Source of the DNA: Micromonospora zingiberis | GTDB taxonomy: Bacteria; Actinomycetota; Actinomycetes; Mycobacteriales; Micromonosporaceae | Assembly (NCBI RefSeq): GCF_004331455.1 | Contig: NZ_SJJR01000022.1 | Span: 1 to 64,000, forward strand | DNA: 64,000 nucleotides | Reading direction: 5' to 3' | Part shown: positions 1 through 64,000 of the stretch, one piece after another | How positions within the stretch are numbered: the stretch's first letter is position 1 | How the letters are laid out: the number at the start of each line of letters is the position of its first letter | Program-made: the position numbers and the translations under genes | Notes under the pieces: generated by a model | The model's input: only the letters and a program-made list of their open reading frames with translations | Told to the model about the DNA's origin: nothing | The model's database searches: none

Positions 1-137
1 GCAGCGCAGGCACGGGACTCCATCGGTCACGAAGCGTAGAGAACTCCGATGATCAATGGACCCGTGCCTGCTTGCTACCCCGGGGTCCCACCCGCCCAGA
101 CGCCCCACCTATTGCCGGTCGCTCTTACACTGCTGCC

Positions 138-362
138 ATGCGGCGACGGGACGTGCTCTGGTGGGCCTTGTTCGCCGCCTTCGCGTCAGCCTGGCTCGTC
201 GTTGGCCTCTGGATCCACCTCGGCGGGGAGCCACCTCCCCTGCTCTTTGCGCTCGCGGCCGCCTGCAACCTCGCACTGGCCGCGACTTTCCACGTCTTCC
301 GCGTACAGGGCATCTGGCCGAAGCGCCCGCGCGACGGTGCCAGCCGTCGAAGCGAAACTTAG
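138..362 (+). CDS. small two-TM membrane protein, unknown function
   Basis: Encodes 74 residues. Two hydrophobic segments (about residues 6-28 and 33-53, separated by a short polar GGEPP loop) and a basic C-terminus suggest a small integral membrane protein with cytoplasmic tail. The internal ATG at 138 was chosen because the longer in-frame extension (from 72) is proline/arginine-rich and looks non-coding. I see no clear ribosome binding site, and no family is recognised. It converges with the channel-like gene on the other strand. Codon usage fits the region, but a short ORF in GC-rich DNA can arise by chance. Confidence 0.45.
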   Translation: MRRRDVLWWALFAAFASAWLVVGLWIHLGGEPPPLLFALAAACNLALAATFHVFRVQGIWPKRPRDGASRRSET

Positions 363-388
363 GTACGCCCTGCATCGCTAGCGTCGAC

Positions 389-1060
389 CTACCCACGGCC
401 TCGGGTCGAGGGCGTTCTGGTGAGTCGGGCGGCGATGGCCTGCGCCAGCGGCAGGCCGATGAGCACCAGGAGGCCGGCAGCCGGCGAGACGAGCGCGGCC
501 AGGGTCGCGGCGGCGAAGGTCACGCAGAGCGCGACCGGAGAAGCCAGCGTCCGGGCGCCTGTCTGACTCGACGGGGCGCGCAGGCCGGGGTGGCGGTCGA
601 CCCACCATGCCTGGGTGAGCGCGAGAAGACTGATGAGCAGCATGTTGCTGAGGTAGAGGACCGTCGAGTCGGTGCGCAGGTGTGTCTCGACGAAGAGTCG
701 CGCGGTGGGAAACGGCAGGAAGACCACCGCCATCAGCCATGCGGTGTTGAGCAGGAGGAGCGTCTCGTCGTAGTCGACGAGTTGTTCGTAGAGGTGCCGG
801 TGGGTCCGCCAGAACAGTGCGATGACCAGGAATGACACCACGAAGGAGAGGATGTCTCCGAGGTGCGCGGCGAACAGTTGGGCCACGGACTGCCGAGCCG
901 TGCTCGCGTCGGCGAAGTTGACCAGGGGAAGCGCCAGCAGGGTCAGCGCGATCGCCACGCCTCCGTCGGTGAACGCGGCGGTCCGTTGGAGGCTGCGCTG
1001 ACGCCGTTGCCGGAGGTCGGGAGCCTGCCGTGGGTCGGCGCAGCCAGCGTCCTCGTTCAT
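389..1060 (-). CDS. TMEM175 (DUF1211) family potassium channel-like membrane protein
   Basis: The protein has 223 residues. The N-terminal stretch after a basic region reads RTAAFTDGGVAIALTLLALPL, which fits the TMEM175/DUF1211 signature (R-x3-F-S/T-D-x2-x-A-I-x2-T-L-L) in the first pore-lining helix. Further hydrophobic helices lie around residues 65-85, 100-120, 130-150 and 170-205. Known members are non-canonical K+ channels without the TVGYG filter. The length matches bacterial single-repeat members (about 200 aa), which assemble as tetramers. Thr replaces the more common Ser in the FSD motif. Function is inferred from the family only. Confidence 0.8.
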   Translation of the reverse strand: MNEDAGCADPRQAPDLRQRRQRSLQRTAAFTDGGVAIALTLLALPLVNFADASTARQSVAQLFAAHLGDILSFVVSFLVIALFWRTHRHLYEQLVDYDETLLLLNTAWLMAVVFLPFPTARLFVETHLRTDSTVLYLSNMLLISLLALTQAWWVDRHPGLRAPSSQTGARTLASPVALCVTFAAATLAALVSPAAGLLVLIGLPLAQAIAARLTRTPSTRGRG

Positions 1061-1204
1061 GCCTTGATTGTGGCGAATCGGACACCCTCCGGCTCCGCGT
1101 TTCCTCGCCTTGGCGGTGGCGGGATCGCGGACACGCGTGGGGTGTGCGGGAGGTCAAGGAAACAGGTGGCCGATGAGCGGATGCGCGACCCTGCCAGATT
1201 CCTG

Positions 1205-1235
1205 TTGACCTCAACCAAAGTTCAGGTGCTTGACT
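1205..1235 (+). promoter_or_regulatory. MerR-type operator/promoter candidate
   Basis: ACCTCAAC (1208-1215), four bases, then GTTCAGGT (1220-1227) form an inverted repeat with one mismatch. It lies inside a promoter-like layout: TTGACC at 1205 and TTGACT at 1230 are 19 bp apart. The stretched 19-bp spacer carrying a dyad is the hallmark of MerR/SoxR-type activated promoters. It is just upstream of the SDR gene starting at 1243. No MerR gene is adjacent. Confidence 0.4.
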
Positions 1236-1242
1236 GCCGGCC

Positions 1243-1959
1243 ATGGATCTTGACGGCTTGCGCGTCGCCATTACCGGCGCCGCCCGGGACACGGGCCGGC
1301 TTCTGGCCGAGGCGTTCGCCCGACGCGGTGCACAGATCTTCCTCGCGGCCCGCGACCCGGTGGCGGCCCGGCGGGTTGCGGATGCGATCAGCCAGCGGGG
1401 GTTGGGTCGGGCTGAGGCGTTTCGCTGCGACCTCGCCGCACCGGATTCGGTGCGCGGGTTCGCCGCGGCCGTGGCCGACCGGACGAGTCACCTCGATGTG
1501 CTGATCAACAATGGCGCCACATACATCGAAGGTGACAACCTGGCAGACGCCTCGGACGACACGATCGAAAGCGTGATGGCTGCGAGCGGACTCGGCACCG
1601 TGCTGCTGACCAAACATCTGTTGCCGCTGCTGCGCGCATCGTCGCGGCCCGACGTCGTCAACATGATCTCCGCCTGCGGCGAGGTGGGGCACCGTCGTTC
1701 GGGCGCGCATCCCGCGTTCTACGCGGCCAAGCACGCTCACGCCGGTTTCGCGGAGATCCTGTCGCACCGGCTCCGGCCAGAGGGGATCCGAGTGATCTCC
1801 CTGTTTCCACCGGACTTCGTACAGAACGGGCCGCGGCGGGCGGACAGTGACCTCACTGCGCAGTCGGTCCTCGACTGCGTGCTCTTTGCGGTTGGTCAGC
1901 CACGAGACTGCTTCATCCGCGAGTTCCACTTCGAGCAGGTACGGAATCCACGCTCCTGA
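1243..1959 (+). CDS. SDR family oxidoreductase
   Basis: A 238-residue short-chain dehydrogenase/reductase. The N-terminal Rossmann nucleotide loop is TGAARDTGR (residues 11-19), slightly atypical against TGxxxGxG. The NNGA motif is near residue 89, the catalytic Ser lies in NMISACG and the catalytic pair is YAAK near residue 165. Length and order are normal for a classical SDR, so it should reduce or oxidise a carbonyl/alcohol with NAD(P)H; the substrate cannot be told. The ATG at 1243 directly follows a MerR-like promoter. The gene stands alone on the plus strand. Confidence 0.85.
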   Translation: MDLDGLRVAITGAARDTGRLLAEAFARRGAQIFLAARDPVAARRVADAISQRGLGRAEAFRCDLAAPDSVRGFAAAVADRTSHLDVLINNGATYIEGDNLADASDDTIESVMAASGLGTVLLTKHLLPLLRASSRPDVVNMISACGEVGHRRSGAHPAFYAAKHAHAGFAEILSHRLRPEGIRVISLFPPDFVQNGPRRADSDLTAQSVLDCVLFAVGQPRDCFIREFHFEQVRNPRS

Positions 1960-2198
1960 GAGCCTGCCGCGCCAAGCAGGCTGGGCCGACCGAGGATCCC
2001 CGGCGCAGGTACAGGCGCTGGGTCCGGCAGCACCGGAACGAAGAGCAGGTACGCGGACCTGCCGCCGACAGTGCGCGGTCTGCTGATCGGCCCGTCAGTA
2101 TCCGTAGCCGCTGATCGCGGCGCTGCCGAACCTTGCGTGGAGCATCCGCGTCCTTGCAGCCCCGGCCACGATCCGTCGGGACGCCTAGGATGATCTCG

Positions 2199-2786
2199 AT
2201 GACCATTCCCGAAACCCGACCCGACGGCGCCCCCACCGACGGAGCCCGGATCGAAGAGGCCCTGCGACTGCTCTGCGGCGCGCCGGTCGAAGTCGATGTC
2301 GCCGTCAAGCGGCTCAGCCGTGGCAGCGGTGTCTACGCCTGGTGGGCTGCTCCTTCGATCCTTCCCGACCTTCCCGGGCCAGCGAATGAAAGCGTCCCAT
2401 CGCTGCGGCTGCTGTATCTCGGCCGGGCAACCAGCCTGCGGGGCCGGATCCTGCGCAACCATCTGAGGCGTTCGGGCAGCTCGACTCTGCGCCGTACCTT
2501 GGCCGGGCTTCTGGTGTCCGAGGGATACCGGACGACCTGGACCGATCGTGTCGTCCTGGTCCCTGAGGACGAGTCGCGGCTGACCGCGTGGATGTCCGCG
2601 CACCTGCGTTTGACGTGGGCGGAGGACGCGGAGCCGGCGACCATCGAGGCCGAACTTGTCCGGCGTTTGCACCCGCCGCTCAACGTACACGGCGTCGACC
2701 CCGAGCACCTCCAGGCGGCCGTGGTCGCCGCGAAGAACTCATACAACGCCAGCAGCCGCCCGGACGAGCCCACGCAAACGCCGTAA
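2199..2786 (+). CDS. GIY-YIG nuclease-like protein
   Basis: Encodes 195 residues. The segment GVYAWWA followed some 25 residues later by LLYLGRA and LRGRILRNH matches the GIY-x-YIG core and following basic helix of GIY-YIG nucleases, here degenerate (GVY and YLG). The ATG at 2199 is preferred over 2190 because AGGA (2187-2190) is at proper spacing. The C-terminal 100 residues contain ELVRRLHPPLN, a tail typical of GIY-YIG proteins. It is probably a nuclease-fold protein of unknown target. It sits immediately outside the left boundary of the tRNA-Val element array and appears to be host DNA. Confidence 0.6.
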   Translation: MTIPETRPDGAPTDGARIEEALRLLCGAPVEVDVAVKRLSRGSGVYAWWAAPSILPDLPGPANESVPSLRLLYLGRATSLRGRILRNHLRRSGSSTLRRTLAGLLVSEGYRTTWTDRVVLVPEDESRLTAWMSAHLRLTWAEDAEPATIEAELVRRLHPPLNVHGVDPEHLQAAVVAAKNSYNASSRPDEPTQTP

Positions 2787-2896
2787 CCGTCTGCTCGACA
2801 CACGTGCCGGTGCGTGCTTATGGCCCAGCGGGCGCGCGAGGCGGTTCGTGCACTGCCAACCAAGGGCTCACGTCTCCCCAGGTCAGGGACGCTCGG

Positions 2897-2939
2897 TGGG
2901 CGATACTGAGATCGAACCAGTGGCCTCTTCGGTGTGAAC
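2897..2939. repeat. att core copy A (tRNA-Val 3' end), outermost
   Basis: These 43 bp match the 3' part of the intact tRNA-Val gene (17541-17583 on the opposite reading) from the acceptor end to the anticodon loop, with two substitutions (G for A or G within the T-arm region). The 5' half of the tRNA is absent, so this is not a functional tRNA. It marks the far left boundary of the element array, probably the oldest att site because it is the only diverged copy. Confidence 0.8.
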
Positions 2940-2975
2940 TCTCGGCAGGCCGGTCGGATCAGGGGTCGTACGAGG

Positions 2976-3272
2976 TCATCCGGGCTGGTGGCGCTCGTTC
3001 CGGTCCGGTGCGGGTGGCACGGTTGCCGTACTCCGCTGCTGTACTTCCGGCGGCTCCCTCGTCCAGCCGATAAAGCGTCGGTGCAGTGCGCCGGCTGGCG
3101 CCCAGGGCATGTCCTCGGCGGCCTCAACGAGGTAGGCGCCGAGGTAGAGGGCCAGCGACACCGGCGCGTCGGCGTACTCCGCGCGCAGTTCCCGCCGCCG
3201 CGTCTGGCAGGGCCAGGGCAGGTCGCAGCCCCCGCAGCTCCAGATCGGCAGCACCGGGCCATGGCTGGTCAC
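2976..3272 (-). CDS. conserved element left-end protein (often labelled flavin reductase), copy 1
   Basis: Encodes 98 residues from a GTG start. The N-terminus carries CGGCDLPWPC, a possible zinc knuckle (C-x2-C-x5-C), followed by a conserved block ELRAEYADAPVSLALYLGAY and DMPWAPAGALHRRFIGW. Proteins like this recur at the ends of actinobacterial integrated elements and are sometimes named flavin reductase, but I see no flavin-binding fold in 98 residues. The start overlaps the upstream gene by 4 nt (GTGA). The 3' end runs over the repeat boxes at 3023-3047. About 85-90% identical to the copy at 10019-10315. Function unknown. Confidence 0.65.
   Translation of the reverse strand: MTSHGPVLPIWSCGGCDLPWPCQTRRRELRAEYADAPVSLALYLGAYLVEAAEDMPWAPAGALHRRFIGWTREPPEVQQRSTATVPPAPDRNERHQPG
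3023..3047. promoter_or_regulatory. possible integrase arm-type site, element I left
   Basis: Two diverged TGCTGTAC-like boxes (TGCCGTAC and TGCTGTAC) separated by 5 nt. The same arrangement occurs at 5926-5947 and 10066-10090, each about 60-130 bp from an att core. The recurring position on the inner side of element ends suggests integrase arm-binding sites; this is inference. Confidence 0.35.
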
Positions 3273-3448
3273 CGCACACCGCCAAGGAACCGGGCGACGC
3301 TCGCGCGGGCCTGCCGGCTGGTCGCCCACTCCACCTGCCAGCACGGGTACGGAGCCAGCCGCGACCACCACGCCCGGCAGCCGACACACAAGCCGTCGAG
3401 CCCTGGCACATGAACCGCGAGGATCACCCGCTCCGGGCCGCCGGTCAC
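3269..3448 (-). CDS. small Cys/Trp-rich cassette protein, 59 aa, copy 1
   Basis: A GTG-started ORF of 59 residues fits exactly between its neighbours. Its GTG overlaps the upstream stop as GTGA, and its own TGA overlaps the next GTG in the same way. The product reads VTGGPERVILAVHVPGLDG, then CVGC, a Trp-rich block (RAWWSRLAPYPCWQVEWATS) and a basic tail. Two Cys in C-x2-C plus a later Cys suggest metal binding. The paralogue at 10312-10431 conserves start, CVGC and C-terminus, which supports real coding. No function is recognised. Confidence 0.6.
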   Translation of the reverse strand: MTGGPERVILAVHVPGLDGLCVGCRAWWSRLAPYPCWQVEWATSRQARASVARFLGGVR

Positions 3449-3630
3449 TGCTCACCCTCCTGGGGCCAGTGACCACGGCTGATCGGAATGCGGTGCCTGG
3501 CCTGGCAGGGCAGGTCGGCTCCGCAGCCGCAGATACGCCGCCAGTGCTGCCAGGACCACACCGGCCGATGCCGCCGGGCGAAGGTCAACGCGGTGGCTGA
3601 GAGGTACTCGTCGTACGAGACGCGCCGCAC
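3445..3630 (-). CDS. small cassette protein with Cys motif, copy 1
   Basis: Encodes 61 residues from GTG at 3630, with a GGAGGG ribosome binding site close upstream. Contains VSYDEYLSATALTFARRHRP, then WSWQHWRRICGCGADLPCQ, with C-x-C-x4-C that may bind a metal, and a HWPQ tail. First gene of the overlapping three-gene cassette. Conserved at 10428-10637 (about 75% identity by eye), including the Trp/Cys block. Unknown function; the cassette marks the left end of both sister elements. Confidence 0.6.
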   Translation of the reverse strand: MRRVSYDEYLSATALTFARRHRPVWSWQHWRRICGCGADLPCQARHRIPISRGHWPQEGEQ

Positions 3631-3783
3631 CTACCCTCCCTCGTCGCTCACGAGGGCGGCCTCTTCGCCCTCTGGTTGAGGGAGACGCGGCGACCAGGCG
3701 TGACTCGCACCGCCCGCCGCATCTCGTAAGCGAGAAGCTACGGTCAGTTGCGAGGCGGAACAGGTAAGGTTCCTACCCCTCGA

Positions 3784-4995
3784 TCATGAGACGAGTCCGA
3801 CCCTGGCCGCGAGGTCACGGGCGTCATCTCGGGTGGAACGCGGCCCGTCGAGCAGGTCCAAGGTGATCTGACGGGCGTACCCGTTGAATCGGATCGTCTC
3901 CGGAGCCGACTCGTACGCCTGCCGCAGCGTCGCCACGGCCGCTTCCTTGTCGTCCTTGCCGTAGTGCGCGCGAGCGACCTCGATGAGGTGGCGTGCCCGA
4001 CGTGGCCTCGACGGGATCGCCGCCGCACCATGGCGACGGGCCTGCCGCACCGCCTCGCCGGATTTCTGCAACTCCACCGCCACGGTCACCGCATGAGCGC
4101 CCATGATGACCCGGGAAAACGACGTCTGCGGCTGGTAGAAGCCCTGCGGCAGGCGCTGCGCGACCCGGTCCGCACGATCCCAGTACCGCCACGCCCGACC
4201 CTCCTCACCGGCACGAGCAGCCGTGTACGCGGCTTCGAAGTTCAGCGCCCCCCACAGCGCCAACAGATTCGCACTCCCGTCGACCGCCTGCGACTCCAAA
4301 GTGGACAGCACGTCCAGCGTCACCAGCATCGCGGTGTCCCAGTCCCCGGCGTCCCGATGCACCTGGCACAGGAACCACCCCGCACCGGCAATCGCCTCTG
4401 GATCACCGGACTCCTGCGCCGCCACCATCGCCCGATCCGCCACCCGCCACAACAACTCGGCAGCGGGCTGGTAGGCAATGAACATCTGCGCCAGCCCGAG
4501 CATCTCCGCCAGCAGGGCCTGCGCCTGCCGCCGCTCGCCACCCTCGTACGCCAACACGGCACGCTGCCCGTCACGCAGCAACCCCGGCAACAACCCGCCC
4601 AGCACCGTACGGTGATCAGACGCCTGATGACGCGCTCGCCACGCCACCGCAAGCCGCTCCCTCAGACTGGGCAACGACTCCGCCGGGGTGTCACCAGGAA
4701 GCGCGACGCGGTTCACGGCATTCCGGACCGACGCCAGCGCCGGATGCTCCGGCCCGTTGACCACAGCAGACCGGTCACCCAGCTGCACGGCCAACGCCGA
4801 CACATCGATCTTGAGGGCACGCGCGATCCGATCCAGCATGTGAATGCGCGGCGGCAGTATCCGATCGGTCTCCACCGCCTTAACCCACTCGGCGCTACGA
4901 CCCACCAACCCACCGAGCACCGCACGGGTCTTCCCGGACCGCTCCCGGTAGACCTTCAACCGCTGCCCGAACGTCAACTCCGGCAAGGAATCCAC
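3784..4995 (-). CDS. XRE-type helix-turn-helix regulator with TPR-like C-terminus
   Basis: 403 residues from GTG 4995, chosen for a strong GAGGAGG site six bases upstream; the in-frame ATG at 5046 has none. The N-terminal ~70 residues form an XRE helix-turn-helix (TFGQRLKVYRERSGKTRAVLG, then SAEWVKAVETDRI). The rest is alpha-helical with TPR-like periodicity (ALLAEMLGLAQMFIAYQPAA, ATLRQAYESAPETIRF). Such regulators are frequent in actinobacterial integrated elements, where the TPR part may sense a peptide or partner. It occupies the regulator slot next to the left cassette, which in element III is filled by a GntR protein. Confidence 0.8.
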   Translation of the reverse strand: MDSLPELTFGQRLKVYRERSGKTRAVLGGLVGRSAEWVKAVETDRILPPRIHMLDRIARALKIDVSALAVQLGDRSAVVNGPEHPALASVRNAVNRVALPGDTPAESLPSLRERLAVAWRARHQASDHRTVLGGLLPGLLRDGQRAVLAYEGGERRQAQALLAEMLGLAQMFIAYQPAAELLWRVADRAMVAAQESGDPEAIAGAGWFLCQVHRDAGDWDTAMLVTLDVLSTLESQAVDGSANLLALWGALNFEAAYTAARAGEEGRAWRYWDRADRVAQRLPQGFYQPQTSFSRVIMGAHAVTVAVELQKSGEAVRQARRHGAAAIPSRPRRARHLIEVARAHYGKDDKEAAVATLRQAYESAPETIRFNGYARQITLDLLDGPRSTRDDARDLAARVGLVS

Positions 4996-5397
4996 CCGGA
5001 ACCTCCTCGCGTAGCGCGGGATGCACCACCGACCCAACAGCCGCAATCACGCCCAACGCTACCGACCCGCAGGCCGCCTCATAACCCCTCACACGCCGGC
5101 GACTCCCTGCGTCCTGGCAGGCACCTCGACCACTCGCTTGTAAGTTCTGGGCGCTTCGTCTGGGGTGGTCCGCGCACGTCGCTGACGTCGGGCGTTAGTC
5201 TGTCGCCGGCTGGGTTCGGCTCTCACTGTCCAGCCCTGTTGCTGTCTCCGTTGCTGTCGACAGCAAGAGGGCTGACTGCTTCGGTGTGAAAGAACTTCCG
5301 GGTTCGCTGGACCAGCATCGACGTGGGCCATGAGGTGCGGAGACGGTCCACGGGTGTCCGTAGTTGTCCGTCGGTGTGCTTGCCGGTCGTCGCTCGG
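4996..5397. other. intergenic control region of element I
   Basis: No gene seen in about 400 bp. It contains the box CCCAACGCTACC at 5052-5063 (reverse complement GGTAGCGTTGGG), found 57 bp before the regulator start; the identical 12-mer lies 55 bp before the GntR start in element III (10804-10815). Further right are 5134-5164 (TCGCTTGTAAGTTCT...) and 5238-5264 (two GTTGCTGTC boxes ending in the palindrome GCTGTCGACAGC). Both recur in element III at 11120 and 11224 with the same 104-bp spacing. Confidence 0.6.
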
Positions 5398-5754
5398 TTA
5401 GTCACCCAGGTCCTGTCTTGTCGAGTGCCCACGCCGGCGGGAGAGCCGCCGAAGCCTGCGCTCGTACTGGCCGGCGTAGGAACGCTGCGCCCGATTCATC
5501 GCCCGCGCGTCTGGATCGCTGGCCGCCTCGTAGTAGGAAACCTCGGCCGGGTCCTGGTCCTCGTCGACCAGGCGCGCGAGCGCTTCGCGGTCGCGCTCGA
5601 TCGAGCCCCCCGCTCGTATGCGAGCCCGCCAGGCTATGCCTGTGGTGTCCTCCTCCACGCCATAGACGGTAGCGGCGTAGGACGTGGGCCGGTATCCGCT
5701 CTCCGCAGGTGGGACCGTCAGTTTGGAAGGTGCCTGGCGTCGGTCTGAGGCCAC
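5398..5754 (-). CDS. hypothetical protein, possibly 5'-truncated
   Basis: Encodes 118 residues if it starts at GTG 5754. Composition looks coding (SGYRPTSYAATVYGVEEDTT, then acidic ALARLVDEDQDPAEVSYYE and a basic C-terminus). In-frame protein-like sequence without a start (LTALPAAISLTAAHRVAEL) continues upstream to about 5850, close to the junction where the integrase remnant begins. The 5' end may therefore have been lost in the deletion that removed rep-xis-int. No family recognised. Confidence 0.4.
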   Translation of the reverse strand: MASDRRQAPSKLTVPPAESGYRPTSYAATVYGVEEDTTGIAWRARIRAGGSIERDREALARLVDEDQDPAEVSYYEAASDPDARAMNRAQRSYAGQYERRLRRLSRRRGHSTRQDLGD

Positions 5755-5882
5755 CAGCTCGGCTACCCGGTGAGCAGCCGTGAGACTGATCGCGGCAGGC
5801 AGAGCGGTGAGATTTGTGACGGGCCGGATGCCGCTGTTGGCCGGTGTTGACCGCTAGCTCGGGCACGTGTCGGGCGACGAGA

Positions 5883-5921
5883 GACGCGCTCAAGCGCCTC
5901 GGCGAATCCCTGACGCGATGA
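5883..5921 (+). pseudogene. integrase 3' remnant (last 13 codons incl. stop)
   Basis: The 39 bp encode DALKRLGESLTR and stop, identical to the end of the element III integrase (17440-17478), and homology continues through the hairpin and att core. To the left of 5883 similarity ends abruptly, marking the deletion junction in element I. It cannot be expressed as an integrase. Confidence 0.8.
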
Positions 5922-5925
5922 CGAA

Positions 5926-5947
5926 CTGCTGTACTTCGCTGCTGTAC
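5926..5947. promoter_or_regulatory. possible integrase arm-type site, element I right
   Basis: Two perfect TGCTGTAC boxes separated by TTCGC, located 50 bp from att core B. Element III has one box at the equivalent place (17484-17491), so a 12-bp duplication or loss distinguishes them. Matches the left-side sites at 3023 and 10066. Confidence 0.35.
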
Positions 5948-5958
5948 GGGCAGCAGAA

Positions 5959-5988
5959 AGGCCACCTCCCGAAGCCGGGAAGTGGCCT
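5959..5988 (+). terminator. hairpin downstream of integrase remnant
   Basis: Inverted repeat with 13-nt arms (AGGCCACCTCCCG and CGGGAAGTGGCCT, one mismatch) and loop AAGC. Identical to 17503-17532 after the intact integrase. There is no clear T-run, so it is a probable but weak intrinsic terminator. Confidence 0.5.
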
Positions 5989-5996
5989 GAGCTGCG

Positions 5997-6038
5997 TGGG
6001 CGATACTGGGATCGAACCAGTGACCTCTTCGGTGTGAA
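5997..6038. repeat. att core copy B (tRNA-Val 3' end)
   Basis: 42 bp identical to the 3' end of tRNA-Val (17541-17582). It separates element I from element II. Beyond the core the sequence diverges at once (TGTTGAACTC), so only the core is shared. Confidence 0.85.
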
Positions 6039-6262
6039 TGTTGAACTCGCCGACTGCCTAGCTTCAATCAGTGCTGTCTGACGTCGTTGCGTGAGGACTG
6101 GCTACCAACAGGGACCGCTCCTAGCTGAAGGAGTTCGAACCTGCTGCTGATTTCTTGCTGACGTACCGTCCTGGCCTCGTCCGATCCAGCCGGCTAGGTC
6201 CAGCGGCGGGCCATCCGCGTTGCGACCTGACGGTCGTTGCTTCATGCCCTAATCTTGACTTC

Positions 6263-6691
6263 ATGCCCCAGGATGCTGACCACGCTCATCTCTACCGTCT
6301 CCTAGCAATGCTACCTGGGCCGGAAAATAGGCTCTTCTGGCAGGGCATTGCCAATTGCAACGACGCTTCACTTCAGTATGTTTATGAGAAAATGGGCCAC
6401 ATCGCCAGATTCCGGAGCAGTGTCACCCCTGACGGCCCTGGTGGCTACAGCATCTCCTACCTCTGCAAGTACCTCATGATTTTCTTCGGAGGAAACCGGG
6501 ACTCGGTCAATGAGGAAGTTGGCCGTGAGCTATTCGCGACCGGCGCGGAGAAGAGCTACATGGGATCGTCCTTTACCCAAGACCTTGTCGACACTGCCTG
6601 GCGCCTGGTGGTGCGCCACCGATCGACAGATGATAATAAGCTGAGAGAATGGAGAAATGCCCAGAGGAACTTACTCCAGGCTGAGAGCTGA
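6263..6691 (+). CDS. hypothetical protein, AT-richer cargo
   Basis: 142 residues from ATG 6263. The in-frame upstream extension to 6155 looks non-coding. The product is soluble and mixed alpha/beta by composition (LYRLLAMLPGPENRLFWQGI near the start, then SISYLCKYLMIFFGGNRDS). Third positions are much less GC-biased than in flanking chromosomal genes, pointing to recent transfer with element II. No domain recognised. Confidence 0.55.
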   Translation: MPQDADHAHLYRLLAMLPGPENRLFWQGIANCNDASLQYVYEKMGHIARFRSSVTPDGPGGYSISYLCKYLMIFFGGNRDSVNEEVGRELFATGAEKSYMGSSFTQDLVDTAWRLVVRHRSTDDNKLREWRNAQRNLLQAES

Positions 6692-6926
6692 CTCGCTCCG
6701 CAGCTTCCTTTATTGGGTTGAGAGTGGACTCATTCTGCACGCCACCTTCCCACGTCGGCCATTTTCGATGCTCGCTGCCTCGCCCACCGTAGACAAGTGG
6801 CCGCGTCCATCGCGGCAGCGTCTGCTGCGCGAAGGGCTGGACAGCCACCTCCTGACCCGGAGCTGACCTGCTCGCCGTGTCGCCCGTCGTCGTTCTCGGA
6901 CCGGGTCCGTCGATTGGCTTGGCTGC

Positions 6927-6952
6927 GATGGATGGCTGTACAGCCATCCATC
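6927..6952. terminator. perfect 26-bp palindrome at 3' end of the 6951 gene
   Basis: GATGGATGGCTG (6927-6938), TA, CAGCCATCCATC (6941-6952): perfect dyad with 12-bp arms. It starts at the stop codon of the minus-strand gene and lies between convergent genes, so a bidirectional terminator is likely, although no T-run follows. A protein-binding dyad is the alternative. Confidence 0.4.
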
Positions 6953-7511
6953 ACCTGTCATGATCGCGTTCTGGCATGAACTGAAGGTCCGCCCGCATCG
7001 CCTTCAGTAGACGCAGCCGGGAATGAGCCAAGTTGGCGGTGACCTCCATGACTTCCTCGACGTCGCGCTGCCGTAATTCACCCTGCGACTTAATCGAGGC
7101 CATCGCAATCCGAAAACGTAACAGCACACTTTCAAATATTGCACACTCTGTGATGACTTCTTCGCTTGCAGTTATACTCATCTCGTGACCGACCACTTCG
7201 GACTCGTGCAGGAATAGATCGGCCTCCTCTTCAGCTTTCAATCGGCTTTGCGGATCAGGTGCGGCGATAAGTCGCTGAGCAGCGTCGGATGCTCGGGCCG
7301 TGACGTCCAGGAAGCGAACATAGAGCGCCTTGCGTTCTTCTCGTATCCTGTCCCGTACACTGTCAGAGCGGTGGATACTGGCTTGCCTTTCTGCGGCTCG
7401 TTCTTGCCGCTGCCCCGCTCTAGTGGCGCTTACCGTACCGACGATCCCTACAGCTCCGGTCATCACCGTTCCAATCACCGAAACCGCCCATTCCCACGCC
7501 ATGTCCTGCAT
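6951..7511 (-). CDS. N-terminally membrane-anchored coiled-coil protein
   Basis: 186 residues. A single hydrophobic segment near residues 8-28 (AVSVIGTVMTGAVGIVGTVS) is followed by a long charged helical region rich in R, E, A and Q (ATRAGQRQERAAERQASI, then REERKALYVRFLDVTARA), predicted as coiled coil facing the cytoplasm. No catalytic motif seen. Architecture resembles many anonymous actinobacterial accessory proteins. Base composition is AT-richer than the chromosome. It converges with the 6263 gene over a palindrome. Confidence 0.65.
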   Translation of the reverse strand: MQDMAWEWAVSVIGTVMTGAVGIVGTVSATRAGQRQERAAERQASIHRSDSVRDRIREERKALYVRFLDVTARASDAAQRLIAAPDPQSRLKAEEEADLFLHESEVVGHEMSITASEEVITECAIFESVLLRFRIAMASIKSQGELRQRDVEEVMEVTANLAHSRLRLLKAMRADLQFMPERDHDR

Positions 7512-8523
7512 GGTTGCAGCTCACTGCAACGATCAACTGCCCCTCCGCGTGCCGTCGACCGACAAACCCTGGCCCTGGCCTGCTCGGCTTGCCTGGGTCG
7601 GCGGTGGACGGGATGAAATCCGGCAACCATCACCCCCCACGACCGCAACCGTTCGGCAACTCGGACAGATCGACTAGTCGGCTTTCGTGTTGCGGACCTC
7701 GCCCCGGCGGACACCGCCACAGCGGCGCAGTTGACCCAACCTCGCCCGACACCAACCCGGCCCCTGGCGGCGAAGGCGGCCACCAACGGTCACCCCTCCC
7801 CCTCCCAGGCGAGCAGTTGAACTGACCCGCACGGCTCCGGCGCCGGCTCCTGGGCGACACGCGCACGTTCGACGGCCATCGCCCCCATGCTCGGGGCTTG
7901 CCGGTCAACCCTTCCGCAACCGTTCGGCAACTGCGTCCTGAGTCGTCTGGCTCTCGCCGGATCACCCCAACCCACGCCTCGTCCTCCGCCCTCTCTCACC
8001 TCTACCTCTTCCCAACCTCGGATTCTGTGGGCGGTCGGCGTGATTCCGTTCGGCAACTCGCTCGGCCCTCGCCGTCGACCGGTCTATGCGGTTCCCGTTC
8101 TGAGACTGAATGCGTGACGGGAGAGAGGACGTTGTCGTCCTGGTCCCGGTCGACCTCCGGCACTCGTCACCGGGTCACCTTGCTGACCCAGGGAGTGACG
8201 CGCGGGGCGGGCGTGGCTTTCGGGCCGGCTGACTTTCCGCCCCGCCGCCGAAGGCGGGCGGGGCGGCGGCTCCGTCAGGAGCCGGTTACCGCGCCCGGCC
8301 CGCGCCGCGCGGAGCGCGCTTGATCTAGTACAGGCCAATTCGGCAACAGATCACAGGAAGCTACGAGCCGACCAAGGCCAATCACGACACCACCTGACAA
8401 ACCGGCGCCCGTGCATCCCAACGGACCGAGCAATCCGCGACCCGTAGCGGCGTCGTCGGATACGAGCTGCCTGCCCGGACCCGCGCGCTGTCGTTCCCTG
8501 GGGTCGTCTTCCGCTGAGTCCGA
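7512..8523. other. gene-free 1-kb region of element II with repeated motifs
   Basis: No convincing gene on either strand; the ORFs present are proline/arginine-rich shadows. The 19-mer CCGCAACCGTTCGGCAACT occurs at 7643-7661 and 7914-7932, with shorter relatives at 8044-8063 (TTCCGTTCGGCAACTCG) and 8338-8347 (ATTCGGCAAC). A GC-rich imperfect hairpin lies at about 8236-8272. These spaced copies may be binding sites for an element-encoded protein or relics of an origin. Confidence 0.4.
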
Positions 8524-9879
8524 GTGCTCTGCCGCCAGCTACCTGCCGGCCCGCCTACCGCCTCTTCCACCACTCGATACCCGTCACCGCAACCGGCGTC
8601 AACTCGTGGACGCCACCGGACGTGCATCGCCCAAGACGTGGCGGTGAATCACCTCAGCCGCTGCGGGCGGGGATATCTCGGCGGTGTTCAGAAAGAGATC
8701 ACGCTGGGCCAGTGGTTCGGTGTCGTCCCATGCCCGCAGACGTGCGGTCGTGTCACCCGTGCGGCCTCTTTCCTGGCCGAGACGGAATCCGCTATCAGTC
8801 GTGGTGGATACGTTGACCCGCACGCCGGTCGGCTGCTGTTCGGGAAGTACGCCGAGCGGTGGAGGGAGTCGCGCAACGACGAACTGACCACGAGGGCACG
8901 GGACGCCTCGATCCTTCGGACGCACGTGCTTCCGCGCTGGTCGGATGTGCCGCTGTTCCGGATCGATCATCTGGCGGTTCAATCCTGGGTGACCGAACTG
9001 AGCGGCCGACGGTCGCCCGCCACTGTTGCGGAGTGCTTCCGCTTGCTCTCCTCGGTCCTTCGCGCTGCCGTCCGTGATCGGCTGATCGGCGCCAACCCGT
9101 GCGAGGGCGTGAAGGTTCCCTCACGGCGGAAGAAGGCCACCGATGGGCACGTCCTGACCCGCGCTGATCTGGTCGGCAGGCTCCTGCCCGCAGTTCCGGA
9201 TCGATACCGCGCCCTGGTCGCGCTCGCGGGCGGCACTGGTCTGCGGTGGGGCGAGTGCACCGGGCTCCGCTGGGAAGCGCTCGACTTGGACGCGAAGACG
9301 GTTCAAGTGGTCCGGGTCGCCATCGAGGTTGCGGGCACGGTCACGATCAAGCCCTATCCGAAGTCACGGGCGGGCCGGCGCATCGTTCCGGTTCCCGACT
9401 TCGCGGTCGAACTGCTGGCGGCCCATCACGAGGCGTTCCCGGCTGGCCCACGCGGGGACGTGTTCACCAACTCGTCCGCCGGCCCACTGCGCCGGACGCT
9501 GTTCCGCGCTCGCGTCTGGCGGCCCTCGCTGGTGCGCGCCGGGCTACTCGGGGACGTTAGCCGGCTGGGCCACTTCAAGTGGCGGGCTGCCTGGGTCGAC
9601 CTGGAAGGCGTCACGTGGTCCGCCGAGTTCACCACGGAACGGGAGGCGGTCGCGCACATCGCGAAGATGGCGCCGGGCGGGCTGCGTTTCCATGACCTAC
9701 GGCACTCGTACGCGACCGAGCTGGTGTCGCGTGGCGTCCCGGTCAACGACGTCCAGGCGGTGATGGGCCATGAGAAGCCGTCGACCACGCTCAACCTCTA
9801 CACCCACCGGTCGGACGGGCGAGATCAACGCATCCGCGACGCGTTCGCTGACGATCCGCTGACTTCCAACGACGACTAG
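8524..9879 (+). CDS. int: tyrosine recombinase/integrase, element II
   Basis: Site-specific integrase; 451 residues in the longest frame. The catalytic domain is intact: Arg in GTGLRWGECTGLRW, HDLRHSYATEL (H-x2-R) and the nucleophile Tyr in LNLYTHR. A SAM-like core-binding domain precedes (YAERWRESRNDELTTRARDA). The N-terminus is uncertain: the first ~75 residues look non-homologous to the usual arm-binding domain, and GTG 8641 is an alternative start. Part of the arm-binding domain may be frameshifted or replaced, which could impair recombination. It ends 60 bp before att core C, with a strong terminator between, the usual int-att arrangement. Confidence 0.8.
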   Translation: MLCRQLPAGPPTASSTTRYPSPQPASTRGRHRTCIAQDVAVNHLSRCGRGYLGGVQKEITLGQWFGVVPCPQTCGRVTRAASFLAETESAISRGGYVDPHAGRLLFGKYAERWRESRNDELTTRARDASILRTHVLPRWSDVPLFRIDHLAVQSWVTELSGRRSPATVAECFRLLSSVLRAAVRDRLIGANPCEGVKVPSRRKKATDGHVLTRADLVGRLLPAVPDRYRALVALAGGTGLRWGECTGLRWEALDLDAKTVQVVRVAIEVAGTVTIKPYPKSRAGRRIVPVPDFAVELLAAHHEAFPAGPRGDVFTNSSAGPLRRTLFRARVWRPSLVRAGLLGDVSRLGHFKWRAAWVDLEGVTWSAEFTTEREAVAHIAKMAPGGLRFHDLRHSYATELVSRGVPVNDVQAVMGHEKPSTTLNLYTHRSDGRDQRIRDAFADDPLTSNDD

Positions 9880-9892
9880 CGATGCAATCAGC

Positions 9893-9922
9893 AAGAGGCA
9901 CCCTCGCTTGAGGGTGCCTCTT
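9893..9922 (+). terminator. intrinsic terminator after element II integrase
   Basis: Perfect inverted repeat, arms AAGAGGCACCCTC and GAGGGTGCCTCTT with loop GCTT, followed by CTTTGCTG. It is a strong GC-rich stem directly after the int stop and insulates the att region. Confidence 0.8.
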
Positions 9923-9939
9923 CTTTGCTGTTTCGATGG

Positions 9940-9982
9940 TGGGCGATACTGGGATCGAACCAGTGACCTCTTCGGTGTGAAC
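9940..9982. repeat. att core copy C (tRNA-Val 3' end)
   Basis: Identical to the 3' end of the intact tRNA-Val gene over 43 bp. Junction between element II (left) and element III (right). The sequence to its right resembles that right of core A (CTCACGGCAGGCCGGTCGG against CTCTCGGCAGGCCGGTCGG), showing that elements I and III share a left end. Confidence 0.85.
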
Positions 9983-10018
9983 TCACGGCAGGCCGGTCGG
10001 AACAGGTGTCGTGCGAGG

Positions 10019-10315
10019 TCATCCGGCCTGGTGGCGCTCGTCCCGGTCGGGTGCGGATGGCACGGTTGCTGTACTTCGCTGCTGTACTTCTGACGGCTGC
10101 CGGGTCCAGCCGATGAAGCGGCGGTGCAGGGTGCCGGCTGGTGCCCAGGGCATGTCCTCGGCAGCCTGAATGAGGTAGGCCCCGAGGTAGAGAGCCAGCG
10201 ACACCGGCGCGTCCGCGTACTCCGCACGCAGCTCCCGCCGCCGCGTCGGACACGGCCACGGCAGGTCACAGCCCCCGCAGCTCCAGATCGGCATGACCGG
10301 GCCGTGGGTGGTCAT
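10019..10315 (-). CDS. conserved element left-end protein (often labelled flavin reductase), copy 2
   Basis: 98 residues from ATG 10315, overlapping the upstream gene's stop (ATGA). Same features as the copy at 2976: CGGCDLPWPC near the N-terminus, then ELRAEYADAPVSLALYLGAY and MPWAPAGTLHRRFIGW. Substitutions between copies are mostly conservative (VEAAED to IQAAED), so both seem to have been under selection. The C-terminus again spans the TGCTGTAC boxes. No enzymatic motif visible; function unknown. Confidence 0.65.
   Translation of the reverse strand: MTTHGPVMPIWSCGGCDLPWPCPTRRRELRAEYADAPVSLALYLGAYLIQAAEDMPWAPAGTLHRRFIGWTRQPSEVQQRSTATVPSAPDRDERHQAG
10066..10090. promoter_or_regulatory. possible integrase arm-type site, element III left
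   Basis: Two perfect TGCTGTAC boxes separated by TTCGC, then TTC, about 85 bp right of att core C. Same as at 5926-5947 and close to 3023-3047; a single box lies at 17484-17491 near the other end. Symmetric placement at element ends is the basis for the call. Confidence 0.4.
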
Positions 10316-10431
10316 CGCGCACCGCCCAGAAATCGGACAACGCTCGCGTGAGCCACCCGGCAACCGACACACAAGCCGGCGAGCCCTTGAACATGCGCCG
10401 CGAGGATCACCCACTCCGATCCGCCGCTCAT
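10312..10431 (-). CDS. small cassette protein, copy 2, with internal deletion (39 aa)
   Basis: From ATG 10431 (overlapping the upstream stop as ATGA) the frame reads MSGGSEWVILAAHVQGLAG, CVGC, then jumps to a short tail ending FLGGAR and TGA, which overlaps the next ATG. Compared with the 59-residue copy at 3269-3448, the Trp-rich middle block is missing as an in-frame deletion of about 20 codons, while both overlaps are preserved. Its product may be inactive and serve only translational coupling. Confidence 0.5.
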   Translation of the reverse strand: MSGGSEWVILAAHVQGLAGLCVGCRVAHASVVRFLGGAR

Positions 10432-10637
10432 TGCTCACCCGCCTGCGGCCAGTGCCCACGATTGATCGGTATTCGGTGCCGGGCACGGCACGGCAGGTCG
10501 GCTCCGCACTGACAGATGCGCCGCCAGTGCTGCCAGGACCACACTGGCCGATGTCGGCGGGCGAGGGTCAGCGCAACGGCTAGGACGTACTCGTCGTAGG
10601 AGACCCGATTGACTGGCTCGTTGCGCGCCCGGTCCAC
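10428..10637 (-). CDS. small cassette protein with Cys motif, copy 2
   Basis: 69 residues from GTG 10637, chosen because GGAGGA lies six bases upstream; ATG 10655 in frame is an alternative. Contains VSYDEYVLAVALTLARRHRP and WSWQHWRRICQCGADLPCR, the same C-x-C-x4-C as in the copy at 3445, and a HWPQ tail. First gene of the cassette, transcribed divergently from the GntR gene. Function unknown. Confidence 0.6.
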   Translation of the reverse strand: MDRARNEPVNRVSYDEYVLAVALTLARRHRPVWSWQHWRRICQCGADLPCRARHRIPINRGHWPQAGEQ

Positions 10638-10803
10638 AAGCGTTCCTCCGGCCATGTCGAAGGGAGCACTGCCGCCTCCTTGTGCCGCAGCTACTTGAAG
10701 ACGTGGATGCCCAAGCGCGGGGGAATGCGCCGGACATCCACGTCGGCGAGGACGGCCCAACAGCGCCAACCGAGGGAATCGACTTCCCCGCCAACCTCCC
10801 ACG

Positions 10804-10815
10804 GGTAGCGTTGGG
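10804..10815. promoter_or_regulatory. conserved box upstream of element regulator
   Basis: GGTAGCGTTGGG, 55 bp before the GntR start. The same 12-mer in regulator orientation lies 57 bp before the XRE regulator of element I (5052-5063). TAGCGT could be a -10 hexamer. Conservation upstream of two unrelated regulators suggests a promoter or common operator of the element family. Confidence 0.4.
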
Positions 10816-10869
10816 TAGTCAAGGGCTGACGTAGGTGGTCTACTCGTGTTGCCAACCGAGGAGAACCAC

Positions 10870-11085
10870 GTGCCACCGCGTTACCGCTACGAGCAGATCG
10901 CCGACGACCTCGCTGGACGCATCGCATCCGGCGAGTTCCCACCGGGCTCCAAGCTGCCCAGCCGGCGAGAGCTGATCGAGCACTACGAGGTCACCGAGCC
11001 GGTGATCGATCGCGCCATGCAGGTACTACGGATCAAGGGAATGACCGAGACGCTGCCAGGGGTCGGCGTCTTCGTCGCCGAGTGA
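10870..11085 (+). CDS. GntR-family winged-helix regulator (short)
   Basis: 71 residues from GTG 10870, with GAGGAG seven bases upstream; GTG 10846 is an alternative. The whole protein is a GntR winged helix: YEQIADDLAGRIASGEFPPG, then LPSRRELIEHYEV, and IKGMTETLPGVGVFV for the wing. There is no effector domain, as is usual in small element-encoded GntR/KorA-like regulators that repress transfer or replication genes. Placed divergently to the left cassette, it likely controls it and itself. Confidence 0.8.
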   Translation: MPPRYRYEQIADDLAGRIASGEFPPGSKLPSRRELIEHYEVTEPVIDRAMQVLRIKGMTETLPGVGVFVAE

Positions 11086-11109
11086 GGCTCCTACACCCAA
11101 CCTGCTCGG

Positions 11110-11250
11110 CATGGATCCCTCGCTTGTAAGTTCTAGGCGCTTTGTCTGGCTGGATCCATGCCCGTTCCGGACCTCGGCCGCCTGTCCCTGCCCGGCTGCC
11201 TGCGGCTGTCCGTGTCCCTGCTCGTTGCTGTCACCGTTGCTGTCAACAGC
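11110..11250. other. conserved non-coding block shared with element I
   Basis: CATGGATCC (11110-11118) and GGATCCATG (11152-11160) form perfect 9-bp arms around TCGCTTGTAAGTTCTAGGCG. The inner stretch repeats 5134-5164. At 11224-11250 are two GTTGCTGTC boxes, matching 5238-5264; the spacing between the two motifs is 104 bp in both elements. There is no gene between 11086 and 11438. Candidate transfer origin, replication or regulatory site. Confidence 0.5.
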
Positions 11251-11438
11251 CACCTCTCGCCACAACCCGGATACGTGAGCGTGCCGTCTCGCTCCCGGCC
11301 GCCGCAGTCCTTAAGTGCATGCTGACGGCCAGATGGCCCAGAGGCGGTGCCAGAGGTCCGCCTCTGCTCGTCCCAGGCGAGTGTTGAATGCCGTCACGCA
11401 TCTATCTCTAATCGTCCTTGAACGCTAATCTCGGGGCC

Positions 11439-12350
11439 ATGTCAGGAGAAGCCCGCCATCTGGCAGAACTTCAAGCCAGCCGCAACCAAGCGCGTCACGC
11501 TTTCGCGTCGAAAATAGCGGATTTTAGGCGCAAGCACGGCAATGCAACAGTCGAATACCTTACTTCAGCAGCTAGGGAAAACGGGATAACTGTTCTGAAA
11601 AGCCAGGTCTCCGACATCCTTGCTGCCAGAAAAACAGTCCCCTGGGAGCTTATGCAGTTCATTCTTGAGGAAATACACAAAGTCGACCCCGCTACGCAAG
11701 GAAGCCTGGATCTTGAAGAGTGGCGGGAGGCCTACGAGCGATTTGCCGAGGCTACTCGGGACGAAAAAAACATACCGATTCAAACCAACATCTTTCAGAG
11801 CGGCCGGGACTACACGTACATTGCAGGCGGCCAGGTGGTCGTAGGGGCGACGCGGGCCACCTCGGCCGCCGCATCTGCCGAACAGAGCGGAACTCCGGAT
11901 GAGATCAGCGAATACCTGTCGGAGCTTGAAAACGAAATCACCGCTGTAGCCAAGGCGGCGCGCAGGCGGCTTGTCATCTACCGCACCTTACGCTTCGCGG
12001 CGCTTGCCGCATCCGCTGTAACGCCCGCAGTAGCCCTGCTCAACGCTGCGACGTGGATAACAGCCGGCGTGGGAACTGTCGCCTTCCTGTCAGAGGGAGC
12101 TATTCAACTAACGCGGCTAAACGAGCGTGCAGTCCTAGACACTCGGCGGGTATCGAGCCTGAGCCGCGAATTCCGCATGTACAGGACGAGCGTCGGGGAC
12201 TATGCAAGTGGGAACAATTATACTCTTCTGGTGCAGCGCATAGAGGAAATCAGGGAGAAGAACGATAACGAGCGACTTGACGTTGTGCAGCAGTCTTTTG
12301 GCGCTCATATATCGACTCCCGCGACCGATCAGATCCCGAAACGAAGCTGA
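11439..12350 (+). CDS. putative SLATT/DUF4231-type two-TM effector with N-terminal HTH-like domain
   Basis: 303 residues from ATG 11439 (TTG 11418 also possible). Residues ~10-85 resemble the XRE-like domain that precedes actinobacterial effector proteins (VSDILAARKTVPWELMQFIL). A glycine-containing linker follows (NIFQSGRDYTYIAGGQ). The C-terminal half begins EISEYLSELENEITAVAKAA, with two TM helices (about 190-210 and 213-232) and a charged tail with LSREFRMYRTSVGDY, as in SLATT domains. SLATT proteins are predicted membrane-acting effectors of nucleotide-linked conflict systems. The gene is AT-richer than its surroundings and no sensor gene is beside it. The family call is by eye. Confidence 0.55.
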   Translation: MSGEARHLAELQASRNQARHAFASKIADFRRKHGNATVEYLTSAARENGITVLKSQVSDILAARKTVPWELMQFILEEIHKVDPATQGSLDLEEWREAYERFAEATRDEKNIPIQTNIFQSGRDYTYIAGGQVVVGATRATSAAASAEQSGTPDEISEYLSELENEITAVAKAARRRLVIYRTLRFAALAASAVTPAVALLNAATWITAGVGTVAFLSEGAIQLTRLNERAVLDTRRVSSLSREFRMYRTSVGDYASGNNYTLLVQRIEEIREKNDNERLDVVQQSFGAHISTPATDQIPKRS

Positions 12351-12772
12351 GGTCCACAAATTCATCCGGATGACCCTATCAATGATGGCCTCACCTGGTG
12401 TCCGGCGAGCTGACTTATTCGTCCCGAAGGAACCACCATCCGTCGATAACCTGCACGGCTAGCAGGGCCGAGCTGACCGAACAGTCCGCCAGGGTCCACG
12501 GACGTCCGCCTCTGCTCGCATCCGTCGTCACCCAGTTCGTCATCCACCGACGGGCACCCGAGCCTTGGTCGTCACTTGGCGTTGAACTGTCGCCGGGTGC
12601 CAGGCCAATCGGGCAAAGGACACCCATTCCCTGTTGAGCGACGCGAACACCAAGCATCGACCGTTACCGTTGGGTACTGCTGGTCGACGTTCTACGGGCT
12701 GACGACGGCCTGGCCCGGCCCGAGAGCGCTCGGACTCCTCGTTTGGTCCGGACGGTACTTACATCACGTAAC
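12351..12772. other. no gene seen between SLATT-like and membrane protein genes
   Basis: About 420 bp between convergent genes. ORFs here lack coding character and no hairpin or repeat stands out. Confidence 0.5.
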
Positions 12773-13429
12773 CTACTCGGTTTGGACGCGGATGAGCGAC
12801 CTCTCCTTAGCTGCTGCTTTTTTCGAGATCCTGCGCATCACTCTCCTAAACAAGGAACGCTTCGGAGGCTTCATCGCGGTCGCCATCGGCGAAATGAGCG
12901 ATGTCAACTTTTCGTGAGCTTTTTCAGTTGCGTCCCACAACTTATCCCAGTCATCCGGCTCCATGTCCTCGTCTATCGATACCGGCACATTTGCAAGCAC
13001 GTAGGCAACCGAAAAATCCTGCTCAGCCTTCGCCACAGCATCCCAGTAGGGTGAATTTCTGTTCAGGCGACGGAGCCGAGTAGGCAGGAGTGAAATGCGG
13101 TGCATCTCAATTTGCAGCAGGTCCTCCGCCTTCCACACGTCTTCTCGCGTCAGCTTCAACATTTTGTCGAAGCCGTCATCTGCCCGGAAAGTGGGGTCCC
13201 TTTGCCATGCTCTCATTGTCAGACGCCCCCGAGCCTCAGTGCGGTAATCGAGCATCAGACGAGGAAGATTAACCTCCAAGGTGTCGGCAAATTCTCGAAT
13301 ATCTTCCTCCCAACGCTCCCTACGCCTGGTTCTAGCCTGCGCCCAAGGAACGATTACAGCCTGTACTGCGAGAGTCCCAAGGAGCGTTAGGGCCGCCCCG
13401 AGCACGACAGGCCCGATGTTGCCATCCAT
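12773..13429 (-). CDS. N-terminally membrane-anchored protein, unknown function
   Basis: 218 residues from ATG 13429; the in-frame extension to 13537 is a basic, low-complexity shadow. One TM segment near residues 5-28 (VVLGAALTLLGTLAVQAVIV) is followed by a basic stop-transfer (RTRRRERWEED) and a long helical cytoplasmic part with a basic C-terminus. Same overall plan as the 6951-7511 protein, but without clear sequence similarity. AT-richer than the chromosome. Convergent with the SLATT-like gene. Function unknown. Confidence 0.6.
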   Translation of the reverse strand: MDGNIGPVVLGAALTLLGTLAVQAVIVPWAQARTRRRERWEEDIREFADTLEVNLPRLMLDYRTEARGRLTMRAWQRDPTFRADDGFDKMLKLTREDVWKAEDLLQIEMHRISLLPTRLRRLNRNSPYWDAVAKAEQDFSVAYVLANVPVSIDEDMEPDDWDKLWDATEKAHEKLTSLISPMATAMKPPKRSLFRRVMRRISKKAAAKERSLIRVQTE

Positions 13430-14519
13430 GCCCGACAACTTAGCCGCAGCACGCATCTTCACCTGCGCCCAAAATCTGCCATCCCGTCTGCCGTCGACCC
13501 GCCCTCCTGGGGAGCGGGCCGCCGCCCGGCACGCCACGTCAAGACGGCCTTGACGCAGGTTCGGACGCTGGCGGGTCGGGCGGTGGTCTGCTCGGCTCGC
13601 CCGGGTCGTCGGCTGCCGGGATGGCCTACCGCAACCACCTACGTACCGTGACCCGACGACGGAGCCCCGGCCATCCTGGAGCCGGAGCGCCCCCGCCGGA
13701 GGCGCAGTAGCCGCAACCGCGCGACCGCCGCCAGCTCGCCGATGCGGCCGGCGTGCGCTCCCCTACGCCGCGCGGCTCGTCCGCGCGGCCCGGCCGGCTG
13801 CCGGCCCACCAGCCCCACGTACCACGGCCTGTCGTCATGCGGCGGCCCACCGGGCTTCCCGCTCTCCGCGCCAGCCGCCGGGCGTGTTGCGTGGCCGGAG
13901 TCGGAGCGCCAGCGGAGCGACGGACGCGCGCCCAGGCGGCGGCGCGTGCGGCCCGTCAAGGGCCGCCTTGATAGACGTACAGAAAGTTCTCCCACATTGG
14001 CCGGTAGCCGGTCCGGCCCCGCTCGGCACCGAGGTTCACGACGGGTTGACGAGTCGGTACCCGGTGCTACTCTGGCGGTCGTCGAGCACGCCAGTGCGCC
14101 CTTCCTGCCGGATCGCTGGGCTCGACCACGGAGATGCTGAGCGGCCTTCCTGCCGCTGATGCGGGCCAGATCCCGCCGGTTCTCGATCACCTTGGCCGCG
14201 ATGTCGGCCCGGAATCCGCTGAGTGGCCCAGCACGGTCTTTACGCCGTCACGATGGCCCGGATTCGCTCTCCTCGACGGGTGGGGCTCGCCTGCGGCAAC
14301 CCGCCGGATGCCGACCTCCAGGCACCCCACCCGTCCCGGCCCCACCCAGCACGGCAACCGGAAGGACCACACCTCAACGGCGGTCAGCCAGACCCGCCCT
14401 CCGGCGTCAGCCGCCCTCCACGGCGGTGCCAGAAGACACCACGAACACCACCGACGGACAGCGTTCGCGACCGGTGGCAGTTCGTCGCCCGTCCCTGCCA
14501 CCCGCCCTGAGGAGAGACC
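13430..14519. other. gene-free 1.1-kb region upstream of rep
   Basis: Only GC-rich shadow ORFs; no gene supported. It would normally hold the transfer genes of an AICE, which are absent. Two dyads lie here: CGTCAAG-ACGGC-CTTGACG at 13537-13555, and 13954-13977 (GTCAAG, GGCCGC, CTTGATAGACG). A third relative is inside rep at 15745-15761. Confidence 0.5.
13954..13977. other. possible double-strand origin (Rep nick region)
   Basis: GTCAAG and CTTGAT flank GGCCGC, giving a small hairpin that ends in CTTGATAGACG. CTTGATA is the nick-site core of the pC194/pUB110 rolling-circle group, to which actinobacterial RepSA proteins are related. The site is 540 bp upstream of rep. Inference only; sequence resemblance is short. 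Confidence 0.25.
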
Positions 14520-16064
14520 GTGTCCACCCTGCACCGTCCCGGCGTCGCCGCCGGTCGTACCGCCCAGGCCCTGCACCGGGCCGCCACCCCCGACTACTTC
14601 GGCTGGTTGGAGCACACCCGGACCGCCGGGGGTTGTGCCCGTCCTGTCCGGCTGACCGGCATCATGACCGCCGTCGACCGGGACACCGGGCGGGTCCTGG
14701 GCGAGCAGCACACCGACGAGTTGCCCGATCGGGTGCTCTACAAGGCGTGCGGCAACCGGCGAGCCGCCCAGTGCCCGGACTGCTCCTGGGTCTACGCCGG
14801 TGACGCCTTCCAGGTCGTCCGCTGTGGCCTGACCGGCGGCAAGACCGTCCCCGCCACGGTGGCTCGGCATCCGGTCGTGTTCGCCACCTTCACCGCGCCG
14901 TCGTTCGGCCCGGTCCACCACCGGCACGTACCCCGACACACCTGCACCGACCGGCGGCGCTGCGACTGCCGACCGGCCCCCTGCCACGCCCGCCGTGACG
15001 CCGTCACCTGCCCGCACGGGCGGCCCGGGGCCTGCTTCGCTCGTCACGACGGTGCCGATCCGCAGCTCGGTCGGCCGCTCTGCCTGGACTGCTACGACCA
15101 CGATCACCAGGTCGTCTGGAACGTCTTCGCCGGTGAGCTGTGGCGGCGCACCAAGCAGGCCGTCGAGCGGTACCTTGCCGCCCTCTGCCGCCGGCGCGGC
15201 ATCCCGAGGGTTGAGGTCGTCACCGACTCGGGCCGGGTTCGGCGGGTGCCGCCGGTGCGGGTGTCACACGGGAAGGTCGCCGAGATGCAGCGCCGGGGCG
15301 CGGTGCACTTTCACGTCCTGCTGCGTCTCGACGGGGTCGAGCCCGGTGACCGGCACGCCCTGGTCCCGCCACCGGTCGGGATCACCGTGGACGACCTCGA
15401 CGCCGCCGTGCACGCCGCCGCCCGACAGATCGTCTTCGCCACTCCGCCGCATCCGGACCGGCCGCAGGGTTGGTCGATCGTCTGGGGTGAGCAGGTCGAC
15501 GTTCGCCGCATCGGCACCGGCGACGGGGACGTGACCGACGCCAGGGTGGCCGCCTACCTGGCCAAGTACGCCACCAAGGCCACCGAGGTCACCGGCCACT
15601 GCTCCACCCGACTCACGTCGGGCACCGTCGACGCCTACGCTGACCCGGAGGGCGACCACCTGGCCCGGCTCATCGACGCCTGCTGGCGACTCGGCCGCCC
15701 CACCCGGCACCGCACCAGCGACACCGCCGCCCAGGCCGACGACCGTCAAGGCGACCTTGACACCACACCCGACGTCTACGCCGGGCTGCGACGGTGGGCG
15801 CACATGCTCGGCTACGGCGGGCACTTCCTCACCAAGGCCCGCCGATACTCGGTCACCTTCGGGCTGCTCCGCGACACCCGCGCCACCTACCGCCGCGCCG
15901 ACGACGGCTCCGTCAGCGTCGGCACCCTGGCCTTCGTCGGCTCCGGATGGCTCACCGACGGGGACGCGCTGCTCGCCAACACCGCCGCCGCCCAGCACCG
16001 CGAGCGCAGCCGCGTCGGCCGGGAAGAACTCGCCCACGAGATGTGGTCGGGGGTGGCGGCGTGA
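14520..16064 (+). CDS. RepSA-type rolling-circle replication initiator
   Basis: 514 residues from GTG 14520 with GAGGAG eight bases upstream. It starts rolling-circle replication of the excised element. The N-terminal half is Cys/His-rich (CGNRRAAQCPDCSWVY; CTDRRRCDCRPAPCHARRD), likely zinc-binding. The HUH-type metal motif is AVHFHVLLRLDG and the putative catalytic Tyr motif is VAAYLAKYATKATE. Length and motifs fit pSAM2 RepSA-like proteins. Stop overlaps the xis start (GTGA), so rep-xis-int form one operon. The full-length frame suggests function is retained. Confidence 0.88.
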   Translation: MSTLHRPGVAAGRTAQALHRAATPDYFGWLEHTRTAGGCARPVRLTGIMTAVDRDTGRVLGEQHTDELPDRVLYKACGNRRAAQCPDCSWVYAGDAFQVVRCGLTGGKTVPATVARHPVVFATFTAPSFGPVHHRHVPRHTCTDRRRCDCRPAPCHARRDAVTCPHGRPGACFARHDGADPQLGRPLCLDCYDHDHQVVWNVFAGELWRRTKQAVERYLAALCRRRGIPRVEVVTDSGRVRRVPPVRVSHGKVAEMQRRGAVHFHVLLRLDGVEPGDRHALVPPPVGITVDDLDAAVHAAARQIVFATPPHPDRPQGWSIVWGEQVDVRRIGTGDGDVTDARVAAYLAKYATKATEVTGHCSTRLTSGTVDAYADPEGDHLARLIDACWRLGRPTRHRTSDTAAQADDRQGDLDTTPDVYAGLRRWAHMLGYGGHFLTKARRYSVTFGLLRDTRATYRRADDGSVSVGTLAFVGSGWLTDGDALLANTAAAQHRERSRVGREELAHEMWSGVAA

Positions 16065-16258
16065 CCCGACCCCTCACCCCACGGTGGTACTCCCCTGCCG
16101 AGGTCGCCGTGCTGCTCGGCTTCGGCATCTCCAAGGTCAAGATGAAGATCGCCACCGGCGAACTGCGCTCCATCAAGGACGGCAAGTACCGCCGCATCCT
16201 CCCCGAATGGGTCGACGACTACATCCGCGACCAGATCGACCGGCAGGAGGCCGCCTGA
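16061..16258 (+). CDS. xis: excisionase (Xis), MerR-like HTH
   Basis: 65 residues from GTG 16061, overlapping the end of rep by 4 nt and sharing one base with the int start (TGATG). The HTH_17/MerR-like excisionase fold is clear: WYSPAEVAVLLGFGISKVKM, then a wing GELRSIKDGKYRRILPEWVD. It directs the integrase towards excision. Size and position between rep and int are typical of pSAM2-like elements. Confidence 0.88.
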   Translation: MTRPLTPRWYSPAEVAVLLGFGISKVKMKIATGELRSIKDGKYRRILPEWVDDYIRDQIDRQEAA

Positions 16259-17478
16259 TGCCCGCCCGTGCCCGCGCCAACGGCGAAGGCTCGATCTTCC
16301 CCTACCGCAACGGCTTCGCCGCGTACGTCTGGGTCACCAAGCCGGACGGGAAACGCACCCGCAAGTACGTCTACGGCAAGACCCGCGACGCCGTCCACGA
16401 CAAGTGGATCAAACTGCACCAGCAGGCCAAGGCCGGACCGGTGGCGACCAGTGTGCCGACCGTGGGCAGCTTCCTCGCCTACTGGCTGACCGAGATCATC
16501 GAGCCGAACCGGGCACCGCTCACCTTCGCCACCTACGAGACGTTCGTCCGGCGTTACCTCTCCCCCGGCCTCGGGTCCAAGCGACTCGACCGGCTCCAGG
16601 CGCGGGACGTGCAGACCTGGCTGAACCAGGTGGCCCGCACCTGTCAGTGCTGCGCCCAGGGCAAGGACGCCGCCCGCCGTCAGGAGAAGCGGCGCTGCTG
16701 CGCGGTCGGCCGGTGCTGCCAGGCGGTCCCGTCGACGCGCACGGTCAGCGACATCCGGGCCGCACTGCGCGCCGCCCTCACCCACGCCCAGGCCGAAGAC
16801 CTCATCACCCGCAACCCGGCCGTGCCGGTCACCCTCGCCACCGTCCGCCGTCGACGCGGCAAGTCCTGGTCCAGCGAAGAGGCACGGAGGTTCCTCGAAT
16901 CCGCCCGTGCCGACGCCGATCCGATCTACGCCGCGTACGCCCTGGTCCTCGTCACCGGCCTACGCAAAGGCGAAGCCCTCGGCCTCACCTGGGCAGACGT
17001 CGACCTCGACGCCGGGGAGCTGACCATCGGGCGACAACTGCAACGCGCACGCGGAAAGCTCCTGCACCGCGACACCAAGACCCCGGCGTCCGACGCCACC
17101 CTCCCGCTGCCCGACGTCTGCCTGGCCGCACTCAAGCTGAGGAACGAGCAGCGCGACGAGGCACGGGCAGCCGCCGGTAAGGCGTGGCACGACAACGACC
17201 TGGTGTTCACCACCCGCTACGGCACGCCCATCGAGCCGCGCAACTTCCAGCGCTCCTGGCAGACCCGCTGCGACAAGGCGGCAACGAAGCCGATCACGGT
17301 CCACGACGCGCGGCGGACCTGCGCCACCCTCCTGGCCGACCTCGACGTGCACCCGCGAGTCGCCATGCAGATCCTCCGGCACGCCCGCTTCTCCGTGACG
17401 ATGGAGGTCTACACGCAGGTGTCCTCGCAGGCGACCCGGGACGCGCTCAAGCGCCTCGGCGAATCCCTGACGCGATGA
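16258..17478 (+). CDS. int: tyrosine recombinase/integrase, element III
   Basis: 406 residues. Integrates and excises the element at the 3' end of tRNA-Val. The N-terminal arm-binding domain includes GEGSIFPYRNGFAAYVWVTK; the core-binding domain (about 65-190) contains a Cys cluster (CQCCAQGKDAARRQEKRRCC) typical of this actinobacterial group. The catalytic domain has Arg in VTGLRKGEALGLTW, HDARRTCATLLADL (H-x2-R) and Tyr in VTMEVYTQVSS. All key residues are present. Ends 60 bp before the tRNA gene, with a hairpin between. Confidence 0.92.
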   Translation: MPARARANGEGSIFPYRNGFAAYVWVTKPDGKRTRKYVYGKTRDAVHDKWIKLHQQAKAGPVATSVPTVGSFLAYWLTEIIEPNRAPLTFATYETFVRRYLSPGLGSKRLDRLQARDVQTWLNQVARTCQCCAQGKDAARRQEKRRCCAVGRCCQAVPSTRTVSDIRAALRAALTHAQAEDLITRNPAVPVTLATVRRRRGKSWSSEEARRFLESARADADPIYAAYALVLVTGLRKGEALGLTWADVDLDAGELTIGRQLQRARGKLLHRDTKTPASDATLPLPDVCLAALKLRNEQRDEARAAAGKAWHDNDLVFTTRYGTPIEPRNFQRSWQTRCDKAATKPITVHDARRTCATLLADLDVHPRVAMQILRHARFSVTMEVYTQVSSQATRDALKRLGESLTR

Positions 17479-17502
17479 CGAACTGCTGTACGGGCAGCAG
17501 AA

Positions 17503-17532
17503 AGGCCACCTCCCGAAGCCGGGAAGTGGCCT
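17503..17532 (+). terminator. hairpin after element III integrase
   Basis: Arms AGGCCACCTCCCG and CGGGAAGTGGCCT with loop AAGC, one mismatch. Duplicated at 5959-5988. Without a T-run; probably terminates the rep-xis-int transcript before it reads into the oppositely oriented tRNA. Confidence 0.5.
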
Positions 17533-17540
17533 GAGCTGCG

Positions 17541-17612
17541 TGGGCGATACTGGGATCGAACCAGTGACCTCTTCGGTGTGAACGAAGCGCTCTCCCGCTG
17601 AGCTAATCGCCC
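17541..17612 (-). tRNA. tRNA-Val(CAC)
   Basis: 72 nt, cloverleaf drawn by hand: acceptor GGGCGAT pairs with ATCGCCC plus A73, D-arm GCTC/GAGC, anticodon stem CTTCG/CGAAG with loop TTCACAC (anticodon CAC, reads GTG), T-arm ACTGG-TTCGATC-CCAGT. CCA is not encoded. It is intact because element III carries the tRNA 3' end within its att site; three further 3'-end copies lie at 2897, 5997 and 9940. It is the attachment target of all three elements. Confidence 0.95.
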
Positions 17613-17662
17613 TCAGCGCGGATGACTCTACCCGATCGTGGGACCGGACCGCGAACCCGGGG

Positions 17663-18274
17663 TCAGTGGGTCGCGAGGTAGTGCAGGACCTGGGCGATCA
17701 CGTCGATGCCGAGGCTGTACTTGATCGAGAGTAGGGCCACGGCGCCGACGAAGACGATGCCGACGGCGCCGATCACGAAGCGTACGGCGAGTGACTGTCG
17801 TTTCACCCAGTTGGCCCAGCCTTGGACGTGGCGGCGGGTGAAGCCGAGTAGTCGTTTGGCCCAGTGGAATTCGACGGCCCAGATGCCGAGGCCGGCGATC
17901 ACGATGAGCCAGCCGGGGCCGGGTAGCGGGATGAGCACGATGCCGACGGAGACGACGATGGCGCCGAGCACCCCGATGATGACCTTGAGGGCGAGGCGAC
18001 CGGTGGGGTTGGCGCGGATCAGCGCGAGGGTGGTGGATATCCGCCGCCGCCAGCGGGGTGGTTGGCGTCGTCCGGACACGGTGCGACCACCCCCGTCGCT
18101 CTTCGCGGCCTGGTCCGGCTCCGGTCGGTCACCCTGCATGAGGTGAGAGTTACCCCGTCGGGCGGGACCATGCCCGTTGGCGTAGCTGCGTCCGTTGCGG
18201 CCGATCCGCTCGTTGTCCGTCGAGCCGCGTTCGACCACCGACCGGCCACGCCGGTCCCCTTGTTTCTTTGGCAC
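17663..18274 (-). CDS. PGPGW-domain membrane protein (TIGR02611-like)
   Basis: 203 residues in the longest frame. Contains IPLPGPGWLIVIAGLGIWAV, the PGPGW motif of a small actinobacterial membrane protein family. TM helices are at about residues 98-117, 120-140 and 165-187. The basic N-terminal ~60 residues may not be translated: ATG 18139 gives a 158-residue protein of more usual size, but neither start has a clear ribosome binding site. Function unknown. First host gene right of the element array. Confidence 0.7.
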   Translation of the reverse strand: MPKKQGDRRGRSVVERGSTDNERIGRNGRSYANGHGPARRGNSHLMQGDRPEPDQAAKSDGGGRTVSGRRQPPRWRRRISTTLALIRANPTGRLALKVIIGVLGAIVVSVGIVLIPLPGPGWLIVIAGLGIWAVEFHWAKRLLGFTRRHVQGWANWVKRQSLAVRFVIGAVGIVFVGAVALLSIKYSLGIDVIAQVLHYLATH

Positions 18275-18639
18275 CCGTACCCCCGCTGTTCGGTCACGCG
18301 GACCGCGACGATCGACGGCCCTGCGGCGCGATGGGATCCACTGAGGATCGCTCAGCGACCATTTCTCATCCCCCAGTGTTGCGCGGGCCCGTCACTGCAA
18401 CGGCCGACTGGACGTTACCGGAGTAAGTCGACGACTGAACCACCCGATGCCGGGCGGGATCTACGCACTGGGCAGAACCGGAAATCCTAGATGAATTTTC
18501 ACGTTCATGCGGCATTTCCGACCCCCTTCCCACCACTGGGTGAAGTCAGCGTATGGCGGAGCGTAGCCAGGAGTAGCGGCTGAGTATGGGAAAAGCGGGA
18601 CACGCGCGTTCCGCACGCGGTGCCGGGGGGAGAACGTCC
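18275..18639. other. intergenic region upstream of the SsgB-like gene
   Basis: 365 bp between divergent genes. It is less GC-rich around 18485-18520 (ATGAATTTTCACGTTCATGC), where promoter elements for the sporulation gene are most likely. No hairpin or conserved operator was identified. Confidence 0.4.
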
Positions 18640-19071
18640 ATGAGTGTCATCCGACCGACGACCGTTGAGGTCGAGACGTCGCTAAGGCTAGTCGCGCCTG
18701 ACGCCACCGCCTTGCCGGTGCGTGCCAGTCTGCGCTACGACCCTGCTGACCCGTATGCGGTCCATGTCCTGTTCCACGCCGAATCGGCCGGTGGCGAGGC
18801 GGTGAGCTGGTCGTTCGCCCGCGAGTTGCTGGTCACCGGGCTCGACGAGCCGGCCGGCATCGGCGATGTCCGGGTCTGGCCGTGGGCCACCCCGCGCGGC
18901 GACTTCGTCGCGCTGGCGCTGTCGTCGCCGGACGGCAACGCCCTGTTCGAGGTACCGCGCAGCGTGCTGGTGCGGTTCCTGCGGCGCACCTACGTCGTCG
19001 TTCCGCGCGGTCGCGAGGCCGAGCACCTGGACGTCGACACGGCGGTCAACCGGCTGCTCGCCGGCCGCTGA
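18640..19071 (+). CDS. SsgA/SsgB-family sporulation and cell division regulator
   Basis: 143 residues from ATG 18640 preceded by GGGGGGAG. Matches the SsgA-like protein family throughout: LRYDPADPYAVHVLFHAE, then SFARELLVTGLDEPAGIGDV and RVWPW, ALSSPDGNALFE and a C-terminal helix LDVDTAVNRLLAG. These proteins recruit FtsZ to septation sites in sporulating actinobacteria. SsgB is the member retained outside Streptomyces, so this is probably the SsgB orthologue. Monocistronic by layout. Confidence 0.9.
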   Translation: MSVIRPTTVEVETSLRLVAPDATALPVRASLRYDPADPYAVHVLFHAESAGGEAVSWSFARELLVTGLDEPAGIGDVRVWPWATPRGDFVALALSSPDGNALFEVPRSVLVRFLRRTYVVVPRGREAEHLDVDTAVNRLLAGR

Positions 19072-19183
19072 CCACGACGCAAGCCGGGGCCGCGCGGATC
19101 CTGCCGGGGCCGCGCGGCCCCAGCATGTCCGGCGGTACGCGGGCAGCCTCCCGCCGTCGGCCACGCGACCCGGGTCGCCCCAC

Positions 19184-19960
19184 TCAGCCATGGGTGCTGA
19201 TGCCGCCGTCGACCGGGATCACCGCACCCGTGAGGTAGGCACCGGCCCGCGACGACAGGTAGATCGCGGTGCCCGCCATGTCCTCCGGTCGGCCGATTCG
19301 TCCCAGTGGCACCTGCGCCTCGATGGCGGCTCGGGAGGCCGGGTCGTCCAGCGCGAACGCCATCATCTTGCTCTCGAACGGGCCGGGCGCGATCGCGTTG
19401 ACGGTGATCCGCTCGCCGGCCAGTTGGTGGGCCAGGCTGCGGGTCAGCATGTGGACTGCCGCTTTCGTCGCCGAGTAGGCGTAGACCTCCATGAACGGCA
19501 CCCGCAGGCCGTCGATCGAGCCGATGTTGATCACCCGCGCCGGGTCGTCGTCGGTGGCGGCGGCGCGCAGGGCCGGCAGCAGCGCGGTGGTCAGCCGGAA
19601 CACCGCCTTGACGTTGATCGCCCAGAGCTTGTCGAACGCGCTCTCCGGGTACTCCTCCAGCGGCGCACCCCAGGTCGCGCCGGCGTTGTTGACCAGGACG
19701 TCGAGCTTGTCGACCCGATCCCGCACGGCGTCGGCGAGCGCCTGCGCCCCCTCGTCCCGGCTCAGGTCGGCGGGGATCGCCTCGCAGCTGCCCTGCGCGG
19801 AGAGTTCCTCGACCACCGCCGCGCAGACGTCGGCCCGGCGGGACGAGATGATCACGTGTGCGCCGGCCGCGACGAAGCCTCGGGCGATCATCAGCCCGAT
19901 CCCCCGCGATCCGCCGGTGACCAGGACCTTCTTGCCGTAGACCGAGAACAGGTCGGTCAT
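19184..19960 (-). CDS. SDR family oxidoreductase
   Basis: 258 residues from ATG 19960. Classical SDR: TGGSRGIG (cofactor loop), NNAGATWG, catalytic Ser in NIGSIDGLRVPF, YAYSATK (Tyr and Lys) and C-terminal PVDGGISTHG. It resembles the RhlG/gluconate 5-dehydrogenase-like group by the GLRVPFMEVYAYSATKAA stretch. Substrate unknown. Divergent from the AraC gene with a perfect palindrome between them, so the AraC protein may regulate it. Confidence 0.88.
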   Translation of the reverse strand: MTDLFSVYGKKVLVTGGSRGIGLMIARGFVAAGAHVIISSRRADVCAAVVEELSAQGSCEAIPADLSRDEGAQALADAVRDRVDKLDVLVNNAGATWGAPLEEYPESAFDKLWAINVKAVFRLTTALLPALRAAATDDDPARVINIGSIDGLRVPFMEVYAYSATKAAVHMLTRSLAHQLAGERITVNAIAPGPFESKMMAFALDDPASRAAIEAQVPLGRIGRPEDMAGTAIYLSSRAGAYLTGAVIPVDGGISTHG

Positions 19961-20095
19961 GCGCCATCCTCTCGTACGCCGGTGCATCCGGCCGGAGGCC
20001 GCCGGCCCCGGGCGTCGCGGCGACCACCGTCGCTACCGATCGGTAACCTAATCGCCCCACCGGGCGCCGACAACCCCGAACCGGCGGCGGCGGCG

Positions 20096-20117
20096 ATCGT
20101 TGCCGCTCGGCAACGAT
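20096..20117. promoter_or_regulatory. perfect palindromic operator between SDR and AraC genes
   Basis: ATCGTTGCCG and CGGCAACGAT flank CT: 10-bp perfect arms. It lies about 60 bp before the AraC start and 136 bp before the SDR start. A fully symmetric dyad is more typical of TetR/GntR/LacI dimers than of AraC proteins, so the regulator is open. Confidence 0.55.
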
Positions 20118-20177
20118 GTTTCAACGCGCGGCCGCAGAGGATGCGCCCGGCCGCCTCCTTGGCTAACGTCGCAGGTG

Positions 20178-21077
20178 ATGGTCCCTTCCGGTCACCTCGC
20201 CACGGCCCCGCCCGCCGCCCCCGCCGGCTCCAGAGAGATCAGCACGATCACCCTGTGTGAGCTGTCCCCTGACGCGACGTGGCGACGGCCGGTGCTCCTG
20301 GACCGCGAGCTGATCGTGCTCACCACCGGCGGGCACGGCTACGCGGAGGTGGACTTCCGTGCCCTGCCGTGCCGGCCCGGCACGTTGCTCCGGATCCGTC
20401 CGGGGCAGGTGCTGCGCTGCGCCCTGCCCCAACTGGACGCCACGGTGGTCCGCTGGCATCCGGAGGCGCTGCACGGGCTGGACGTGGACGCCGACGACGT
20501 ACCGGCCTGGGTCCAGCTCGCCGGTGAGGACGAGGACGCGGTCATCAACGAGGTCAGCCAGTTGACGGTGGATTCCCGTCGGCACCGGGGCACGCCGAGC
20601 GGCCGTAGCCTGCTGCGTCATCAACTGACCGTGCTGCTGCTGCGGCTGAGCATGCTGCGGTCGGGCAACTGGCGGGCGTCGCGTCCGGAGGAGGTCGCCT
20701 TCCGCCGGTTCTGCCGCGAGGTCGAACTCGGCTACCAGCAGAGCCGGCGGGTCGAGGACTACGCCGACCGGCTCGGCTGCTCGGTGCGTACGCTGACCCG
20801 GGCCTGCCTGGCGGTGACCGGGCGCAGCGCCAAACAGGTGCTCGACGAGCGGGTCGCCCTCCAGGCCAGCCGGCTGCTCGCCGCCACCGACGAGCCGGTC
20901 GCCCGGATCGGCCGGCAGCTCGGTTTCACCGAGCCGACCAACTTCGGGCGGTTCTTCACCCGCGAGGTCGGTGTCAGCCCCGGCGCCTTCCGGGCCGCCC
21001 GCGACCAACGCGGGCGGGCTCCCGTCGTCCGCCCCCGGTCCCCCGTGGACGCGAGGACCGCCGCCCACCACGCGTGA
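20178..21077 (+). CDS. AraC-family transcriptional regulator
   Basis: 299 residues from ATG 20178 (GTG 20175 adjacent). The N-terminal cupin-like ligand domain includes GHGYAEVDFRALPCRPGTLL. The C-terminal AraC DNA-binding domain is complete: RVEDYADRLGCSVRTLTRAC for the first HTH, and EPVARIGRQLGFTEPTNFGR followed by FFTREVGVSPGAFR for the second. Divergently placed to an SDR gene, the likely target. Signal unknown. Confidence 0.88.
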   Translation: MVPSGHLATAPPAAPAGSREISTITLCELSPDATWRRPVLLDRELIVLTTGGHGYAEVDFRALPCRPGTLLRIRPGQVLRCALPQLDATVVRWHPEALHGLDVDADDVPAWVQLAGEDEDAVINEVSQLTVDSRRHRGTPSGRSLLRHQLTVLLLRLSMLRSGNWRASRPEEVAFRRFCREVELGYQQSRRVEDYADRLGCSVRTLTRACLAVTGRSAKQVLDERVALQASRLLAATDEPVARIGRQLGFTEPTNFGRFFTREVGVSPGAFRAARDQRGRAPVVRPRSPVDARTAAHHA

Positions 21078-21184
21078 CCGCTGGCACGCTCGCCCCGGCG
21101 CCCGGACGGCCTCTCCTGCGGCGGCTCGGCGATTTGGGCAGCCCGGCGGCGCCTGGGCCGGCACAGGTTGGGCATGATGGCAGG

Positions 21185-21640
21185 GTGCAGATCTCCGCGC
21201 GTGGCGACTACGCGGTACGGGCGGCGCTGAGCCTGGCAGCCGCGTACCCGGCACTGCTGTCCACCCAGACCATCTCCGCGGAGCAGGACATGCCGCGCAA
21301 GTTCCTGGAAGCGGTCCTGGCCGACCTGCGTCGGGCCGGGATCGTCCGGGCCCAGCGCGGGGCGGAGGGCGGTTACGCCCTAGCCCGGCCGCCACGGGAG
21401 GTGACCGTCGGCGCGGTGCTGCGGGCGGTGGAGGGACCGTTGGCCGGCGTACGGGGTCTGCGTCCTGAGGAAACCAGCTACGAGGGCGTGGCCCAGCACC
21501 TGCCCGGCTTCTGGGTCGCGGTCCGCGCCTCGCTGCGGCGGGTGGTCGACGAGGTGAGCCTGGCGGACGTGCTCGGCGGGCGACTGCCGGCCCACGTACG
21601 GCGGCTGACCACCCAACCCGACGCCTGGGAACCTCGCTGA
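21185..21640 (+). CDS. Rrf2-family transcriptional regulator lacking cluster cysteines
   Basis: 151 residues from GTG 21185. The start VQISARGDYAVRAALSLA is the classic Rrf2 N-terminus, followed by ISAEQDMPRKFLEAVLADLR (HTH) and RGAEGGYALARPP (wing). There is no cysteine in the protein, so unlike IscR, NsrR or RsrR it cannot hold an Fe-S cluster by Cys ligands. It is convergent with the flavin reductase gene, so regulation of that gene is not implied by layout. Confidence 0.88.
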   Translation: MQISARGDYAVRAALSLAAAYPALLSTQTISAEQDMPRKFLEAVLADLRRAGIVRAQRGAEGGYALARPPREVTVGAVLRAVEGPLAGVRGLRPEETSYEGVAQHLPGFWVAVRASLRRVVDEVSLADVLGGRLPAHVRRLTTQPDAWEPR

Positions 21641-21667
21641 TCCGCGTCCCGTCGACCCAACCGACGG

Positions 21668-22294
21668 TCAGGCTGACGCGGCCGTGGTGTAGCTGCCGTG
21701 GTGGTGCAGCAGCGGGTCGCCGTCGATGCCGGTGGAGAGCGCCAGCGGCTCGGCGATGACCACGGCGTGGTCGCCGGCGGGAATCCGGTGCACCACCCGG
21801 CAGAGCAGCCGGCCCAGCACGCCGGTCAACAGCGGCAGCCCGAACGGTCCGGGCTCCCAGTAGGGGTAGCCGGCGAACGGGTCGACGCCACGGGTGGCGA
21901 AGATGGTCGCGGCTTCGGTCTGGTTGGCGGCGAGCAGGTGCACGGCGACGTGCTCGGCCCGGTCCAGCACCGGCGCGCTCGGCGCGGCCGGGTCGTGGCA
22001 GAAGGACACCAGTGGTGGGTGCAGCGACACGGTGGTGAAGGTGGTCGCGGTGAATCCGGCCCGCAGGGGGGTGCCGAGGTCACCCAGGCAGGCGGGTCGG
22101 GTGTTGCGGGCCACCGCGGTGACCACGGTGACCGTGCTGGCCTGCCGCTGCCGCAGCGTGTCGAACAGGTCCGGGTCGACCGGCCGTAGCTGGTCGACCC
22201 GGTCGCGCCCGGCGGTGGTCACGCCGGCACCAGCGTGGTTGTCGCGGATCGGCAGGGTGGGGTGGCCGGCGCGCAGGGGTGCGGGGTGATGCAT
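21668..22294 (-). CDS. flavin reductase family protein
   Basis: 208 residues from ATG 22294, with GGAGAGGA six bases upstream. Flavin reductase-like FMN-binding split barrel: FDTLRQRQASTVTVVTAV, GFTATTFTTVSLHPPLVSFC, then VHLLAANQTE and a C-terminal GRLLCRVVHRIPAGDHAVVI block. It likely supplies reduced FMN to a monooxygenase or reduces a flavin directly; no partner monooxygenase is adjacent. Confidence 0.85.
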   Translation of the reverse strand: MHHPAPLRAGHPTLPIRDNHAGAGVTTAGRDRVDQLRPVDPDLFDTLRQRQASTVTVVTAVARNTRPACLGDLGTPLRAGFTATTFTTVSLHPPLVSFCHDPAAPSAPVLDRAEHVAVHLLAANQTEAATIFATRGVDPFAGYPYWEPGPFGLPLLTGVLGRLLCRVVHRIPAGDHAVVIAEPLALSTGIDGDPLLHHHGSYTTAASA

Positions 22295-22541
22295 GAGATG
22301 TCCTCTCCGGTGCGCGAGGTCGAGCGAGCAGCCGGCACCCTTCACAGGTTGGGACGGGCGCCGTCAGCTCCGCACAACGTCGATCCAAGCAGTATCTTCA
22401 GGTTCGCAAAACCCATCTGATAAATAGGATATTCGGGTTGCGGCGGAGGGACCGGGCCTCCACTGCGGAGCAGCGGAGTTTGCCGCGTCGGCGTTACGGG
22501 CATCTTCGAGCCCGCAGGGACACGACGAAGGGAGGCCCGCG

Positions 22542-22721
22542 ATGGGTCTGATGTTCCGCAAGCGCAAGAAGTACGGGCCGCTGATCCTGAACTTCACCGA
22601 GAACGGCTTCTCGTCCTGGAGCATCAAGATCGGTCGGTGGTCCTGGAACTCGCGAGCCAAGGCGCACCGGGTGGACCTGCCCGGTCCCCTGTCCTGGAAG
22701 CAGGACAAGTCCCGGGCGTGA
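22542..22721 (+). CDS. DUF4236-like small protein
   Basis: 59 residues from ATG 22542 with GGGAGG well placed. Begins MGLMFRKRKKYGPLILNFTE and continues NGFSSWSIKIGRWSWNSRAK, which matches the DUF4236 pattern (FRKR followed by a short beta-sheet repeat with S-W-S-I-K-I-G). Members are small proteins of unknown function. The pairing of strong site and family match makes this a real gene despite its size. Confidence 0.7.
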   Translation: MGLMFRKRKKYGPLILNFTENGFSSWSIKIGRWSWNSRAKAHRVDLPGPLSWKQDKSRA

Positions 22722-22871
22722 GGTTCCGAGGTCGAGCGGGGCGCCGGAGTTCACCGGCGCCCCGCTCGGCGTCCCGACCGTTGTCCGTGGACGGTTTCCG
22801 CACCGGGTCAGACGGCACGGCAAATGCCCGATCGGACCGACGATCGGCGTACCGGACCGGACAATCTAGAC

Positions 22872-23375
22872 ATGGAACAGAAACCGGGTCACTCGAAGGA
22901 GATCCGTCGGGCCGGGCTGGCCTGTGCGTTGCTGCTGGTGACCTACTTCGTCATCCCGGTGGAGCCTGACCCCAACACCGCCCGGATGGGCGTACGCCTC
23001 GGCCTCACCCTGGCGATGGCGGCCGTGGTCGCCTGGCTGGTGACCGGTCAGGTGCGGCGCCAGCTTGTCGCCGGACCGGCGCGCGAGGCCCGGTCGCTGA
23101 CGCACCTGGCAGTGGCCCTGGTCGCCGGGCTGCTCGCCTTCGCCCTGGCCGACTTCGTCGTCGCGCGGGTCGCCCCGGCGCAGTTCGTCGACCTGGAAAC
23201 CCGGGTCGACGCGCTCTACTTCGCGCTGACCACGTTGACCACCGTGGGCTACGGCGACGTACACGCCCAGGGCCAGTTGGCCCGGGGCCTGGTGATCGTG
23301 CAGATGGTGTTCAGCATCGGGGTGCTCGCCACCGGGGTGTCCCTGGTGGTCAAGCAGCTGACCGGGCGGCCGTGA
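22872..23375 (+). CDS. potassium channel family protein
   Basis: 167 residues from ATG 22872. Hydrophobic helices at about 14-30, 38-58 and 74-98, a pore loop with selectivity filter TLTTVGYGD near residue 122, and a last helix (LVIVQMVFSIGVLATGVS). The filter TVGYGD defines a K+-selective pore. Two extra N-terminal helices precede the two-helix pore module. No RCK/KTN domain, so gating is not evident. The 3' end overlaps the convergent gene by 26 bp. Confidence 0.88.
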   Translation: MEQKPGHSKEIRRAGLACALLLVTYFVIPVEPDPNTARMGVRLGLTLAMAAVVAWLVTGQVRRQLVAGPAREARSLTHLAVALVAGLLAFALADFVVARVAPAQFVDLETRVDALYFALTTLTTVGYGDVHAQGQLARGLVIVQMVFSIGVLATGVSLVVKQLTGRP

Positions 23376-24213
23376 CCAGCACGTCACCGCCGAGCCGGCC
23401 GTCCGCCGGCTCGCGGCTGACCTGTCCCGCGTCGAGCAGTCCGGTCAGCGCCCGCAGCGCGTCCACCGCCCGGTAGGCGGTGGTGGTGACGGCGTACCGG
23501 CGCAGCTCGGTGACGGTCCGCGGGCCGTGCCGGGTCAACTCGGCCAGCAGCGCGCGGGCCAGCGGCTCGGTGCTGGTCTCCGGCGGGGCCGCCAGCGGCC
23601 CGCCCTCCGGGTCGCGGAGCCGGACACCGACCGTCCACAGGCTCTCCTTCAGCGCCTCCAGGCTGCGGTCCGAGCCGGTGCCGAACCCGATCCGGCGTCC
23701 GGTGTCGGTCAGTTCCACCTCGGTGACCAGCGCGAAGCCGGCGTCGGCCAGCTCCGGCCGCAGCGGGGTGTGCGCGCCGGCGAGCACCAGCACCTCGGCG
23801 GGCCGGCCGATCGCGGCAGCGGACAACGCGACCGGGTCGATCCGGTCGGCGGCCTCCAGGTAGCACAGGGTCGGGGCGCCGGCCGCACCGGCCGCCCGCA
23901 ACGCCACCGGCAGCGCGCCCGGCGCACCGGGCATCAGGTGCACCGTGACCTGTGGCGGGAGCTGCGACTCGGCCGCGCCGAGACGGGCCGGCAGGTCCTC
24001 GGTGCCGTCGGCGAGCACCAGCACGGTGACCCGGCAGTCCCGCAACCGGTCGGCGTACTCACCGACCAGCTGTAACGCGGTCTCGGCCGGCCGGGGGTCG
24101 TCGCCGGCGTACGCGAGCGCGATGGTGGCCCGCCGGGTACGCCGAAGCGCCGCCGGCAGCCACCCGCGCAGGTGCTCGCCGAGCAGCTGGTACCCCACCG
24201 TGTCCACTGACAT
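23350..24213 (-). CDS. conserved hypothetical protein with C-terminal winged-helix-like region
   Basis: 287 residues. The first 200 residues look like an alpha/beta fold (ATIALAYAGDDPRPAETALQ, VTVLVLADGTEDLPARL, APTLCYLEAADRIDP); the last 80 (ALLAELTRHGPRTVTELRRY, AVDALRALTGLLDAGQV) resemble a winged helix. The general plan recalls three-Cys-motif partner proteins, but I cannot support that assignment. Convergent with the K+ channel gene. Confidence 0.7.
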   Translation of the reverse strand: MSVDTVGYQLLGEHLRGWLPAALRRTRRATIALAYAGDDPRPAETALQLVGEYADRLRDCRVTVLVLADGTEDLPARLGAAESQLPPQVTVHLMPGAPGALPVALRAAGAAGAPTLCYLEAADRIDPVALSAAAIGRPAEVLVLAGAHTPLRPELADAGFALVTEVELTDTGRRIGFGTGSDRSLEALKESLWTVGVRLRDPEGGPLAAPPETSTEPLARALLAELTRHGPRTVTELRRYAVTTTAYRAVDALRALTGLLDAGQVSREPADGRLGGDVLVTAARSAA

Positions 24214-24300
24214 CCTGCCGTTCTACCCCATCCCCCGTCGGCGGTGGGCCGCACCCACCCGGTTGCCGCACCCCGGGGCGTGCTCGGCCACGCCCCCAGG

Positions 24301-24375
24301 CGGACACGGAGCCACGCCCCTGAGGCGGACACGGAGCCACGCCCCTCGGGCGGAAATGGCGCCGCGCCCTCAGGC
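24301..24375. repeat. 25-bp tandem repeat, about 3 units
   Basis: CGGACACGGAGCCACGCCCC begins at 24301 and again at 24326, then a diverged third unit from 24351. It lies at the 3' end of the VOC gene and in the following intergenic space. Slippage-type minisatellite; no function evident. Confidence 0.65.
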
Positions 24376-24891
24376 GGGGACGGAGATGCCGACGCCGCCC
24401 CGGGTGGTGCCGCCGTAGCGGGCGATCTCGGCGGGCAGGTCGAGCCGGCCGATGCGGGTACGGGCGGCGAGCGCGGCGTCGTCCAGCCGGTCGGCCGGCA
24501 CCAGCCAGACCACCTCGAACTCCAGCCCGTCGGGATCCCGGCCGTAGAGGCTCTTGGTGGTGCCGTGGTCGGAGGCGCCGACCAGGGCGTCCGCCTCGGT
24601 CAGCCGGCGGGCGACGGCGGCCAGCTCGTCCAGGGTGTCCACCTCCCAGGCCAGGTGGTAGAGGCCGACGGTGGTGCGGCCGGCCGGCGACCGGCCGGCG
24701 TGCGTGCCGATGGCGAACAGGCCGAGGTCGTGGTCGTTGGTGGAGCCGGGCGCCTGGAGGAAGGCGGCGCCACGGAAACCTTCCGGGGTCATCGGGACCA
24801 GGCGGAAGCCCAGCACGTCGCGGTAGAACGCGACGGCGCGGTCGAGGTCGCTGACGTAGAGCACGGCGTGGTTGAGACGGTGGATTCCCAT
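24370..24891 (-). CDS. VOC (glyoxalase/dioxygenase) family protein
   Basis: 173 residues from ATG 24891. Vicinal oxygen chelate fold: HRLNHAVLYVSDLDRAVAFY at the start with the first metal His, LYHLAWEVDTLDELAAV for the second half, and DPDGLEFEVVWL ending with the metal Glu. It resembles catechol-2,3-dioxygenase-type members by the RDPDGLEFE motif. Divergent from a MarR gene with a perfect dyad between, so it is the probable MarR target, possibly for detoxification of an aromatic or electrophile. Confidence 0.85.
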   Translation of the reverse strand: MGIHRLNHAVLYVSDLDRAVAFYRDVLGFRLVPMTPEGFRGAAFLQAPGSTNDHDLGLFAIGTHAGRSPAGRTTVGLYHLAWEVDTLDELAAVARRLTEADALVGASDHGTTKSLYGRDPDGLEFEVVWLVPADRLDDAALAARTRIGRLDLPAEIARYGGTTRGGVGISVPA

Positions 24892-24912
24892 GCCACCGAC
24901 GCTAGCGCGATT

Positions 24913-24930
24913 TAGTTGAGCATTCAACTA
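24913..24930. promoter_or_regulatory. MarR-type palindromic operator
   Basis: TAGTTGA-GCAT-TCAACTA, perfect 7-bp arms in an AT-richer pocket 21 bp from both divergent starts. The TTGA-N4-TCAA core is typical for MarR-family operators. It would repress both genes until ligand binding. Confidence 0.75.
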
Positions 24931-24950
24931 CTGCCGCTATGATGGCGGTC

Positions 24951-25403
24951 ATGACCCGCTGGCTGGATCCGGACGAGCAACGCACCTGGCGGGCCTTCCT
25001 GGCCGCCTCCCGGGCGTTGATGGACACCCTCGACCGGGAGCTGCAACGCGACGCCGGAATGCCCCACGCCTACTACGAGATCCTGGTACGGCTCTCCGAA
25101 GCGCCCGAGCGCCGACTACGGATGAGCGAGTTGGCCGACGCCACCGGATCCTCCCGCAGCCGGCTGTCACACGCCGTGGCCCGGCTCGAAGCCGCCGGCT
25201 GGGTCCGCCGCGAGGACTGCCCGACCGACCGGCGCGGACAGCTCGCCCGGCTCACCGACGACGGCTTCGCCACCCTGGCCGCCGCGGCACCCGGCCACGT
25301 CGAGGGCGTACGCCGACACCTGTTCGACGCCCTCAGCCCAGCTCAGGTGGATCAACTACGCCGAATCAGCGAAGCATTGACCGATCACCTGAGCCGGGCC
25401 TGA
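24951..25403 (+). CDS. MarR-family transcriptional regulator
   Basis: 150 residues from ATG 24951 (other ATGs at 24939 and 24942). Winged helix: MSELADATGSSRSRLSHAVA for the HTH, VRREDCPTDRRGQLARLTDD for the wing with the DxR motif, flanked by dimerisation helices. One Cys (DCPTDRR) sits in the wing. Likely represses the VOC gene and itself through the dyad at 24913. Confidence 0.9.
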   Translation: MTRWLDPDEQRTWRAFLAASRALMDTLDRELQRDAGMPHAYYEILVRLSEAPERRLRMSELADATGSSRSRLSHAVARLEAAGWVRREDCPTDRRGQLARLTDDGFATLAAAAPGHVEGVRRHLFDALSPAQVDQLRRISEALTDHLSRA

Positions 25404-25471
25404 CCAGATCCTGACCGAACCGCTCCGGCGCGGGACTTGTACATAACGTCGTCGGATGAGCACGATGGGGC

Positions 25472-27397
25472 GTGCCTTCCGGCTTCGGTGAACTGACTGA
25501 TCAGGCGCACGACCTGGTTTCCGCTGGCGATCTCGCCGGCGCGCAACGGCTGCTCGCCGACGCGCTGACCGGCGCCGACCCGCGTCCGGCCAACGCGACA
25601 CCCGAGCTGGCCGAGGCGGCCAGCCTGCACGCCCGCGTGCTGGTCGCGCTCGGCGAGCCGCACTCGGCACGGGGCTGGGCCGCCTTCGCGTACGCCGCCA
25701 CCACCCGACTGCACGGCCGCGCCGACCCGCGTACGGTGGCCGCCGCCGCCACCCTGGCGGCGGTGCTGCACCGGGTCGGCAGCTGGTCCCGGGCCGCCCG
25801 GCTGTACCAGGAAGTCATCATCGAACTCACCGCGACCGACGGGCCCGAATCGCTCCGGGTGCTCGCCGCGCACGCCGACCTGGCCACCGTGGAGTACGCC
25901 CGAGGCCAGTGCCAGGTCGCCCGCGACCGCCTCCAGGACGCCTGGGAGCTACACCGCGAGGTGTACGGCGACGGCCACCCGAGCGGCATCAAGATGCTGG
26001 CCCGACTCGGCTCGATGCAACGCGACTGCGGACAGTTCAGCGAGGCCCACGACAACCTCGCCCTCGCCCGCGAACTGAGCCGCCAGCACCTGGCCCCGGA
26101 CGACCCGCTGACCGCGCAGGTGGCGGCGCTCGCCCGAGCCGCCGCCAACCCGGACCACGCCTGCGCCGACACCCCACCGGTGAGCAGCCAGGACCCGGTC
26201 GTACCGGCCGCCCGCATCCCGCCGCCCGGCGACGCCCCACCCGCACCACAGTGGCCGACCGACGCCCCGGCCAGCCCCGCCGCGATCCCCACCCAACCGA
26301 CCGACTCCGCCCCGACCTGGCCGACCGACTCCGCCCCGACCTGGCCGACCGACTCCGCCGCGACCTGGCCGACCGACTCCCCAAGCACCCAGGCCGACTG
26401 GCCGACCGACGCACCGGCAGCCCACCACGACTGGCCGGCAGACTCCCCGGCGGCCCAGGCCGACTGGCCGGCAGACTCCCCGGCAGCCCGGGCCGACTGG
26501 CCGGCGGAGGGCGAGGCGGCCGGTGCCGTCCGGCCCCAGGGCAGCTGGCCGGAGCCGGAGTGGCCGGCCGCCGAGGAACACCCCGTGGAGGGTTACCACC
26601 CCAGCCACGGCTACCACCCGGCCGGGCAGCCAGCGGCCGGCGCGGCATCGCCGGTCCCCACCCCGCGCCAACCGGCCGAGGGCCCGGCCGGACCACCGGA
26701 CGACTGGTGGACGGCACCCGCCACCGAGGAACCGGCCCCCTACCCCGACTACGGCACCACGACAGCGAACACCCCGGACCCGTACGCCGACCGGGCCACG
26801 GCGGTGCCGCCGAGCGTCGTGGGCCTGACCGGACCGGCGCCGCAGGCGCCCGGGGTCTACCGGCTGCGCCGGGTGGACGAACCGGAACAGTCCACGCCGT
26901 CGCGGCTGCTCCCGGTACCGGTGCGGCGGACCGCCCCGGCGCCCCGGCAGCCGAACCGGATGGTGCCGATCATCGCGGCCGGGGTGGTCGTGGTGCTGCT
27001 CGGTACCGCCGCGGTCATCGCCGGGATGTCCCGGCTCGACGGCGGCGGCAGCCCCGGCGCCCCCGCCACGAGCAACGCGCCGGGCAGTGCGCCGGCCACG
27101 ACGAACCCGGACACCTCCGTCTCGCCCGGCGCCCCACCCACCGGGCTCGCGCTGCGCGACAACCGGGACAGCGTGACGCTGAACTGGGAGTATCCGGCCG
27201 GAAGCGAGGGACCTGTGATCATTTCCGGTGGCCGGGCCGGGCAGCCGGCCAGCCCGTTCGCCGATCTGCCCGCCGGCACCGACAGCTTCGTCGTCTACGG
27301 GCTGAACCGTAGCCTCGACTACTGCTTCACCGTGGCCGTCGCCTGGTCCACCGACGTGGTGGCGCGCTCGGAACAGGTCTGCACCGACCGTCGCTGA
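25472..27397 (+). CDS. TPR protein with Trp-rich repeats, one TM segment and extracytoplasmic FN3-like domain
   Basis: 641 residues from GTG 25472. N-terminal ~220 residues are TPR-like (AGAQRLLADALTGADPRPAN, YQEVIIELTA, QLAP-type repeats). Residues ~270-360 are a low-complexity stretch with repeated WPTDS/WPADS units. One TM helix near 515-535 (MVPIIAAGVVVVLLGTAAVI), then a Ser/Thr/Pro linker and a C-terminal FN3-like domain (GLALRDNRDSVTLNWEYPAG; YGLNRSLDYCFTVAVAW). It probably links a cytoplasmic TPR platform with the cell exterior. Partner unknown. Confidence 0.8.
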   Translation: MPSGFGELTDQAHDLVSAGDLAGAQRLLADALTGADPRPANATPELAEAASLHARVLVALGEPHSARGWAAFAYAATTRLHGRADPRTVAAAATLAAVLHRVGSWSRAARLYQEVIIELTATDGPESLRVLAAHADLATVEYARGQCQVARDRLQDAWELHREVYGDGHPSGIKMLARLGSMQRDCGQFSEAHDNLALARELSRQHLAPDDPLTAQVAALARAAANPDHACADTPPVSSQDPVVPAARIPPPGDAPPAPQWPTDAPASPAAIPTQPTDSAPTWPTDSAPTWPTDSAATWPTDSPSTQADWPTDAPAAHHDWPADSPAAQADWPADSPAARADWPAEGEAAGAVRPQGSWPEPEWPAAEEHPVEGYHPSHGYHPAGQPAAGAASPVPTPRQPAEGPAGPPDDWWTAPATEEPAPYPDYGTTTANTPDPYADRATAVPPSVVGLTGPAPQAPGVYRLRRVDEPEQSTPSRLLPVPVRRTAPAPRQPNRMVPIIAAGVVVVLLGTAAVIAGMSRLDGGGSPGAPATSNAPGSAPATTNPDTSVSPGAPPTGLALRDNRDSVTLNWEYPAGSEGPVIISGGRAGQPASPFADLPAGTDSFVVYGLNRSLDYCFTVAVAWSTDVVARSEQVCTDRR

Positions 27398-27498
27398 GGG
27401 TCACCGTCCGGCCCGGCACGCGTTGGTGTGGCGGGCCGCCTGACGGTTGGTTCCGTCGTACGTCGCGGGGTATCTTTATCCGTTCAGGCAACAAAAAA

Positions 27499-27519
27499 GA
27501 ACGGCTCAAAAAGCCGTTC
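27499..27519. promoter_or_regulatory. hairpin in the leader of the HelD-like gene
   Basis: GAACGGCT-CAAAA-AGCCGTTC, perfect 8-bp arms in an unusually AT-rich patch. A promoter-like TTGGTT, 18 bp, TATCTT lies just upstream (from about 27447), which would place the hairpin in a 5' leader of some 65 nt. On the minus strand it is followed by TTTTTTG and would be an ideal intrinsic terminator, but no minus-strand gene needs one here. Confidence 0.5.
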
Positions 27520-27551
27520 CTACTCCGAATACTAGCCAATTGGGAGACGGA

Positions 27552-29840
27552 TTGTCAAGGCACTCCGACGGTTCGCCGTCCGACGACGAGATCGGCCGCG
27601 AGCAGGAGTACGTCTCGATGCTCTACCAGCGCCTGGACGACCTGCGGGAGCAGGCGTCACGGCGGCTGACCGAGGAACTGCGGGTGACCGGTGGCACATT
27701 GCAGGCCCGTTCCCAACGGGACAGCGCAGTACAGATGTACGCCGACCAGGTCGAGCAGTTCTCGGCGGTGGAGAACGGTCTGTGCTTCGGACGGCTGGAC
27801 ACCGACGAAGGCGAGCGCCGGTACATCGGCCGAATCGGCATCTTCGACACCGACGGTGATTACGATCCGCTGCTGATGGACTGGCGTGCCCCGGCCGCCC
27901 GTGCCTTCTACCTCGCCACCGCCGCCAACCCGCAGGGCATCCGGCGACGCCGGCACCTGCGTACCCGGCAGCGCAAGGTCACCGGCATCAACGACGAGGT
28001 GCTGGACCTGGCCACCGCCTCCCCCACCGCCCACGAGGAACTGACCGGCGAGGCGTCGCTGCTGGCCGCGTTGAACGCCGGCCGCACCGGGCGGATGCGC
28101 GACATCGTCGAGACCATTCAGGCCGAACAGGACCGCATCATCCGCGCCGACCTCTCCGGCATGCTGGTGGTGCAGGGTGGCCCCGGCACCGGCAAGACGG
28201 CGGTGGCGCTGCACCGGGCGGCGTACCTGCTCTACACCCACCGGCGGGAGCTGTCGACCCGGGGCGTACTGCTGGTCGGCCCGAACGTCACCTTCCTGCG
28301 CTACATCTCCCAGGTGTTGCCGGCGCTGGCCGAGACGGGCGTGCTGCTGCGTACCCAGGGCGATCTGTTTCCCGGGGTGAACGCCCGGCGCACCGAGCCC
28401 GCCACCACCGCCGCCGTCAAGGGCCAGCCGGTGATGGTCGAGGTCCTGACCAACGCGGTACGCGACCGGCAGCGGGTGCCCGACGAACCGCTGGAGATCG
28501 AACTGCCGCAGCGGGAGATCCTGCTGCTCGACCCGGCGACCGTGCACGCGGCCCGGGACCAGGCCCGGCGCAGCGGTCGGCCACACAACCTGGCCCGCGC
28601 GGTGTTCGACATCGAGATCATCCACGCGCTCGCCCACCAGGTGGCCGAGCGCATCGGCGCCGACCCGCTGGGCGGGGAGAACCTGCTGGACGAGGCGGAC
28701 CTCGCCGAGATCCGCCGCGAGCTGCGCGAGGAACCGGAGGTACGCGCCACGCTGGACGAGTTGTGGCCGGTGCTCACCCCGCAACGCCTGCTCGCCGACC
28801 TGTACGCCTCGACCGACCGGCTCGCCACCGCCGCGCCGATGCTCACCGCCGACGAGCGGGCGGCCCTGCACCGCGAGCCGGGCGGCTGGACCCCCGCCGA
28901 CGTGCCGCTGCTCGACGAGGCGGCGGAGCTGCTCGGCGAGGACGACCGGGCCGCCGCCGCCCGCCAGCAACGCCTGCGCGCCCTGCAACGCGAGTACGCC
29001 GAGGGTGTCCTCGAAATCGCCCGCGGCTCCCGGTCGATCGACGTGGAGGACGAGGCCGACGGCGGTGAGATCCTCGGCGTGACCGACCTGCTCGACGCCG
29101 ACCAGCTGCTCGAACGCCAGGAGGAAGCCGACCGGCTGACCACCGCGCAACGCGCCGCGGCCGATCGGTCCTGGGCGTTCGGCCACGTGATCGTCGACGA
29201 GGCGCAGGAGTTGTCGCCGATGGCCTGGCGGCTGCTCATGCGCCGCTGCCCGAGTCGGTCGATGACCATCGTCGGCGACGTGGCGCAGACCGGCGCGCTG
29301 GCCGGCACCCCGTCCTGGGCGCAGGCCCTGGCGCCGTACGTGGCGGACCGGTGGCGGCTGACCGAGCTGACCGTCAGCTACCGCACCCCCGCCGAGATCA
29401 TGGCGGTCGCCGCAGACGTCCTGGCCGAGATCGACCCGGCGCTGCAACCACCCCGCGCCGTACGCTCCAGCGGCTTTCCGCCGGTCTCGCGCACCGTGCC
29501 GGTGGACCGCCTCGCGCCGGAGCTGGTCGAGGTCGTCACCGCAGAGGCGGCCGGACTCACCGACGGCCGGCTGGGCGTGATCGTGCCGGCCGCCCGGGTC
29601 GACGGCCTCGCCGCCGCAGTGACCGGCGCGCTCCCCGAAGCCGCCATCGGCGAACAACCCGACCTGGAGAGCCGGGTCGTGATCCTCACCGTCGCCGAAG
29701 CCAAGGGCCTCGAATTCGACTCGGTGATCGTGGTGGACCCCGATCACATCGTCGCCGAATCCCCCCGGGGCCGCAGCGACCTCTACGTGGCCCTGACCCG
29801 CGCCACCCAACGCCTGACCACCCTCACCCCGACCCCCTGA
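27552..29840 (+). CDS. HelD/HelR-like RNA polymerase-associated ATPase (SF1 helicase fold)
   Basis: 762 residues from TTG 27552 with GGGAG five bases upstream; the in-frame GTG 27447 would translate through the leader hairpin. N-terminal coiled coil (REQEYVSMLYQRLDDLREQA), Walker A GGPGTGKT near residue 210, Walker B VDEAQELSP near 548, SYRTPAEIM and VALTRATQRL in the C-terminal helicase part. HelD proteins remove or recycle stalled RNA polymerase; actinobacterial HelR gives rifamycin tolerance. Monocistronic with its own leader. Confidence 0.85.
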   Translation: MSRHSDGSPSDDEIGREQEYVSMLYQRLDDLREQASRRLTEELRVTGGTLQARSQRDSAVQMYADQVEQFSAVENGLCFGRLDTDEGERRYIGRIGIFDTDGDYDPLLMDWRAPAARAFYLATAANPQGIRRRRHLRTRQRKVTGINDEVLDLATASPTAHEELTGEASLLAALNAGRTGRMRDIVETIQAEQDRIIRADLSGMLVVQGGPGTGKTAVALHRAAYLLYTHRRELSTRGVLLVGPNVTFLRYISQVLPALAETGVLLRTQGDLFPGVNARRTEPATTAAVKGQPVMVEVLTNAVRDRQRVPDEPLEIELPQREILLLDPATVHAARDQARRSGRPHNLARAVFDIEIIHALAHQVAERIGADPLGGENLLDEADLAEIRRELREEPEVRATLDELWPVLTPQRLLADLYASTDRLATAAPMLTADERAALHREPGGWTPADVPLLDEAAELLGEDDRAAAARQQRLRALQREYAEGVLEIARGSRSIDVEDEADGGEILGVTDLLDADQLLERQEEADRLTTAQRAAADRSWAFGHVIVDEAQELSPMAWRLLMRRCPSRSMTIVGDVAQTGALAGTPSWAQALAPYVADRWRLTELTVSYRTPAEIMAVAADVLAEIDPALQPPRAVRSSGFPPVSRTVPVDRLAPELVEVVTAEAAGLTDGRLGVIVPAARVDGLAAAVTGALPEAAIGEQPDLESRVVILTVAEAKGLEFDSVIVVDPDHIVAESPRGRSDLYVALTRATQRLTTLTPTP

Positions 29841-29890
29841 CCCGTACGGCTGGCCCGGCCCGGAAGGACCGGGCCGGGCCGGTGGTCAGG

Positions 29891-30292
29891 TCAGTCGAAG
29901 CTGCCCACGTGGGTTGCCGGGGTGGACTGGTCACTTGTGGAACCGCCGGACGGGGTGCTCAGACCACCGGTGGTGGCGTCCCCCGTCGTGGTCGGGGCCA
30001 CCTTGCCCCGGTGCCGCTCCGGCTGGCGGGCCAGCCGTCGCACGCTCGCCGGGCCGGCCGTACCGCCGGTCGTGGTGATCGCGCCCTGTCCACGGGTCGG
30101 GCCACCGTCACGCAGCACGTTCGGGTCGATCGGCACCTTCGCCGGATCGTCCGGGTCGTCGCGCTGGATGGCACTCTCCACATCGGTACGCGGCACGGTC
30201 ACCTCGTCCACGGCACCTTCGCCGTACACACCGCCGGCGATCCGCTCCTCGGCCCGGCGGGCGGCATCCTGTCGCAGGTCGTCCTCACGCAT
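29891..30292 (-). CDS. hydrophilic hypothetical protein
   Basis: 133 residues from ATG 30292 with GAGG six to ten bases upstream. N-terminal acidic/basic helix (MREDDLRQDAARRAEERIAG), the rest low in hydrophobics and rich in Gly, Thr, Pro and Asp, so probably disordered. Convergent with the HelD-like gene. No domain recognised; may be a lineage-specific protein. Confidence 0.55.
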   Translation of the reverse strand: MREDDLRQDAARRAEERIAGGVYGEGAVDEVTVPRTDVESAIQRDDPDDPAKVPIDPNVLRDGGPTRGQGAITTTGGTAGPASVRRLARQPERHRGKVAPTTTGDATTGGLSTPSGGSTSDQSTPATHVGSFD

Positions 30293-30625
30293 GATCCATC
30301 ACCTCGCAGAAGCGTCGGTCCAATCAGCGTGCCCGATGACCGGCCGGACAAACCCGGACCGCACCCGCGTGAAAGCTGCCGGCGGAAGCGGTCATACCGG
30401 GTGGTGGGGACGGAGAGGTCACGGCGCAACCCGGACATTCGGCCGAGCCGGAGCGGGTCGGGGCGAAGGTGAGCGCGGATCGGGTCCGGCAGGGAATCCG
30501 GGGTTACTGCTGCCGAGCCACCGGGTAGACGCGTCGTGCCCCCGCCAGTACGCGAACCGTGCCGTGACCGAAACACGGTAGCGGGGCGAGGGTTGGCAGG
30601 ACTCATCACATCCTGAGGAGGACAG
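30293..30625. other. intergenic, divergent promoter region
   Basis: About 330 bp between divergent genes. A good ribosome binding site (GAGGAGG) precedes the plus-strand gene at 30626. No further structured element identified. Confidence 0.4.
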
Positions 30626-31000
30626 ATGAGCACGCAGGCTGCATCCACCAGGCCGATGAACCGTCCGGCGCAGGACGTGCAGAACCGTCAGGCCATGCAG
30701 GAGGCGCCCACCCGGCCGATGCCGGCGTACGACGGACACCGGGAGCCGATGCAGGCGCCGGGTACGGAAACCAAGCAGTCGTTCCTGACGACGGAATTCT
30801 GGATCTACGCGGCTGCGGTGGCGGCCGTCGTGATCGCCGCCTTCTGGCGGGGTCCGACCACCAACGGTCTGAACCTGAACAACCCCGGCCAGGCGTGGTT
30901 CTTCATCACCCTGCTGACCCTGGGTTACCTGGGTAGCCGTGGTCTGGCCAAGGCCGGTAGCCCCAAGCGCTCGGCCATGGAGCGTCGACGGGGGCGTTGA
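30626..31000 (+). CDS. small membrane protein with Met/Pro-rich N-terminus
   Basis: 124 residues, GAGGAGG at correct spacing. N-terminal ~50 residues are polar and Met/Pro/Gln-rich (TRPMNRPAQDVQNRQAMQEA). Two TM segments at about 57-75 (FWIYAAAVAAVVIAAFW) and 88-105 (AWFFITLLTLGYLGS), then a basic tail. Fits a common actinobacterial small membrane protein of unknown role. Confidence 0.7.
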   Translation: MSTQAASTRPMNRPAQDVQNRQAMQEAPTRPMPAYDGHREPMQAPGTETKQSFLTTEFWIYAAAVAAVVIAAFWRGPTTNGLNLNNPGQAWFFITLLTLGYLGSRGLAKAGSPKRSAMERRRGR

Positions 31001-31070
31001 CCCTCGGGTGTGACGCACGATGGCCCTCTGGGGATCCTTCCCCGGAGGGCCATCGTCTGCTCTCGACGGA

Positions 31071-32306
31071 CTAGAACTCCTCGAAACCGCCGAAGTCGCC
31101 GCCCCCGAAGTCTTCGCCGCCGAAGTCACCGGCGGCCTCGGTGACCTCTTCCTCGGCGCCCTCGAAGGCGTTGCCGATCATGTGGCCGGCCACCATGCCA
31201 CCCATGGCGCCGAGCGCCGCGCCCGCCACGATCCCGCCCATGCCGGGGCCGCTGCGCTGCTGCGGGTGGCCGTACTTGTTCGGCGGGCCGTACCCGGGCG
31301 GAGCACCGTAACCCTGCTGGGGGTAGCCCTGCTGCGGGTAACCCTGGGCGGCGTGCGGGACCGGGTAGCCCTGCTGCGGGTAACCCTGCGGCGGCATCCC
31401 CTGCGGCGGGTAGCCCGGCGGCACGGCCTGCGGCGGGTACCCGGGCGGGGCACCGTAGCCCGGCTGCGGACCGAAGCCCTGCGGGGCGCCGTACCCGGGC
31501 GGTGCACCGAACGCCTGGGCCCGCATGCTGCCGTACCGTCCGACCGTCTCGGCCAGCCAGCCGTCGACCACCTGCATCCAGTCCGAGCGCTCGGCCTCGG
31601 CGTGCGAGACCTGATACCGCCCGAAGACGTCGTGGCCCGGGGTGAGGAACCCGCCGCGCTTGTCGCACTCCAACACCACGTCCACGCCCTGCGGGTTGGT
31701 GACGAAGGTCAGCTCAAGCTCGTTGATGGTCTGCGCGTACTGCGGAGCGGCGAAGAACTCGATCTCCTGGTAGAACGGCAGCATCTGCTGTACGCCGTGG
31801 ATCCGGCCGCGTTCCAGGTCGGCCGACTTGAACCGGAAGCCGAGCTGGAGGAACGCCTCCAGGATCCGCTCCTGCACCGGCAGCGGGTGCACGTTGACCT
31901 GGTCCAGGTCGCCCTTGTCGACCGCGCGGGCGATGGACAGCTCGGTACGCAGCCCCATCGTCATGCCGCGCAGGCGCTGGCCGTACACATCGGTGATCGG
32001 GGTTTCCCACGGCACCACTAGCTGGAACGGAATCGACAGCTGCTGCTTCGGGGCGAGTTGGAAGGCGCCGCTGACCGCCTGCCGGTGGAACTCCATCACC
32101 CCGGCGTGCTCGCCGCCGCCGCTCTCGATCTCGACCCGGGTGACCAGCCCGATGACGATCTGCTCGATGTCAGCCTGGGCCTCCCCGCCGATCAGGTTGA
32201 CCTGGCCATCGAGGGCCTGCCCGGGCCGGGTGTTCGGGTTGGCAAGGACGGTGTCCACACTGGGACCGCCCACCCCCAACGCGCTCAACATCTTCTTGAA
32301 GACCAT
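31071..32306 (-). CDS. spo0M: Spo0M-family sporulation control protein
   Basis: 411 residues. N-terminal ~250 residues are the arrestin-like Spo0M fold: MVFKKMLSALGVGGPSVDTV, RPGQALDGQVNLIGGEA and FQLVVPWETPITDVYGQ. Then a long Pro/Gly/Tyr/Gln-rich tail with GYPQQGYP-type repeats, a glycine-zipper hydrophobic segment (MGGIVAGAALGAMGGMVAGH) and an acidic Phe/Gly-rich end. The tail is longer than in Bacillus Spo0M and may mediate assembly or membrane association. Confidence 0.88.
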   Translation of the reverse strand: MVFKKMLSALGVGGPSVDTVLANPNTRPGQALDGQVNLIGGEAQADIEQIVIGLVTRVEIESGGGEHAGVMEFHRQAVSGAFQLAPKQQLSIPFQLVVPWETPITDVYGQRLRGMTMGLRTELSIARAVDKGDLDQVNVHPLPVQERILEAFLQLGFRFKSADLERGRIHGVQQMLPFYQEIEFFAAPQYAQTINELELTFVTNPQGVDVVLECDKRGGFLTPGHDVFGRYQVSHAEAERSDWMQVVDGWLAETVGRYGSMRAQAFGAPPGYGAPQGFGPQPGYGAPPGYPPQAVPPGYPPQGMPPQGYPQQGYPVPHAAQGYPQQGYPQQGYGAPPGYGPPNKYGHPQQRSGPGMGGIVAGAALGAMGGMVAGHMIGNAFEGAEEEVTEAAGDFGGEDFGGGDFGGFEEF

Positions 32307-32539
32307 CGGTACTCCCGCTGGGTCTGGTGCCCGGACTCCCCTTAGGAGCGGACGCTTGCCGACGCACCGTATCGAGCGGCCCTGTGAGGTCGCTGAAAGC
32401 CCTCAGTGGGCGAGCCGAGGTGGTTCCGGCGGCAAGAGGGAGATCTTGGTACGAATGTGCCCCTTGAAGGGCGCACTCGTACCAAGATCCCGGATGCTTG
32501 GCGTGCTGACCGAGTGGTCGCACCACTCGGCAGGCGAGG

Positions 32540-32761
32540 TCAGGGGGCGACCAAGTCGAACTCGCCCGCCTTCACGCCACTGATGAAGGCCATCCACTCG
32601 TCGGCCGGGTAGACGATCGTCGCGGCATCGGGTGCCTTGCTGTGCCGGACAGCAACCCGTCCAGAACCGTCGAGCACCGGCCCCGCCTCGACGCAGCTAC
32701 CGCCGTTGTCGTTGCTCTTGGTACTGATGTGCCAAGCCACCGCCGGCATACCCTCGCTCAT
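32540..32761 (-). CDS. DUF397 protein
   Basis: 73 residues from ATG 32761, overlapping the stop of the upstream regulator as ATGA. DUF397 pattern is clear: AWHISTKSNDNGGSCVEAGP, VAVRHSKAPDAATIVYPADE and WMAFISGVKAGEFDL. In actinobacteria these small proteins are encoded directly after an XRE/DUF5753 regulator and act as its partner, often affecting morphogenesis or antibiotic production. Confidence 0.9.
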   Translation of the reverse strand: MSEGMPAVAWHISTKSNDNGGSCVEAGPVLDGSGRVAVRHSKAPDAATIVYPADEWMAFISGVKAGEFDLVAP

Positions 32762-33615
32762 GACAACTCCTTCGCGATACTCGCGATCAACTGCGCGGAG
32801 ACACTCGTGCTCAGCGCAGCCTCCCTGAGTCGATGGTACGCATGAACAAACCTCATTGATCTTGGCGCTTCGACGTAGAGCCGACCGGCAAGGTTTTCCA
32901 GATAGGCAACCGCCGGGTACGGCTTCGGCAGGGTGAACAAGGTGAAGGCGCCATCCATACCAGCGTGCAGAGCGGTCGTAGATGGCAGCACCTGGATCTC
33001 CACGTTCCGTCGCGAGGCCAACTCGTGAAGATGTCGAAGCTGTCCACACATCGTTCGCCGCCCACCCACCAGCCGGCGCAGGACGTTCTCGTCGAGGACG
33101 GCCGCTACCTTGGTGGGCCCATCGAGCACCTTTTGCCGCTCGATGCGCAACTCAACCCAGCGAGCCACAGTCGCATCGGGCACCTCGGCTTCCTCTGCAT
33201 TGCGAATTACCGCCTCGGCGTAGTCGCGTGTTTGCATGAGACCAGGCAGCAAGACTGTGTTGAATGAACCGATACGTTCGGCCCTCCCCTCCAACCAGGG
33301 GTATTCGATGAACGAGGAGTCGACGACGTCGCCGTAGTCCTCGTCCCAGCGGTCGGTGCGCCACACCTCCTCGGCCAGGGCCAGCAGCCGGGCCCGCTCG
33401 GCGGCATGGTGAAAGCCGTACAGGTCCAGTAAGGCGATGACGTCGCCCTTGCGGATGGGCCAGTCCGCGCGCTCATAGCGACCGAGCGCCGACATGTCGC
33501 GTTGCAGGTGCTCCGCGACGAGTTTCAGCGTCATCCCGCGTTCCTCTCGTAACGCGCGTAACTGCTGGCCCAACCACTGCGCCCGCAGCGTCCGGATGAA
33601 CGGCTTGTGCGGCAT
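32758..33615 (-). CDS. XRE-family regulator with DUF5753 domain
   Basis: 285 residues from ATG 33615 with GAGAGGTGG upstream. N-terminal HTH: LGQQLRALREERGMTLKLVA, then HLQRDMSALGRYERA. The C-terminal DUF5753 part includes LLPGLMQTRDYAEAVIRN, RRLVGGRRTMCGQLRHLHEL and EIQVLPSTTALHAGMDGAFT. Forms a transcriptionally and translationally coupled pair with the DUF397 gene. Confidence 0.92.
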   Translation of the reverse strand: MPHKPFIRTLRAQWLGQQLRALREERGMTLKLVAEHLQRDMSALGRYERADWPIRKGDVIALLDLYGFHHAAERARLLALAEEVWRTDRWDEDYGDVVDSSFIEYPWLEGRAERIGSFNTVLLPGLMQTRDYAEAVIRNAEEAEVPDATVARWVELRIERQKVLDGPTKVAAVLDENVLRRLVGGRRTMCGQLRHLHELASRRNVEIQVLPSTTALHAGMDGAFTLFTLPKPYPAVAYLENLAGRLYVEAPRSMRFVHAYHRLREAALSTSVSAQLIASIAKELS

Positions 33616-34040
33616 GATCCACCTCTCGAAAAAAGTCGACGGAGCCCGCGAAGGAACCATTGCTCCAGTTCAGAGCCACTGGAAACGTGGTCTTCGGGTG
33701 AGGGTGACCACCGGCCCCCGGGGACGCCCGGTGCAAGCACGATGACCGCGGCTGGGCCAACAGCCGAGAAGGTGACGAGAGACGGCTTCGCGTGTGGCAG
33801 ACGCCTACCGTTTCTCGTCGGGTCTCAACATGGAGCCGCATTCCGGCTCCGACCGACTTGATGAATACCTATCACGGCCAGGCAGGTCGTCGCGAGCCCG
33901 CCTGGCCGGAAATCCGCACCATCCACTGGCAGCCCGGTGGCCGTACCGCCGAATGAGGCTGCGGTGGCCGGGCGGGGCGGCCCTGCCCGGAATTCCCCCT
34001 TCGCGGCAGGGCCGCTCCATCCACACTGGAGGAGCCTCCA
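33616..34040. other. intergenic, no gene seen
   Basis: 425 bp between divergent genes. Frames are open in places but lack a start with ribosome binding site or coding-like composition. GGAGGAG precedes the DivIVA-like gene at 34041. Confidence 0.4.
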
Positions 34041-34295
34041 ATGACTCGCGGAAACGTCTACGGCAGCCGGCCACCCCGGCTCCACCCGAGCGACGTTCGG
34101 GACCGGCAGTTCCCGGTCGTCGGTTTCGGCCGTCGCGGCCTCGACCAGGAGGAGGTACGACAGTTCCTGTATCGGGTGGCGCGGGAGCTGGCCATCCTCT
34201 ATCAGGACCTGGCCCGGCTCGACGACGAGAACGTACGCCTCAAACGGGCCCTGCGGGACTGGCAGACCGCGCAGGCGAGGCGGAGGACACCATGA
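34041..34295 (+). CDS. DivIVA-domain small protein
   Basis: 84 residues with GGAGGAGCC upstream. Contains RQFPVVGFGRRGLDQEEVRQ followed by FLYRVARELAILYQDLARLD, the DivIVA/Wag31 N-terminal pattern (F-x-x-x-R-G-x-D-x-x-E-V) and a coiled coil. Too short for polar scaffold function alone. Overlaps the next gene by 4 nt (ATGA). Confidence 0.8.
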   Translation: MTRGNVYGSRPPRLHPSDVRDRQFPVVGFGRRGLDQEEVRQFLYRVARELAILYQDLARLDDENVRLKRALRDWQTAQARRRTP

Positions 34296-34705
34296 GCCAG
34301 CGGCATGTGATCCACCTACCGGTGAACGTGCCGGAGTTGGCCGACGCGCTTCGCTTCGCGTACACCCTGACCCGGTCGCTGGCCCTGATACCGGCGATCG
34401 AGGTGGCCAGCGCGAACGTCTCGGCCGAGGACGCCCAGCACGTACGCCACTGGGTCTTCTGCGACCGCTTCCTGCCCGACCGGCGTCGGTGCACCCGCCG
34501 GGCCGACCACGACGGGCCCTGTGACCCGGTCGGCCCCAGACACGGCCAGGAGGTCGCCGTGGTGATCGACATTGACGAGTACCGGCGGCTACGGGGTGAG
34601 CAGGTCGGCCTGATGGACTACCTTCGCTCAGGCCCGCTACTCGACACGGACCTCGACATCGAGCGAGCCACCGATCACCCGCGCGAGGTTGACCTTGCCG
34701 GCTGA
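34292..34705 (+). CDS. chimeric protein: unknown N-terminus fused to Phd/YefM antitoxin C-terminus
   Basis: 137 residues. Residues 1-~85 (MSQRHVIHLPVNVPELADAL ... CTRRADHDGPCDPVGP) resemble no antitoxin. From RHGQEVAVVIDIDEYRRLRG to DIERATDHPREVDLAG it matches the C-terminal toxin-binding half of Phd/YefM antitoxins of VapC-type toxins. The DNA-binding N-terminus of the antitoxin is missing; the join lies at RHG, a tripeptide also present in Phd proteins just before this point. It may still neutralise the toxin but not autorepress. Start overlaps the DivIVA-like gene. Confidence 0.65.
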   Translation: MSQRHVIHLPVNVPELADALRFAYTLTRSLALIPAIEVASANVSAEDAQHVRHWVFCDRFLPDRRRCTRRADHDGPCDPVGPRHGQEVAVVIDIDEYRRLRGEQVGLMDYLRSGPLLDTDLDIERATDHPREVDLAG

Positions 34706-35117
34706 GAGGGGCTACCTGCTCGACACCAATGTCGTCTCCGAGTTGCGCAAGATCAGCCCAAACCAGGCCGTGCTGGCTTGGTATGAAGCCCACCGGCACG
34801 CGCCGGCCTACCTCAGTACCTTGACCATTGGCGAGATCCGGGCGCGCATCGAACGGTTGCGACCCAAGGACGTCGACCGAGCCTCAGCGTTGGAGCGATG
34901 GCTAGACACGCTCGTCGCCAGCTACGGCGATCGCGTCCTGCCCGTCTCCGTGGAAGTCGCCCAACAGTGGGGAAGGCTCAATGTTCCGCCACATCGGCCG
35001 CCGGTGGTCGATGGGCTTCTGGCGGCCACCGCGATCGTCCACCGTCTCACCTTGGTGACCCGCAACGTGGCCGACGTCGTGGCCACCGGGGCGGCCCTGG
35101 TGAATCCCTTCGAATAG
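34689..35117 (+). CDS. PIN-domain toxin, VapC/FitB-like
   Basis: 142 residues from TTG 34689 (TTG 34695 also possible), overlapping the antitoxin end. PIN domain: YLLDTNVVSELRK (first Asp), STLTIGEIRARIERL (Glu), RPPVVDGLLAATAI (Asp) and LVTRNVADV (final Asp/Asn region). These carboxylates form the RNase Mg2+ site. The FitB-like subgroup is suggested by the LDTNVVSELRK start. The gene looks intact although the partner antitoxin is chimeric. Confidence 0.85.
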   Translation: MTLPAERGYLLDTNVVSELRKISPNQAVLAWYEAHRHAPAYLSTLTIGEIRARIERLRPKDVDRASALERWLDTLVASYGDRVLPVSVEVAQQWGRLNVPPHRPPVVDGLLAATAIVHRLTLVTRNVADVVATGAALVNPFE

Positions 35118-35220
35118 CACCTTCAAAAGTTTTTCGGTCGGGATGTCGAGAACGGTGGTGTCTGCTTCTACCTCCGGGTGCAAGCACCGATGATGGGTGC
35201 GCAGCCGTGAGGAGACGACC

Positions 35221-35622
35221 GTGAAGTACATGCTGCTGATGCAGTTCAGCGCCGCCGGGGCCGACTTTCCCGCGATCCACACCTGGACGCCGGAGGAGAT
35301 CAGCGCGCACATCGGGTTCATGGGCGAGGTGAACGCGAAGCTGGTTGCCGACGGCGAGCTGGTCGACGCGCAGGGGCTCGCCGGGCCGGCGCAGGCGAAG
35401 ATCGTACGCGCGGGTGCCGGTGGTACGCCGGTGGTGACCGAGGGGCCGTTCGCCGAGACGAAGGAGTTCCTCGCCGGCTACTGGATCGTCGACGTGGAGA
35501 GCCCGGAGCGGGCGGTGGCGTTGGCGGCCTGGATCTCCACCGCGCCCGGCCCGGGTGGCGAGCCGCTGAACATGCCGGTCGAGGTGCACCCGGTGATGTC
35601 CGCGCCGCCGCAGGACGTGTGA
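35221..35622 (+). CDS. YCII-related (DGPF-domain) protein
   Basis: 133 residues from GTG 35221 after GAGGAG. YCII-like fold: VKYMLLMQFSAAGADFPAIH, GPAQAKIVRAGAGGTPVVTE, GPFAETKEFLAGYWIVDV and PGGEPLNMPVEVHPVM. Such genes are regular partners of ECF42-type sigma factors, as here, where the stop overlaps the sigma start (GTGA). Probably part of the sigma factor's regulon or control circuit; biochemical role unknown. Confidence 0.88.
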   Translation: MKYMLLMQFSAAGADFPAIHTWTPEEISAHIGFMGEVNAKLVADGELVDAQGLAGPAQAKIVRAGAGGTPVVTEGPFAETKEFLAGYWIVDVESPERAVALAAWISTAPGPGGEPLNMPVEVHPVMSAPPQDV

Positions 35623-36860
35623 CCGACGACGAACTGACCGGGGACCTGCTGCGTGATCTCGCGCCGCAGGTCCTCGGCGTACTCGCCCGCCGGTTCGGTG
35701 ACTTCGCCACCGCCGAGGACGCCGTGCAGGAGGCCCTGCTGGCCGCCGCCACCCAGTGGCCGACCGACGGCGTACCGGACAATCCCCGGGGTTGGCTGAT
35801 CCAGGTCGCGTACCGGCGGATGATCGAGATGGTCCGCAGCGAGCAGGCCCGGCGGGCTCGTGAGGATCTGGCCGCCCGGCGGGAGCCGGCGGACCGGCAG
35901 CGCGTACCGGCGCTCGACGACCAACTGACCGCGGACCGCGACGACACCCTGGTGGTGCTGCTGCTCTGCTGCCACCCGGCGTTGTCGCCGGGATCGGCGA
36001 TCGCGCTCACCCTGCGGGCGGTGGGCGGCCTGAGCACGGCGGAGATCGCGCGGGCGTTCCTGGTGCCGGAGGCGACGATGGCGCAGCGGATCAGCCGGGC
36101 CAAGCAGCGCATCCGCGATTCCGGTACGCCGCTGCGGATGCCCGAGGCGGCCGACCTTCCGGCCCGGCTCGCCGCCGTCCGACACGTGCTCTACCTGATT
36201 TTCACCGAGGGGTACGTGGCCAGCGCCGGAGACCGGCTGCGCCGGGTCGACCTGGCCCGGGAGGCGATCCGGCTGGCCCGGGCGCTGCACGCCCGGCTGC
36301 CGGACGACACCGAGTCCGCCGGGCTGCTGGCCCTGATGCTGCTCACCGAGGCCCGCAGCGCGGCGCGCACCGGTGCGTCCGGGGAGCTGATCCCGCTCGC
36401 CGAACAGGACCGGAGCCGGTGGGACGCGGGCGCCATCGCCGAGGGCGTCGCACTGGTCACCTGGGCGCTGCCCCGTGGGCCGCTCGGCCCCTACCAGGTG
36501 CAGGCCGCCATCGCCGCGCTGCACGACGAGGCACCGACCGCCGAGCAGACCGACTGGCCGCAGATCCTCGCCCTCTACGAGGTGCTGGAGGGCCTGTCGG
36601 CCAGCCCGGTGGTGACCCTCAACCGGGCGGTGGCGCTCGCCATGACCCACGGACCGGCCGCCGGCCTGGCCGTGCTCGACGCGCTGGACGACGACGCCCG
36701 GTTGATCGGTCACCACCGCCTGCCCGCCGCCCGCGCCCACCTCTCGGAGATGGCCGGCGACCACGCCCGCGCGGCGGCGCTCTACCGCACGGCCGCCGCC
36801 CTGACCGCGAGCCTGCCCGAACAGCGCTACCTGCTGATGCGCGCCGCCCGCCTGCCCTGA
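35619..36860 (+). CDS. ECF RNA polymerase sigma factor, ECF42-type (DUF6596 extension)
   Basis: 413 residues from GTG 35619. Sigma-2 region: RRFGDFATAEDAVQEALLAA. Sigma-4 HTH: GLSTAEIARAFLVPEATMAQ followed by RISRAKQRIRDSG. The C-terminal ~230 residues (RHVLYLIFTEGYVASAGDRL, LTEARSAARTGASGEL, TLNRAVALAMTHGPAAGL) are the TPR-like DUF6596 extension typical of ECF42, which replaces an anti-sigma factor. Coupled to the YCII gene. Confidence 0.92.
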   Translation: MTDDELTGDLLRDLAPQVLGVLARRFGDFATAEDAVQEALLAAATQWPTDGVPDNPRGWLIQVAYRRMIEMVRSEQARRAREDLAARREPADRQRVPALDDQLTADRDDTLVVLLLCCHPALSPGSAIALTLRAVGGLSTAEIARAFLVPEATMAQRISRAKQRIRDSGTPLRMPEAADLPARLAAVRHVLYLIFTEGYVASAGDRLRRVDLAREAIRLARALHARLPDDTESAGLLALMLLTEARSAARTGASGELIPLAEQDRSRWDAGAIAEGVALVTWALPRGPLGPYQVQAAIAALHDEAPTAEQTDWPQILALYEVLEGLSASPVVTLNRAVALAMTHGPAAGLAVLDALDDDARLIGHHRLPAARAHLSEMAGDHARAAALYRTAAALTASLPEQRYLLMRAARLP

Positions 36861-36883
36861 CCAACCCGCGGCCCCTGCGGCCT

Positions 36884-37000
36884 GCGTCCGTCGGATAGCC
36901 GCTGCCATTGCGCTCTGCGTCCGTCGGGTGGCCGCTGCCATTGCGGCCCGCGTCCCTCGGGTGGCCGCTGCCGTTGCGGCCCGCGTCCGTCGGCGGTGAC
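36884..37000. repeat. 33-bp tandem repeat, 3.5 units
   Basis: Units begin GCGTCCGTCGG at 36884, 36917, 36950 and 36983 (partial). A 33-bp period keeps an open frame on the minus strand (11-residue DAGRNGSGHPT-type repeat), but no start or coding context supports translation. Intergenic between ECF sigma and mannanase genes. Confidence 0.75.
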
Positions 37001-37014
37001 ACCCTCCTGCGGTC

Positions 37015-37216
37015 CCTTTGCTCTGCTTCACCGGACGCATCGCTGCTGCCCGGAAACCGGTGCGTGGGTTGAAGCAGAGCAAAGGCGCCGGGTGGGATAT
37101 GGGGTCGCGGCCCAAAGGGTGCGGTGACCGGAAGCGTGCCGGCTCGCTGCTGCCCGGTGAGGTGCCGGCGCCCGGGGTCGCGGCCCGAAGGGTGCGGTGA
37201 CCGGAAGCGTGCCGGA
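37015..37216. repeat. inverted repeat and 43-bp direct repeat
   Basis: CCTTTGCTCTGCTTCA (37015-37030) is perfectly complementary to 37070-37085, forming a stem with a 39-nt loop. Directly after it, a ~43-bp segment starting GGGGTCGCGGCCC at 37101 recurs at 37174 with one change. Together with the 33-bp repeats this makes a 330-bp repeat-only spacer. Confidence 0.7.
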
Positions 37217-37218
37217 CA

Positions 37219-37256
37219 CACCAGTGGCCGGGTCCAGACGGGCCCGGCCACTGGTG
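37219..37256 (-). terminator. strong hairpin after mannanase gene
   Basis: CACCAGTGGCCGGG and CCCGGCCACTGGTG, 14-bp perfect arms with a 10-nt loop, seven bases after the stop of the minus-strand mannanase. GC-rich stem without clear T-run, as usual for actinobacterial terminators. Confidence 0.7.
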
Positions 37257-37262
37257 GGTCGT

Positions 37263-38624
37263 TCAGCTGGCGGTGCAGGTCACCGTGGGGGTGGAGTTGG
37301 TGCCGGTCCAGCTGCCGAGGAAGCCGAAGCTGGTGCTGGCGCCGGCGCCGAGGCGGCCGTTGTAGTCGACGTTGCGGGCGGTCACCGTCGAGCCGCTGCT
37401 GGTCACCGTGGCGTTCCAGGACTGCGTCACGGTCTGGCCGTTGGCGAAGTTCCAGCGCACCGTCCAGCCGGTGATGGCACGCGAGCCGGCGGTCACCCGT
37501 ACGTCACCCTGGAAGCCACCCTGCCACTGACTGCCGATCGTGTACGTCGCCGTGCAGCCGGCGGCCGGCGGCGGGGTCGTCGGCGGTGCGGTGGTGGGCG
37601 GGGGCGTGGTGGGCGGCGGAGTCGTCGGTGGCGGAGTGCCGCCGTAGACGCTGGCTTCCCGCGCGGTCTGCCGGATGCCGTTGGTGCCGTTGAACAGTCG
37701 CTGACCCCAGCTGGTCAGCTGGTTGGGGTTGAAGTTGGTGGCCATGTCCAGGTACTCGACGCCGCCGCTGTTGCCGCTCCACGACCAGCCCAGCCAGCCG
37801 ATCCCGTTGGCCTGGGTGTACGACAGGATCGAGTCCTCGTCGGGGTCGCCGTCGGAGTGGTAGTGGCCGAACTCGCCGACCACGATCGGCAGTTGTCGGC
37901 TACGGAAGCGGCCCAGGTAGTCGCTGATCTCGGCGGCGGTGTCGAAGACGCCGTACATGTGGATCGAGAAGACGGTGTTACGGGCCGGGTCGGCGTTGAA
38001 CACCGTCGGGGCGTTGTCACGCATCGTGAACGACCAGTCCTGACCCCAGTTCGGGGCGTCCACCATGATGGTGTGCGCGATGCCGCCGCTACGCAGCCGG
38101 CGGATCGCGTTGGCGGTGTCGGTCGCCCAGGAGGAGTAGTTCTGGTTGCCGTACGGCTCGTTGCCGATGTTGACGATCGCGTACGCTTCCTGGCCGTTCA
38201 GCGCGCTGGCGATGCTGAGCCAGTAGTCGACCGCGCGGTCCAGCGTGATCGCCCCGCTCTGCTCGCCGTAGCCGGTGGTGTCGTGCACCTCAAGGACGCA
38301 GATCAGCCGGTTGGTCTTGCAGAGCTGGATCACGTTGGACACGTCGGCGGCGCTGTTGCGGGTCCACCGGTCGCCGCTGGACAGCACGACCCGGACGGTG
38401 TTCGCGCCCAGCGCCTTGACGTTGGCGAACGAGCTGGTCTGCTGCGTGTACCAAGTGTGCGCGTGGTTGACCCCGCGCATGATGAACTCGTTGCCGTTGG
38501 CGTCGTAGAGCTTGCCGCCGCTGACCGTGAAGCCGGAGGCGGCCTGCGCCGACGGGCCGAAGGCGAACACGGCGGCGACGGTGGCCAACAGGATGGCACC
38601 GGCGCCCGCGAATAGTTTTCTCAT
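37263..38624 (-). CDS. secreted endo-beta-1,4-mannanase (GH5) with CBM2
   Basis: 453 residues from ATG 38624 with GAGGAAA upstream. Signal peptide residues 1-~32 (MRKLFAGAGAILLATVAAVF, cleavage after AQA). GH5 catalytic domain: MRGVNHAHTWYTQQTSSFAN and VRVVLSSGDRW, acid/base Glu in NIGNEP (about 156), nucleophile Glu in VVGEFG (about 251). Closest to actinobacterial ManA-type GH5_8 mannanases by IMVDAPNWGQDW. A (TPPP)n linker leads to a C-terminal CBM2 (CTATYTIGSQWQGGFQGDVR ... CTAS, paired Cys). Degrades mannan outside the cell. LacI-type operators lie upstream. Confidence 0.9.
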   Translation of the reverse strand: MRKLFAGAGAILLATVAAVFAFGPSAQAASGFTVSGGKLYDANGNEFIMRGVNHAHTWYTQQTSSFANVKALGANTVRVVLSSGDRWTRNSAADVSNVIQLCKTNRLICVLEVHDTTGYGEQSGAITLDRAVDYWLSIASALNGQEAYAIVNIGNEPYGNQNYSSWATDTANAIRRLRSGGIAHTIMVDAPNWGQDWSFTMRDNAPTVFNADPARNTVFSIHMYGVFDTAAEISDYLGRFRSRQLPIVVGEFGHYHSDGDPDEDSILSYTQANGIGWLGWSWSGNSGGVEYLDMATNFNPNQLTSWGQRLFNGTNGIRQTAREASVYGGTPPPTTPPPTTPPPTTAPPTTPPPAAGCTATYTIGSQWQGGFQGDVRVTAGSRAITGWTVRWNFANGQTVTQSWNATVTSSGSTVTARNVDYNGRLGAGASTSFGFLGSWTGTNSTPTVTCTAS

Positions 38625-38766
38625 GGCTTTTCCTCGCAGGAGATTTCTCCCCCGTGCCCAGGGGGGTGCGATGGGTGGCGGGTGTGGCGGCTGTAGCCCG
38701 AAACAGCCGCGGAGCAAGGCCCGGCGAGGCAGGCATCAGCGTAGGCCGATGAAAGGCGTAAAAGCA

Positions 38767-38889
38767 ACCGGTTCAGTACGCCAGGCAGACCGGTGCACCC
38801 CGTGACGGCCCATACGGGACCGGGGCCGCCACGGGGGCGGACATCCCCACCACAGGATGCGCACCGCGCCGGTGTCTGAACCGGTTCAG
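38767..38889. promoter_or_regulatory. LacI-type operator candidates upstream of mannanase
   Basis: CTGAACCGGTTCAG at 38876-38889 is a perfect 14-bp palindrome with the central CG usual for LacI-family sites. A second partial copy CAACCGGTTCAG lies at 38767-38778. Spacing of 109 bp would allow looping. Likely mediates sugar-responsive control of the mannanase. Confidence 0.6.
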
Positions 38890-38993
38890 GACAACGGTAG
38901 GCAGGGGTTCGGCCAAGCGTCAAGCATCGGCGAGGGTTGACCGAACCGGACCGGGGTATCCGGAACGGGCCGCCCGGTCCGGAAGGAGACACC

Positions 38994-39956
38994 ATGGTCA
39001 ACATCGGCTACACCCTGATGTGCGAGCAGGCAGGTCCGAAGGAACTCGTGGACTACGCGGTACGGGCGGAGGCGGCCGGTTTCGACCACCTCGTCATCTC
39101 CGACCACTACTACCCCTGGCTGGAGTCACAGGGTCACTCCCCGTACGCCTGGTCGGTGCTCGGCGCGGTCGCCCACGCCACCTCCCGCGCGCAGCTGATG
39201 TCCTTCGTGACCTGCCCGATCCGCCGCTACCACCCGGCGGTGGTGGCACAGAAGGCGTCCACCATCGGGGTGCTCTCCGACGGGCGGTTCACCCTCGGCC
39301 TGGGCGCCGGGGAGAACCTCAACGAGCACGTGGTCGGTGCCTGGCCGCACGTGCAGCAGCGGCACGAGATGTTCGAGGAGGCGTTGCAGATCATCCGGCC
39401 GCTGCTCAACGGCGAGACGCTGACCTTCTCCGGCAACCACTACGACGTGCCCGACGCGTACGTCTGGGACCGGCCCGACGTGCCGGTGCCGATGGCGGTG
39501 GCCGCCTCCGGCCGGCAGTCGGCCACCCTCGCCGCCGAGTACGGCGACGGCATGATCGCCACCGATCCCGAGGCGCGTCTGGTGGACATGTACGAGCGGG
39601 CCGGCGGTGCGGGGCGACCCCGATACGGTCAGGTGGCCATCTGCTACGGCCCGGACGAGGCGGAGTGCCGGAAGATCGCCCATGACCAGTTCCGCTGGTT
39701 CGGGCTGGGCTGGAAGGTCAACACCGACCTGCCCGACAACGACGCCTTCGAGGCGGCCACCCAGAGCGTCCGCGAGGAGGACGTGGCGGCCGGCGTCTCC
39801 TGCGGGCCGGACGTGGACGCGCACGTGGAGGCGTTCAAGAAGTTCGTCGACGCCGGGTTCACCCACGTCGCGCTGATCCAGGTCGGCGGCGACACCCAAC
39901 CGATGTTCCTGGACTGGGCGCAGGAGCAACTGCTGCCCCGCCTGCGCGAGCTGTGA
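38994..39956 (+). CDS. F420-dependent LLM-class oxidoreductase (TIGR03557-like)
   Basis: 320 residues from ATG 38994 with GGAAGGAG upstream. Luciferase-like TIM barrel: IGYTLMCEQAGPKELVDYAV, GFDHLVISDHYYPWLESQGH, LGLGAGENLNEHVVG and AASGRQSATLAAEYGDGMI. The G6PDH/TIGR03557 group in actinobacteria uses coenzyme F420. The SDHYYPW motif and GAGENLNEH loop place it there; the substrate is not evident. Confidence 0.88.
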   Translation: MVNIGYTLMCEQAGPKELVDYAVRAEAAGFDHLVISDHYYPWLESQGHSPYAWSVLGAVAHATSRAQLMSFVTCPIRRYHPAVVAQKASTIGVLSDGRFTLGLGAGENLNEHVVGAWPHVQQRHEMFEEALQIIRPLLNGETLTFSGNHYDVPDAYVWDRPDVPVPMAVAASGRQSATLAAEYGDGMIATDPEARLVDMYERAGGAGRPRYGQVAICYGPDEAECRKIAHDQFRWFGLGWKVNTDLPDNDAFEAATQSVREEDVAAGVSCGPDVDAHVEAFKKFVDAGFTHVALIQVGGDTQPMFLDWAQEQLLPRLREL

Positions 39957-39978
39957 GCGGCGAGGGTGTGATCGCGCC

Positions 39979-40086
39979 ATGCGTATCGGCAACACGGAGA
40001 TCCGTCCCGCCGGTGGTGGCCTCGGCTGCCTCCTGATGATCCTCTTCTCGATCGTGCTGACCGTCCTGCTCAACCTGCTCGTGTGA
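39979..40086 (+). CDS. 35-residue single-TM membrane peptide
   Basis: ATG 39979 to TGA 40086, encoding MRIGNTEIRPAGGGLGCLLM then ILFSIVLTVLLNLLV. A short polar head, a Gly-rich turn and one TM helix. Located 22 bp after the F420 oxidoreductase, probably co-transcribed. Similar tiny membrane proteins are common in this family from memory; function unknown. Confidence 0.55.
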   Translation: MRIGNTEIRPAGGGLGCLLMILFSIVLTVLLNLLV

Positions 40087-40124
40087 CCCTGGCACGCCCA
40101 GGCCCCCAAGCCGTCAGGCGGGGG

Positions 40125-40925
40125 TCAACGGCGTAGGCCGAAGGCGACCAGGACCTCGCGGGTGGCCTGCCGGACCGGGTCCAGGACGCTGCGCCGCAGC
40201 CAGCGACCCGCCGGTACGACGGTGGCCCGCCAGGCGGCGCGTACCGCCCGGCCCACCGGCACGACCGCGTGCCGCCACACCCAGCGGCCGGCCAGCCACA
40301 CCGGCCGCAGGGTGAGCGCCCAGCACCACCACAGGATCCGGCCGGCCACCCGCCAGGCCCAGGGCAGCGCGGAGAGCACCCGTTCGGCCAGGGCGGCGAG
40401 CCACCGACCGAGTTGCCGGACGGGCGGGGTGAGCATCCGGACCAGCCAGGTCAGCGGCACCCAGACGAGGAAGTACAGCGGTATCAGGACCAGGGTCCGC
40501 ACGACCCAGGCCAGTCCCCGCCCGCACCAGCGCAGTAGCCACATCAGACCCCGGCCGCACCAGCGCAGCGGCGGCCACAGGGCGCTGTCCCACAGCCAGC
40601 GCAGTCCGTTCCACAGCCAGGTCAGCGGCAGCCAGATCAGCGTCTGCCACAACCACAGCGCGGCGCGGGCCAGCCAGAGCAGCGGTATCCAGATCAGGTG
40701 CCGCAGCAGCCACCCGAGGGGACGCAGCAGCCAGCGGTCCACGAACCGCGCCGTCGGGGCGAGCACCCAGCGGTACAGTCCCCTGCCGGTGGCCGCCACC
40801 AGCTCCCAGGCCAGCCGTACCGGCAGCACCACCACCAGCGCGATGCCCCGCGCGATGAGCCCCACCGCCGACGACCTGCCGCCACCAGCCCCGCCCTGCC
40901 CCGCCCGCGACGACGATTCGATCAC
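40125..40925 (-). CDS. Trp/Arg-rich repetitive membrane-associated protein
   Basis: 266 residues from GTG 40925; the longer frame to 41024 runs into repeat DNA. Composed of repeated amphipathic units such as WLLRHLIWIPLLWLARAALW and LWQTLIWLPLTWLWNGLRWL, each with Trp-Leu-Arg and a Pro. The periodicity suggests serial membrane-surface helices. No enzymatic motif. It is present without obvious partner; function unknown. Confidence 0.65.
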   Translation of the reverse strand: MIESSSRAGQGGAGGGRSSAVGLIARGIALVVVLPVRLAWELVAATGRGLYRWVLAPTARFVDRWLLRPLGWLLRHLIWIPLLWLARAALWLWQTLIWLPLTWLWNGLRWLWDSALWPPLRWCGRGLMWLLRWCGRGLAWVVRTLVLIPLYFLVWVPLTWLVRMLTPPVRQLGRWLAALAERVLSALPWAWRVAGRILWWCWALTLRPVWLAGRWVWRHAVVPVGRAVRAAWRATVVPAGRWLRRSVLDPVRQATREVLVAFGLRR

Positions 40926-40978
40926 AGCCAGCCACGCTAACCCCCTCCCACCACCGCCCACACCGCCATCCCGGTGGA

Positions 40979-41043
40979 GTTGACCAAGAGGTTTTGGCGT
41001 ACCAGACCCGCCTACCGCGACCAAAACCTCTTGATCAACGCGG
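40979..41043. repeat. inverted-repeat element (GATCAAGAGGTTT family), single copy
   Basis: TTGACCAAGAGGTTTTGG (40980-40997) pairs with CCAAAACCTCTTGATCAA (41021-41038), with a 23-nt loop. Three relatives lie at 56134-56362. Together they form a dispersed family of ~65-bp hairpins ending in CGCGG. Confidence 0.75.
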
Positions 41044-41868
41044 CGGGAGCGGGCGCGGCGGGAGCGGGCGCGGCGGGAGCGGGGGTGGCGGGAGCGGGGG
41101 TGGGGTTAGGGAGAGGGTGGTTTGGAGGGGGTGGTGGTCGGAGGCTTGGTGGGTGTGGGGGGTGCGGATGACCTGGGTGGTGAGGTGGTGGGTGGCGAGG
41201 GTGGGGGTGGCGAGCAGGTAGTCCAGGCGCATGTCGGAGAACTCGGCCCCGCCGTACCCGGTGGGCACGGTGGGACCGGCCGTCGCGCCGAGGTCGACCA
41301 GGCCGGCGGCGAGCAGCCGGGCCACCGCTCGGGTGTCCACTGTCCGGCCGTCGCGGCGCAGGTGCCGGCGACGGTACGCGGCGGGTAGCCGGGCGATCCG
41401 GTCGGCGTGCTCGGCGTACGGGTCGAGGGTGTTCAGGTCACCGGCGAGCAGTGCCAGGCCGTCGCCGGCCCGGCGCAGCGCGGCGCCCGCCCACCCGGCC
41501 TCGACCAGACGGCGTCGGCCGGAGTACGGGTGGAAGTGGGTGCTGAGCACGGTCAACGGACCGGCGGCGGTGCCGATCGTCACCAGTTGGGCGGCATGGT
41601 GGAACGGGCGGCGCACCGGTGCGGCGGCCAGCACCGGCCAGGATGGCCGGACCAGCACCGCGACCGACTGCCCGAACCAGGTGCCGGCCCGGTACGCCCG
41701 CAGGCCCACCCGGGCGGCGAAGCCGGTCACGTCCAGCCCGCGCAGTTCCTGCACGGCGAGCACGTCGGGACGCTGTTCGGCGACCACCCGGGCCAGCAGG
41801 TCACGCCGATCGGGGCCACCCCGGTCCTGGCCGCCGTTGCGGATGTTCCAGGTGACGATGCGCAGCAC
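41035..41868 (-). CDS. endonuclease/exonuclease/phosphatase family protein
   Basis: 277 residues. EEP fold: RIVTWNIRNGG (Asn), VLAVQEL (metal Glu), VLSTHFHPYSGRRR (His), LLAGDLNTLDP (Asp/Asn) and ASDHHPL (terminal Asp-His). Catalytic residues are all present. The last ~25 residues are a PPLPP/RPLPP repeat encoded by GGGAGCGGGCGCGG-type DNA repeats, and the stop falls in the inverted-repeat element, so the C-terminus is probably a repeat-derived extension. Could be a nuclease or phosphoesterase. Confidence 0.82.
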   Translation of the reverse strand: MLRIVTWNIRNGGQDRGGPDRRDLLARVVAEQRPDVLAVQELRGLDVTGFAARVGLRAYRAGTWFGQSVAVLVRPSWPVLAAAPVRRPFHHAAQLVTIGTAAGPLTVLSTHFHPYSGRRRLVEAGWAGAALRRAGDGLALLAGDLNTLDPYAEHADRIARLPAAYRRRHLRRDGRTVDTRAVARLLAAGLVDLGATAGPTVPTGYGGAEFSDMRLDYLLATPTLATHHLTTQVIRTPHTHQASDHHPLQTTLSLTPPPLPPPPLPPRPLPPRPLPPR

Positions 41869-41874
41869 GGCGAC

Positions 41875-43365
41875 TCAGCCCGGCCGGCTCGCCTTGGCCA
41901 ACTCGTCGTCGAGGGTGTCGACCTCCTCCGACTCGATGGCCGGCTGGTTGCCCTCGTGGACGTCCTCGTTGGGGCGCAGCACCCAGTAGAGCAGCCCGAT
42001 CCAGAGCGTGGTGAGCAGGATCGCGCCCATGAAGTCGGTCGGGTGGTGCATGCCCCGGTACATCCGCGAGACGGCCACCCCGACCGGCATCACCACCGCG
42101 AGCGCCACGAAGATCCACCGCCACCAGCGGTCGGTACAGGGGAAGACGATGACGGCGATGGCGACCCAGAGGCAGAGCGTGGCCGCGATGTGGCCGGACG
42201 GGAAGGACGAGGTCGGCATCGGGCCGTCCAGGTTCTCCACCGGCGGGCGCGGGCGGTCCACCGCGGCGGCGGCGGCGAGGAAGAGGGTCAGCTCCCCGAA
42301 CATGGTCAGCGCCACGAACAGCACCGGCCGCCAGCGCCGCCAGACGGCCAGCACCAGCGGGCAGAAGACCATCGAGACGAGCAGGATGGCGTGGGTGTCG
42401 CCGGCCTTGCTCCACCACCAACTCACCTCGTCGAGCAGCGGGGTGCCCCGCTGCGCGAACCAGGCCGGCACCGTCTCGTCCAGGGTGGCGAGGAAGGTGC
42501 CCTGGGCGTGGTAGCTGACGAACATGCCGAAGGCGTACAGCGCGCCGAAGACCAGCACCCAACCGACGATGATCTCGGCGACGCCGGCTCGGGCGTGCGG
42601 CAGCAGCTTCTTCTCGTCCGGCGCGGGCGCCACCTCGTGCGCCGCCTCCGGTTCCAGCCCGTCGGTCAGCGCCGTGGTGGGCCGGCCCCGCTCCACCCGC
42701 CACAACTGGAAGGCGTACGCGGTGACCCCGAGCCAGGCCGCGCCGAGCAGCCAGGCACCGATCACGTCGGAGAGGAAGTGCACGCCGAGCGCGACCCGGG
42801 TGAAGCCGATCAGGAAGACCACGACGCCGACCAGGACCATCGCCGGCCGGCGCCAGCGTGCCGCCATCGCCGGCAGGAACACCAGCAGCAGGGCACCGTA
42901 GGCGACCATCGACCCGAGCGCGTGGCCGCTGGGAAAGCTCTGGCCGGCGTACGTGCCGATCGGCACCGTCACCTCCGGCCGCAGCCGGTCGACCAGGGTC
43001 TTGAGGGACGGGTCGAGGATCAACGCGCCGGCCCCGGTGACGATCAGGAACACGGCGAGCCGGCCCTGCCGCCGGATCAGCAACCCCACCACGGCGACGG
43101 TGATCAGCCAGACGATGACCGGCCGGCCGCCCAGGTCGGTGATCGCGTTGAGCACGGTGACCAGCGGACCGATCGGCGCCACCTGGGCGTTGAGCCACTG
43201 CGCCACCCCGTGGTCGACGGCGTAGAGCGGGGACCACCGCACACGTACCAGCACCAGCACCAGCCCGAAGCCGACCCCGGCACCGAGTACGAGCGCCAAG
43301 CCGGCGAGCGTACGTTCGGTGAAGTGACCGAGGGGTCGACGCAGTACGTCCCTGACCGCGCCCAC
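41875..43365 (-). CDS. double PAP2-domain phosphatase
   Basis: 496 residues with two complete PAP2 modules. Module 1 has KTLVDRLRP, SFPSGHALG and RVALGVHFLSD. Module 2 has VDRPRP (Lys absent), SFPSGHIAAT and RMYRGMHHPTD. About 10 TM helices with a charged loop near residues 235-265 between the halves. PAP2 enzymes dephosphorylate lipid phosphates such as undecaprenyl pyrophosphate or phosphatidic acid. A tandem duplication in one chain is unusual; module 2 lacks the first-motif Lys. Neighbour lipid kinase and YihY genes fit a membrane-lipid role. Confidence 0.85.
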   Translation of the reverse strand: MGAVRDVLRRPLGHFTERTLAGLALVLGAGVGFGLVLVLVRVRWSPLYAVDHGVAQWLNAQVAPIGPLVTVLNAITDLGGRPVIVWLITVAVVGLLIRRQGRLAVFLIVTGAGALILDPSLKTLVDRLRPEVTVPIGTYAGQSFPSGHALGSMVAYGALLLVFLPAMAARWRRPAMVLVGVVVFLIGFTRVALGVHFLSDVIGAWLLGAAWLGVTAYAFQLWRVERGRPTTALTDGLEPEAAHEVAPAPDEKKLLPHARAGVAEIIVGWVLVFGALYAFGMFVSYHAQGTFLATLDETVPAWFAQRGTPLLDEVSWWWSKAGDTHAILLVSMVFCPLVLAVWRRWRPVLFVALTMFGELTLFLAAAAAVDRPRPPVENLDGPMPTSSFPSGHIAATLCLWVAIAVIVFPCTDRWWRWIFVALAVVMPVGVAVSRMYRGMHHPTDFMGAILLTTLWIGLLYWVLRPNEDVHEGNQPAIESEEVDTLDDELAKASRPG

Positions 43366-43432
43366 GGCAGCCTCCTTCGCCTCTGGCGTGCCGCTGTACC
43401 CGGTCGATGTCTCCCGTACACCCGGCGGCCGG

Positions 43433-44449
43433 CTACCGAGCGGTCATCTCGCCGGTGTCGAGCAGACCGTCGCGCGGCGCCTCCGGCTGCCAGCGGTCCG
43501 GCTGGGCGGGCTCCTGCACGCCGATGCGCACCGCCTCCAGTTGGGCCGCGAAGGCGAGCCCACCGAACAGCGCCATCCCGGTGAGGTTGGCCCACAGCAG
43601 CAACGCCATCATCCCGGTCAACGCGCCGTAGGTCTGCCCGAAATCCTCACTGAACCGGACGTACCCGGCCAGCAGCAGGCTGGTCAGCCACCACAACACG
43701 GTGGCGATGCCCGCCCCGAAGAACAGCCAGGACAGGCCGGGCTGGTGGCGTCGGGGTGCGTGCCGGAACAGCACCGCGACGGCGAGCACGGTCAGCCCGA
43801 AACTGAGCGGCCAGCGGACCAGGTCCCAGCCCACACTGGCGGCCCCGCCCCAGTCGTAGTGCCGCTGCACCGAGTCACCCATCGGCCCACCGCCGACCAG
43901 GATCAGGAAGCCGGCCAGTGCCGGTAGGCCGGCGATGACGGCCAGCACCGCCGCCCGCAGGTACTTCCGTAGCGCCGGCCGGTCCCGTTCGACGCCGTAG
44001 ATCCGGTTCGCGCCGCGTTCGATCTGGGCCATGGTGCTGGTCAACGCCGTCAGCCCGGTGACCAGACCCAGGGTGAGCGCCACCTCGCCGATGTCCTCGG
44101 CCCGTTCGGCGCCGGCACCGTCGCCGTCACCGAGCAGTTCGGCGACCACCTGCTCGCTGGCGCCGGGAGTCAACGCCAGTACGGTGTCGGCGACCACCTC
44201 GCCGCCCTCCGCCGCGCCCAGCTCGGCGATCAGCCCGGTCAACGCGATCAGGAACGGGACCACCGCCAAACAGAGCTGGAACGCGAAGGCCCGGGAATGA
44301 CTGAACCCGTCGCCGTAGCGGAACCGGGTGAAGGCGTCGCGCAGCAACTGCCAGCCGCCCTCCCGGCGCAGCGTCTGCCAGGCGTGGTCGGCGCAGAGCT
44401 GCTCCTCCGACATCAGCCGGGTCTCCGGCACCAGCTTGGTGCTACTCAC
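43433..44449 (-). CDS. YihY/BrkB family inner membrane protein
   Basis: 338 residues from GTG 44449. Six TM helices and signature segments: DGFSHSRAFAFQLCLAVVPF, SLAGLIAELGA-type helix, GANRIYGVERDRP and ATVLWWLTSLLLAGYVRFSE. Family function is unsettled, once mis-annotated as RNase BN. Its start overlaps by 8 nt a tiny ORF that belongs to the relay linking it to the upstream lipid kinase gene. Confidence 0.88.
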   Translation of the reverse strand: MSSTKLVPETRLMSEEQLCADHAWQTLRREGGWQLLRDAFTRFRYGDGFSHSRAFAFQLCLAVVPFLIALTGLIAELGAAEGGEVVADTVLALTPGASEQVVAELLGDGDGAGAERAEDIGEVALTLGLVTGLTALTSTMAQIERGANRIYGVERDRPALRKYLRAAVLAVIAGLPALAGFLILVGGGPMGDSVQRHYDWGGAASVGWDLVRWPLSFGLTVLAVAVLFRHAPRRHQPGLSWLFFGAGIATVLWWLTSLLLAGYVRFSEDFGQTYGALTGMMALLLWANLTGMALFGGLAFAAQLEAVRIGVQEPAQPDRWQPEAPRDGLLDTGEMTAR

Positions 44450-44616
44450 CGGAGTCGCTTTCGTTCACGACTGCGGGGCTCGCAAGCTCACTCCTCGCGC
44501 TCACCGAGCTGGCCTTTCGTTCACGACTGCGGGGCTCGCAAGCTCACTCCTCGCGCTCACCGAGCTGGCCTTTCGTTCGCGACTGCGGGGCTCGCAAGCT
44601 CACTCCTCGCGCTCAC
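44442..44616 (-). repeat. 56-bp tandem repeat = chain of three overlapping mini-ORFs
   Basis: Three units (boundaries 44461, 44517, 44573). Reading minus strand, mini-ORF 1 (44616-44557) and 2 (44560-44501) each encode 19 residues, as VSARSELASPAVVNERPAR; mini-ORF 3 (44504-44442) encodes 20. Each starts at the GTG of a GTGA that contains the previous stop. The first starts inside the end of the lipid kinase gene and the last ends inside the start of the YihY gene. A ribosome could pass from one gene to the next by repeated termination-reinitiation. Confidence 0.7.
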
Positions 44617-45613
44617 CGCGGGCCTCCTCGACCAGGTGCTCGCCTCGCTCGGCGGCAGCGGCCGCGTCCTCGGTGAGGTCGGGCGCCTGCTCCGGTCGGG
44701 GTACGCACAACCACAGCGCCCGCCGGTGGATCTGCGCCCGCAGGGTGCGCCCGGGCTCGATCAGGTCACCGTCCAGCTCGCGGGGCTGGGCCCGGTTGCT
44801 GGTGACCTCGATGCGCCGGGCCCGGAACTCCTCCATCCGGGGCACCCGGTCGCGGCGGCGCAACACCCCCCACCCGAGGGCGAGCCAGTGCCGCAGCGTA
44901 CGTGGGCTGAGCACCGCGACGTCGAAGTAGCCGTCGTCGGGTTCGGCGTCGGTGAGCAGGGTGACCCCGCCCTGGAGCCGGCCGACGTTGGCGACCAGCA
45001 CCGACCGGACCCGACGGCGCAACGGCGGCTGGTCGTCCAACCGGATCTCCACCCGCATCGGCCGGTCCCGCAGGTGTCGGACCGCGCCCACCACGTACGC
45101 CGGCCAGCCGATCCGCCGCTTGGTGGTCTCGCTGGTGGCGGCGAGCATCTGCGCGTCGAAACCCATGCCGGCCATCACCGCGAAGTGCTGCCCGTCCACC
45201 TCGCCGACGTCGAGCAGTCGCCGCCCACGCTCGACGGCCACCGCCAGCCCGGCCGCCAGGTCGGTGGAGAGTCCCAGGTTGGCCGCGAGCAGGTTGCCGG
45301 TGCCCTGCGGCAGCACGGCGAGCGTGGCTTCGGTGCCGACCAGCGCGCTGACACAGGCCCGCACGGTGCCGTCGCCGCCGCAGGCGAAGACCACCTCGGC
45401 GCCGGCCGCGATCGCCTGCTCGGTCTGGCCCCGGCCGGGGTCGTCGACGGTGGTCTCGTACCACAGCGGCTCGGCCCAGCCGGCGGCGGCGAGCGTGTCG
45501 CCGACGGTGCGCCGCAACGTCTCGGGATCGGCCACCTTGACCGGGTTGACCACCACCGCGCTGCGTAGCGATCCCGCCTGCCGTCCAGCTTCCACGGCGC
45601 CAGTGTGCGCCAT
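44600..45613 (-). CDS. diacylglycerol kinase-like lipid kinase (YegS/DagK family)
   Basis: 337 residues from ATG 45613. DAGK catalytic domain: VVNPVKVADPETLRRTVGDT, CGGDGTVRACVSALVG (GGDGT), LPQGTGNLLAANLGL (GTGN), then GMGFDAQMLAAT and RELDGDLIEPG (LDGE-like motif with Asp). It phosphorylates diacylglycerol or a related lipid. Followed by the mini-ORF relay and the YihY gene, with PAP2 phosphatase further downstream. Confidence 0.88.
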   Translation of the reverse strand: MAHTGAVEAGRQAGSLRSAVVVNPVKVADPETLRRTVGDTLAAAGWAEPLWYETTVDDPGRGQTEQAIAAGAEVVFACGGDGTVRACVSALVGTEATLAVLPQGTGNLLAANLGLSTDLAAGLAVAVERGRRLLDVGEVDGQHFAVMAGMGFDAQMLAATSETTKRRIGWPAYVVGAVRHLRDRPMRVEIRLDDQPPLRRRVRSVLVANVGRLQGGVTLLTDAEPDDGYFDVAVLSPRTLRHWLALGWGVLRRRDRVPRMEEFRARRIEVTSNRAQPRELDGDLIEPGRTLRAQIHRRALWLCVPRPEQAPDLTEDAAAAAERGEHLVEEARGEREE

Positions 45614-45804
45614 GGTGCGGGGTTCGGCGACCCGGCGTCGGGTGGGCAGGTTCACCCGCCGACGGCGTTTGAAATCGCGGCGGGCAGTTCCGGCGGGGTG
45701 CGCAGGTGCCTGGAGTGCCGTTGCTCCGATCGCGCCCCCGGGTGGCACCGCCGCGACTAGCCTCAGACGCAGGTCAGGCGCGACAGCTGCGGGGGTGAGG
45801 TCGG

Positions 45805-46635
45805 ATGGCCGCAGCCAGCGACGCGCCGGTGCTGGCCGGCATCGGTCCGGAGGACGCCCTGCCGGTGGTCCGGACCGCCGCGCGGGTGGCCGCCGCGCAC
45901 CGGCGCGGACTGCACCTGCTGCACGCGTTCAACTGGGCGGCGATGGACGCCCCGGCGGTCTCCGGGTCCCGGGCCGACGCCGAGCGGCTCATCGCCGAGG
46001 CCACCGAGGCGGCCCGCCTGAGCGAGCCGGACGTCCCCCTGACCACCGAGATCGTCGAGGGCCCGGCGGTGGCGAACCTCGTACGCAGGTCCGAGTCGGC
46101 CTTCCTGGTGGCCGTGGGTGACGGCGGGATGGCCCACTGCGACCGCTGCATCCCGGCGGACAGCCCCGCCGTGCAGGTGGCCGCCCGGGCCGAGTGCCCG
46201 GTGCTGGTCGCCCGCCGGGAACCACCGCCGCAGGGTCCGGTGCTGGTCGGGGTGGACGGCTCGACACCCGCCGAGATCGCACTGGCCTGGGCGTTCACCT
46301 GCGCGACCGAACACCGTTCCCGGCTGCTGGCCGTGTGGGTGGTCGACACGGACGCCGCGATCAAGCCAGCCACCGACCGGCTCCGCGAACTGGTCGCCCG
46401 GTACGGCGCCGGTCACCCCGACACCACCACCGAATGCCACGTCGTCTGCGGCGATCCCGGCGCGGTACTGGTCGACCAGTCCCGGTCGGCGCAGCTGACG
46501 GTGGTCGCCGCTCGCGGCGACGAGTCGTGGCGCGGCATGCTCGGCGCGGTCAGTCAGTCCCTGCTCTACCACTCCCCCTCGCCGGTGATCGTGGTGCGTG
46601 GCGTGTCCGACGTACCGGGTGCCGACGGGTCGTGA
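45805..46635 (+). CDS. tandem universal stress protein, first copy
   Basis: 276 residues with two UspA-like domains (about 5-135 and 142-268). ATP-loop motifs are degenerate (VAVGDGGMAHCDR in domain 1, AARGDESWRGMLGAVS in domain 2, against G-x2-G-x9-G-S/T), so nucleotide binding may be weak. Universal stress proteins of this type are induced by DevR under hypoxia in mycobacteria. First gene of the dormancy-like cluster. Confidence 0.85.
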   Translation: MAAASDAPVLAGIGPEDALPVVRTAARVAAAHRRGLHLLHAFNWAAMDAPAVSGSRADAERLIAEATEAARLSEPDVPLTTEIVEGPAVANLVRRSESAFLVAVGDGGMAHCDRCIPADSPAVQVAARAECPVLVARREPPPQGPVLVGVDGSTPAEIALAWAFTCATEHRSRLLAVWVVDTDAAIKPATDRLRELVARYGAGHPDTTTECHVVCGDPGAVLVDQSRSAQLTVVAARGDESWRGMLGAVSQSLLYHSPSPVIVVRGVSDVPGADGS

Positions 46636-46648
46636 CACCCGGGCGGGC

Positions 46649-46662
46649 GGGACCAATGACCC
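46649..46662. promoter_or_regulatory. DevR/DosR-like box upstream of phosphoketolase
   Basis: GGGACCAATGACCC, 89 bp before the phosphoketolase ATG. It agrees with the half-sites of the DosR motif (GGGAC, 4 nt, G(T/A)CCC). The dyad is imperfect. The presence of devS/devR and dormancy genes close by supports the call. Confidence 0.45.
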
Positions 46663-46750
46663 TGATCCACGGTCACCGATGCGGCCAAGCTGAACGAGGA
46701 AACCGCGTTGCGGATGCAGGATCCACCGAACCGCGAGAGGCTCACCCGGT

Positions 46751-49144
46751 ATGGACACCGCCCTGGACCTGAAGAGCACTCTGACCGATGACGAGTTGCG
46801 CCGGCTGGACGCCTACTGGCGGGCGGCGAACTACCTCACCGTCGGCCAGATCTACCTGCTCGACAATCCCCTGTTGCGCGAGCCGCTGGCCGCCGACCAC
46901 GTCAAGCCCCGGCTGCTCGGCCACTGGGGCACCTCCCCCGGCCTGAACCTGATCTACGCGCACCTGAACCGGGCCATCGTCGCCCGCGACCTGTCCGCGA
47001 TCTACCTCACCGGCCCCGGGCACGGCGGCCCGGCCCTGGTCGCGAACGCCTGGCTGGAGGGCACCTGGAGCGAGCGCTACCACGGCGTCGGCCGCGACGA
47101 GGCCGGCATGGCGCGGCTGTTCCGCCAGTTCTCCTTCCCCGGCGGCATCCCCAGCCACGTGGCGGCGGAGGTGCCGGGTTCGATCCACGAGGGCGGCGAG
47201 CTGGGGTACGCGCTCAGCCACGCCTACGGCGCGGCCTTCGACAACCCGGATCTGCTGGTCGCCTGCGTGATCGGCGACGGGGAGGCGGAAACCGGCCCGC
47301 TGGCCGGCAGTTGGCTGTCCAACGTCTTCCTCAACCCGGCCCGCGACGGCGCGGTGCTGCCCATCCTGCACCTCAACGGCTACAAGATCGCCAACCCGAC
47401 GGTACTGGACCGGATCCCCGAGTCCGACCTGCTCGACCTCATGCGCGGCAACGGCTACCAGCCGTACGTGGTGGCCGGTGACGAGCCCGCCGCCGTGCAC
47501 GAGCTGCTGGCCGCCACCCTCGACCGGGCGCTCGACGAGATCGCGGCGATCCAGCGTCGGGCCCGTTCCGGCGCGACCGTGGAACGCCCCCGGTGGCCGA
47601 TGATCATCCTGCGTACGCCGAAGGGCTGGACCGGTCCGGACGTGGTCGACGGCAAGCAGGTCGAGGGGACCTACCGCGCCCACCAGGTGCCGCTGTCGGA
47701 GGTCCGCACCAACCCGGCGCACCTGGCCGAACTGGAGCGCTGGCTGCGCAGCTACCGGCCGGAGGAGCTGTTCGACGCCACCGGCGCCCCGGTCGCCGAA
47801 CTGGTCGCGCTGCCGCCCCGGGGTGACCGACGGATGAGCGCCAACCCGGTGGCCAACGGTGGGCAGGTGCTGCGTGACCTCGTCCTGCCGGACTTCGGGG
47901 ACTACGCCGTCGAGGTGCCCCGGCCCGGCGCGACGGTCACCGGCGCCACCGGCGAGTTGGGCAAGTGGGTCCGCGACGTGATCGCCGCCAACCCGCAGAG
48001 CTTCCGCCTGTTCGGCCCGGACGAGGTCGCCTCCAACCGGCTCCAGGCCGCCTTCGAGGTCACCGACCGCGCCTGGATGGCCGGCACCGTACCCGGCGAC
48101 GACCACCTCGCCCCCGACGGGCGGGTGATGGAGGTCCTCTCCGAACACCTCTGCCAGGGCTGGCTGGAGGGCTACCTGCTGACCGGCCGGCACGGCATCT
48201 TCACCAGCTACGAGGCGTTCATCCACATCGTCGACTCGATGGTCAACCAGCACGCCAAGTGGTTGAAGGTGACCCGGGGCATTCCCTGGCGGATGCCGGT
48301 GGCGTCGCTGAACTACCTGCTCTCCAGCCACGTCTGGCGGCAGGACCACAACGGCTTCTCGCACCAGGACCCGGGCTTCATCGACCACGTGATGAACAAG
48401 AAGGCCGAGGTGGTCCGGGTCTATCTGCCGCCGGACGCCAACACCCTGCTCTCCACCATGGACCACTGCCTGCGCAGCCGGCACTACATCAACGTGGTGG
48501 TGGCCGGTAAGCAGGCCGCACCGAACTGGTTGACCATGGAGGAGGCCATCCAGCACTGCCGGCGCGGCCTGGGCATCTGGGACTGGGCCAGCACCGACGA
48601 CAGCGACGAGCCGGACGTGGTGCTCGCCTGCGCCGGCGACGTACCGACGCTGGAGACCCTGGCGGCGGCCGACCTGCTGCGCCAGCACCTACCCGAACTC
48701 AAGGTACGAGTGATCAACGTGGTGGACCTGATGCGGCTACAGCCGCCCAGCGAGCACCCGCACGGCCTGCCGGACAACGAGTTCGACACCCTCTTCACCC
48801 GCGACAAGCCGATCATCTTCGCCTATCACGGCTACCCGTGGCTGATCCACCGGCTCACCTACCGCCGCACCAACCACGGCAACCTGCACGTACGCGGATA
48901 CAAGGAGGAGGGCACCACCACCACGCCCTTCGACATGGTGATGCTCAACGACCTGGACCGCTTCCACCTGGTGATCGACGTGATCGACCGGGTGCCCGGG
49001 CTGGCCTCCCGCGCGGCGCACCTGCGGCAGGAGATGACTGACGCCCGGCAGTCCTGCCGCGACTACACCCGCCGGTACGGCGAGGACGATCCCCGGGTCG
49101 CCGAATGGCGCTGGGTCCGCGAAACCGACCAGACCAACCCATAA
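46751..49144 (+). CDS. xfp: phosphoketolase (Xfp family)
   Basis: 797 residues, normal for the family. Cleaves xylulose 5-phosphate and/or fructose 6-phosphate with phosphate to acetyl phosphate. ThDP-enzyme motifs: [59 protein letters not shown] with [25 protein letters not shown], and [13 protein letters not shown] with [20 protein letters not shown] later. All typical. In this cluster it may provide fermentative ATP under low oxygen. Followed by the mini-ORF relay into the second stress protein. Confidence 0.95.
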
Positions 49145-49320
49145 CGGAGCGGCGTCATGAGCGAGCGTCTGCGAGCGAATCATCAGCTCAGTGCGTCCGT
49201 GCCTCATGGCGGCGCGCAGCGAAGCGGAGCGGCGTCATGAGCGAGCGTCTGCGAGCGAATCATCAGCTCAGTGCGCCCGTGCCTCATGGCGGCGCGCAGC
49301 GAAGCGGAGCGGTGTCATGA
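49145..49320 (+). repeat. 80-bp tandem repeat = two overlapping mini-ORFs leading into usp
   Basis: Units start CGGAGCGGCGTCATGA at 49145, 49225 and (partial) 49305. Each has GGAG seven bases before an ATG and encodes 27 residues beginning MSERLRANHQ and ending in a TGA overlapping the next ATG (ATGA). Mini-ORFs are 49157-49240 and 49237-49320; the last stop overlaps the true usp ATG at 49317. The 80-bp unit equals the 84-nt ORF minus the 4-nt overlap. Confidence 0.7.
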
Positions 49321-50192
49321 GTGACGGGCCGATCCTGGTGGGTTACGACGGTTCGCCGGACGCGGCGGCGGCCCTGGACTGGGCGCTGACGCAGGCCAAC
49401 CGAGACGGCCGGGCGGTGCGGCTGGCGTACATCTTCGAATGGCTCACGGTGGCCGGCTGGCTCGGGCCCGGCATGACGCCCGGGATGTGGCCGGACGAGC
49501 AGGCCCGGCAGCAGGTCGAGGAGTTGGTACGCAAGGCGGCGGCCGACGCCGCCGCCGCGCACCCCGACCTGACGGTCAGCGGCGAGGTACTCGACGGCCC
49601 ACCCGCCCTGGTGTTGGAGGAGTGCTCCACCGAGGCCGGCCTGCTGGTGCTGGGCAGCCGTGGGCACGGCGGCTTCGCCGGCCTGCTCGCCGGCTCGACC
49701 GCCGTCACCGTCTCCGCGCACGCGCACTGCCCGGTGGTGGTGGTCCGGCGCGAGACCGCCGGCCGTAACCGGGCCGGAGCTGTCGCGGTCGGCGTGGACG
49801 GCTCGGAGCAGTCGCTGCTGGCGCTCGGCTTCGCCGTCGAGCAAGCGGCGCTGCGCGAGGTGCCGCTGCGCGTGCTGCGGGCCTGGCAGCCCCAGCGGGA
49901 TCAGTGGAACCTCACCGGCGAACAGGCCCGCGACGCGGCGATCGCCGATCAGCGCACCGACCTGGACGAGCCGCTACGCCGCTGGCAGGAAGCCTTTCCC
50001 GACGTCGAGACAAGTGTCGAGACGGCCCCCGCCGCAGCCGCCGGGCTGTTGATCGACGCCAGCCGCGACGCACAGCTCATGGTGGTCGGCACCCGGGGCC
50101 GCGGTGGGCTACGCGGCATGCTGCTCGGCTCGGTCAGCCAACAACTCATCCAACACGCCCACTGCCCGGTGGCCGTGGTCCGGGAACGCTGA
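49317..50192 (+). CDS. tandem universal stress protein, second copy
   Basis: 291 residues from ATG 49317; upstream frames belong to the repeats. Two UspA domains (about 5-145 and 152-291), each with an intact ATP loop: GSRGHGGFAGLLAGSTA and GTRGRGGLRGMLLGSVS. In contrast to the first copy it should bind ATP. Translationally coupled to the mini-ORF chain behind the phosphoketolase gene. Confidence 0.9.
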   Translation: MSDGPILVGYDGSPDAAAALDWALTQANRDGRAVRLAYIFEWLTVAGWLGPGMTPGMWPDEQARQQVEELVRKAAADAAAAHPDLTVSGEVLDGPPALVLEECSTEAGLLVLGSRGHGGFAGLLAGSTAVTVSAHAHCPVVVVRRETAGRNRAGAVAVGVDGSEQSLLALGFAVEQAALREVPLRVLRAWQPQRDQWNLTGEQARDAAIADQRTDLDEPLRRWQEAFPDVETSVETAPAAAAGLLIDASRDAQLMVVGTRGRGGLRGMLLGSVSQQLIQHAHCPVAVVRER

Positions 50193-50214
50193 GCGCCCGC
50201 CCCGCCGTCGATCT

Positions 50215-52143
50215 CTAGGTCGGCGGGGCGGGGCCGGCGCGCGGGCCGCCGTGCAGGGCGCGCAGCGCGTTGAGGATCACCAGTACGTCGATGCCCTCCT
50301 GGAGGAAGGCGCCGGCCACCGGGGGCAGCCGGCCGGCCGCCGCGAACCCCATCGCCAGGACGGCCAGCCCCATCCCGACGGTGGCGCTCTGCACGGCGAT
50401 CCGGCGGGCGTACCGGGCGACCTCGACCGCGTCGGCGAGCGGATCGAGCCGGTCGACAGTGAGTACGGCGTCGGCCACGTCGGCGGAGGCGGTCGCCCCG
50501 GTGGCACCCATCGCCACCCCGACATGCGCCTCCGCCAGCGCCGGTGCGTCGTTCACCCCGTCACCGACCATCACCGTGACCGCCCGGTCGGCCTCGGCCC
50601 GCACCCGGGAAACCTTCTCCTGCGGGGTGCACCGGGCCAGCACGTCGTCCACCCCCACCGCGTCGGCCACCCGCCGGGCGGTGTCCGGCCGGTCGCCGGT
50701 GACCATCACGATCCGGGTCAGGCCGGCCGCGCGCAGCCGCTGCACCGCGCGGCGGGCGTCGGGGCGTACCGGATCCTCCAGCAGGACCGCGCCGAGCGGC
50801 CCGGCGTCGTCGGCCACCCAGACCACGGAGTGTCCGGGCTGTTCGACGCGGGAGCGGGCCCACTGCGGCGGCTCACCGGTGAGCTGACCGACCCGGATCC
50901 GCCGCCCGTCGACCCGGCCGCTCACCCCCCGGCCCGGTTCCTCGGTCACCTCCGTCGGCGTGGTCAGCCGCAGTCCCCGGTCACCGGCCTGCCCGACCAG
51001 CGCCGCGGCCAGCACGTGCGGGGACAGTTGCTCCACCGACGCGGCCAGCCGCAACACCTCGTCAGGGTCGCCGCCGGGGGCGACGACGGTCCCGGCCACC
51101 CGGGGACGACCGGCGGTGAGCGTGCCGGTCTTGTCCACCAGCAGGGTACGAACCCGGCCCAGCACCTCCAGCGAACCGCCGTCGCGCACCAGTACCCCCC
51201 GGCGGGCCACCCGCGACAGCCCGGAGACGATGGCGATCGGGGTGGCCAGCAGCAGCGGGCACGGGGTGGCCACCACCAGCACCGCCACCGCGCGGATGAA
51301 GTCGCCGGACAACACCCAGCCCAGCCCGGCCAGCACCAGCGTGAACGGCACGAAGGCCGCCGCGTACCGGTCGGCCAGTCGTACGGTCGGCGCCTTGCGG
51401 GCGGTCGCCTCCTCGGCCAGCCGGACGATGCCCGCGTACGTGCTGCGCTGCGCGCTCTCGGTGGCCCGTAGTCCGAACCCGGCGCCGGCGTTGATCACGC
51501 CGCTGGCCACCGCCGCGCCGGCCCCCTTATCGACGAGCCGGGACTCCCCGGTCACCACCGACTCGTCCAGTGTCGCGGGTGCCTCGGTGACCCCGTCGAC
51601 GGCGACCACGTCACCCGGGCCGACCAGCAGCCGGTCCCCCACCGCCACCCGGTCCACCGGCACCACCTCGACCCCACCGTCGGCGGTGCGCCGCCGCGCG
51701 GTCCGGGGCGCCCGCTCCAGCAGGGCCCGCAGGTCACGGGTCGCCCGGCGCTGCGCGTACGCCTCCAGCGTGCGTCCGGTGGCCAGCATCACCGCGATCA
51801 CCGCGCCGGCCAGGTACTCCCCGACGCCGAGCGCACCGGCCAGCGCCAGGACCGCGATGACGTCCACGCCGAACCGGCGCCGCCACAGGTCGCGCAGCAC
51901 GGAGACGGCGGCCGGCAGCAACGCGGTCAGGGTGACCGCCGCCCACACCAGGTCGGCCGCGCCGCGCCGCCCGGACAGCCACAGCCCCGCCCCGACCAGC
52001 ACCAGCGCGGTCAGCCCGGTCAGCGGGACCCACAGCCCCCAGCGCAGGCCCCGCCGACCGGGCGGGCCACGTCGCGTCGGCTGCTCCGGTAGGCACTCGC
52101 CCGCGCCGCGCCCCGGCTCTGCGGTCTCCGCCTGCGCCCCCAC
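50215..52143 (-). CDS. heavy-metal translocating P1B-type ATPase with TPC motif
   Basis: 642 residues. Motifs: VTGESRLVDKG (TGES), VATPCPLLLATP, DKTGTLTAGR (phosphorylated Asp), SPHVLAAAL (in place of HP), TGDRPDTARRVA and GDGVNDAPALAEA. There is no N-terminal HMA domain. The membrane motif is TPC instead of CPC (Cu+) or SPC (Co2+), as in the P1B-5 group linked to Ni/Fe. Convergent with the usp gene; in mycobacteria a P-type ATPase (CtpF) is also in the DosR regulon. Confidence 0.9.
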   Translation of the reverse strand: MGAQAETAEPGRGAGECLPEQPTRRGPPGRRGLRWGLWVPLTGLTALVLVGAGLWLSGRRGAADLVWAAVTLTALLPAAVSVLRDLWRRRFGVDVIAVLALAGALGVGEYLAGAVIAVMLATGRTLEAYAQRRATRDLRALLERAPRTARRRTADGGVEVVPVDRVAVGDRLLVGPGDVVAVDGVTEAPATLDESVVTGESRLVDKGAGAAVASGVINAGAGFGLRATESAQRSTYAGIVRLAEEATARKAPTVRLADRYAAAFVPFTLVLAGLGWVLSGDFIRAVAVLVVATPCPLLLATPIAIVSGLSRVARRGVLVRDGGSLEVLGRVRTLLVDKTGTLTAGRPRVAGTVVAPGGDPDEVLRLAASVEQLSPHVLAAALVGQAGDRGLRLTTPTEVTEEPGRGVSGRVDGRRIRVGQLTGEPPQWARSRVEQPGHSVVWVADDAGPLGAVLLEDPVRPDARRAVQRLRAAGLTRIVMVTGDRPDTARRVADAVGVDDVLARCTPQEKVSRVRAEADRAVTVMVGDGVNDAPALAEAHVGVAMGATGATASADVADAVLTVDRLDPLADAVEVARYARRIAVQSATVGMGLAVLAMGFAAAGRLPPVAGAFLQEGIDVLVILNALRALHGGPRAGPAPPT

Positions 52144-52181
52144 CAGCGGATCGTGTCAACCTCCGGGCCCGGGTGAGGGCC

Positions 52182-52290
52182 GGTCCGGGCAGATTCCGGG
52201 CCGAATTACCGGACGCGGGCCCAGCCCGGTGGTGCGGTCCGGGCAGATTCCGGGCCGTAGTGCCCCCGGATGCGGGCCCAGCGGGCCGTG
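52182..52290. repeat. 54-bp direct repeat in divergent promoter region
   Basis: GGTCCGGGCAGATTCCGGGC begins at 52182 and 52236, each followed by a similar GCGGGCCCAGC stretch. Lies between the ATPase and Acg-type genes (52144-52383). May be duplicated control sequence; no known motif recognised. Confidence 0.6.
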
Positions 52291-52383
52291 CGGGTGGCCG
52301 ACGGGTGCCGCAGGATGAACTCGACCCGCCCCACAGCGGCACCGAGGTGCGGCACGATGGGGACAGACGGAAAGGTCGTGACG

Positions 52384-53385
52384 ATGAGCCACCAGACGCC
52401 GGCTACCCACCGCCCGCTGACCACCGCCCTCGCGGAGGCCGCCGCGATGGCCGGCCACGCGCCTTCGGTGCACAACACCCAACCCTGGCGCTGGCGGGTC
52501 CTTCCCGAGGCGCTGGAGCTGCGGGTGTTCCACGACCGCCAGTTGACGGCCACCGACCCGACGGGCGAGTTGGCCACCCTCAGCTGCGGCGCCGCACTGC
52601 ACCACGCGCGGCTGGCACTGGCCGCCGAAGGCTGGACGGCGACCGTGCACCGGATGCCCGAGCCGGGCGAGCCGGAGCTGCTCGCCCGGCTGAGCGAGCC
52701 GCAGTTCTCCGGCGTCGACCCGGACGCGATGCGGATGGTGCAGTGCATGCAGGTTCGGCACACCGACCGGCGGCCGGTCAGCGACGAACCGGTCAGCGGG
52801 GAGACGCTGGCCGCGATCGCGGCAACCGTCGCCGGGGAGGGCGCCCGGCTGGAGATCCTCGACCGCGACCAGGTGCTGCAACTGGCCGCCGCCGCCTCGC
52901 ACGCCGGCACGGTCGAGTCGGAGGATTCCCAGCTACGCGCGGAACTGGACTACTGGACCAGCCGCGCGGGTGGCAGCGGGCTGCCCCCGGAGGTGCTGCT
53001 GGAACAGCCCGCCCAGACCACCGTCCCGGGCCGCGACTTCGGTCGCCCCGGCGGCCTCCCGGCCGGACCGGGCCACGACCAGGCGGCATCGTACGGGGTG
53101 CTGTACGGCGACGAGGACGACCCGCGCAGCTGGCTGCGCGCCGGGGAGGCGCTCTCGGCCGGCTGGCTGCTCGCCACCCGGCTGGGCGTCTCCGTGGTGC
53201 CGCTCAGCGGGGTGGTGGAGGTCGGAGGCACCCGTCAGATCCTGCGGCAGGTGCTGGCCGGGCTCGGCCACCCGTACCTCGTGCTGCGCCTGGGGGTGGC
53301 CGACCCGGAACACGCCGGTCCGCCGCACACCCCGCGACTGCCCCGCGAACAGGTGGTGGACACCTCGGCGGTGGACGGCGGCTGA
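52384..53385 (+). CDS. Acg-type nitroreductase family protein, copy 1
   Basis: 333 residues from ATG 52384 with AAAGG upstream. Motifs of the Acg (Rv2032/Rv3131) family: GHAPSVHNTQPWRWRVLPEA at residues ~22-41, ELATLSCGAALHHARLALAA, MQVRHTDRRPVSDEPV and a C-terminal LATRLGVSVVPLSGVVEVGG. In mycobacteria these are DosR-regulated FMN-binding proteins, possibly flavin-sequestering, with doubtful reductase activity. Directly precedes devS. Confidence 0.88.
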   Translation: MSHQTPATHRPLTTALAEAAAMAGHAPSVHNTQPWRWRVLPEALELRVFHDRQLTATDPTGELATLSCGAALHHARLALAAEGWTATVHRMPEPGEPELLARLSEPQFSGVDPDAMRMVQCMQVRHTDRRPVSDEPVSGETLAAIAATVAGEGARLEILDRDQVLQLAAAASHAGTVESEDSQLRAELDYWTSRAGGSGLPPEVLLEQPAQTTVPGRDFGRPGGLPAGPGHDQAASYGVLYGDEDDPRSWLRAGEALSAGWLLATRLGVSVVPLSGVVEVGGTRQILRQVLAGLGHPYLVLRLGVADPEHAGPPHTPRLPREQVVDTSAVDGG

Positions 53386-53428
53386 CCGGCACCCGCGCGG
53401 CGTTCGGTCCCGGCCGTACGCCGGTTAG

Positions 53429-55159
<1,731 letters not shown>

Positions 55160-55232
55160 CCGGCCCCGCGCCCGTTAATCCTCGGTCGCGTTACCCGACA
55201 CACCGCCAACCTGACTGAATCTTTGCGGCTGC

Positions 55233-55301
55233 GCTCGGCGGCCCCAGGTTCCGGGCTGTACTCGACTGGGCTCGGCGGCCCCAGCGTCCGGGGTGTACTC
55301 G
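55233..55301. repeat. 37-bp direct repeat between devS and devR
   Basis: GCTCGGCGGCCCCAG ... TGTACTCG at 55233-55264 recurs at 55270-55301. Intergenic space of convergent genes; not a clear terminator. No other function evident. Confidence 0.6.
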
Positions 55302-55410
55302 GCTGCGCGCCGGATCCGGTCCGGGCTGGATCATTGCGGGATGCCCCCGGGTCGCGCCGGGTCCGGCCCGGGCTAGCTCTTTCCCGAGGCGCTCGGTACG
55401 CCGGGTCCGG

Positions 55411-56049
55411 TCAGTGGGTCTTGCCGAGCAGCCGGGTGGCCAGCACGGCGGCCTGCGTACGCCGCTCCAGGCCGAGCTTGGCCAGCACACTGGAGACGTA
55501 GTTCTTGACCGTCTTCTCCGCCAGGAACATCTTGCCGGCGATCTCCCGGTTGGTCAGCCCTTCGGCCACGTACTCCAGGATCCGCCGTTCCTGCTCGGTG
55601 AGCGCCTGCAACTCGCGGGGCTGCTCCACACCGCTTCGAATGCGTTCCAGCACCCGGGTGGTGATCGCCGGGTCGAGCAGCGACTGGCCCGCCGCCACCC
55701 GACGCACCGCGTCGACCAGGTCGGTGCCCCGGATCTGCTTGAGCACGTAGCCGGACGCACCGGCCATGATCGCGGCGAACAGCGCCTCGTCGTCCTCGTA
55801 CGAGGTCAGGATCAGTCCCTTGATCGAGGAGTCCACCGCCCGGATGTCACGGCAGACGTCGATGCCGTTACCGTCCGGCAGCCGAGCGTCAAGGATCGCC
55901 ACGTCGGGCCGCAGCGCGGGGATCCGCCGAGCCGCCTCCGGCGCGGAGCCGGACTCACCGACCACCTCTATGTCACCACTGGCGTGCAGCAAATCGGCGA
56001 GGCCACGACGTACGACCTCATGGTCGTCAAGCAAGAACACCCGGATCAT
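55411..56049 (-). CDS. devR: DevR/DosR-type LuxR-family response regulator
   Basis: 212 residues. Receiver domain with DD at 8-9, phospho-acceptor Asp54 in AILDARLPDGNG, Thr82-like in LILTSYEDDEA and Lys104 in GYVLKQIRG. C-terminal LuxR HTH: LTEQERRILEYVAEGLTNRE, then IAGKMFLAEKTVKNYVSSVL. The domain lengths and DNA recognition helix (EKTVKNYVSSVLAKLGLERR) match DevR closely. Expected to activate the stress cluster through GGGAC-type boxes. Confidence 0.93.
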   Translation of the reverse strand: MIRVFLLDDHEVVRRGLADLLHASGDIEVVGESGSAPEAARRIPALRPDVAILDARLPDGNGIDVCRDIRAVDSSIKGLILTSYEDDEALFAAIMAGASGYVLKQIRGTDLVDAVRRVAAGQSLLDPAITTRVLERIRSGVEQPRELQALTEQERRILEYVAEGLTNREIAGKMFLAEKTVKNYVSSVLAKLGLERRTQAAVLATRLLGKTH

Positions 56050-56133
56050 CCCCCGTTTCTACCCCGCCCACCCCACCCCCCACACGGGCCAAAAGTCCCA
56101 ACCCCTCCCCCGCCTCCCCTCCCCCTCCACGTG

Positions 56134-56362
56134 GTTGATCAAGAGGTTTACGTCAACCTTTGGCCGAACCCCGACCCAAACCTCTTGATCACCGCGGGCC
56201 GACCCACCCGCCCGGGTTGATCAAGAAGTTTGCGTCGGCCTTCGCGCGGCACCCCGACGCAAACCTCTTGATCAACGCGGGCCTTGGGGCTTTGTGGTTG
56301 ATCAAGAGGTTTGGGTCGGGATCTGGGTGGAGTCGCGACCAAAGGGTCTTGATCAACGCGGG
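56134..56362. repeat. three tandem inverted-repeat elements (GATCAAGAGGTTT family)
   Basis: Three hairpins of 64-66 bp at about 56134-56197, 56216-56280 and 56297-56362. Each opens with GTTGATCAAGA(G/A)GTTT and closes with CTCTTGATCA(A/C)CGCGG or similar; loops differ, and the inner stem bases co-vary to keep pairing (GCGTCG with CGACGC in copy 2). A fourth copy is at 40979. Looks like a REP/MITE-type family or tandem terminators after devR. The GC-rich tail to 56480 holds short GGACAAGGCGGGGC repeats. Confidence 0.75.
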
Positions 56363-56434
56363 CCGGACAAGGCGGGGCGGACAAGGCGGGGCGGACAAGG
56401 GGGGGTGGGGTGGCGCGGGGGGCCTGGGGAGGTC

Positions 56435-56448
56435 GGGACGTGTGGCCC
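56435..56448. promoter_or_regulatory. DevR/DosR-like box upstream of second Acg-type gene
   Basis: GGGACGTGTGGCCC, preceded by TC and followed by TG, 68 bp before the ATG at 56516. Outer bases fit the DosR consensus GGGAC-N4-G(T/G)CCC. Best such match in the window. Confidence 0.5.
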
Positions 56449-56515
56449 TGCTGGGAGGGGGTGTTGGGGGCGCACCGTGGGGGGTGTAACGGGTGAGCGC
56501 GAGGGGGGCACGACC

Positions 56516-57490
56516 ATGGAGATCGGCTACACCGTCGAACAACTGCGGGCCGCGGCCACCGACGCGATCCGCGCGCCGTCGCTGCACAACGTCCAGCCGT
56601 GGCGGTTCCGGCTGCGCGACGGCGGCATCGAGGTCCTCGTCGATTCGGGCCGCCGGCTACCCGCCACCGATCCCAGCGGCTGGGGTGCGCGCATCGCCGC
56701 CGGAGCTGCCCTGTTCAACCTGCGGCTGGCCTTGACGGTGGCAGGGACCCCGGCGACGGTTCGGCTGCGACCGTACCCGGCGGAACCGGACGTGGTGGCG
56801 CGGCTGCTACCGGACGTGCCACGCCGGCCCACCCCCGCCGAGCAGAGTCTGTACGCGGCCATTCCCCGCCGGTTCAGCAACCGCGCCCCGTTCTGGCCCG
56901 ATCCTGTCCCGGCCGACGCGCGATGGCGGCTGGGCGAGGCGGCGCGCACCGAGCATTGCTGGCTGGAACTGCTGATCGGGGTGAGTGCGGTCAACGCGTT
57001 CGCCGAGATCGCTCACGGCGCGCACCGTGTCCTCGAACGTGACCCGGCCTACCGGACCGAGCGGGAGTCCTGGGTACGCCGTGAGCACGCGCTCGACGGC
57101 GTACCGGCCGCTGCCGGCGGCCCCCGGGGCGAACCGCAGGACCTGCTTCCGGCCCGGGGCTTCGGCGGCCAGCACCGATCGCCGGGCCGCGACTTCGAAC
57201 CCGAACCGCTGGTCGCGGTGCTCGGTTCGGCCGGCAACACCGCCGTCGACCAGGTCGTCGCCGGTCAGGCGTTGCAGCGGGTACTGCTCACCGCCACGGA
57301 CTCGGGCCTGTCGGTGTCGATGCTGTCCCAACCGATCGAGGTGCCGTCGGCGCGGGAACAGCTTCGCGTGTCGCTGGGCCGCTTCGGCGCCCCGCAGATG
57401 GTGATGCGGATCGGCTACGGCCAGCCCGGCTGGCCCACCCCTCGCCGCCACGTCGACGAAGTACTGGACCTGCCGGTCCACCAGGCATAG
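56516..57490 (+). CDS. Acg-type nitroreductase family protein, copy 2
   Basis: 324 residues from ATG 56516 with GAGGGGGG upstream. Same family as the 52384 gene: IRAPSLHNVQPWRFRLRDGG, RIAAGAALFNLRLALTVAG, PRRFSNRAPFWPDPVPADAR, VLLTATDSGLSVSMLSQPIE. Overall identity between the two copies is low, so they are old paralogues. A DevR-like box upstream and the neighbouring devR suggest hypoxic induction. Confidence 0.87.
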   Translation: MEIGYTVEQLRAAATDAIRAPSLHNVQPWRFRLRDGGIEVLVDSGRRLPATDPSGWGARIAAGAALFNLRLALTVAGTPATVRLRPYPAEPDVVARLLPDVPRRPTPAEQSLYAAIPRRFSNRAPFWPDPVPADARWRLGEAARTEHCWLELLIGVSAVNAFAEIAHGAHRVLERDPAYRTERESWVRREHALDGVPAAAGGPRGEPQDLLPARGFGGQHRSPGRDFEPEPLVAVLGSAGNTAVDQVVAGQALQRVLLTATDSGLSVSMLSQPIEVPSAREQLRVSLGRFGAPQMVMRIGYGQPGWPTPRRHVDEVLDLPVHQA

Positions 57491-57586
57491 CACGCACGTC
57501 CCCGCCGCCACGCAAACACCTCCGGCCGCCAGCGGCCAGGCCCTCGGCATCACGGACATCCGCTTCCCCGTCACGGGAAAGCGACG

Positions 57587-58597
57587 TCAGGGCAGCCGGG
57601 TGGGGGTGTCGCCGAGCGTGGCGAGGAGGGCGGCCTCGCGTTCCGGGTCGAGACCGACCGGCGGGCGACCGGCCCGGGACGGGGGTTCGCCGACGTGGCG
57701 CAGCCACGACCAGGTGTCGGCCACCGTGTCGGCCAGTGGCCGGCAGCTGAGCCCGTCGGCGTACGCGCGACTGACGTCCATCTGCTGCATCCACCGCCAG
57801 TCGTGCCCTGGCGGGATCCACACTGGCAGGTCGTTCCAGGGCACCACACCGGCGGCGAGGATCCGCTCCGGATCGGCCCAGCGCAGCCGGGCGTCGGCGC
57901 CGGTGGCGTCGAGGCAGGCGTCCAGCAACTCTCCGATGGTGGCCTGCCCGGACCGGCCGACCACGTTGACCGTTCCGCCGCGCCGTGCGGCGGCGGAGTC
58001 GAGCAGGAAGATCGCCAGGTCCCGGGCGTCGATGTACTGCACCGGCAGGTCGGCGGGACCGGGCGCCAGCACGTCGCCGCCTCGGGCGATGCGGGTCAGC
58101 CACCACGGCAGCCGGCCGATGTCCTCGCCGGGGCCGAGGATCAGGCCGGCGCGGGCCAGCAACGCGGCTTCGCCGAACACTTCGCGTACAGCCCGCTCGG
58201 CACCGGCTTTCAGCTGCGGGTAGTCGCCGTCGGTGGCGTCCGGGTCGGCGTCGACCACGGGCGCCTGTTCGGTCACCCCGGCCGGCACCGGCGGGGCGTA
58301 GACGGACCCGCTGGAGACGTAGACGTAGTGGCCGATCCGGCCGGCGAGCAGTCGCGCCACGGTCCGCGCGGCCCGTGGCGCGCCGTCCCAGGTGTCGACG
58401 ACCACGTCCCACTCGCCGTCGGTGAGCGCGGCCAGGCCGTCGGGGGCGTTGCGGTCACCCACCAGTCGGCGTACGCCTGCCGGAGGCGCCCCGTGCCGCC
58501 CCCGGTTGAACACGGTGACGCTCCAGCCCCGGTGGAGGGCCTCCTCGACGGTGGCCCCGCCCACGAACCCGGTCCCGCCCAGCATCAGCAATCGCAT
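57587..58597 (-). CDS. NAD-dependent epimerase/dehydratase family protein
   Basis: 336 residues. Extended SDR: MRLLMLGGTGFVGGATVEEA (GGTGFVG), YVYVSSGSVYAPP (Ser/Tyr region), GDYPQLKAGAERAV (the usual YxxxK appears as Y-P-Q-L-K) and YIDARDLAIFLLD. The MLGGTGFVG start and RPLADTVADTWSWL end resemble atypical SDRs of the isoflavone-reductase/UDP-epimerase type common in actinobacteria. Substrate unknown. Downstream of LacI 1 on the same strand, 250 bp away. Confidence 0.85.
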   Translation of the reverse strand: MRLLMLGGTGFVGGATVEEALHRGWSVTVFNRGRHGAPPAGVRRLVGDRNAPDGLAALTDGEWDVVVDTWDGAPRAARTVARLLAGRIGHYVYVSSGSVYAPPVPAGVTEQAPVVDADPDATDGDYPQLKAGAERAVREVFGEAALLARAGLILGPGEDIGRLPWWLTRIARGGDVLAPGPADLPVQYIDARDLAIFLLDSAAARRGGTVNVVGRSGQATIGELLDACLDATGADARLRWADPERILAAGVVPWNDLPVWIPPGHDWRWMQQMDVSRAYADGLSCRPLADTVADTWSWLRHVGEPPSRAGRPPVGLDPEREAALLATLGDTPTRLP

Positions 58598-58851
58598 CTC
58601 GTCAGCCTGCCGTCGACCGGCGCCGGACGGGAGTCCGGTTCACCGTCGGCAGATCTGCCGTGGGCAGAACGTGGGCGCCCGCGCCGGCCGGACGTTCAGT
58701 TGTCCGGTCGGCGCGGGCCAGGGTTCGGCGGTGCCGCGGGCACGGCGGGCGACCACCTGACCGCCCCATTCGGCGAACGGGGCGACCAACTCCATCGTCG
58801 GCTCCCGCCGACACGGCGGTCAACAACTTCCGGAAAAGTATCGATAGTTTT
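58598..58851. other. intergenic with palindromes; possible 51-aa ORF
   Basis: AACTTCCGGAA at 58825-58835 recurs upstream of the GH43 gene. The sequence 58833-58852 is a near-palindrome centred on TATCGATA with GAAAA/TTTTC ends. A minus-strand ORF 58795-58640 (MELVAPFAEWGGQVVARRAR...) has GGGAG six bases before its ATG but no known relatives; treated as unproven. Confidence 0.4.
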
Positions 58852-59868
58852 CTACGCCGCCGGGGCGGCGCTGTCGCGGATAACGAGTTCGGTGGCCAAC
58901 TCCAGCCGAGGGCTCTCCACCTTCTCCCCCTTGGCCAACCGCAGCACCGTACGCGCGGCCAGCATCCCCATCTCGGCCAACGGCTGCCGCACCGTGGTCA
59001 ACGGCGGCGAACACCACCGCACCTCCGGCAGATCGTCGAAACCGACCACGCTGATGTCGTCCGGTATCCGCAGCCCTCGCTGCCGTACCGCCTCGTAGAC
59101 ACCCAACGCCATCTGGTCGCTCGACGCGAAGATCGCCGTCGGTGGTTCGGCCAGGCCCAGCAGCCGGGTTCCGCCGGAGAAACCCGTCTCGTGGTAGAAG
59201 TCGCCGGGGCAGATCAGTTCCTCGGCGAAGGCGATCCCGGCGGATTCCAGGGCCGCCCGGTAGCCGTCCATCCGGGCCCGGCTGCACATCAACTGCGGCG
59301 GCCCCGCGATGAACCCGATCCGCCGGTGGCCCAGGCCGATCAGGTATTCGGTGGCGCGCAGGCCACCGGCCCAGTTGGTGGCGCCGATCGTCGGCGCTTC
59401 CTGTGCCGGCAGTCCGTCCGCGTCGACGATCACCACGGGGACGTCGAGCCGGCGCAGCTCGGCCTGGAGCGGGGGCTCCACCATCGAGGTCACGAAGATG
59501 ACCCCCTCGGTGCCGCGCCGGCGCATGCCGTCGAGCCACTGTTCGGCCGAGGTGTTCTGGCGGTGGATGGCGGACACCACCGTGCCCACCCCGACGGCGT
59601 GGGCCACATCCTCCACCCCACGGATGATCTCCACCGCCCACGGACTGTCCAGATCGTTGAAGACCAGATCCACCAGACCCGAACTCGCCCGCATACTCGG
59701 CGGCCGACGCCGGTAACCATGCCGCGTCAGCAACTCCTCCACCCGCTGACGCGTCTGCGGAGCCACATCCGAACGACCATTGATCACCCGCGACACCGTC
59801 GGCACCGACACCCCAGCCAGATCGGCGATCACCGAAATGGTCACCTTGCGGGTCTCTCTGGCAGCCAC
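58852..59868 (-). CDS. LacI-family transcriptional regulator 1
   Basis: 338 residues from GTG 59868 with GGGAG upstream; the longer frame to 60018 is upstream DNA. HTH: VTISVIADLAGVSVPTVSRV, hinge helix QRVEELLTRHGYRRRPPSMR. Ligand domain with ASSDQMALGVYEAVRQRGLR and VVGFDDLPEVRWCSPPLTTV. DNA-binding half nearly identical to LacI 2, ligand half diverged. Probably regulates sugar-utilisation genes of this locus; the dyad GCTGGAA-AA-TTCCAGC sits 85 bp upstream. Confidence 0.9.
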   Translation of the reverse strand: MAARETRKVTISVIADLAGVSVPTVSRVINGRSDVAPQTRQRVEELLTRHGYRRRPPSMRASSGLVDLVFNDLDSPWAVEIIRGVEDVAHAVGVGTVVSAIHRQNTSAEQWLDGMRRRGTEGVIFVTSMVEPPLQAELRRLDVPVVIVDADGLPAQEAPTIGATNWAGGLRATEYLIGLGHRRIGFIAGPPQLMCSRARMDGYRAALESAGIAFAEELICPGDFYHETGFSGGTRLLGLAEPPTAIFASSDQMALGVYEAVRQRGLRIPDDISVVGFDDLPEVRWCSPPLTTVRQPLAEMGMLAARTVLRLAKGEKVESPRLELATELVIRDSAAPAA

Positions 59869-59952
59869 AGCACTCCCAACCGGTACGGCGACAGCCCGCG
59901 CGGCGACGAGGAGCGGCCGGGACGGGCTGCCGGCTGCCTCCCCTACCCTAGT

Positions 59953-59968
59953 GCTGGAAAATTCCAGC
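59953..59968. promoter_or_regulatory. palindrome upstream of LacI 1
   Basis: GCTGGAA-AA-TTCCAGC, perfect 7-bp arms, 85 bp before the GTG. Candidate operator for LacI 1 or 2 (the DNA-binding domains are almost the same). Center AA instead of CG is less typical for LacI proteins. Confidence 0.4.
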
Positions 59969-60081
59969 CGCCTACCGGTAGTTGGCCGAGTTGGCATCGC
60001 GGCCAACGACCAGCGCACGATAGCCGTCCGGGTTGATGGCCAGCATTCACCCGCCGGATCGATCGGGCGAGGGGTGCGCGG

Positions 60082-61101
60082 TCAGCCCTTCGGGGCTGCC
60101 GCGCTGTCGCGGATGACGAGCTCGGTCGCCAACTCCAGCCGAGGGCTCTCCACCTTCTCCCCCTTGGCCAACCGCAGCACCGTACGCGCGGCCAGCATCC
60201 CCATCTCGGCCAACGGCTGCCGCACCGTGGTCAACGGCGGCGAACACCACCGCACCTCCGGCAGATCGTCGAAACCGACGACACTGATGTCCCCGGGCAC
60301 CCGCAGCCCTCGCTGCCGTACCGCCTCGTAGACACCCAACGCCATCTGGTCGCTCGACGCGAAGATCGCCGTCGGTGGATCCGCCAAGCCCAGCAACCGC
60401 GCACCGCCGGAGAAGCCGGCCTCGTGGTAGAAGTTGCCCGGCTGGATCAACCGGTCGTCGACGGGCAACCCGGCGGCCTCCAGGGCGGCTCGATAGCCGT
60501 CGATCCGGGCCCGGCTGCACATCAACTGCGGCAGTCCGGCGATGAAGCCGATCCGCCGGTGGCCGAGACCGATCAGGTACTCGGTGGCACGGAGGCTACC
60601 CGCCCAGTTCGTGGCACCGATGGTCGGCGCGTCCTGGGCGGGCACCCCGGCCGGATCGACGATCACCACGGGGATGTTGAGCCGGCGCAGCTCGGCCTGC
60701 TGCGGGCCCTCAAGGGTGGAGGTCACGAAGATGACCCCCTCGGTGGAGCGGGTACGGATGTTGTCCAGCCACTGTTTGGCCGACGAGGTACGGCGGTGGA
60801 TGGCGGACACCACCGTGCCCACCCCGACGGCGTGGGCCACATCCTCCACCCCACGGATGATCTCCACCGCCCACGGACTGTCCAGATCGTTGAAGACCAG
60901 ATCCACCAGACCCGAACTCGCCCGCATACTCGGCGGCCGACGCCGGTAACCATGCCGCGTCAGCAACTCCTCCACCCGCTGACGCGTCTGCGGAGCCACA
61001 TCCGAACGACCATTGATCACCCGCGACACCGTCGGCACCGACACCCCAGCCAGGCGTGCGATCGCCGCGATGGTCACCGTACGGTTGTCGTTGGCAGCCA
61101 C
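60082..61101 (-). CDS. LacI-family transcriptional regulator 2
   Basis: 339 residues from GTG 61101 with GAGGAGGGG upstream. HTH VTIAAIARLAGVSVPTVSRV. DNA 60792-61053 appears identical to 59559-59820 in LacI 1, and a ~150-bp block at the 3' end is likewise the same. The middle differs (RRTSSAKQWLDNIRTRSTEG against RQNTSAEQWLDGMRRRGTEG). It directly follows the solute-binding protein gene on the same strand (48 bp), a typical regulator position. Confidence 0.9.
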   Translation of the reverse strand: MAANDNRTVTIAAIARLAGVSVPTVSRVINGRSDVAPQTRQRVEELLTRHGYRRRPPSMRASSGLVDLVFNDLDSPWAVEIIRGVEDVAHAVGVGTVVSAIHRRTSSAKQWLDNIRTRSTEGVIFVTSTLEGPQQAELRRLNIPVVIVDPAGVPAQDAPTIGATNWAGSLRATEYLIGLGHRRIGFIAGLPQLMCSRARIDGYRAALEAAGLPVDDRLIQPGNFYHEAGFSGGARLLGLADPPTAIFASSDQMALGVYEAVRQRGLRVPGDISVVGFDDLPEVRWCSPPLTTVRQPLAEMGMLAARTVLRLAKGEKVESPRLELATELVIRDSAAAPKG

Positions 61102-61149
61102 GCGGCCCCTCCTCTGCTCGATCTTCCCTCGGCCGGTCAGCGGACCTCG

Positions 61150-62442
61150 CTACCGCTTCTTCGCCACCCGGGTGATGTCCCTGACGATCTGGTCCGGCCG
61201 CTTGGAGCCGGCGATCAGCTCCGCGACGCTCTTGTTGATCTGCTCGCCGACCGCTGGCGGGAACGCCTGGTCGAGGTAGAGCTGGAACCCGGTCGCGACG
61301 GCCAGGTGAGCGGCCACCACCTGGTTGTTCGGGTCCTTGATCCGGCCGACAGCGGCCAGGTTGGTGGGTAGCACGGCACCGGTCTCGGCGGACCGGCGCT
61401 GGTTCTCCGCCCGCAGCAACGTACGCAGGAAGTCCACAGTGGCGGAAGGCGCGTCGCGGCCGACCGCGAAACCGTTACCACCGCCGAAGGCGTCGGTGGC
61501 CTCGCCCTTGCCGCCCTCCACCACCGGAAAGGTGAAGAAGCTGAGCTGACCGCCGATGCCCAGCTTGCTGGTCGACGACGACGCCTGGATGGAGGGGGCC
61601 CACTGGCCCATCAGTTCCATCGCGGCCTCACCGTTGCCCATCGTCGCGGCCTGCCCGTCCGACGAGCCGTACTCCGCCCGCTTGAAGCCCGGCTGGAACG
61701 GCTGAAGCGCGATCAGTTCGCGGAAACGTTCGCCGGCCGCCACGAAGTCGGGGGTGTTGAAGTTGCCGTCCTCGGCCGCGCGCCGCAGCGCACCCAGGCC
61801 ACCGATGCGCATCGCCAGGTACGCCCAGTAGTAGTGGCCGGGCCACTTGTCCTTACCGGCCAACGCGATGGGCACGATGCCGGCGGCCTTGAGCTTGCCG
61901 ACCGCCGTCAGCAGTTGGGCCCAGGTGCTCGGCGGCGAGGTGATGCCGGCCTCGGCGAAGAGATCCCGGTTGTACCAGAATCCGATCATGCCGATGTCGA
62001 ACGGGATGCCGTAGATCCGGCCGTCCACGGTGTACGGCTGCAACGCGGCCGGCAGCAGTTGGCCGATCCACGGCGACACCTCCGCGGTGATGTCCTTGAC
62101 CAGTCCCGCGTCGACCTGCTCCCGCAGCAGACCGCCGCCCCAGGACTGGAACAGGTCCGGCGGCGATCCGGCCTTCGTGGCGCTGGCCAGTTCGGCCTTG
62201 AACACCTCGTTCTCCAGCGGCTCAACCTGGATCGTGACGTTGTCGTGCCGGGTCTCGTACACCCTCGCCATCTCGGCCCACACGGGCAGCATGGGATCGG
62301 TGTTCTGGATGTGCCACCACCTGATCCGCTGGGGACCGTCGGGGCCACTCGACTCATCACTCGCACAGCCGCCGAGCAGCAACGCGCCGGCTCCGGCACC
62401 GGCCAGACCGAGCAGCGACCTGCGGGAGAACTGCGCTGTCAT
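61150..62442 (-). CDS. ABC transporter sugar-binding lipoprotein (family 1)
   Basis: 430 residues. N-terminus has twin Arg FSRRSLLGLAGAGAGALLLG followed by a lipobox GGC (Cys near residue 25), so probably Tat- or Sec-exported and lipid-anchored. Family 1 solute-binding fold: RIRWWHIQNTDPMLPVWAEM, PDLFQSWGGGLLREQVD, YGIPFDIGMIGFWYNRDLF, TWAQLLTAVGKLKAAGIVPI. Likely binds xylo- or other oligosaccharides, given the divergent GH43. No permease genes are found beside it. Confidence 0.9.
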   Translation of the reverse strand: MTAQFSRRSLLGLAGAGAGALLLGGCASDESSGPDGPQRIRWWHIQNTDPMLPVWAEMARVYETRHDNVTIQVEPLENEVFKAELASATKAGSPPDLFQSWGGGLLREQVDAGLVKDITAEVSPWIGQLLPAALQPYTVDGRIYGIPFDIGMIGFWYNRDLFAEAGITSPPSTWAQLLTAVGKLKAAGIVPIALAGKDKWPGHYYWAYLAMRIGGLGALRRAAEDGNFNTPDFVAAGERFRELIALQPFQPGFKRAEYGSSDGQAATMGNGEAAMELMGQWAPSIQASSSTSKLGIGGQLSFFTFPVVEGGKGEATDAFGGGNGFAVGRDAPSATVDFLRTLLRAENQRRSAETGAVLPTNLAAVGRIKDPNNQVVAAHLAVATGFQLYLDQAFPPAVGEQINKSVAELIAGSKRPDQIVRDITRVAKKR

Positions 62443-62515
62443 GACCCATCCCTTCGAGAACCATCTGCCTGCGCGCGGAGCAGCACCACAGTCGGCGACA
62501 GGCCAGTCGGCAGCC

Positions 62516-62667
62516 CGAAAGTTTCAGCCCAATGCCGGTATTTTCGAGGTGATGGCGGGCACGTTACGACGCGTTGACACACCCGGTCAAGAGGGGTGTC
62601 GCAAGCAGACTCCAGCCGATAACCTGTGGGCGATCCTGGCGCCTCCGCCGGCAAAACTTCCGGAAGT
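62516..62667. promoter_or_regulatory. operator candidates in the SBP/GH43 divergent promoter
   Basis: CGAAAGTTTCAG at 62516-62527 resembles the CGAAA-N-TTTCG type sites of actinobacterial xylan-responsive LacI regulators. ACTTCCGGAAGT at 62656-62667 is a perfect 12-bp palindrome with central CG, 31 bp before the GH43 ATG; its core recurs at 58825. Both fit control by the adjacent LacI proteins. Confidence 0.5.
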
Positions 62668-62698
62668 GCACCGGGACCGGAGCCTGAAGGAGTCGAAC

Positions 62699-64000
62699 AT
62701 GTCGACCGAGATCGCAGACGTGACGACCGCCCGGTCGATCCGCAACCCCGTGCTCTCCGGCTTCCACCCGGACCCGTCCATCCTGCGTGTCGACGACGAC
62801 TACTACCTGGCCACCTCGACCTTCGAGTGGTACCCCGGCGTGCGCGTGCACCACTCCAAGGACCTCGTCCACTGGCGGGCGCTGGGCGGCATCGTCACCG
62901 AACGCCGACTGCTCGACCTGCGCGGCTGCGGCGACTCGAACGGCATCTGGGCACCGGACCTCACCTGGCACGACGGGCTGTTCCACCTCGTCTACAGCGA
63001 CGTGGCCAGCTTCGCCAGCGGCTACTGGGACGCACAGAACTTCCTCACCACCGCACCGGCCATCACCGGTCCGTGGTCGGACCCGGTGCGGCTGCACTCG
63101 CACGGCTTCGACGCCTCGCTGTTCCACGACGACGACGGCAGCGTATGGCTGCTGGCGATGAGCGCCGACTGGCGACCGGGCCGCGACCGCTTCGGCGGCA
63201 TCGAGATCCAGCAGTACGACCCGGTCCGCCGGCAACTGGTCGGACCGGCCCGGCTCATCTTCGGCGGCACCGAGGTCGGCCTCACCGAGGCGCCGCACCT
63301 CTACCGCCACGACGGCTGGTACTGGCTGGTCACCGCCGAGGGCGGCACCAGCTGGGAGCACCAGGTCACGGTCGCTCGCTCGCGCGAGTTGTTCGGGCCG
63401 TACGAGGTCGACCCGGCCGGGCCGCTGCTCACCTCGGTCGGCCGGCCGGACCTCACCCTGCAGAAGGCCGGACACGGCAGCCTGGTACGCACCCAGCGCG
63501 GCGAGTGGTACGTCGCCCACCTGGTCGCCCGCCCCTACACCCCGCTGGGCAACTGCGTCCTCGGCCGGGAGACCGCGCTGCAGAAGGTCGAATGGTCGCC
63601 GGGTGACTGGCCGAGCATCCCGGGCCGGATCCCGGCCGACGAGGTCGCCGCCCCGGACCTGCCACCCCACCCCTGGCCCGACGAGCCGGCGACCGACCAC
63701 TTCAACGCCCCGGAGCTGGCCACCTGGTGGTCGACGCTGCGCCGGCCGGCCACCGACGACTGGATCGACCTGCGGTCCCGCCCGTCGCACCTACGGGTCT
63801 ACGGTGGCCAGTCACCGGTCGGTAAGCAGACTCCCAGCCTGGTGGCCCGACGGGTCGGGGCGGCACGCTGCTCACTGGAGACCGTCGTCGAGTTCGACCC
63901 CGGCAATCACCGCCACCTGGCCGGGATCACCGGCTACTACAACACCCAGAACTGGCACTACCTGTACCTCACCCGCGCCGATGACGGGCGGGTGATGCTG
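62699..64000 (+). CDS. GH43 family glycoside hydrolase (beta-xylosidase/arabinofuranosidase type), 3' end outside window
   Basis: 434 codons present, open at the window edge; ATG 62699 with AAGGAG upstream. GH43 five-blade propeller: SGFHPDPSILRVDDDYYLAT (catalytic base Asp25), SHGFDASLFHDDDGSVWLLA (Asp near 137), EVGLTEAPHLYRHDGWYWLV (acid Glu near 197). From about residue 345 a C-terminal beta-sandwich begins (FNAPELATWWSTLRRPATDD), as in GH43_11 beta-xylosidases. No signal peptide, so it acts in the cytoplasm on imported oligosaccharides. Confidence 0.9.
   Translation, partial: MSTEIADVTTARSIRNPVLSGFHPDPSILRVDDDYYLATSTFEWYPGVRVHHSKDLVHWRALGGIVTERRLLDLRGCGDSNGIWAPDLTWHDGLFHLVYSDVASFASGYWDAQNFLTTAPAITGPWSDPVRLHSHGFDASLFHDDDGSVWLLAMSADWRPGRDRFGGIEIQQYDPVRRQLVGPARLIFGGTEVGLTEAPHLYRHDGWYWLVTAEGGTSWEHQVTVARSRELFGPYEVDPAGPLLTSVGRPDLTLQKAGHGSLVRTQRGEWYVAHLVARPYTPLGNCVLGRETALQKVEWSPGDWPSIPGRIPADEVAAPDLPPHPWPDEPATDHFNAPELATWWSTLRRPATDDWIDLRSRPSHLRVYGGQSPVGKQTPSLVARRVGAARCSLETVVEFDPGNHRHLAGITGYYNTQNWHYLYLTRADDGRVML

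Follow-up and report, generated by a model that had tools for sequence, protein, structure and literature searches.

Adjacent genes whose stop and start codons overlap as ATGA can be coupled by termination-reinitiation, with a Shine-Dalgarno (SD) site preceding the second start, as described by Huber et al. 2019 (PMC6728339). Translation of the upstream gene is needed, and in one variant presented there the reason is a structure that masks the second start. Leader genes near structural genes, also in Actinobacteria, were described by Korolev et al. 2016 (PMC4833913), who proposed that reinitiation raises translation. In Mycobacterium tuberculosis, uORFs associated with B12 riboswitches are reported to have their translation linked to the downstream gene (PMC11260477). 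Rickettsia palindromic elements (RPEs) and other coding MITEs are reported to be fused in frame within proteins, the RPEs with a conserved peptide (PMC10969869, PMC2229807).

The repeat described here, of about 80 bp, lies between a phosphoketolase gene (xfp) and a universal stress protein gene (usp) in a 64,000-nucleotide stretch of the Micromonospora zingiberis genome (the window). REP/RAYT and IS200/IS605-derived elements are short palindromic repeats with target-specific insertion; the present repeat differs from them in its placement at gene starts and in the absence of the Y1 transposase from three genomes that carry it (the window genome, G000, as well as G004 and G006). Like the ATGA-coupled gene pairs, the repeat contains a stop/start overlap and an SD site before the second start, but it is unlike those adjacent pairs in being a dispersed element that supplies a mini-ORF and a new start at unrelated genes (PMC6728339). 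It resembles the leader genes in that a short ORF lies just ahead of a gene and would hand the ribosome on, no stable peptide being assumed. The leader genes, however, do not overlap the structural gene and show a peak at 10-11 bp, whereas the repeats overlap, and the accessible text describes no repeat family or insertion for them (PMC4833913). As with RPEs and coding MITEs, small dispersed repeats leave genes readable after insertion, although the usual outcome here is a separate mini-ORF with an overlap and in-frame fusion is the minority, in contrast to the fusions reported there (PMC10969869, PMC2229807). The M. tuberculosis case is reported for two riboswitch loci and not a dispersed repeat (PMC11260477). 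Within the literature covered, which mostly excludes subscription journals, we found no published description of start-codon repeats that relay by overlap. The repeats, which sit on the start codons of unrelated genes, look like mobile sequences of a little-recognized kind, which respect how genes are read.

Tandem Repeats Finder placed the array at 49145-49321, with a period of 80, 2.2 copies, and 97% matches; the stop codon of the phosphoketolase gene occupies 49142-49144. The TGA of unit 1 (49238-49240) overlaps the ATG of unit 2 at 49237, and the TGA of unit 2 overlaps the ATG of usp at 49317 (Table 1). A sequence-only reading had described 80-bp tandem units with a GGAG site, an ATG, 27 codons, and ATGA overlaps that lead into usp, and this description was exact to the base. 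The usp start at 49317 is supported because congener usp ORFs, as read from the DNA, begin only a few residues ahead of the same shared (I/V)LVGYDGS-type stretch. The overlap of the stop of one ORF with the start of the next, which defines ATGA-coupled pairs, is present in the window units and in most copies of the family examined. The first mini-ORF matched no Pfam or NCBIfam family. No Rfam match above the gathering score was found in 44000-50300 at a permissive threshold; the two sub-gathering matches in this interval were far below the cut-off and neither fell on the repeats. Plasmid or phage carriage of the 80-bp element was rejected as the plasmid and phage collections gave no match to window positions 49145-49330 at E 1e-3. 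Further tandem repeats of the window, with periods of 14-66 bases, lie at 26297-26521, 36874-37012, 41039-41098, and 56354-56405.

Table 1. Features of the xfp-usp junction and of the second repeat family in the window.
Feature	Position	Strand	Basis
phosphoketolase gene (xfp), upstream partner	46751..49144	+	Pfam XFP_N, XFP, XFP_C; NCBIfam phosphoketolase
unit 1 GGAG, SD-like, flanks first start	49146..49149	+	sequence
unit 1 mini-ORF, ATG 49157, 27 codons + TGA	49157..49240	+	sequence
possible hairpin over second start, CTCATGGCGGCGC / GCGGCGTCATGAG, 13-nt loop, one G.G mismatch	49203..49241	+	sequence; family-wide pairing
unit 2 GGAG, SD-like, at hairpin loop edge	49226..49229	+	sequence
unit 2 mini-ORF, 27 codons + TGA	49237..49320	+	sequence
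possible hairpin over usp start codon, layout as at 49203..49241	49283..49321	+	sequence; family-wide pairing
usp GGAG, SD-like	49306..49309	+	sequence
universal stress protein gene (usp), downstream partner	49317..50192	+	Pfam Usp; start backed by congeners
second family, 56-bp units, 19-codon GTG mini-ORFs joined by GTGA	44458..44618	-	Tandem Repeats Finder; sequence

The 80-bp element is dispersed well beyond this junction. A DNA search of the window genome, a draft assembly of 6.5 Mb in 45 contigs, returned 18 copies at E below 1e-8, and a covariance model built from 20 of the genome's own copies gave 43 matches at E up to 1, 31 of them at E up to 1e-3. Every one of 24 congeners carries the element, with at least 1-94 matches per genome (per-genome match figures are lower bounds for both repeat families discussed here). 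The sequence-only reading had placed kin sequences, scattered, in Micromonosporaceae genomes, and this was borne out: the element occurs in at least 105 of 150 genomes and 31 of 44 genera of the family sample, and it has relatives beyond the family, with at least 37 of 394 genomes and 12 of 137 genera (own genus included) in a class sample at E up to 1e-5. Of 87 stretches from a pattern scan of named genomes, 80 were retrieved; Micromonospora predominates among them, and the other carriers are Verrucosispora, Virgisporangium, Actinocatenispora, Pseudonocardia, and a Nocardioides MAG. The loci inspected (20 in congeners, L061 and L065 left out, 18 in further genera of the family, and 9 in families elsewhere in the class) were the best-scoring ones and no random sample; all of them relay into the next ORF by ATGA or GTGA after 26-27 codons.

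The copies are placed on gene starts. We classified 145 of the 155 matches at E up to 1e-3 in three genomes (31/31 in G000, 86/92 in G004, and 28/32 in G006); most of the remaining ten are tandem neighbors, and four of the ten are visible in the comparison of orthologous loci given below. By stop/start overlap, 133 of the 145 relay into a long or cut-off ORF, including six whose last ORF ends at 40-56 codons where the stretch stops. At the beginning of the last ORF, third-position G+C reaches at least 0.8 in 131 of these 133 cases. The remaining 12 consist of four that read in frame into a long ORF, two that relay once and then stop, and six that are startless at the aligned end; of these six, two relay when read from a start that lies 11 or 20 bases inward, and four lack the first start. 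The census model spans both ends of the element and thus favors intact copies, whereas a second set, picked in named genomes by 28 bases of the 5' end and uncut by contig ends, is free of that bias at the 3' end. In this set, 81 of 87 copies relay (five with a last ORF cut at 11-45 codons by the end of the stretch), five read in frame into a long ORF, and one has its stop a few bases into the next ORF. By comparison, at rTGAG sites that belong to no element, a chain into a long ORF was seen in 152 of 1345 cases. A 12-nt core has 53 exact matches in the three genomes, 52 inside model matches and one adjoining such a match, in a shortened unit ahead of it; the reversed pattern has none. Copies placed without regard to gene starts or overlap would have spoken against the relay, and the genome-wide positions are the opposite, closely tied to both.

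The genes that follow are diverse: ten downstream proteins were scanned and comprise TrpA, GpsA, a thiolase, a fumarase, a glycosyl hydrolase, a glycosyltransferase, three permease types, and one protein that gave no match. In 47 of 90 arrays, an upstream stop already overlaps the first start of the array; for gene stops on the same contigs, which were called crudely, the figure is 65 of 427. Six of the 90 arrays have a -10-like hexamer and no SD site before the first start, and these target starts are possibly leaderless. Separately, a TAGGCT/TAGGGT/TAGATT-like hexamer is seen 7-8 bases ahead of the first ATG at L031, L067, L068, L073, L083, L072, and L078, and its presence in these left flanks suggests that the native gene was leaderless.

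Orthologous starts in related genomes vary in occupancy. When 12 loci of the window genome were compared with ten congeners, the orthologous starts were filled in 10 of 70 cases and empty in 60 of 70, counts made without a tree, so that some empty sites may be losses. This presence and absence fits the proposal of the sequence-only reading that the repeat may be a mobile module, and the module would move by insertion. The element is short, multi-copy, dispersed, and variable in presence between related genomes, as MITEs are; terminal inverted repeats, another hallmark of MITEs, were not found in it. Its ends are direct repeats (rTGAG...rTGAG), and a palindrome occupies the 3' half. When filled and empty sites are compared, the flank on the left looks native as far as rTGAG, and the right start seems to arrive with the element because some pairs have a native GTG and a right ATG. 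As to a target-site duplication, rTGAG flanks both sides, and copy-specific likeness at -1 to -6 is weak (single-position p 0.004-0.04, uncorrected), short of a clean duplication. Two loci of G001 that were counted as empty, L266 (the trpB-trpA junction) and L276 (the site of L041), contain short element remnants that appear to extend the downstream gene in frame at its N terminus. L155 and L156 are examples of copies that likewise read as N-terminal extensions, which some copies appear to become.

A second family, of 56-bp units, shows the same stop/start geometry. It has at least 15-67 matches in each of 25 genomes. Among 28 evaluated copies of the window genome (30 fetched), 19 relay, four are in frame, one is startless, and one does not relay; the other three are the window array, whose last unit runs to a TAG a few bases past the start of the next ORF, for which we infer a start at GTG 44449 on the minus strand. 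At congener loci (19 evaluated of 23 fetched), 16 relay, one is in frame, and two have their stop a few bases into the next ORF. The 56-bp and 80-bp units show no likeness beyond chance (local alignment score 17; shuffles have a mean of 16.5 and 42% reach 17), and common ancestry of the two families therefore finds no support in this comparison. The earlier claim of two independent repeats with one geometry is thus upheld, even at the same junction in different species: among 24 congeners, the xfp-usp junction holds the 80-bp element in two, the 56-bp family in five others, and neither in 17. Arrays of the 56-bp family with a 55-bp spacing also lie at extreme contig ends of G000 (C30:24-118 and C12:521878-522082) and are probably one array that broke the assembly.

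Within the 80-bp family, the frame is kept and the peptide is not. Of 139 matches with both starts, 130 are in relay phase without a stop, four are in fusion phase, and five are in the third phase, three of which regain a stop/start overlap nearby. Relay phase is kept in 37 of 46 length variants, four of the other nine being in fusion phase, although the copies are related and these counts are partly non-independent. When a 71-nt subfamily is counted once, the relay phase is found in 18 of 27 (p = 4e-4 for an expectation of one third), and by distinct lengths alone, 9 are in relay phase and 8 are not. We substituted this phase analysis of all matches for in-frame stop counts on 87 relay copies, which we no longer use as evidence, an open frame having been the criterion by which the copies were selected. 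The 87 distinct 27-codon copies encode 86 peptides, with no excess at the third codon position; consensus mismatch is 0.20/0.25/0.25 at codon positions 1/2/3. In five of 20 aligned own copies, a compensated -1/+1 shift reads the core in another frame and restores the phase at the end. Neither a conserved encoded peptide, as in RPE-like repeats, nor conserved regulatory codons or a peptide of the attenuator leader type were found in the family. These patterns suggest that the passage of the ribosome may matter and the peptide may not, and that the frame may be maintained by selection for coupling. At one Pseudonocardia MAG locus (L169), the 5' half is represented by three pieces of 33 nt in tandem, which continue in frame into a gene.

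The 3' half of the element can form the hairpin CTCATG.CGGCAC / GTGCCG.CATGAG, which pairs the new start codon and whose loop holds GGAGCGAAGCGGA. Folding of a 196-nt stretch with the window array was no better than that of shuffles (z 0.37), and the claim of structure therefore rests on this start-codon hairpin. Across 184 distinct copies, the six inner pairs are formed in 85.5% of cells, as compared to 78.7% with shuffled partners (largest 80.6%), a comparison that overstates covariation because the copies are related, and to 22-54% with slid partners. In an RNAalifold analysis of 20 copies, covariation contributes little (-0.85 of -11.24 kcal/mol); the outer pairs cannot show covariation because they include the nearly invariant start. 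For the start codon, predicted pairing amounts to 0.75; it is 0.43 when the upstream sequence is shuffled and 0.35 for the first starts of these arrays (n = 90). Part of the hairpin (the outer arm) is missing from some copies that retain the ORF. In silico, the hairpin may mask the second start in the 80-bp family.

Our current hypothesis, which we consider probable, is that a dispersed module of about 80 bp settles on native start codons and relays ribosomes through a mini-ORF to a new, hairpin-masked start. The module, presumably mobile, would land on a native start codon within rTGAG(C/T), which would then open a mini-ORF of about 27 codons. At its 3' end the module would provide the gene with a new start, ATGAG, together with a new SD site, and the TGA of the mini-ORF would overlap this start. 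The hairpin would pair this start codon and border its SD site, and the gene would thus depend mainly on ribosomes that have finished the mini-ORF, opened the hairpin, and reinitiated at ATGA. Tandem copies would lengthen the relay. Translation would accordingly be coupled in the cell, and the module would spare that coupling where it inserts.

Other explanations share part of this evidence. GGAG or GAGG precedes the terminal start in nearly all of 98 copies by column frequencies, and the element could be a harmless passenger whose own SD site initiates the gene directly, the mini-ORF being incidental. An incidental ORF should lose its frame, yet the relay phase persists in 37 of the 46 length variants and four of the nine off-phase variants read in frame into the gene, and predictions show the new start as paired; we regard the passenger explanation as unlikely. 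A regulatory leader peptide (attenuator or sensor) would also lie immediately 5' of a gene, as the mini-ORF does, with a possible hairpin over the start. Its amino acids would be important, however, and the 86 peptides of 87 copies, the lack of a third-position excess, the core read in two different frames, the diversity of the ten scanned genes, and the absence of an Rfam match above threshold around the window array make this very improbable. Chance or an assembly artifact could be suspected in a draft of 45 contigs, but the same design recurs in many named species and in genomes assembled as one contig, and we give this explanation next to no weight.

The hairpin could instead serve DNA transposition of a REP or IS200/IS605-like, TGAG-recognizing element, with translation merely constraining the survivors. 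Its inner positions covary, and several filled/empty pairs keep the native left rTGAG while the right start seems to be element-borne. Target-specific single-strand insertion keeps the native left flank and brings the right end with the element. The Y1 transposase PF01797, however, is present in only 8 of the 25 genomes searched and absent from G000, G004, and G006, although G004 and G006 have 99 and 35 element matches, and an IS200/IS605 or REP mobilizer was rejected on this basis; G015, with 33 copies, does have one PF01797 match. Transposition as the role of the hairpin is, in our assessment, unlikely, and it is compatible with the relay. G013 has eight PF01797 matches, four of them at contig starts, and only 11 element matches.

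A broader proposal extends the relay to a class of mobile sequences that comprises at least two unrelated families (80-bp and 56-bp) and has the start codon rTGAG as its insertion target. The native start would be taken over for a throw-away ORF, the gene would depend on hand-over at a hairpin-masked ATGA, and the mobilizer might recognize initiation sites by a route not described so far. We advance this proposal tentatively, as a possibility that falls short of being probable. If it were true, insertion would be tolerated in core metabolic genes, and a decaying element would leave N-terminal extensions behind. If the relay is true, the 80-bp repeat would be a class-wide element defined by its place in translation, one that keeps to start codons, gene direction, and phase and ignores the peptide. 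Its tandem copies, phase variants, and empty sites in sister species would offer natural replicates for the study of reinitiation and hairpin masking, and the start codons and N-termini of the affected genes would easily be miscalled in annotation.
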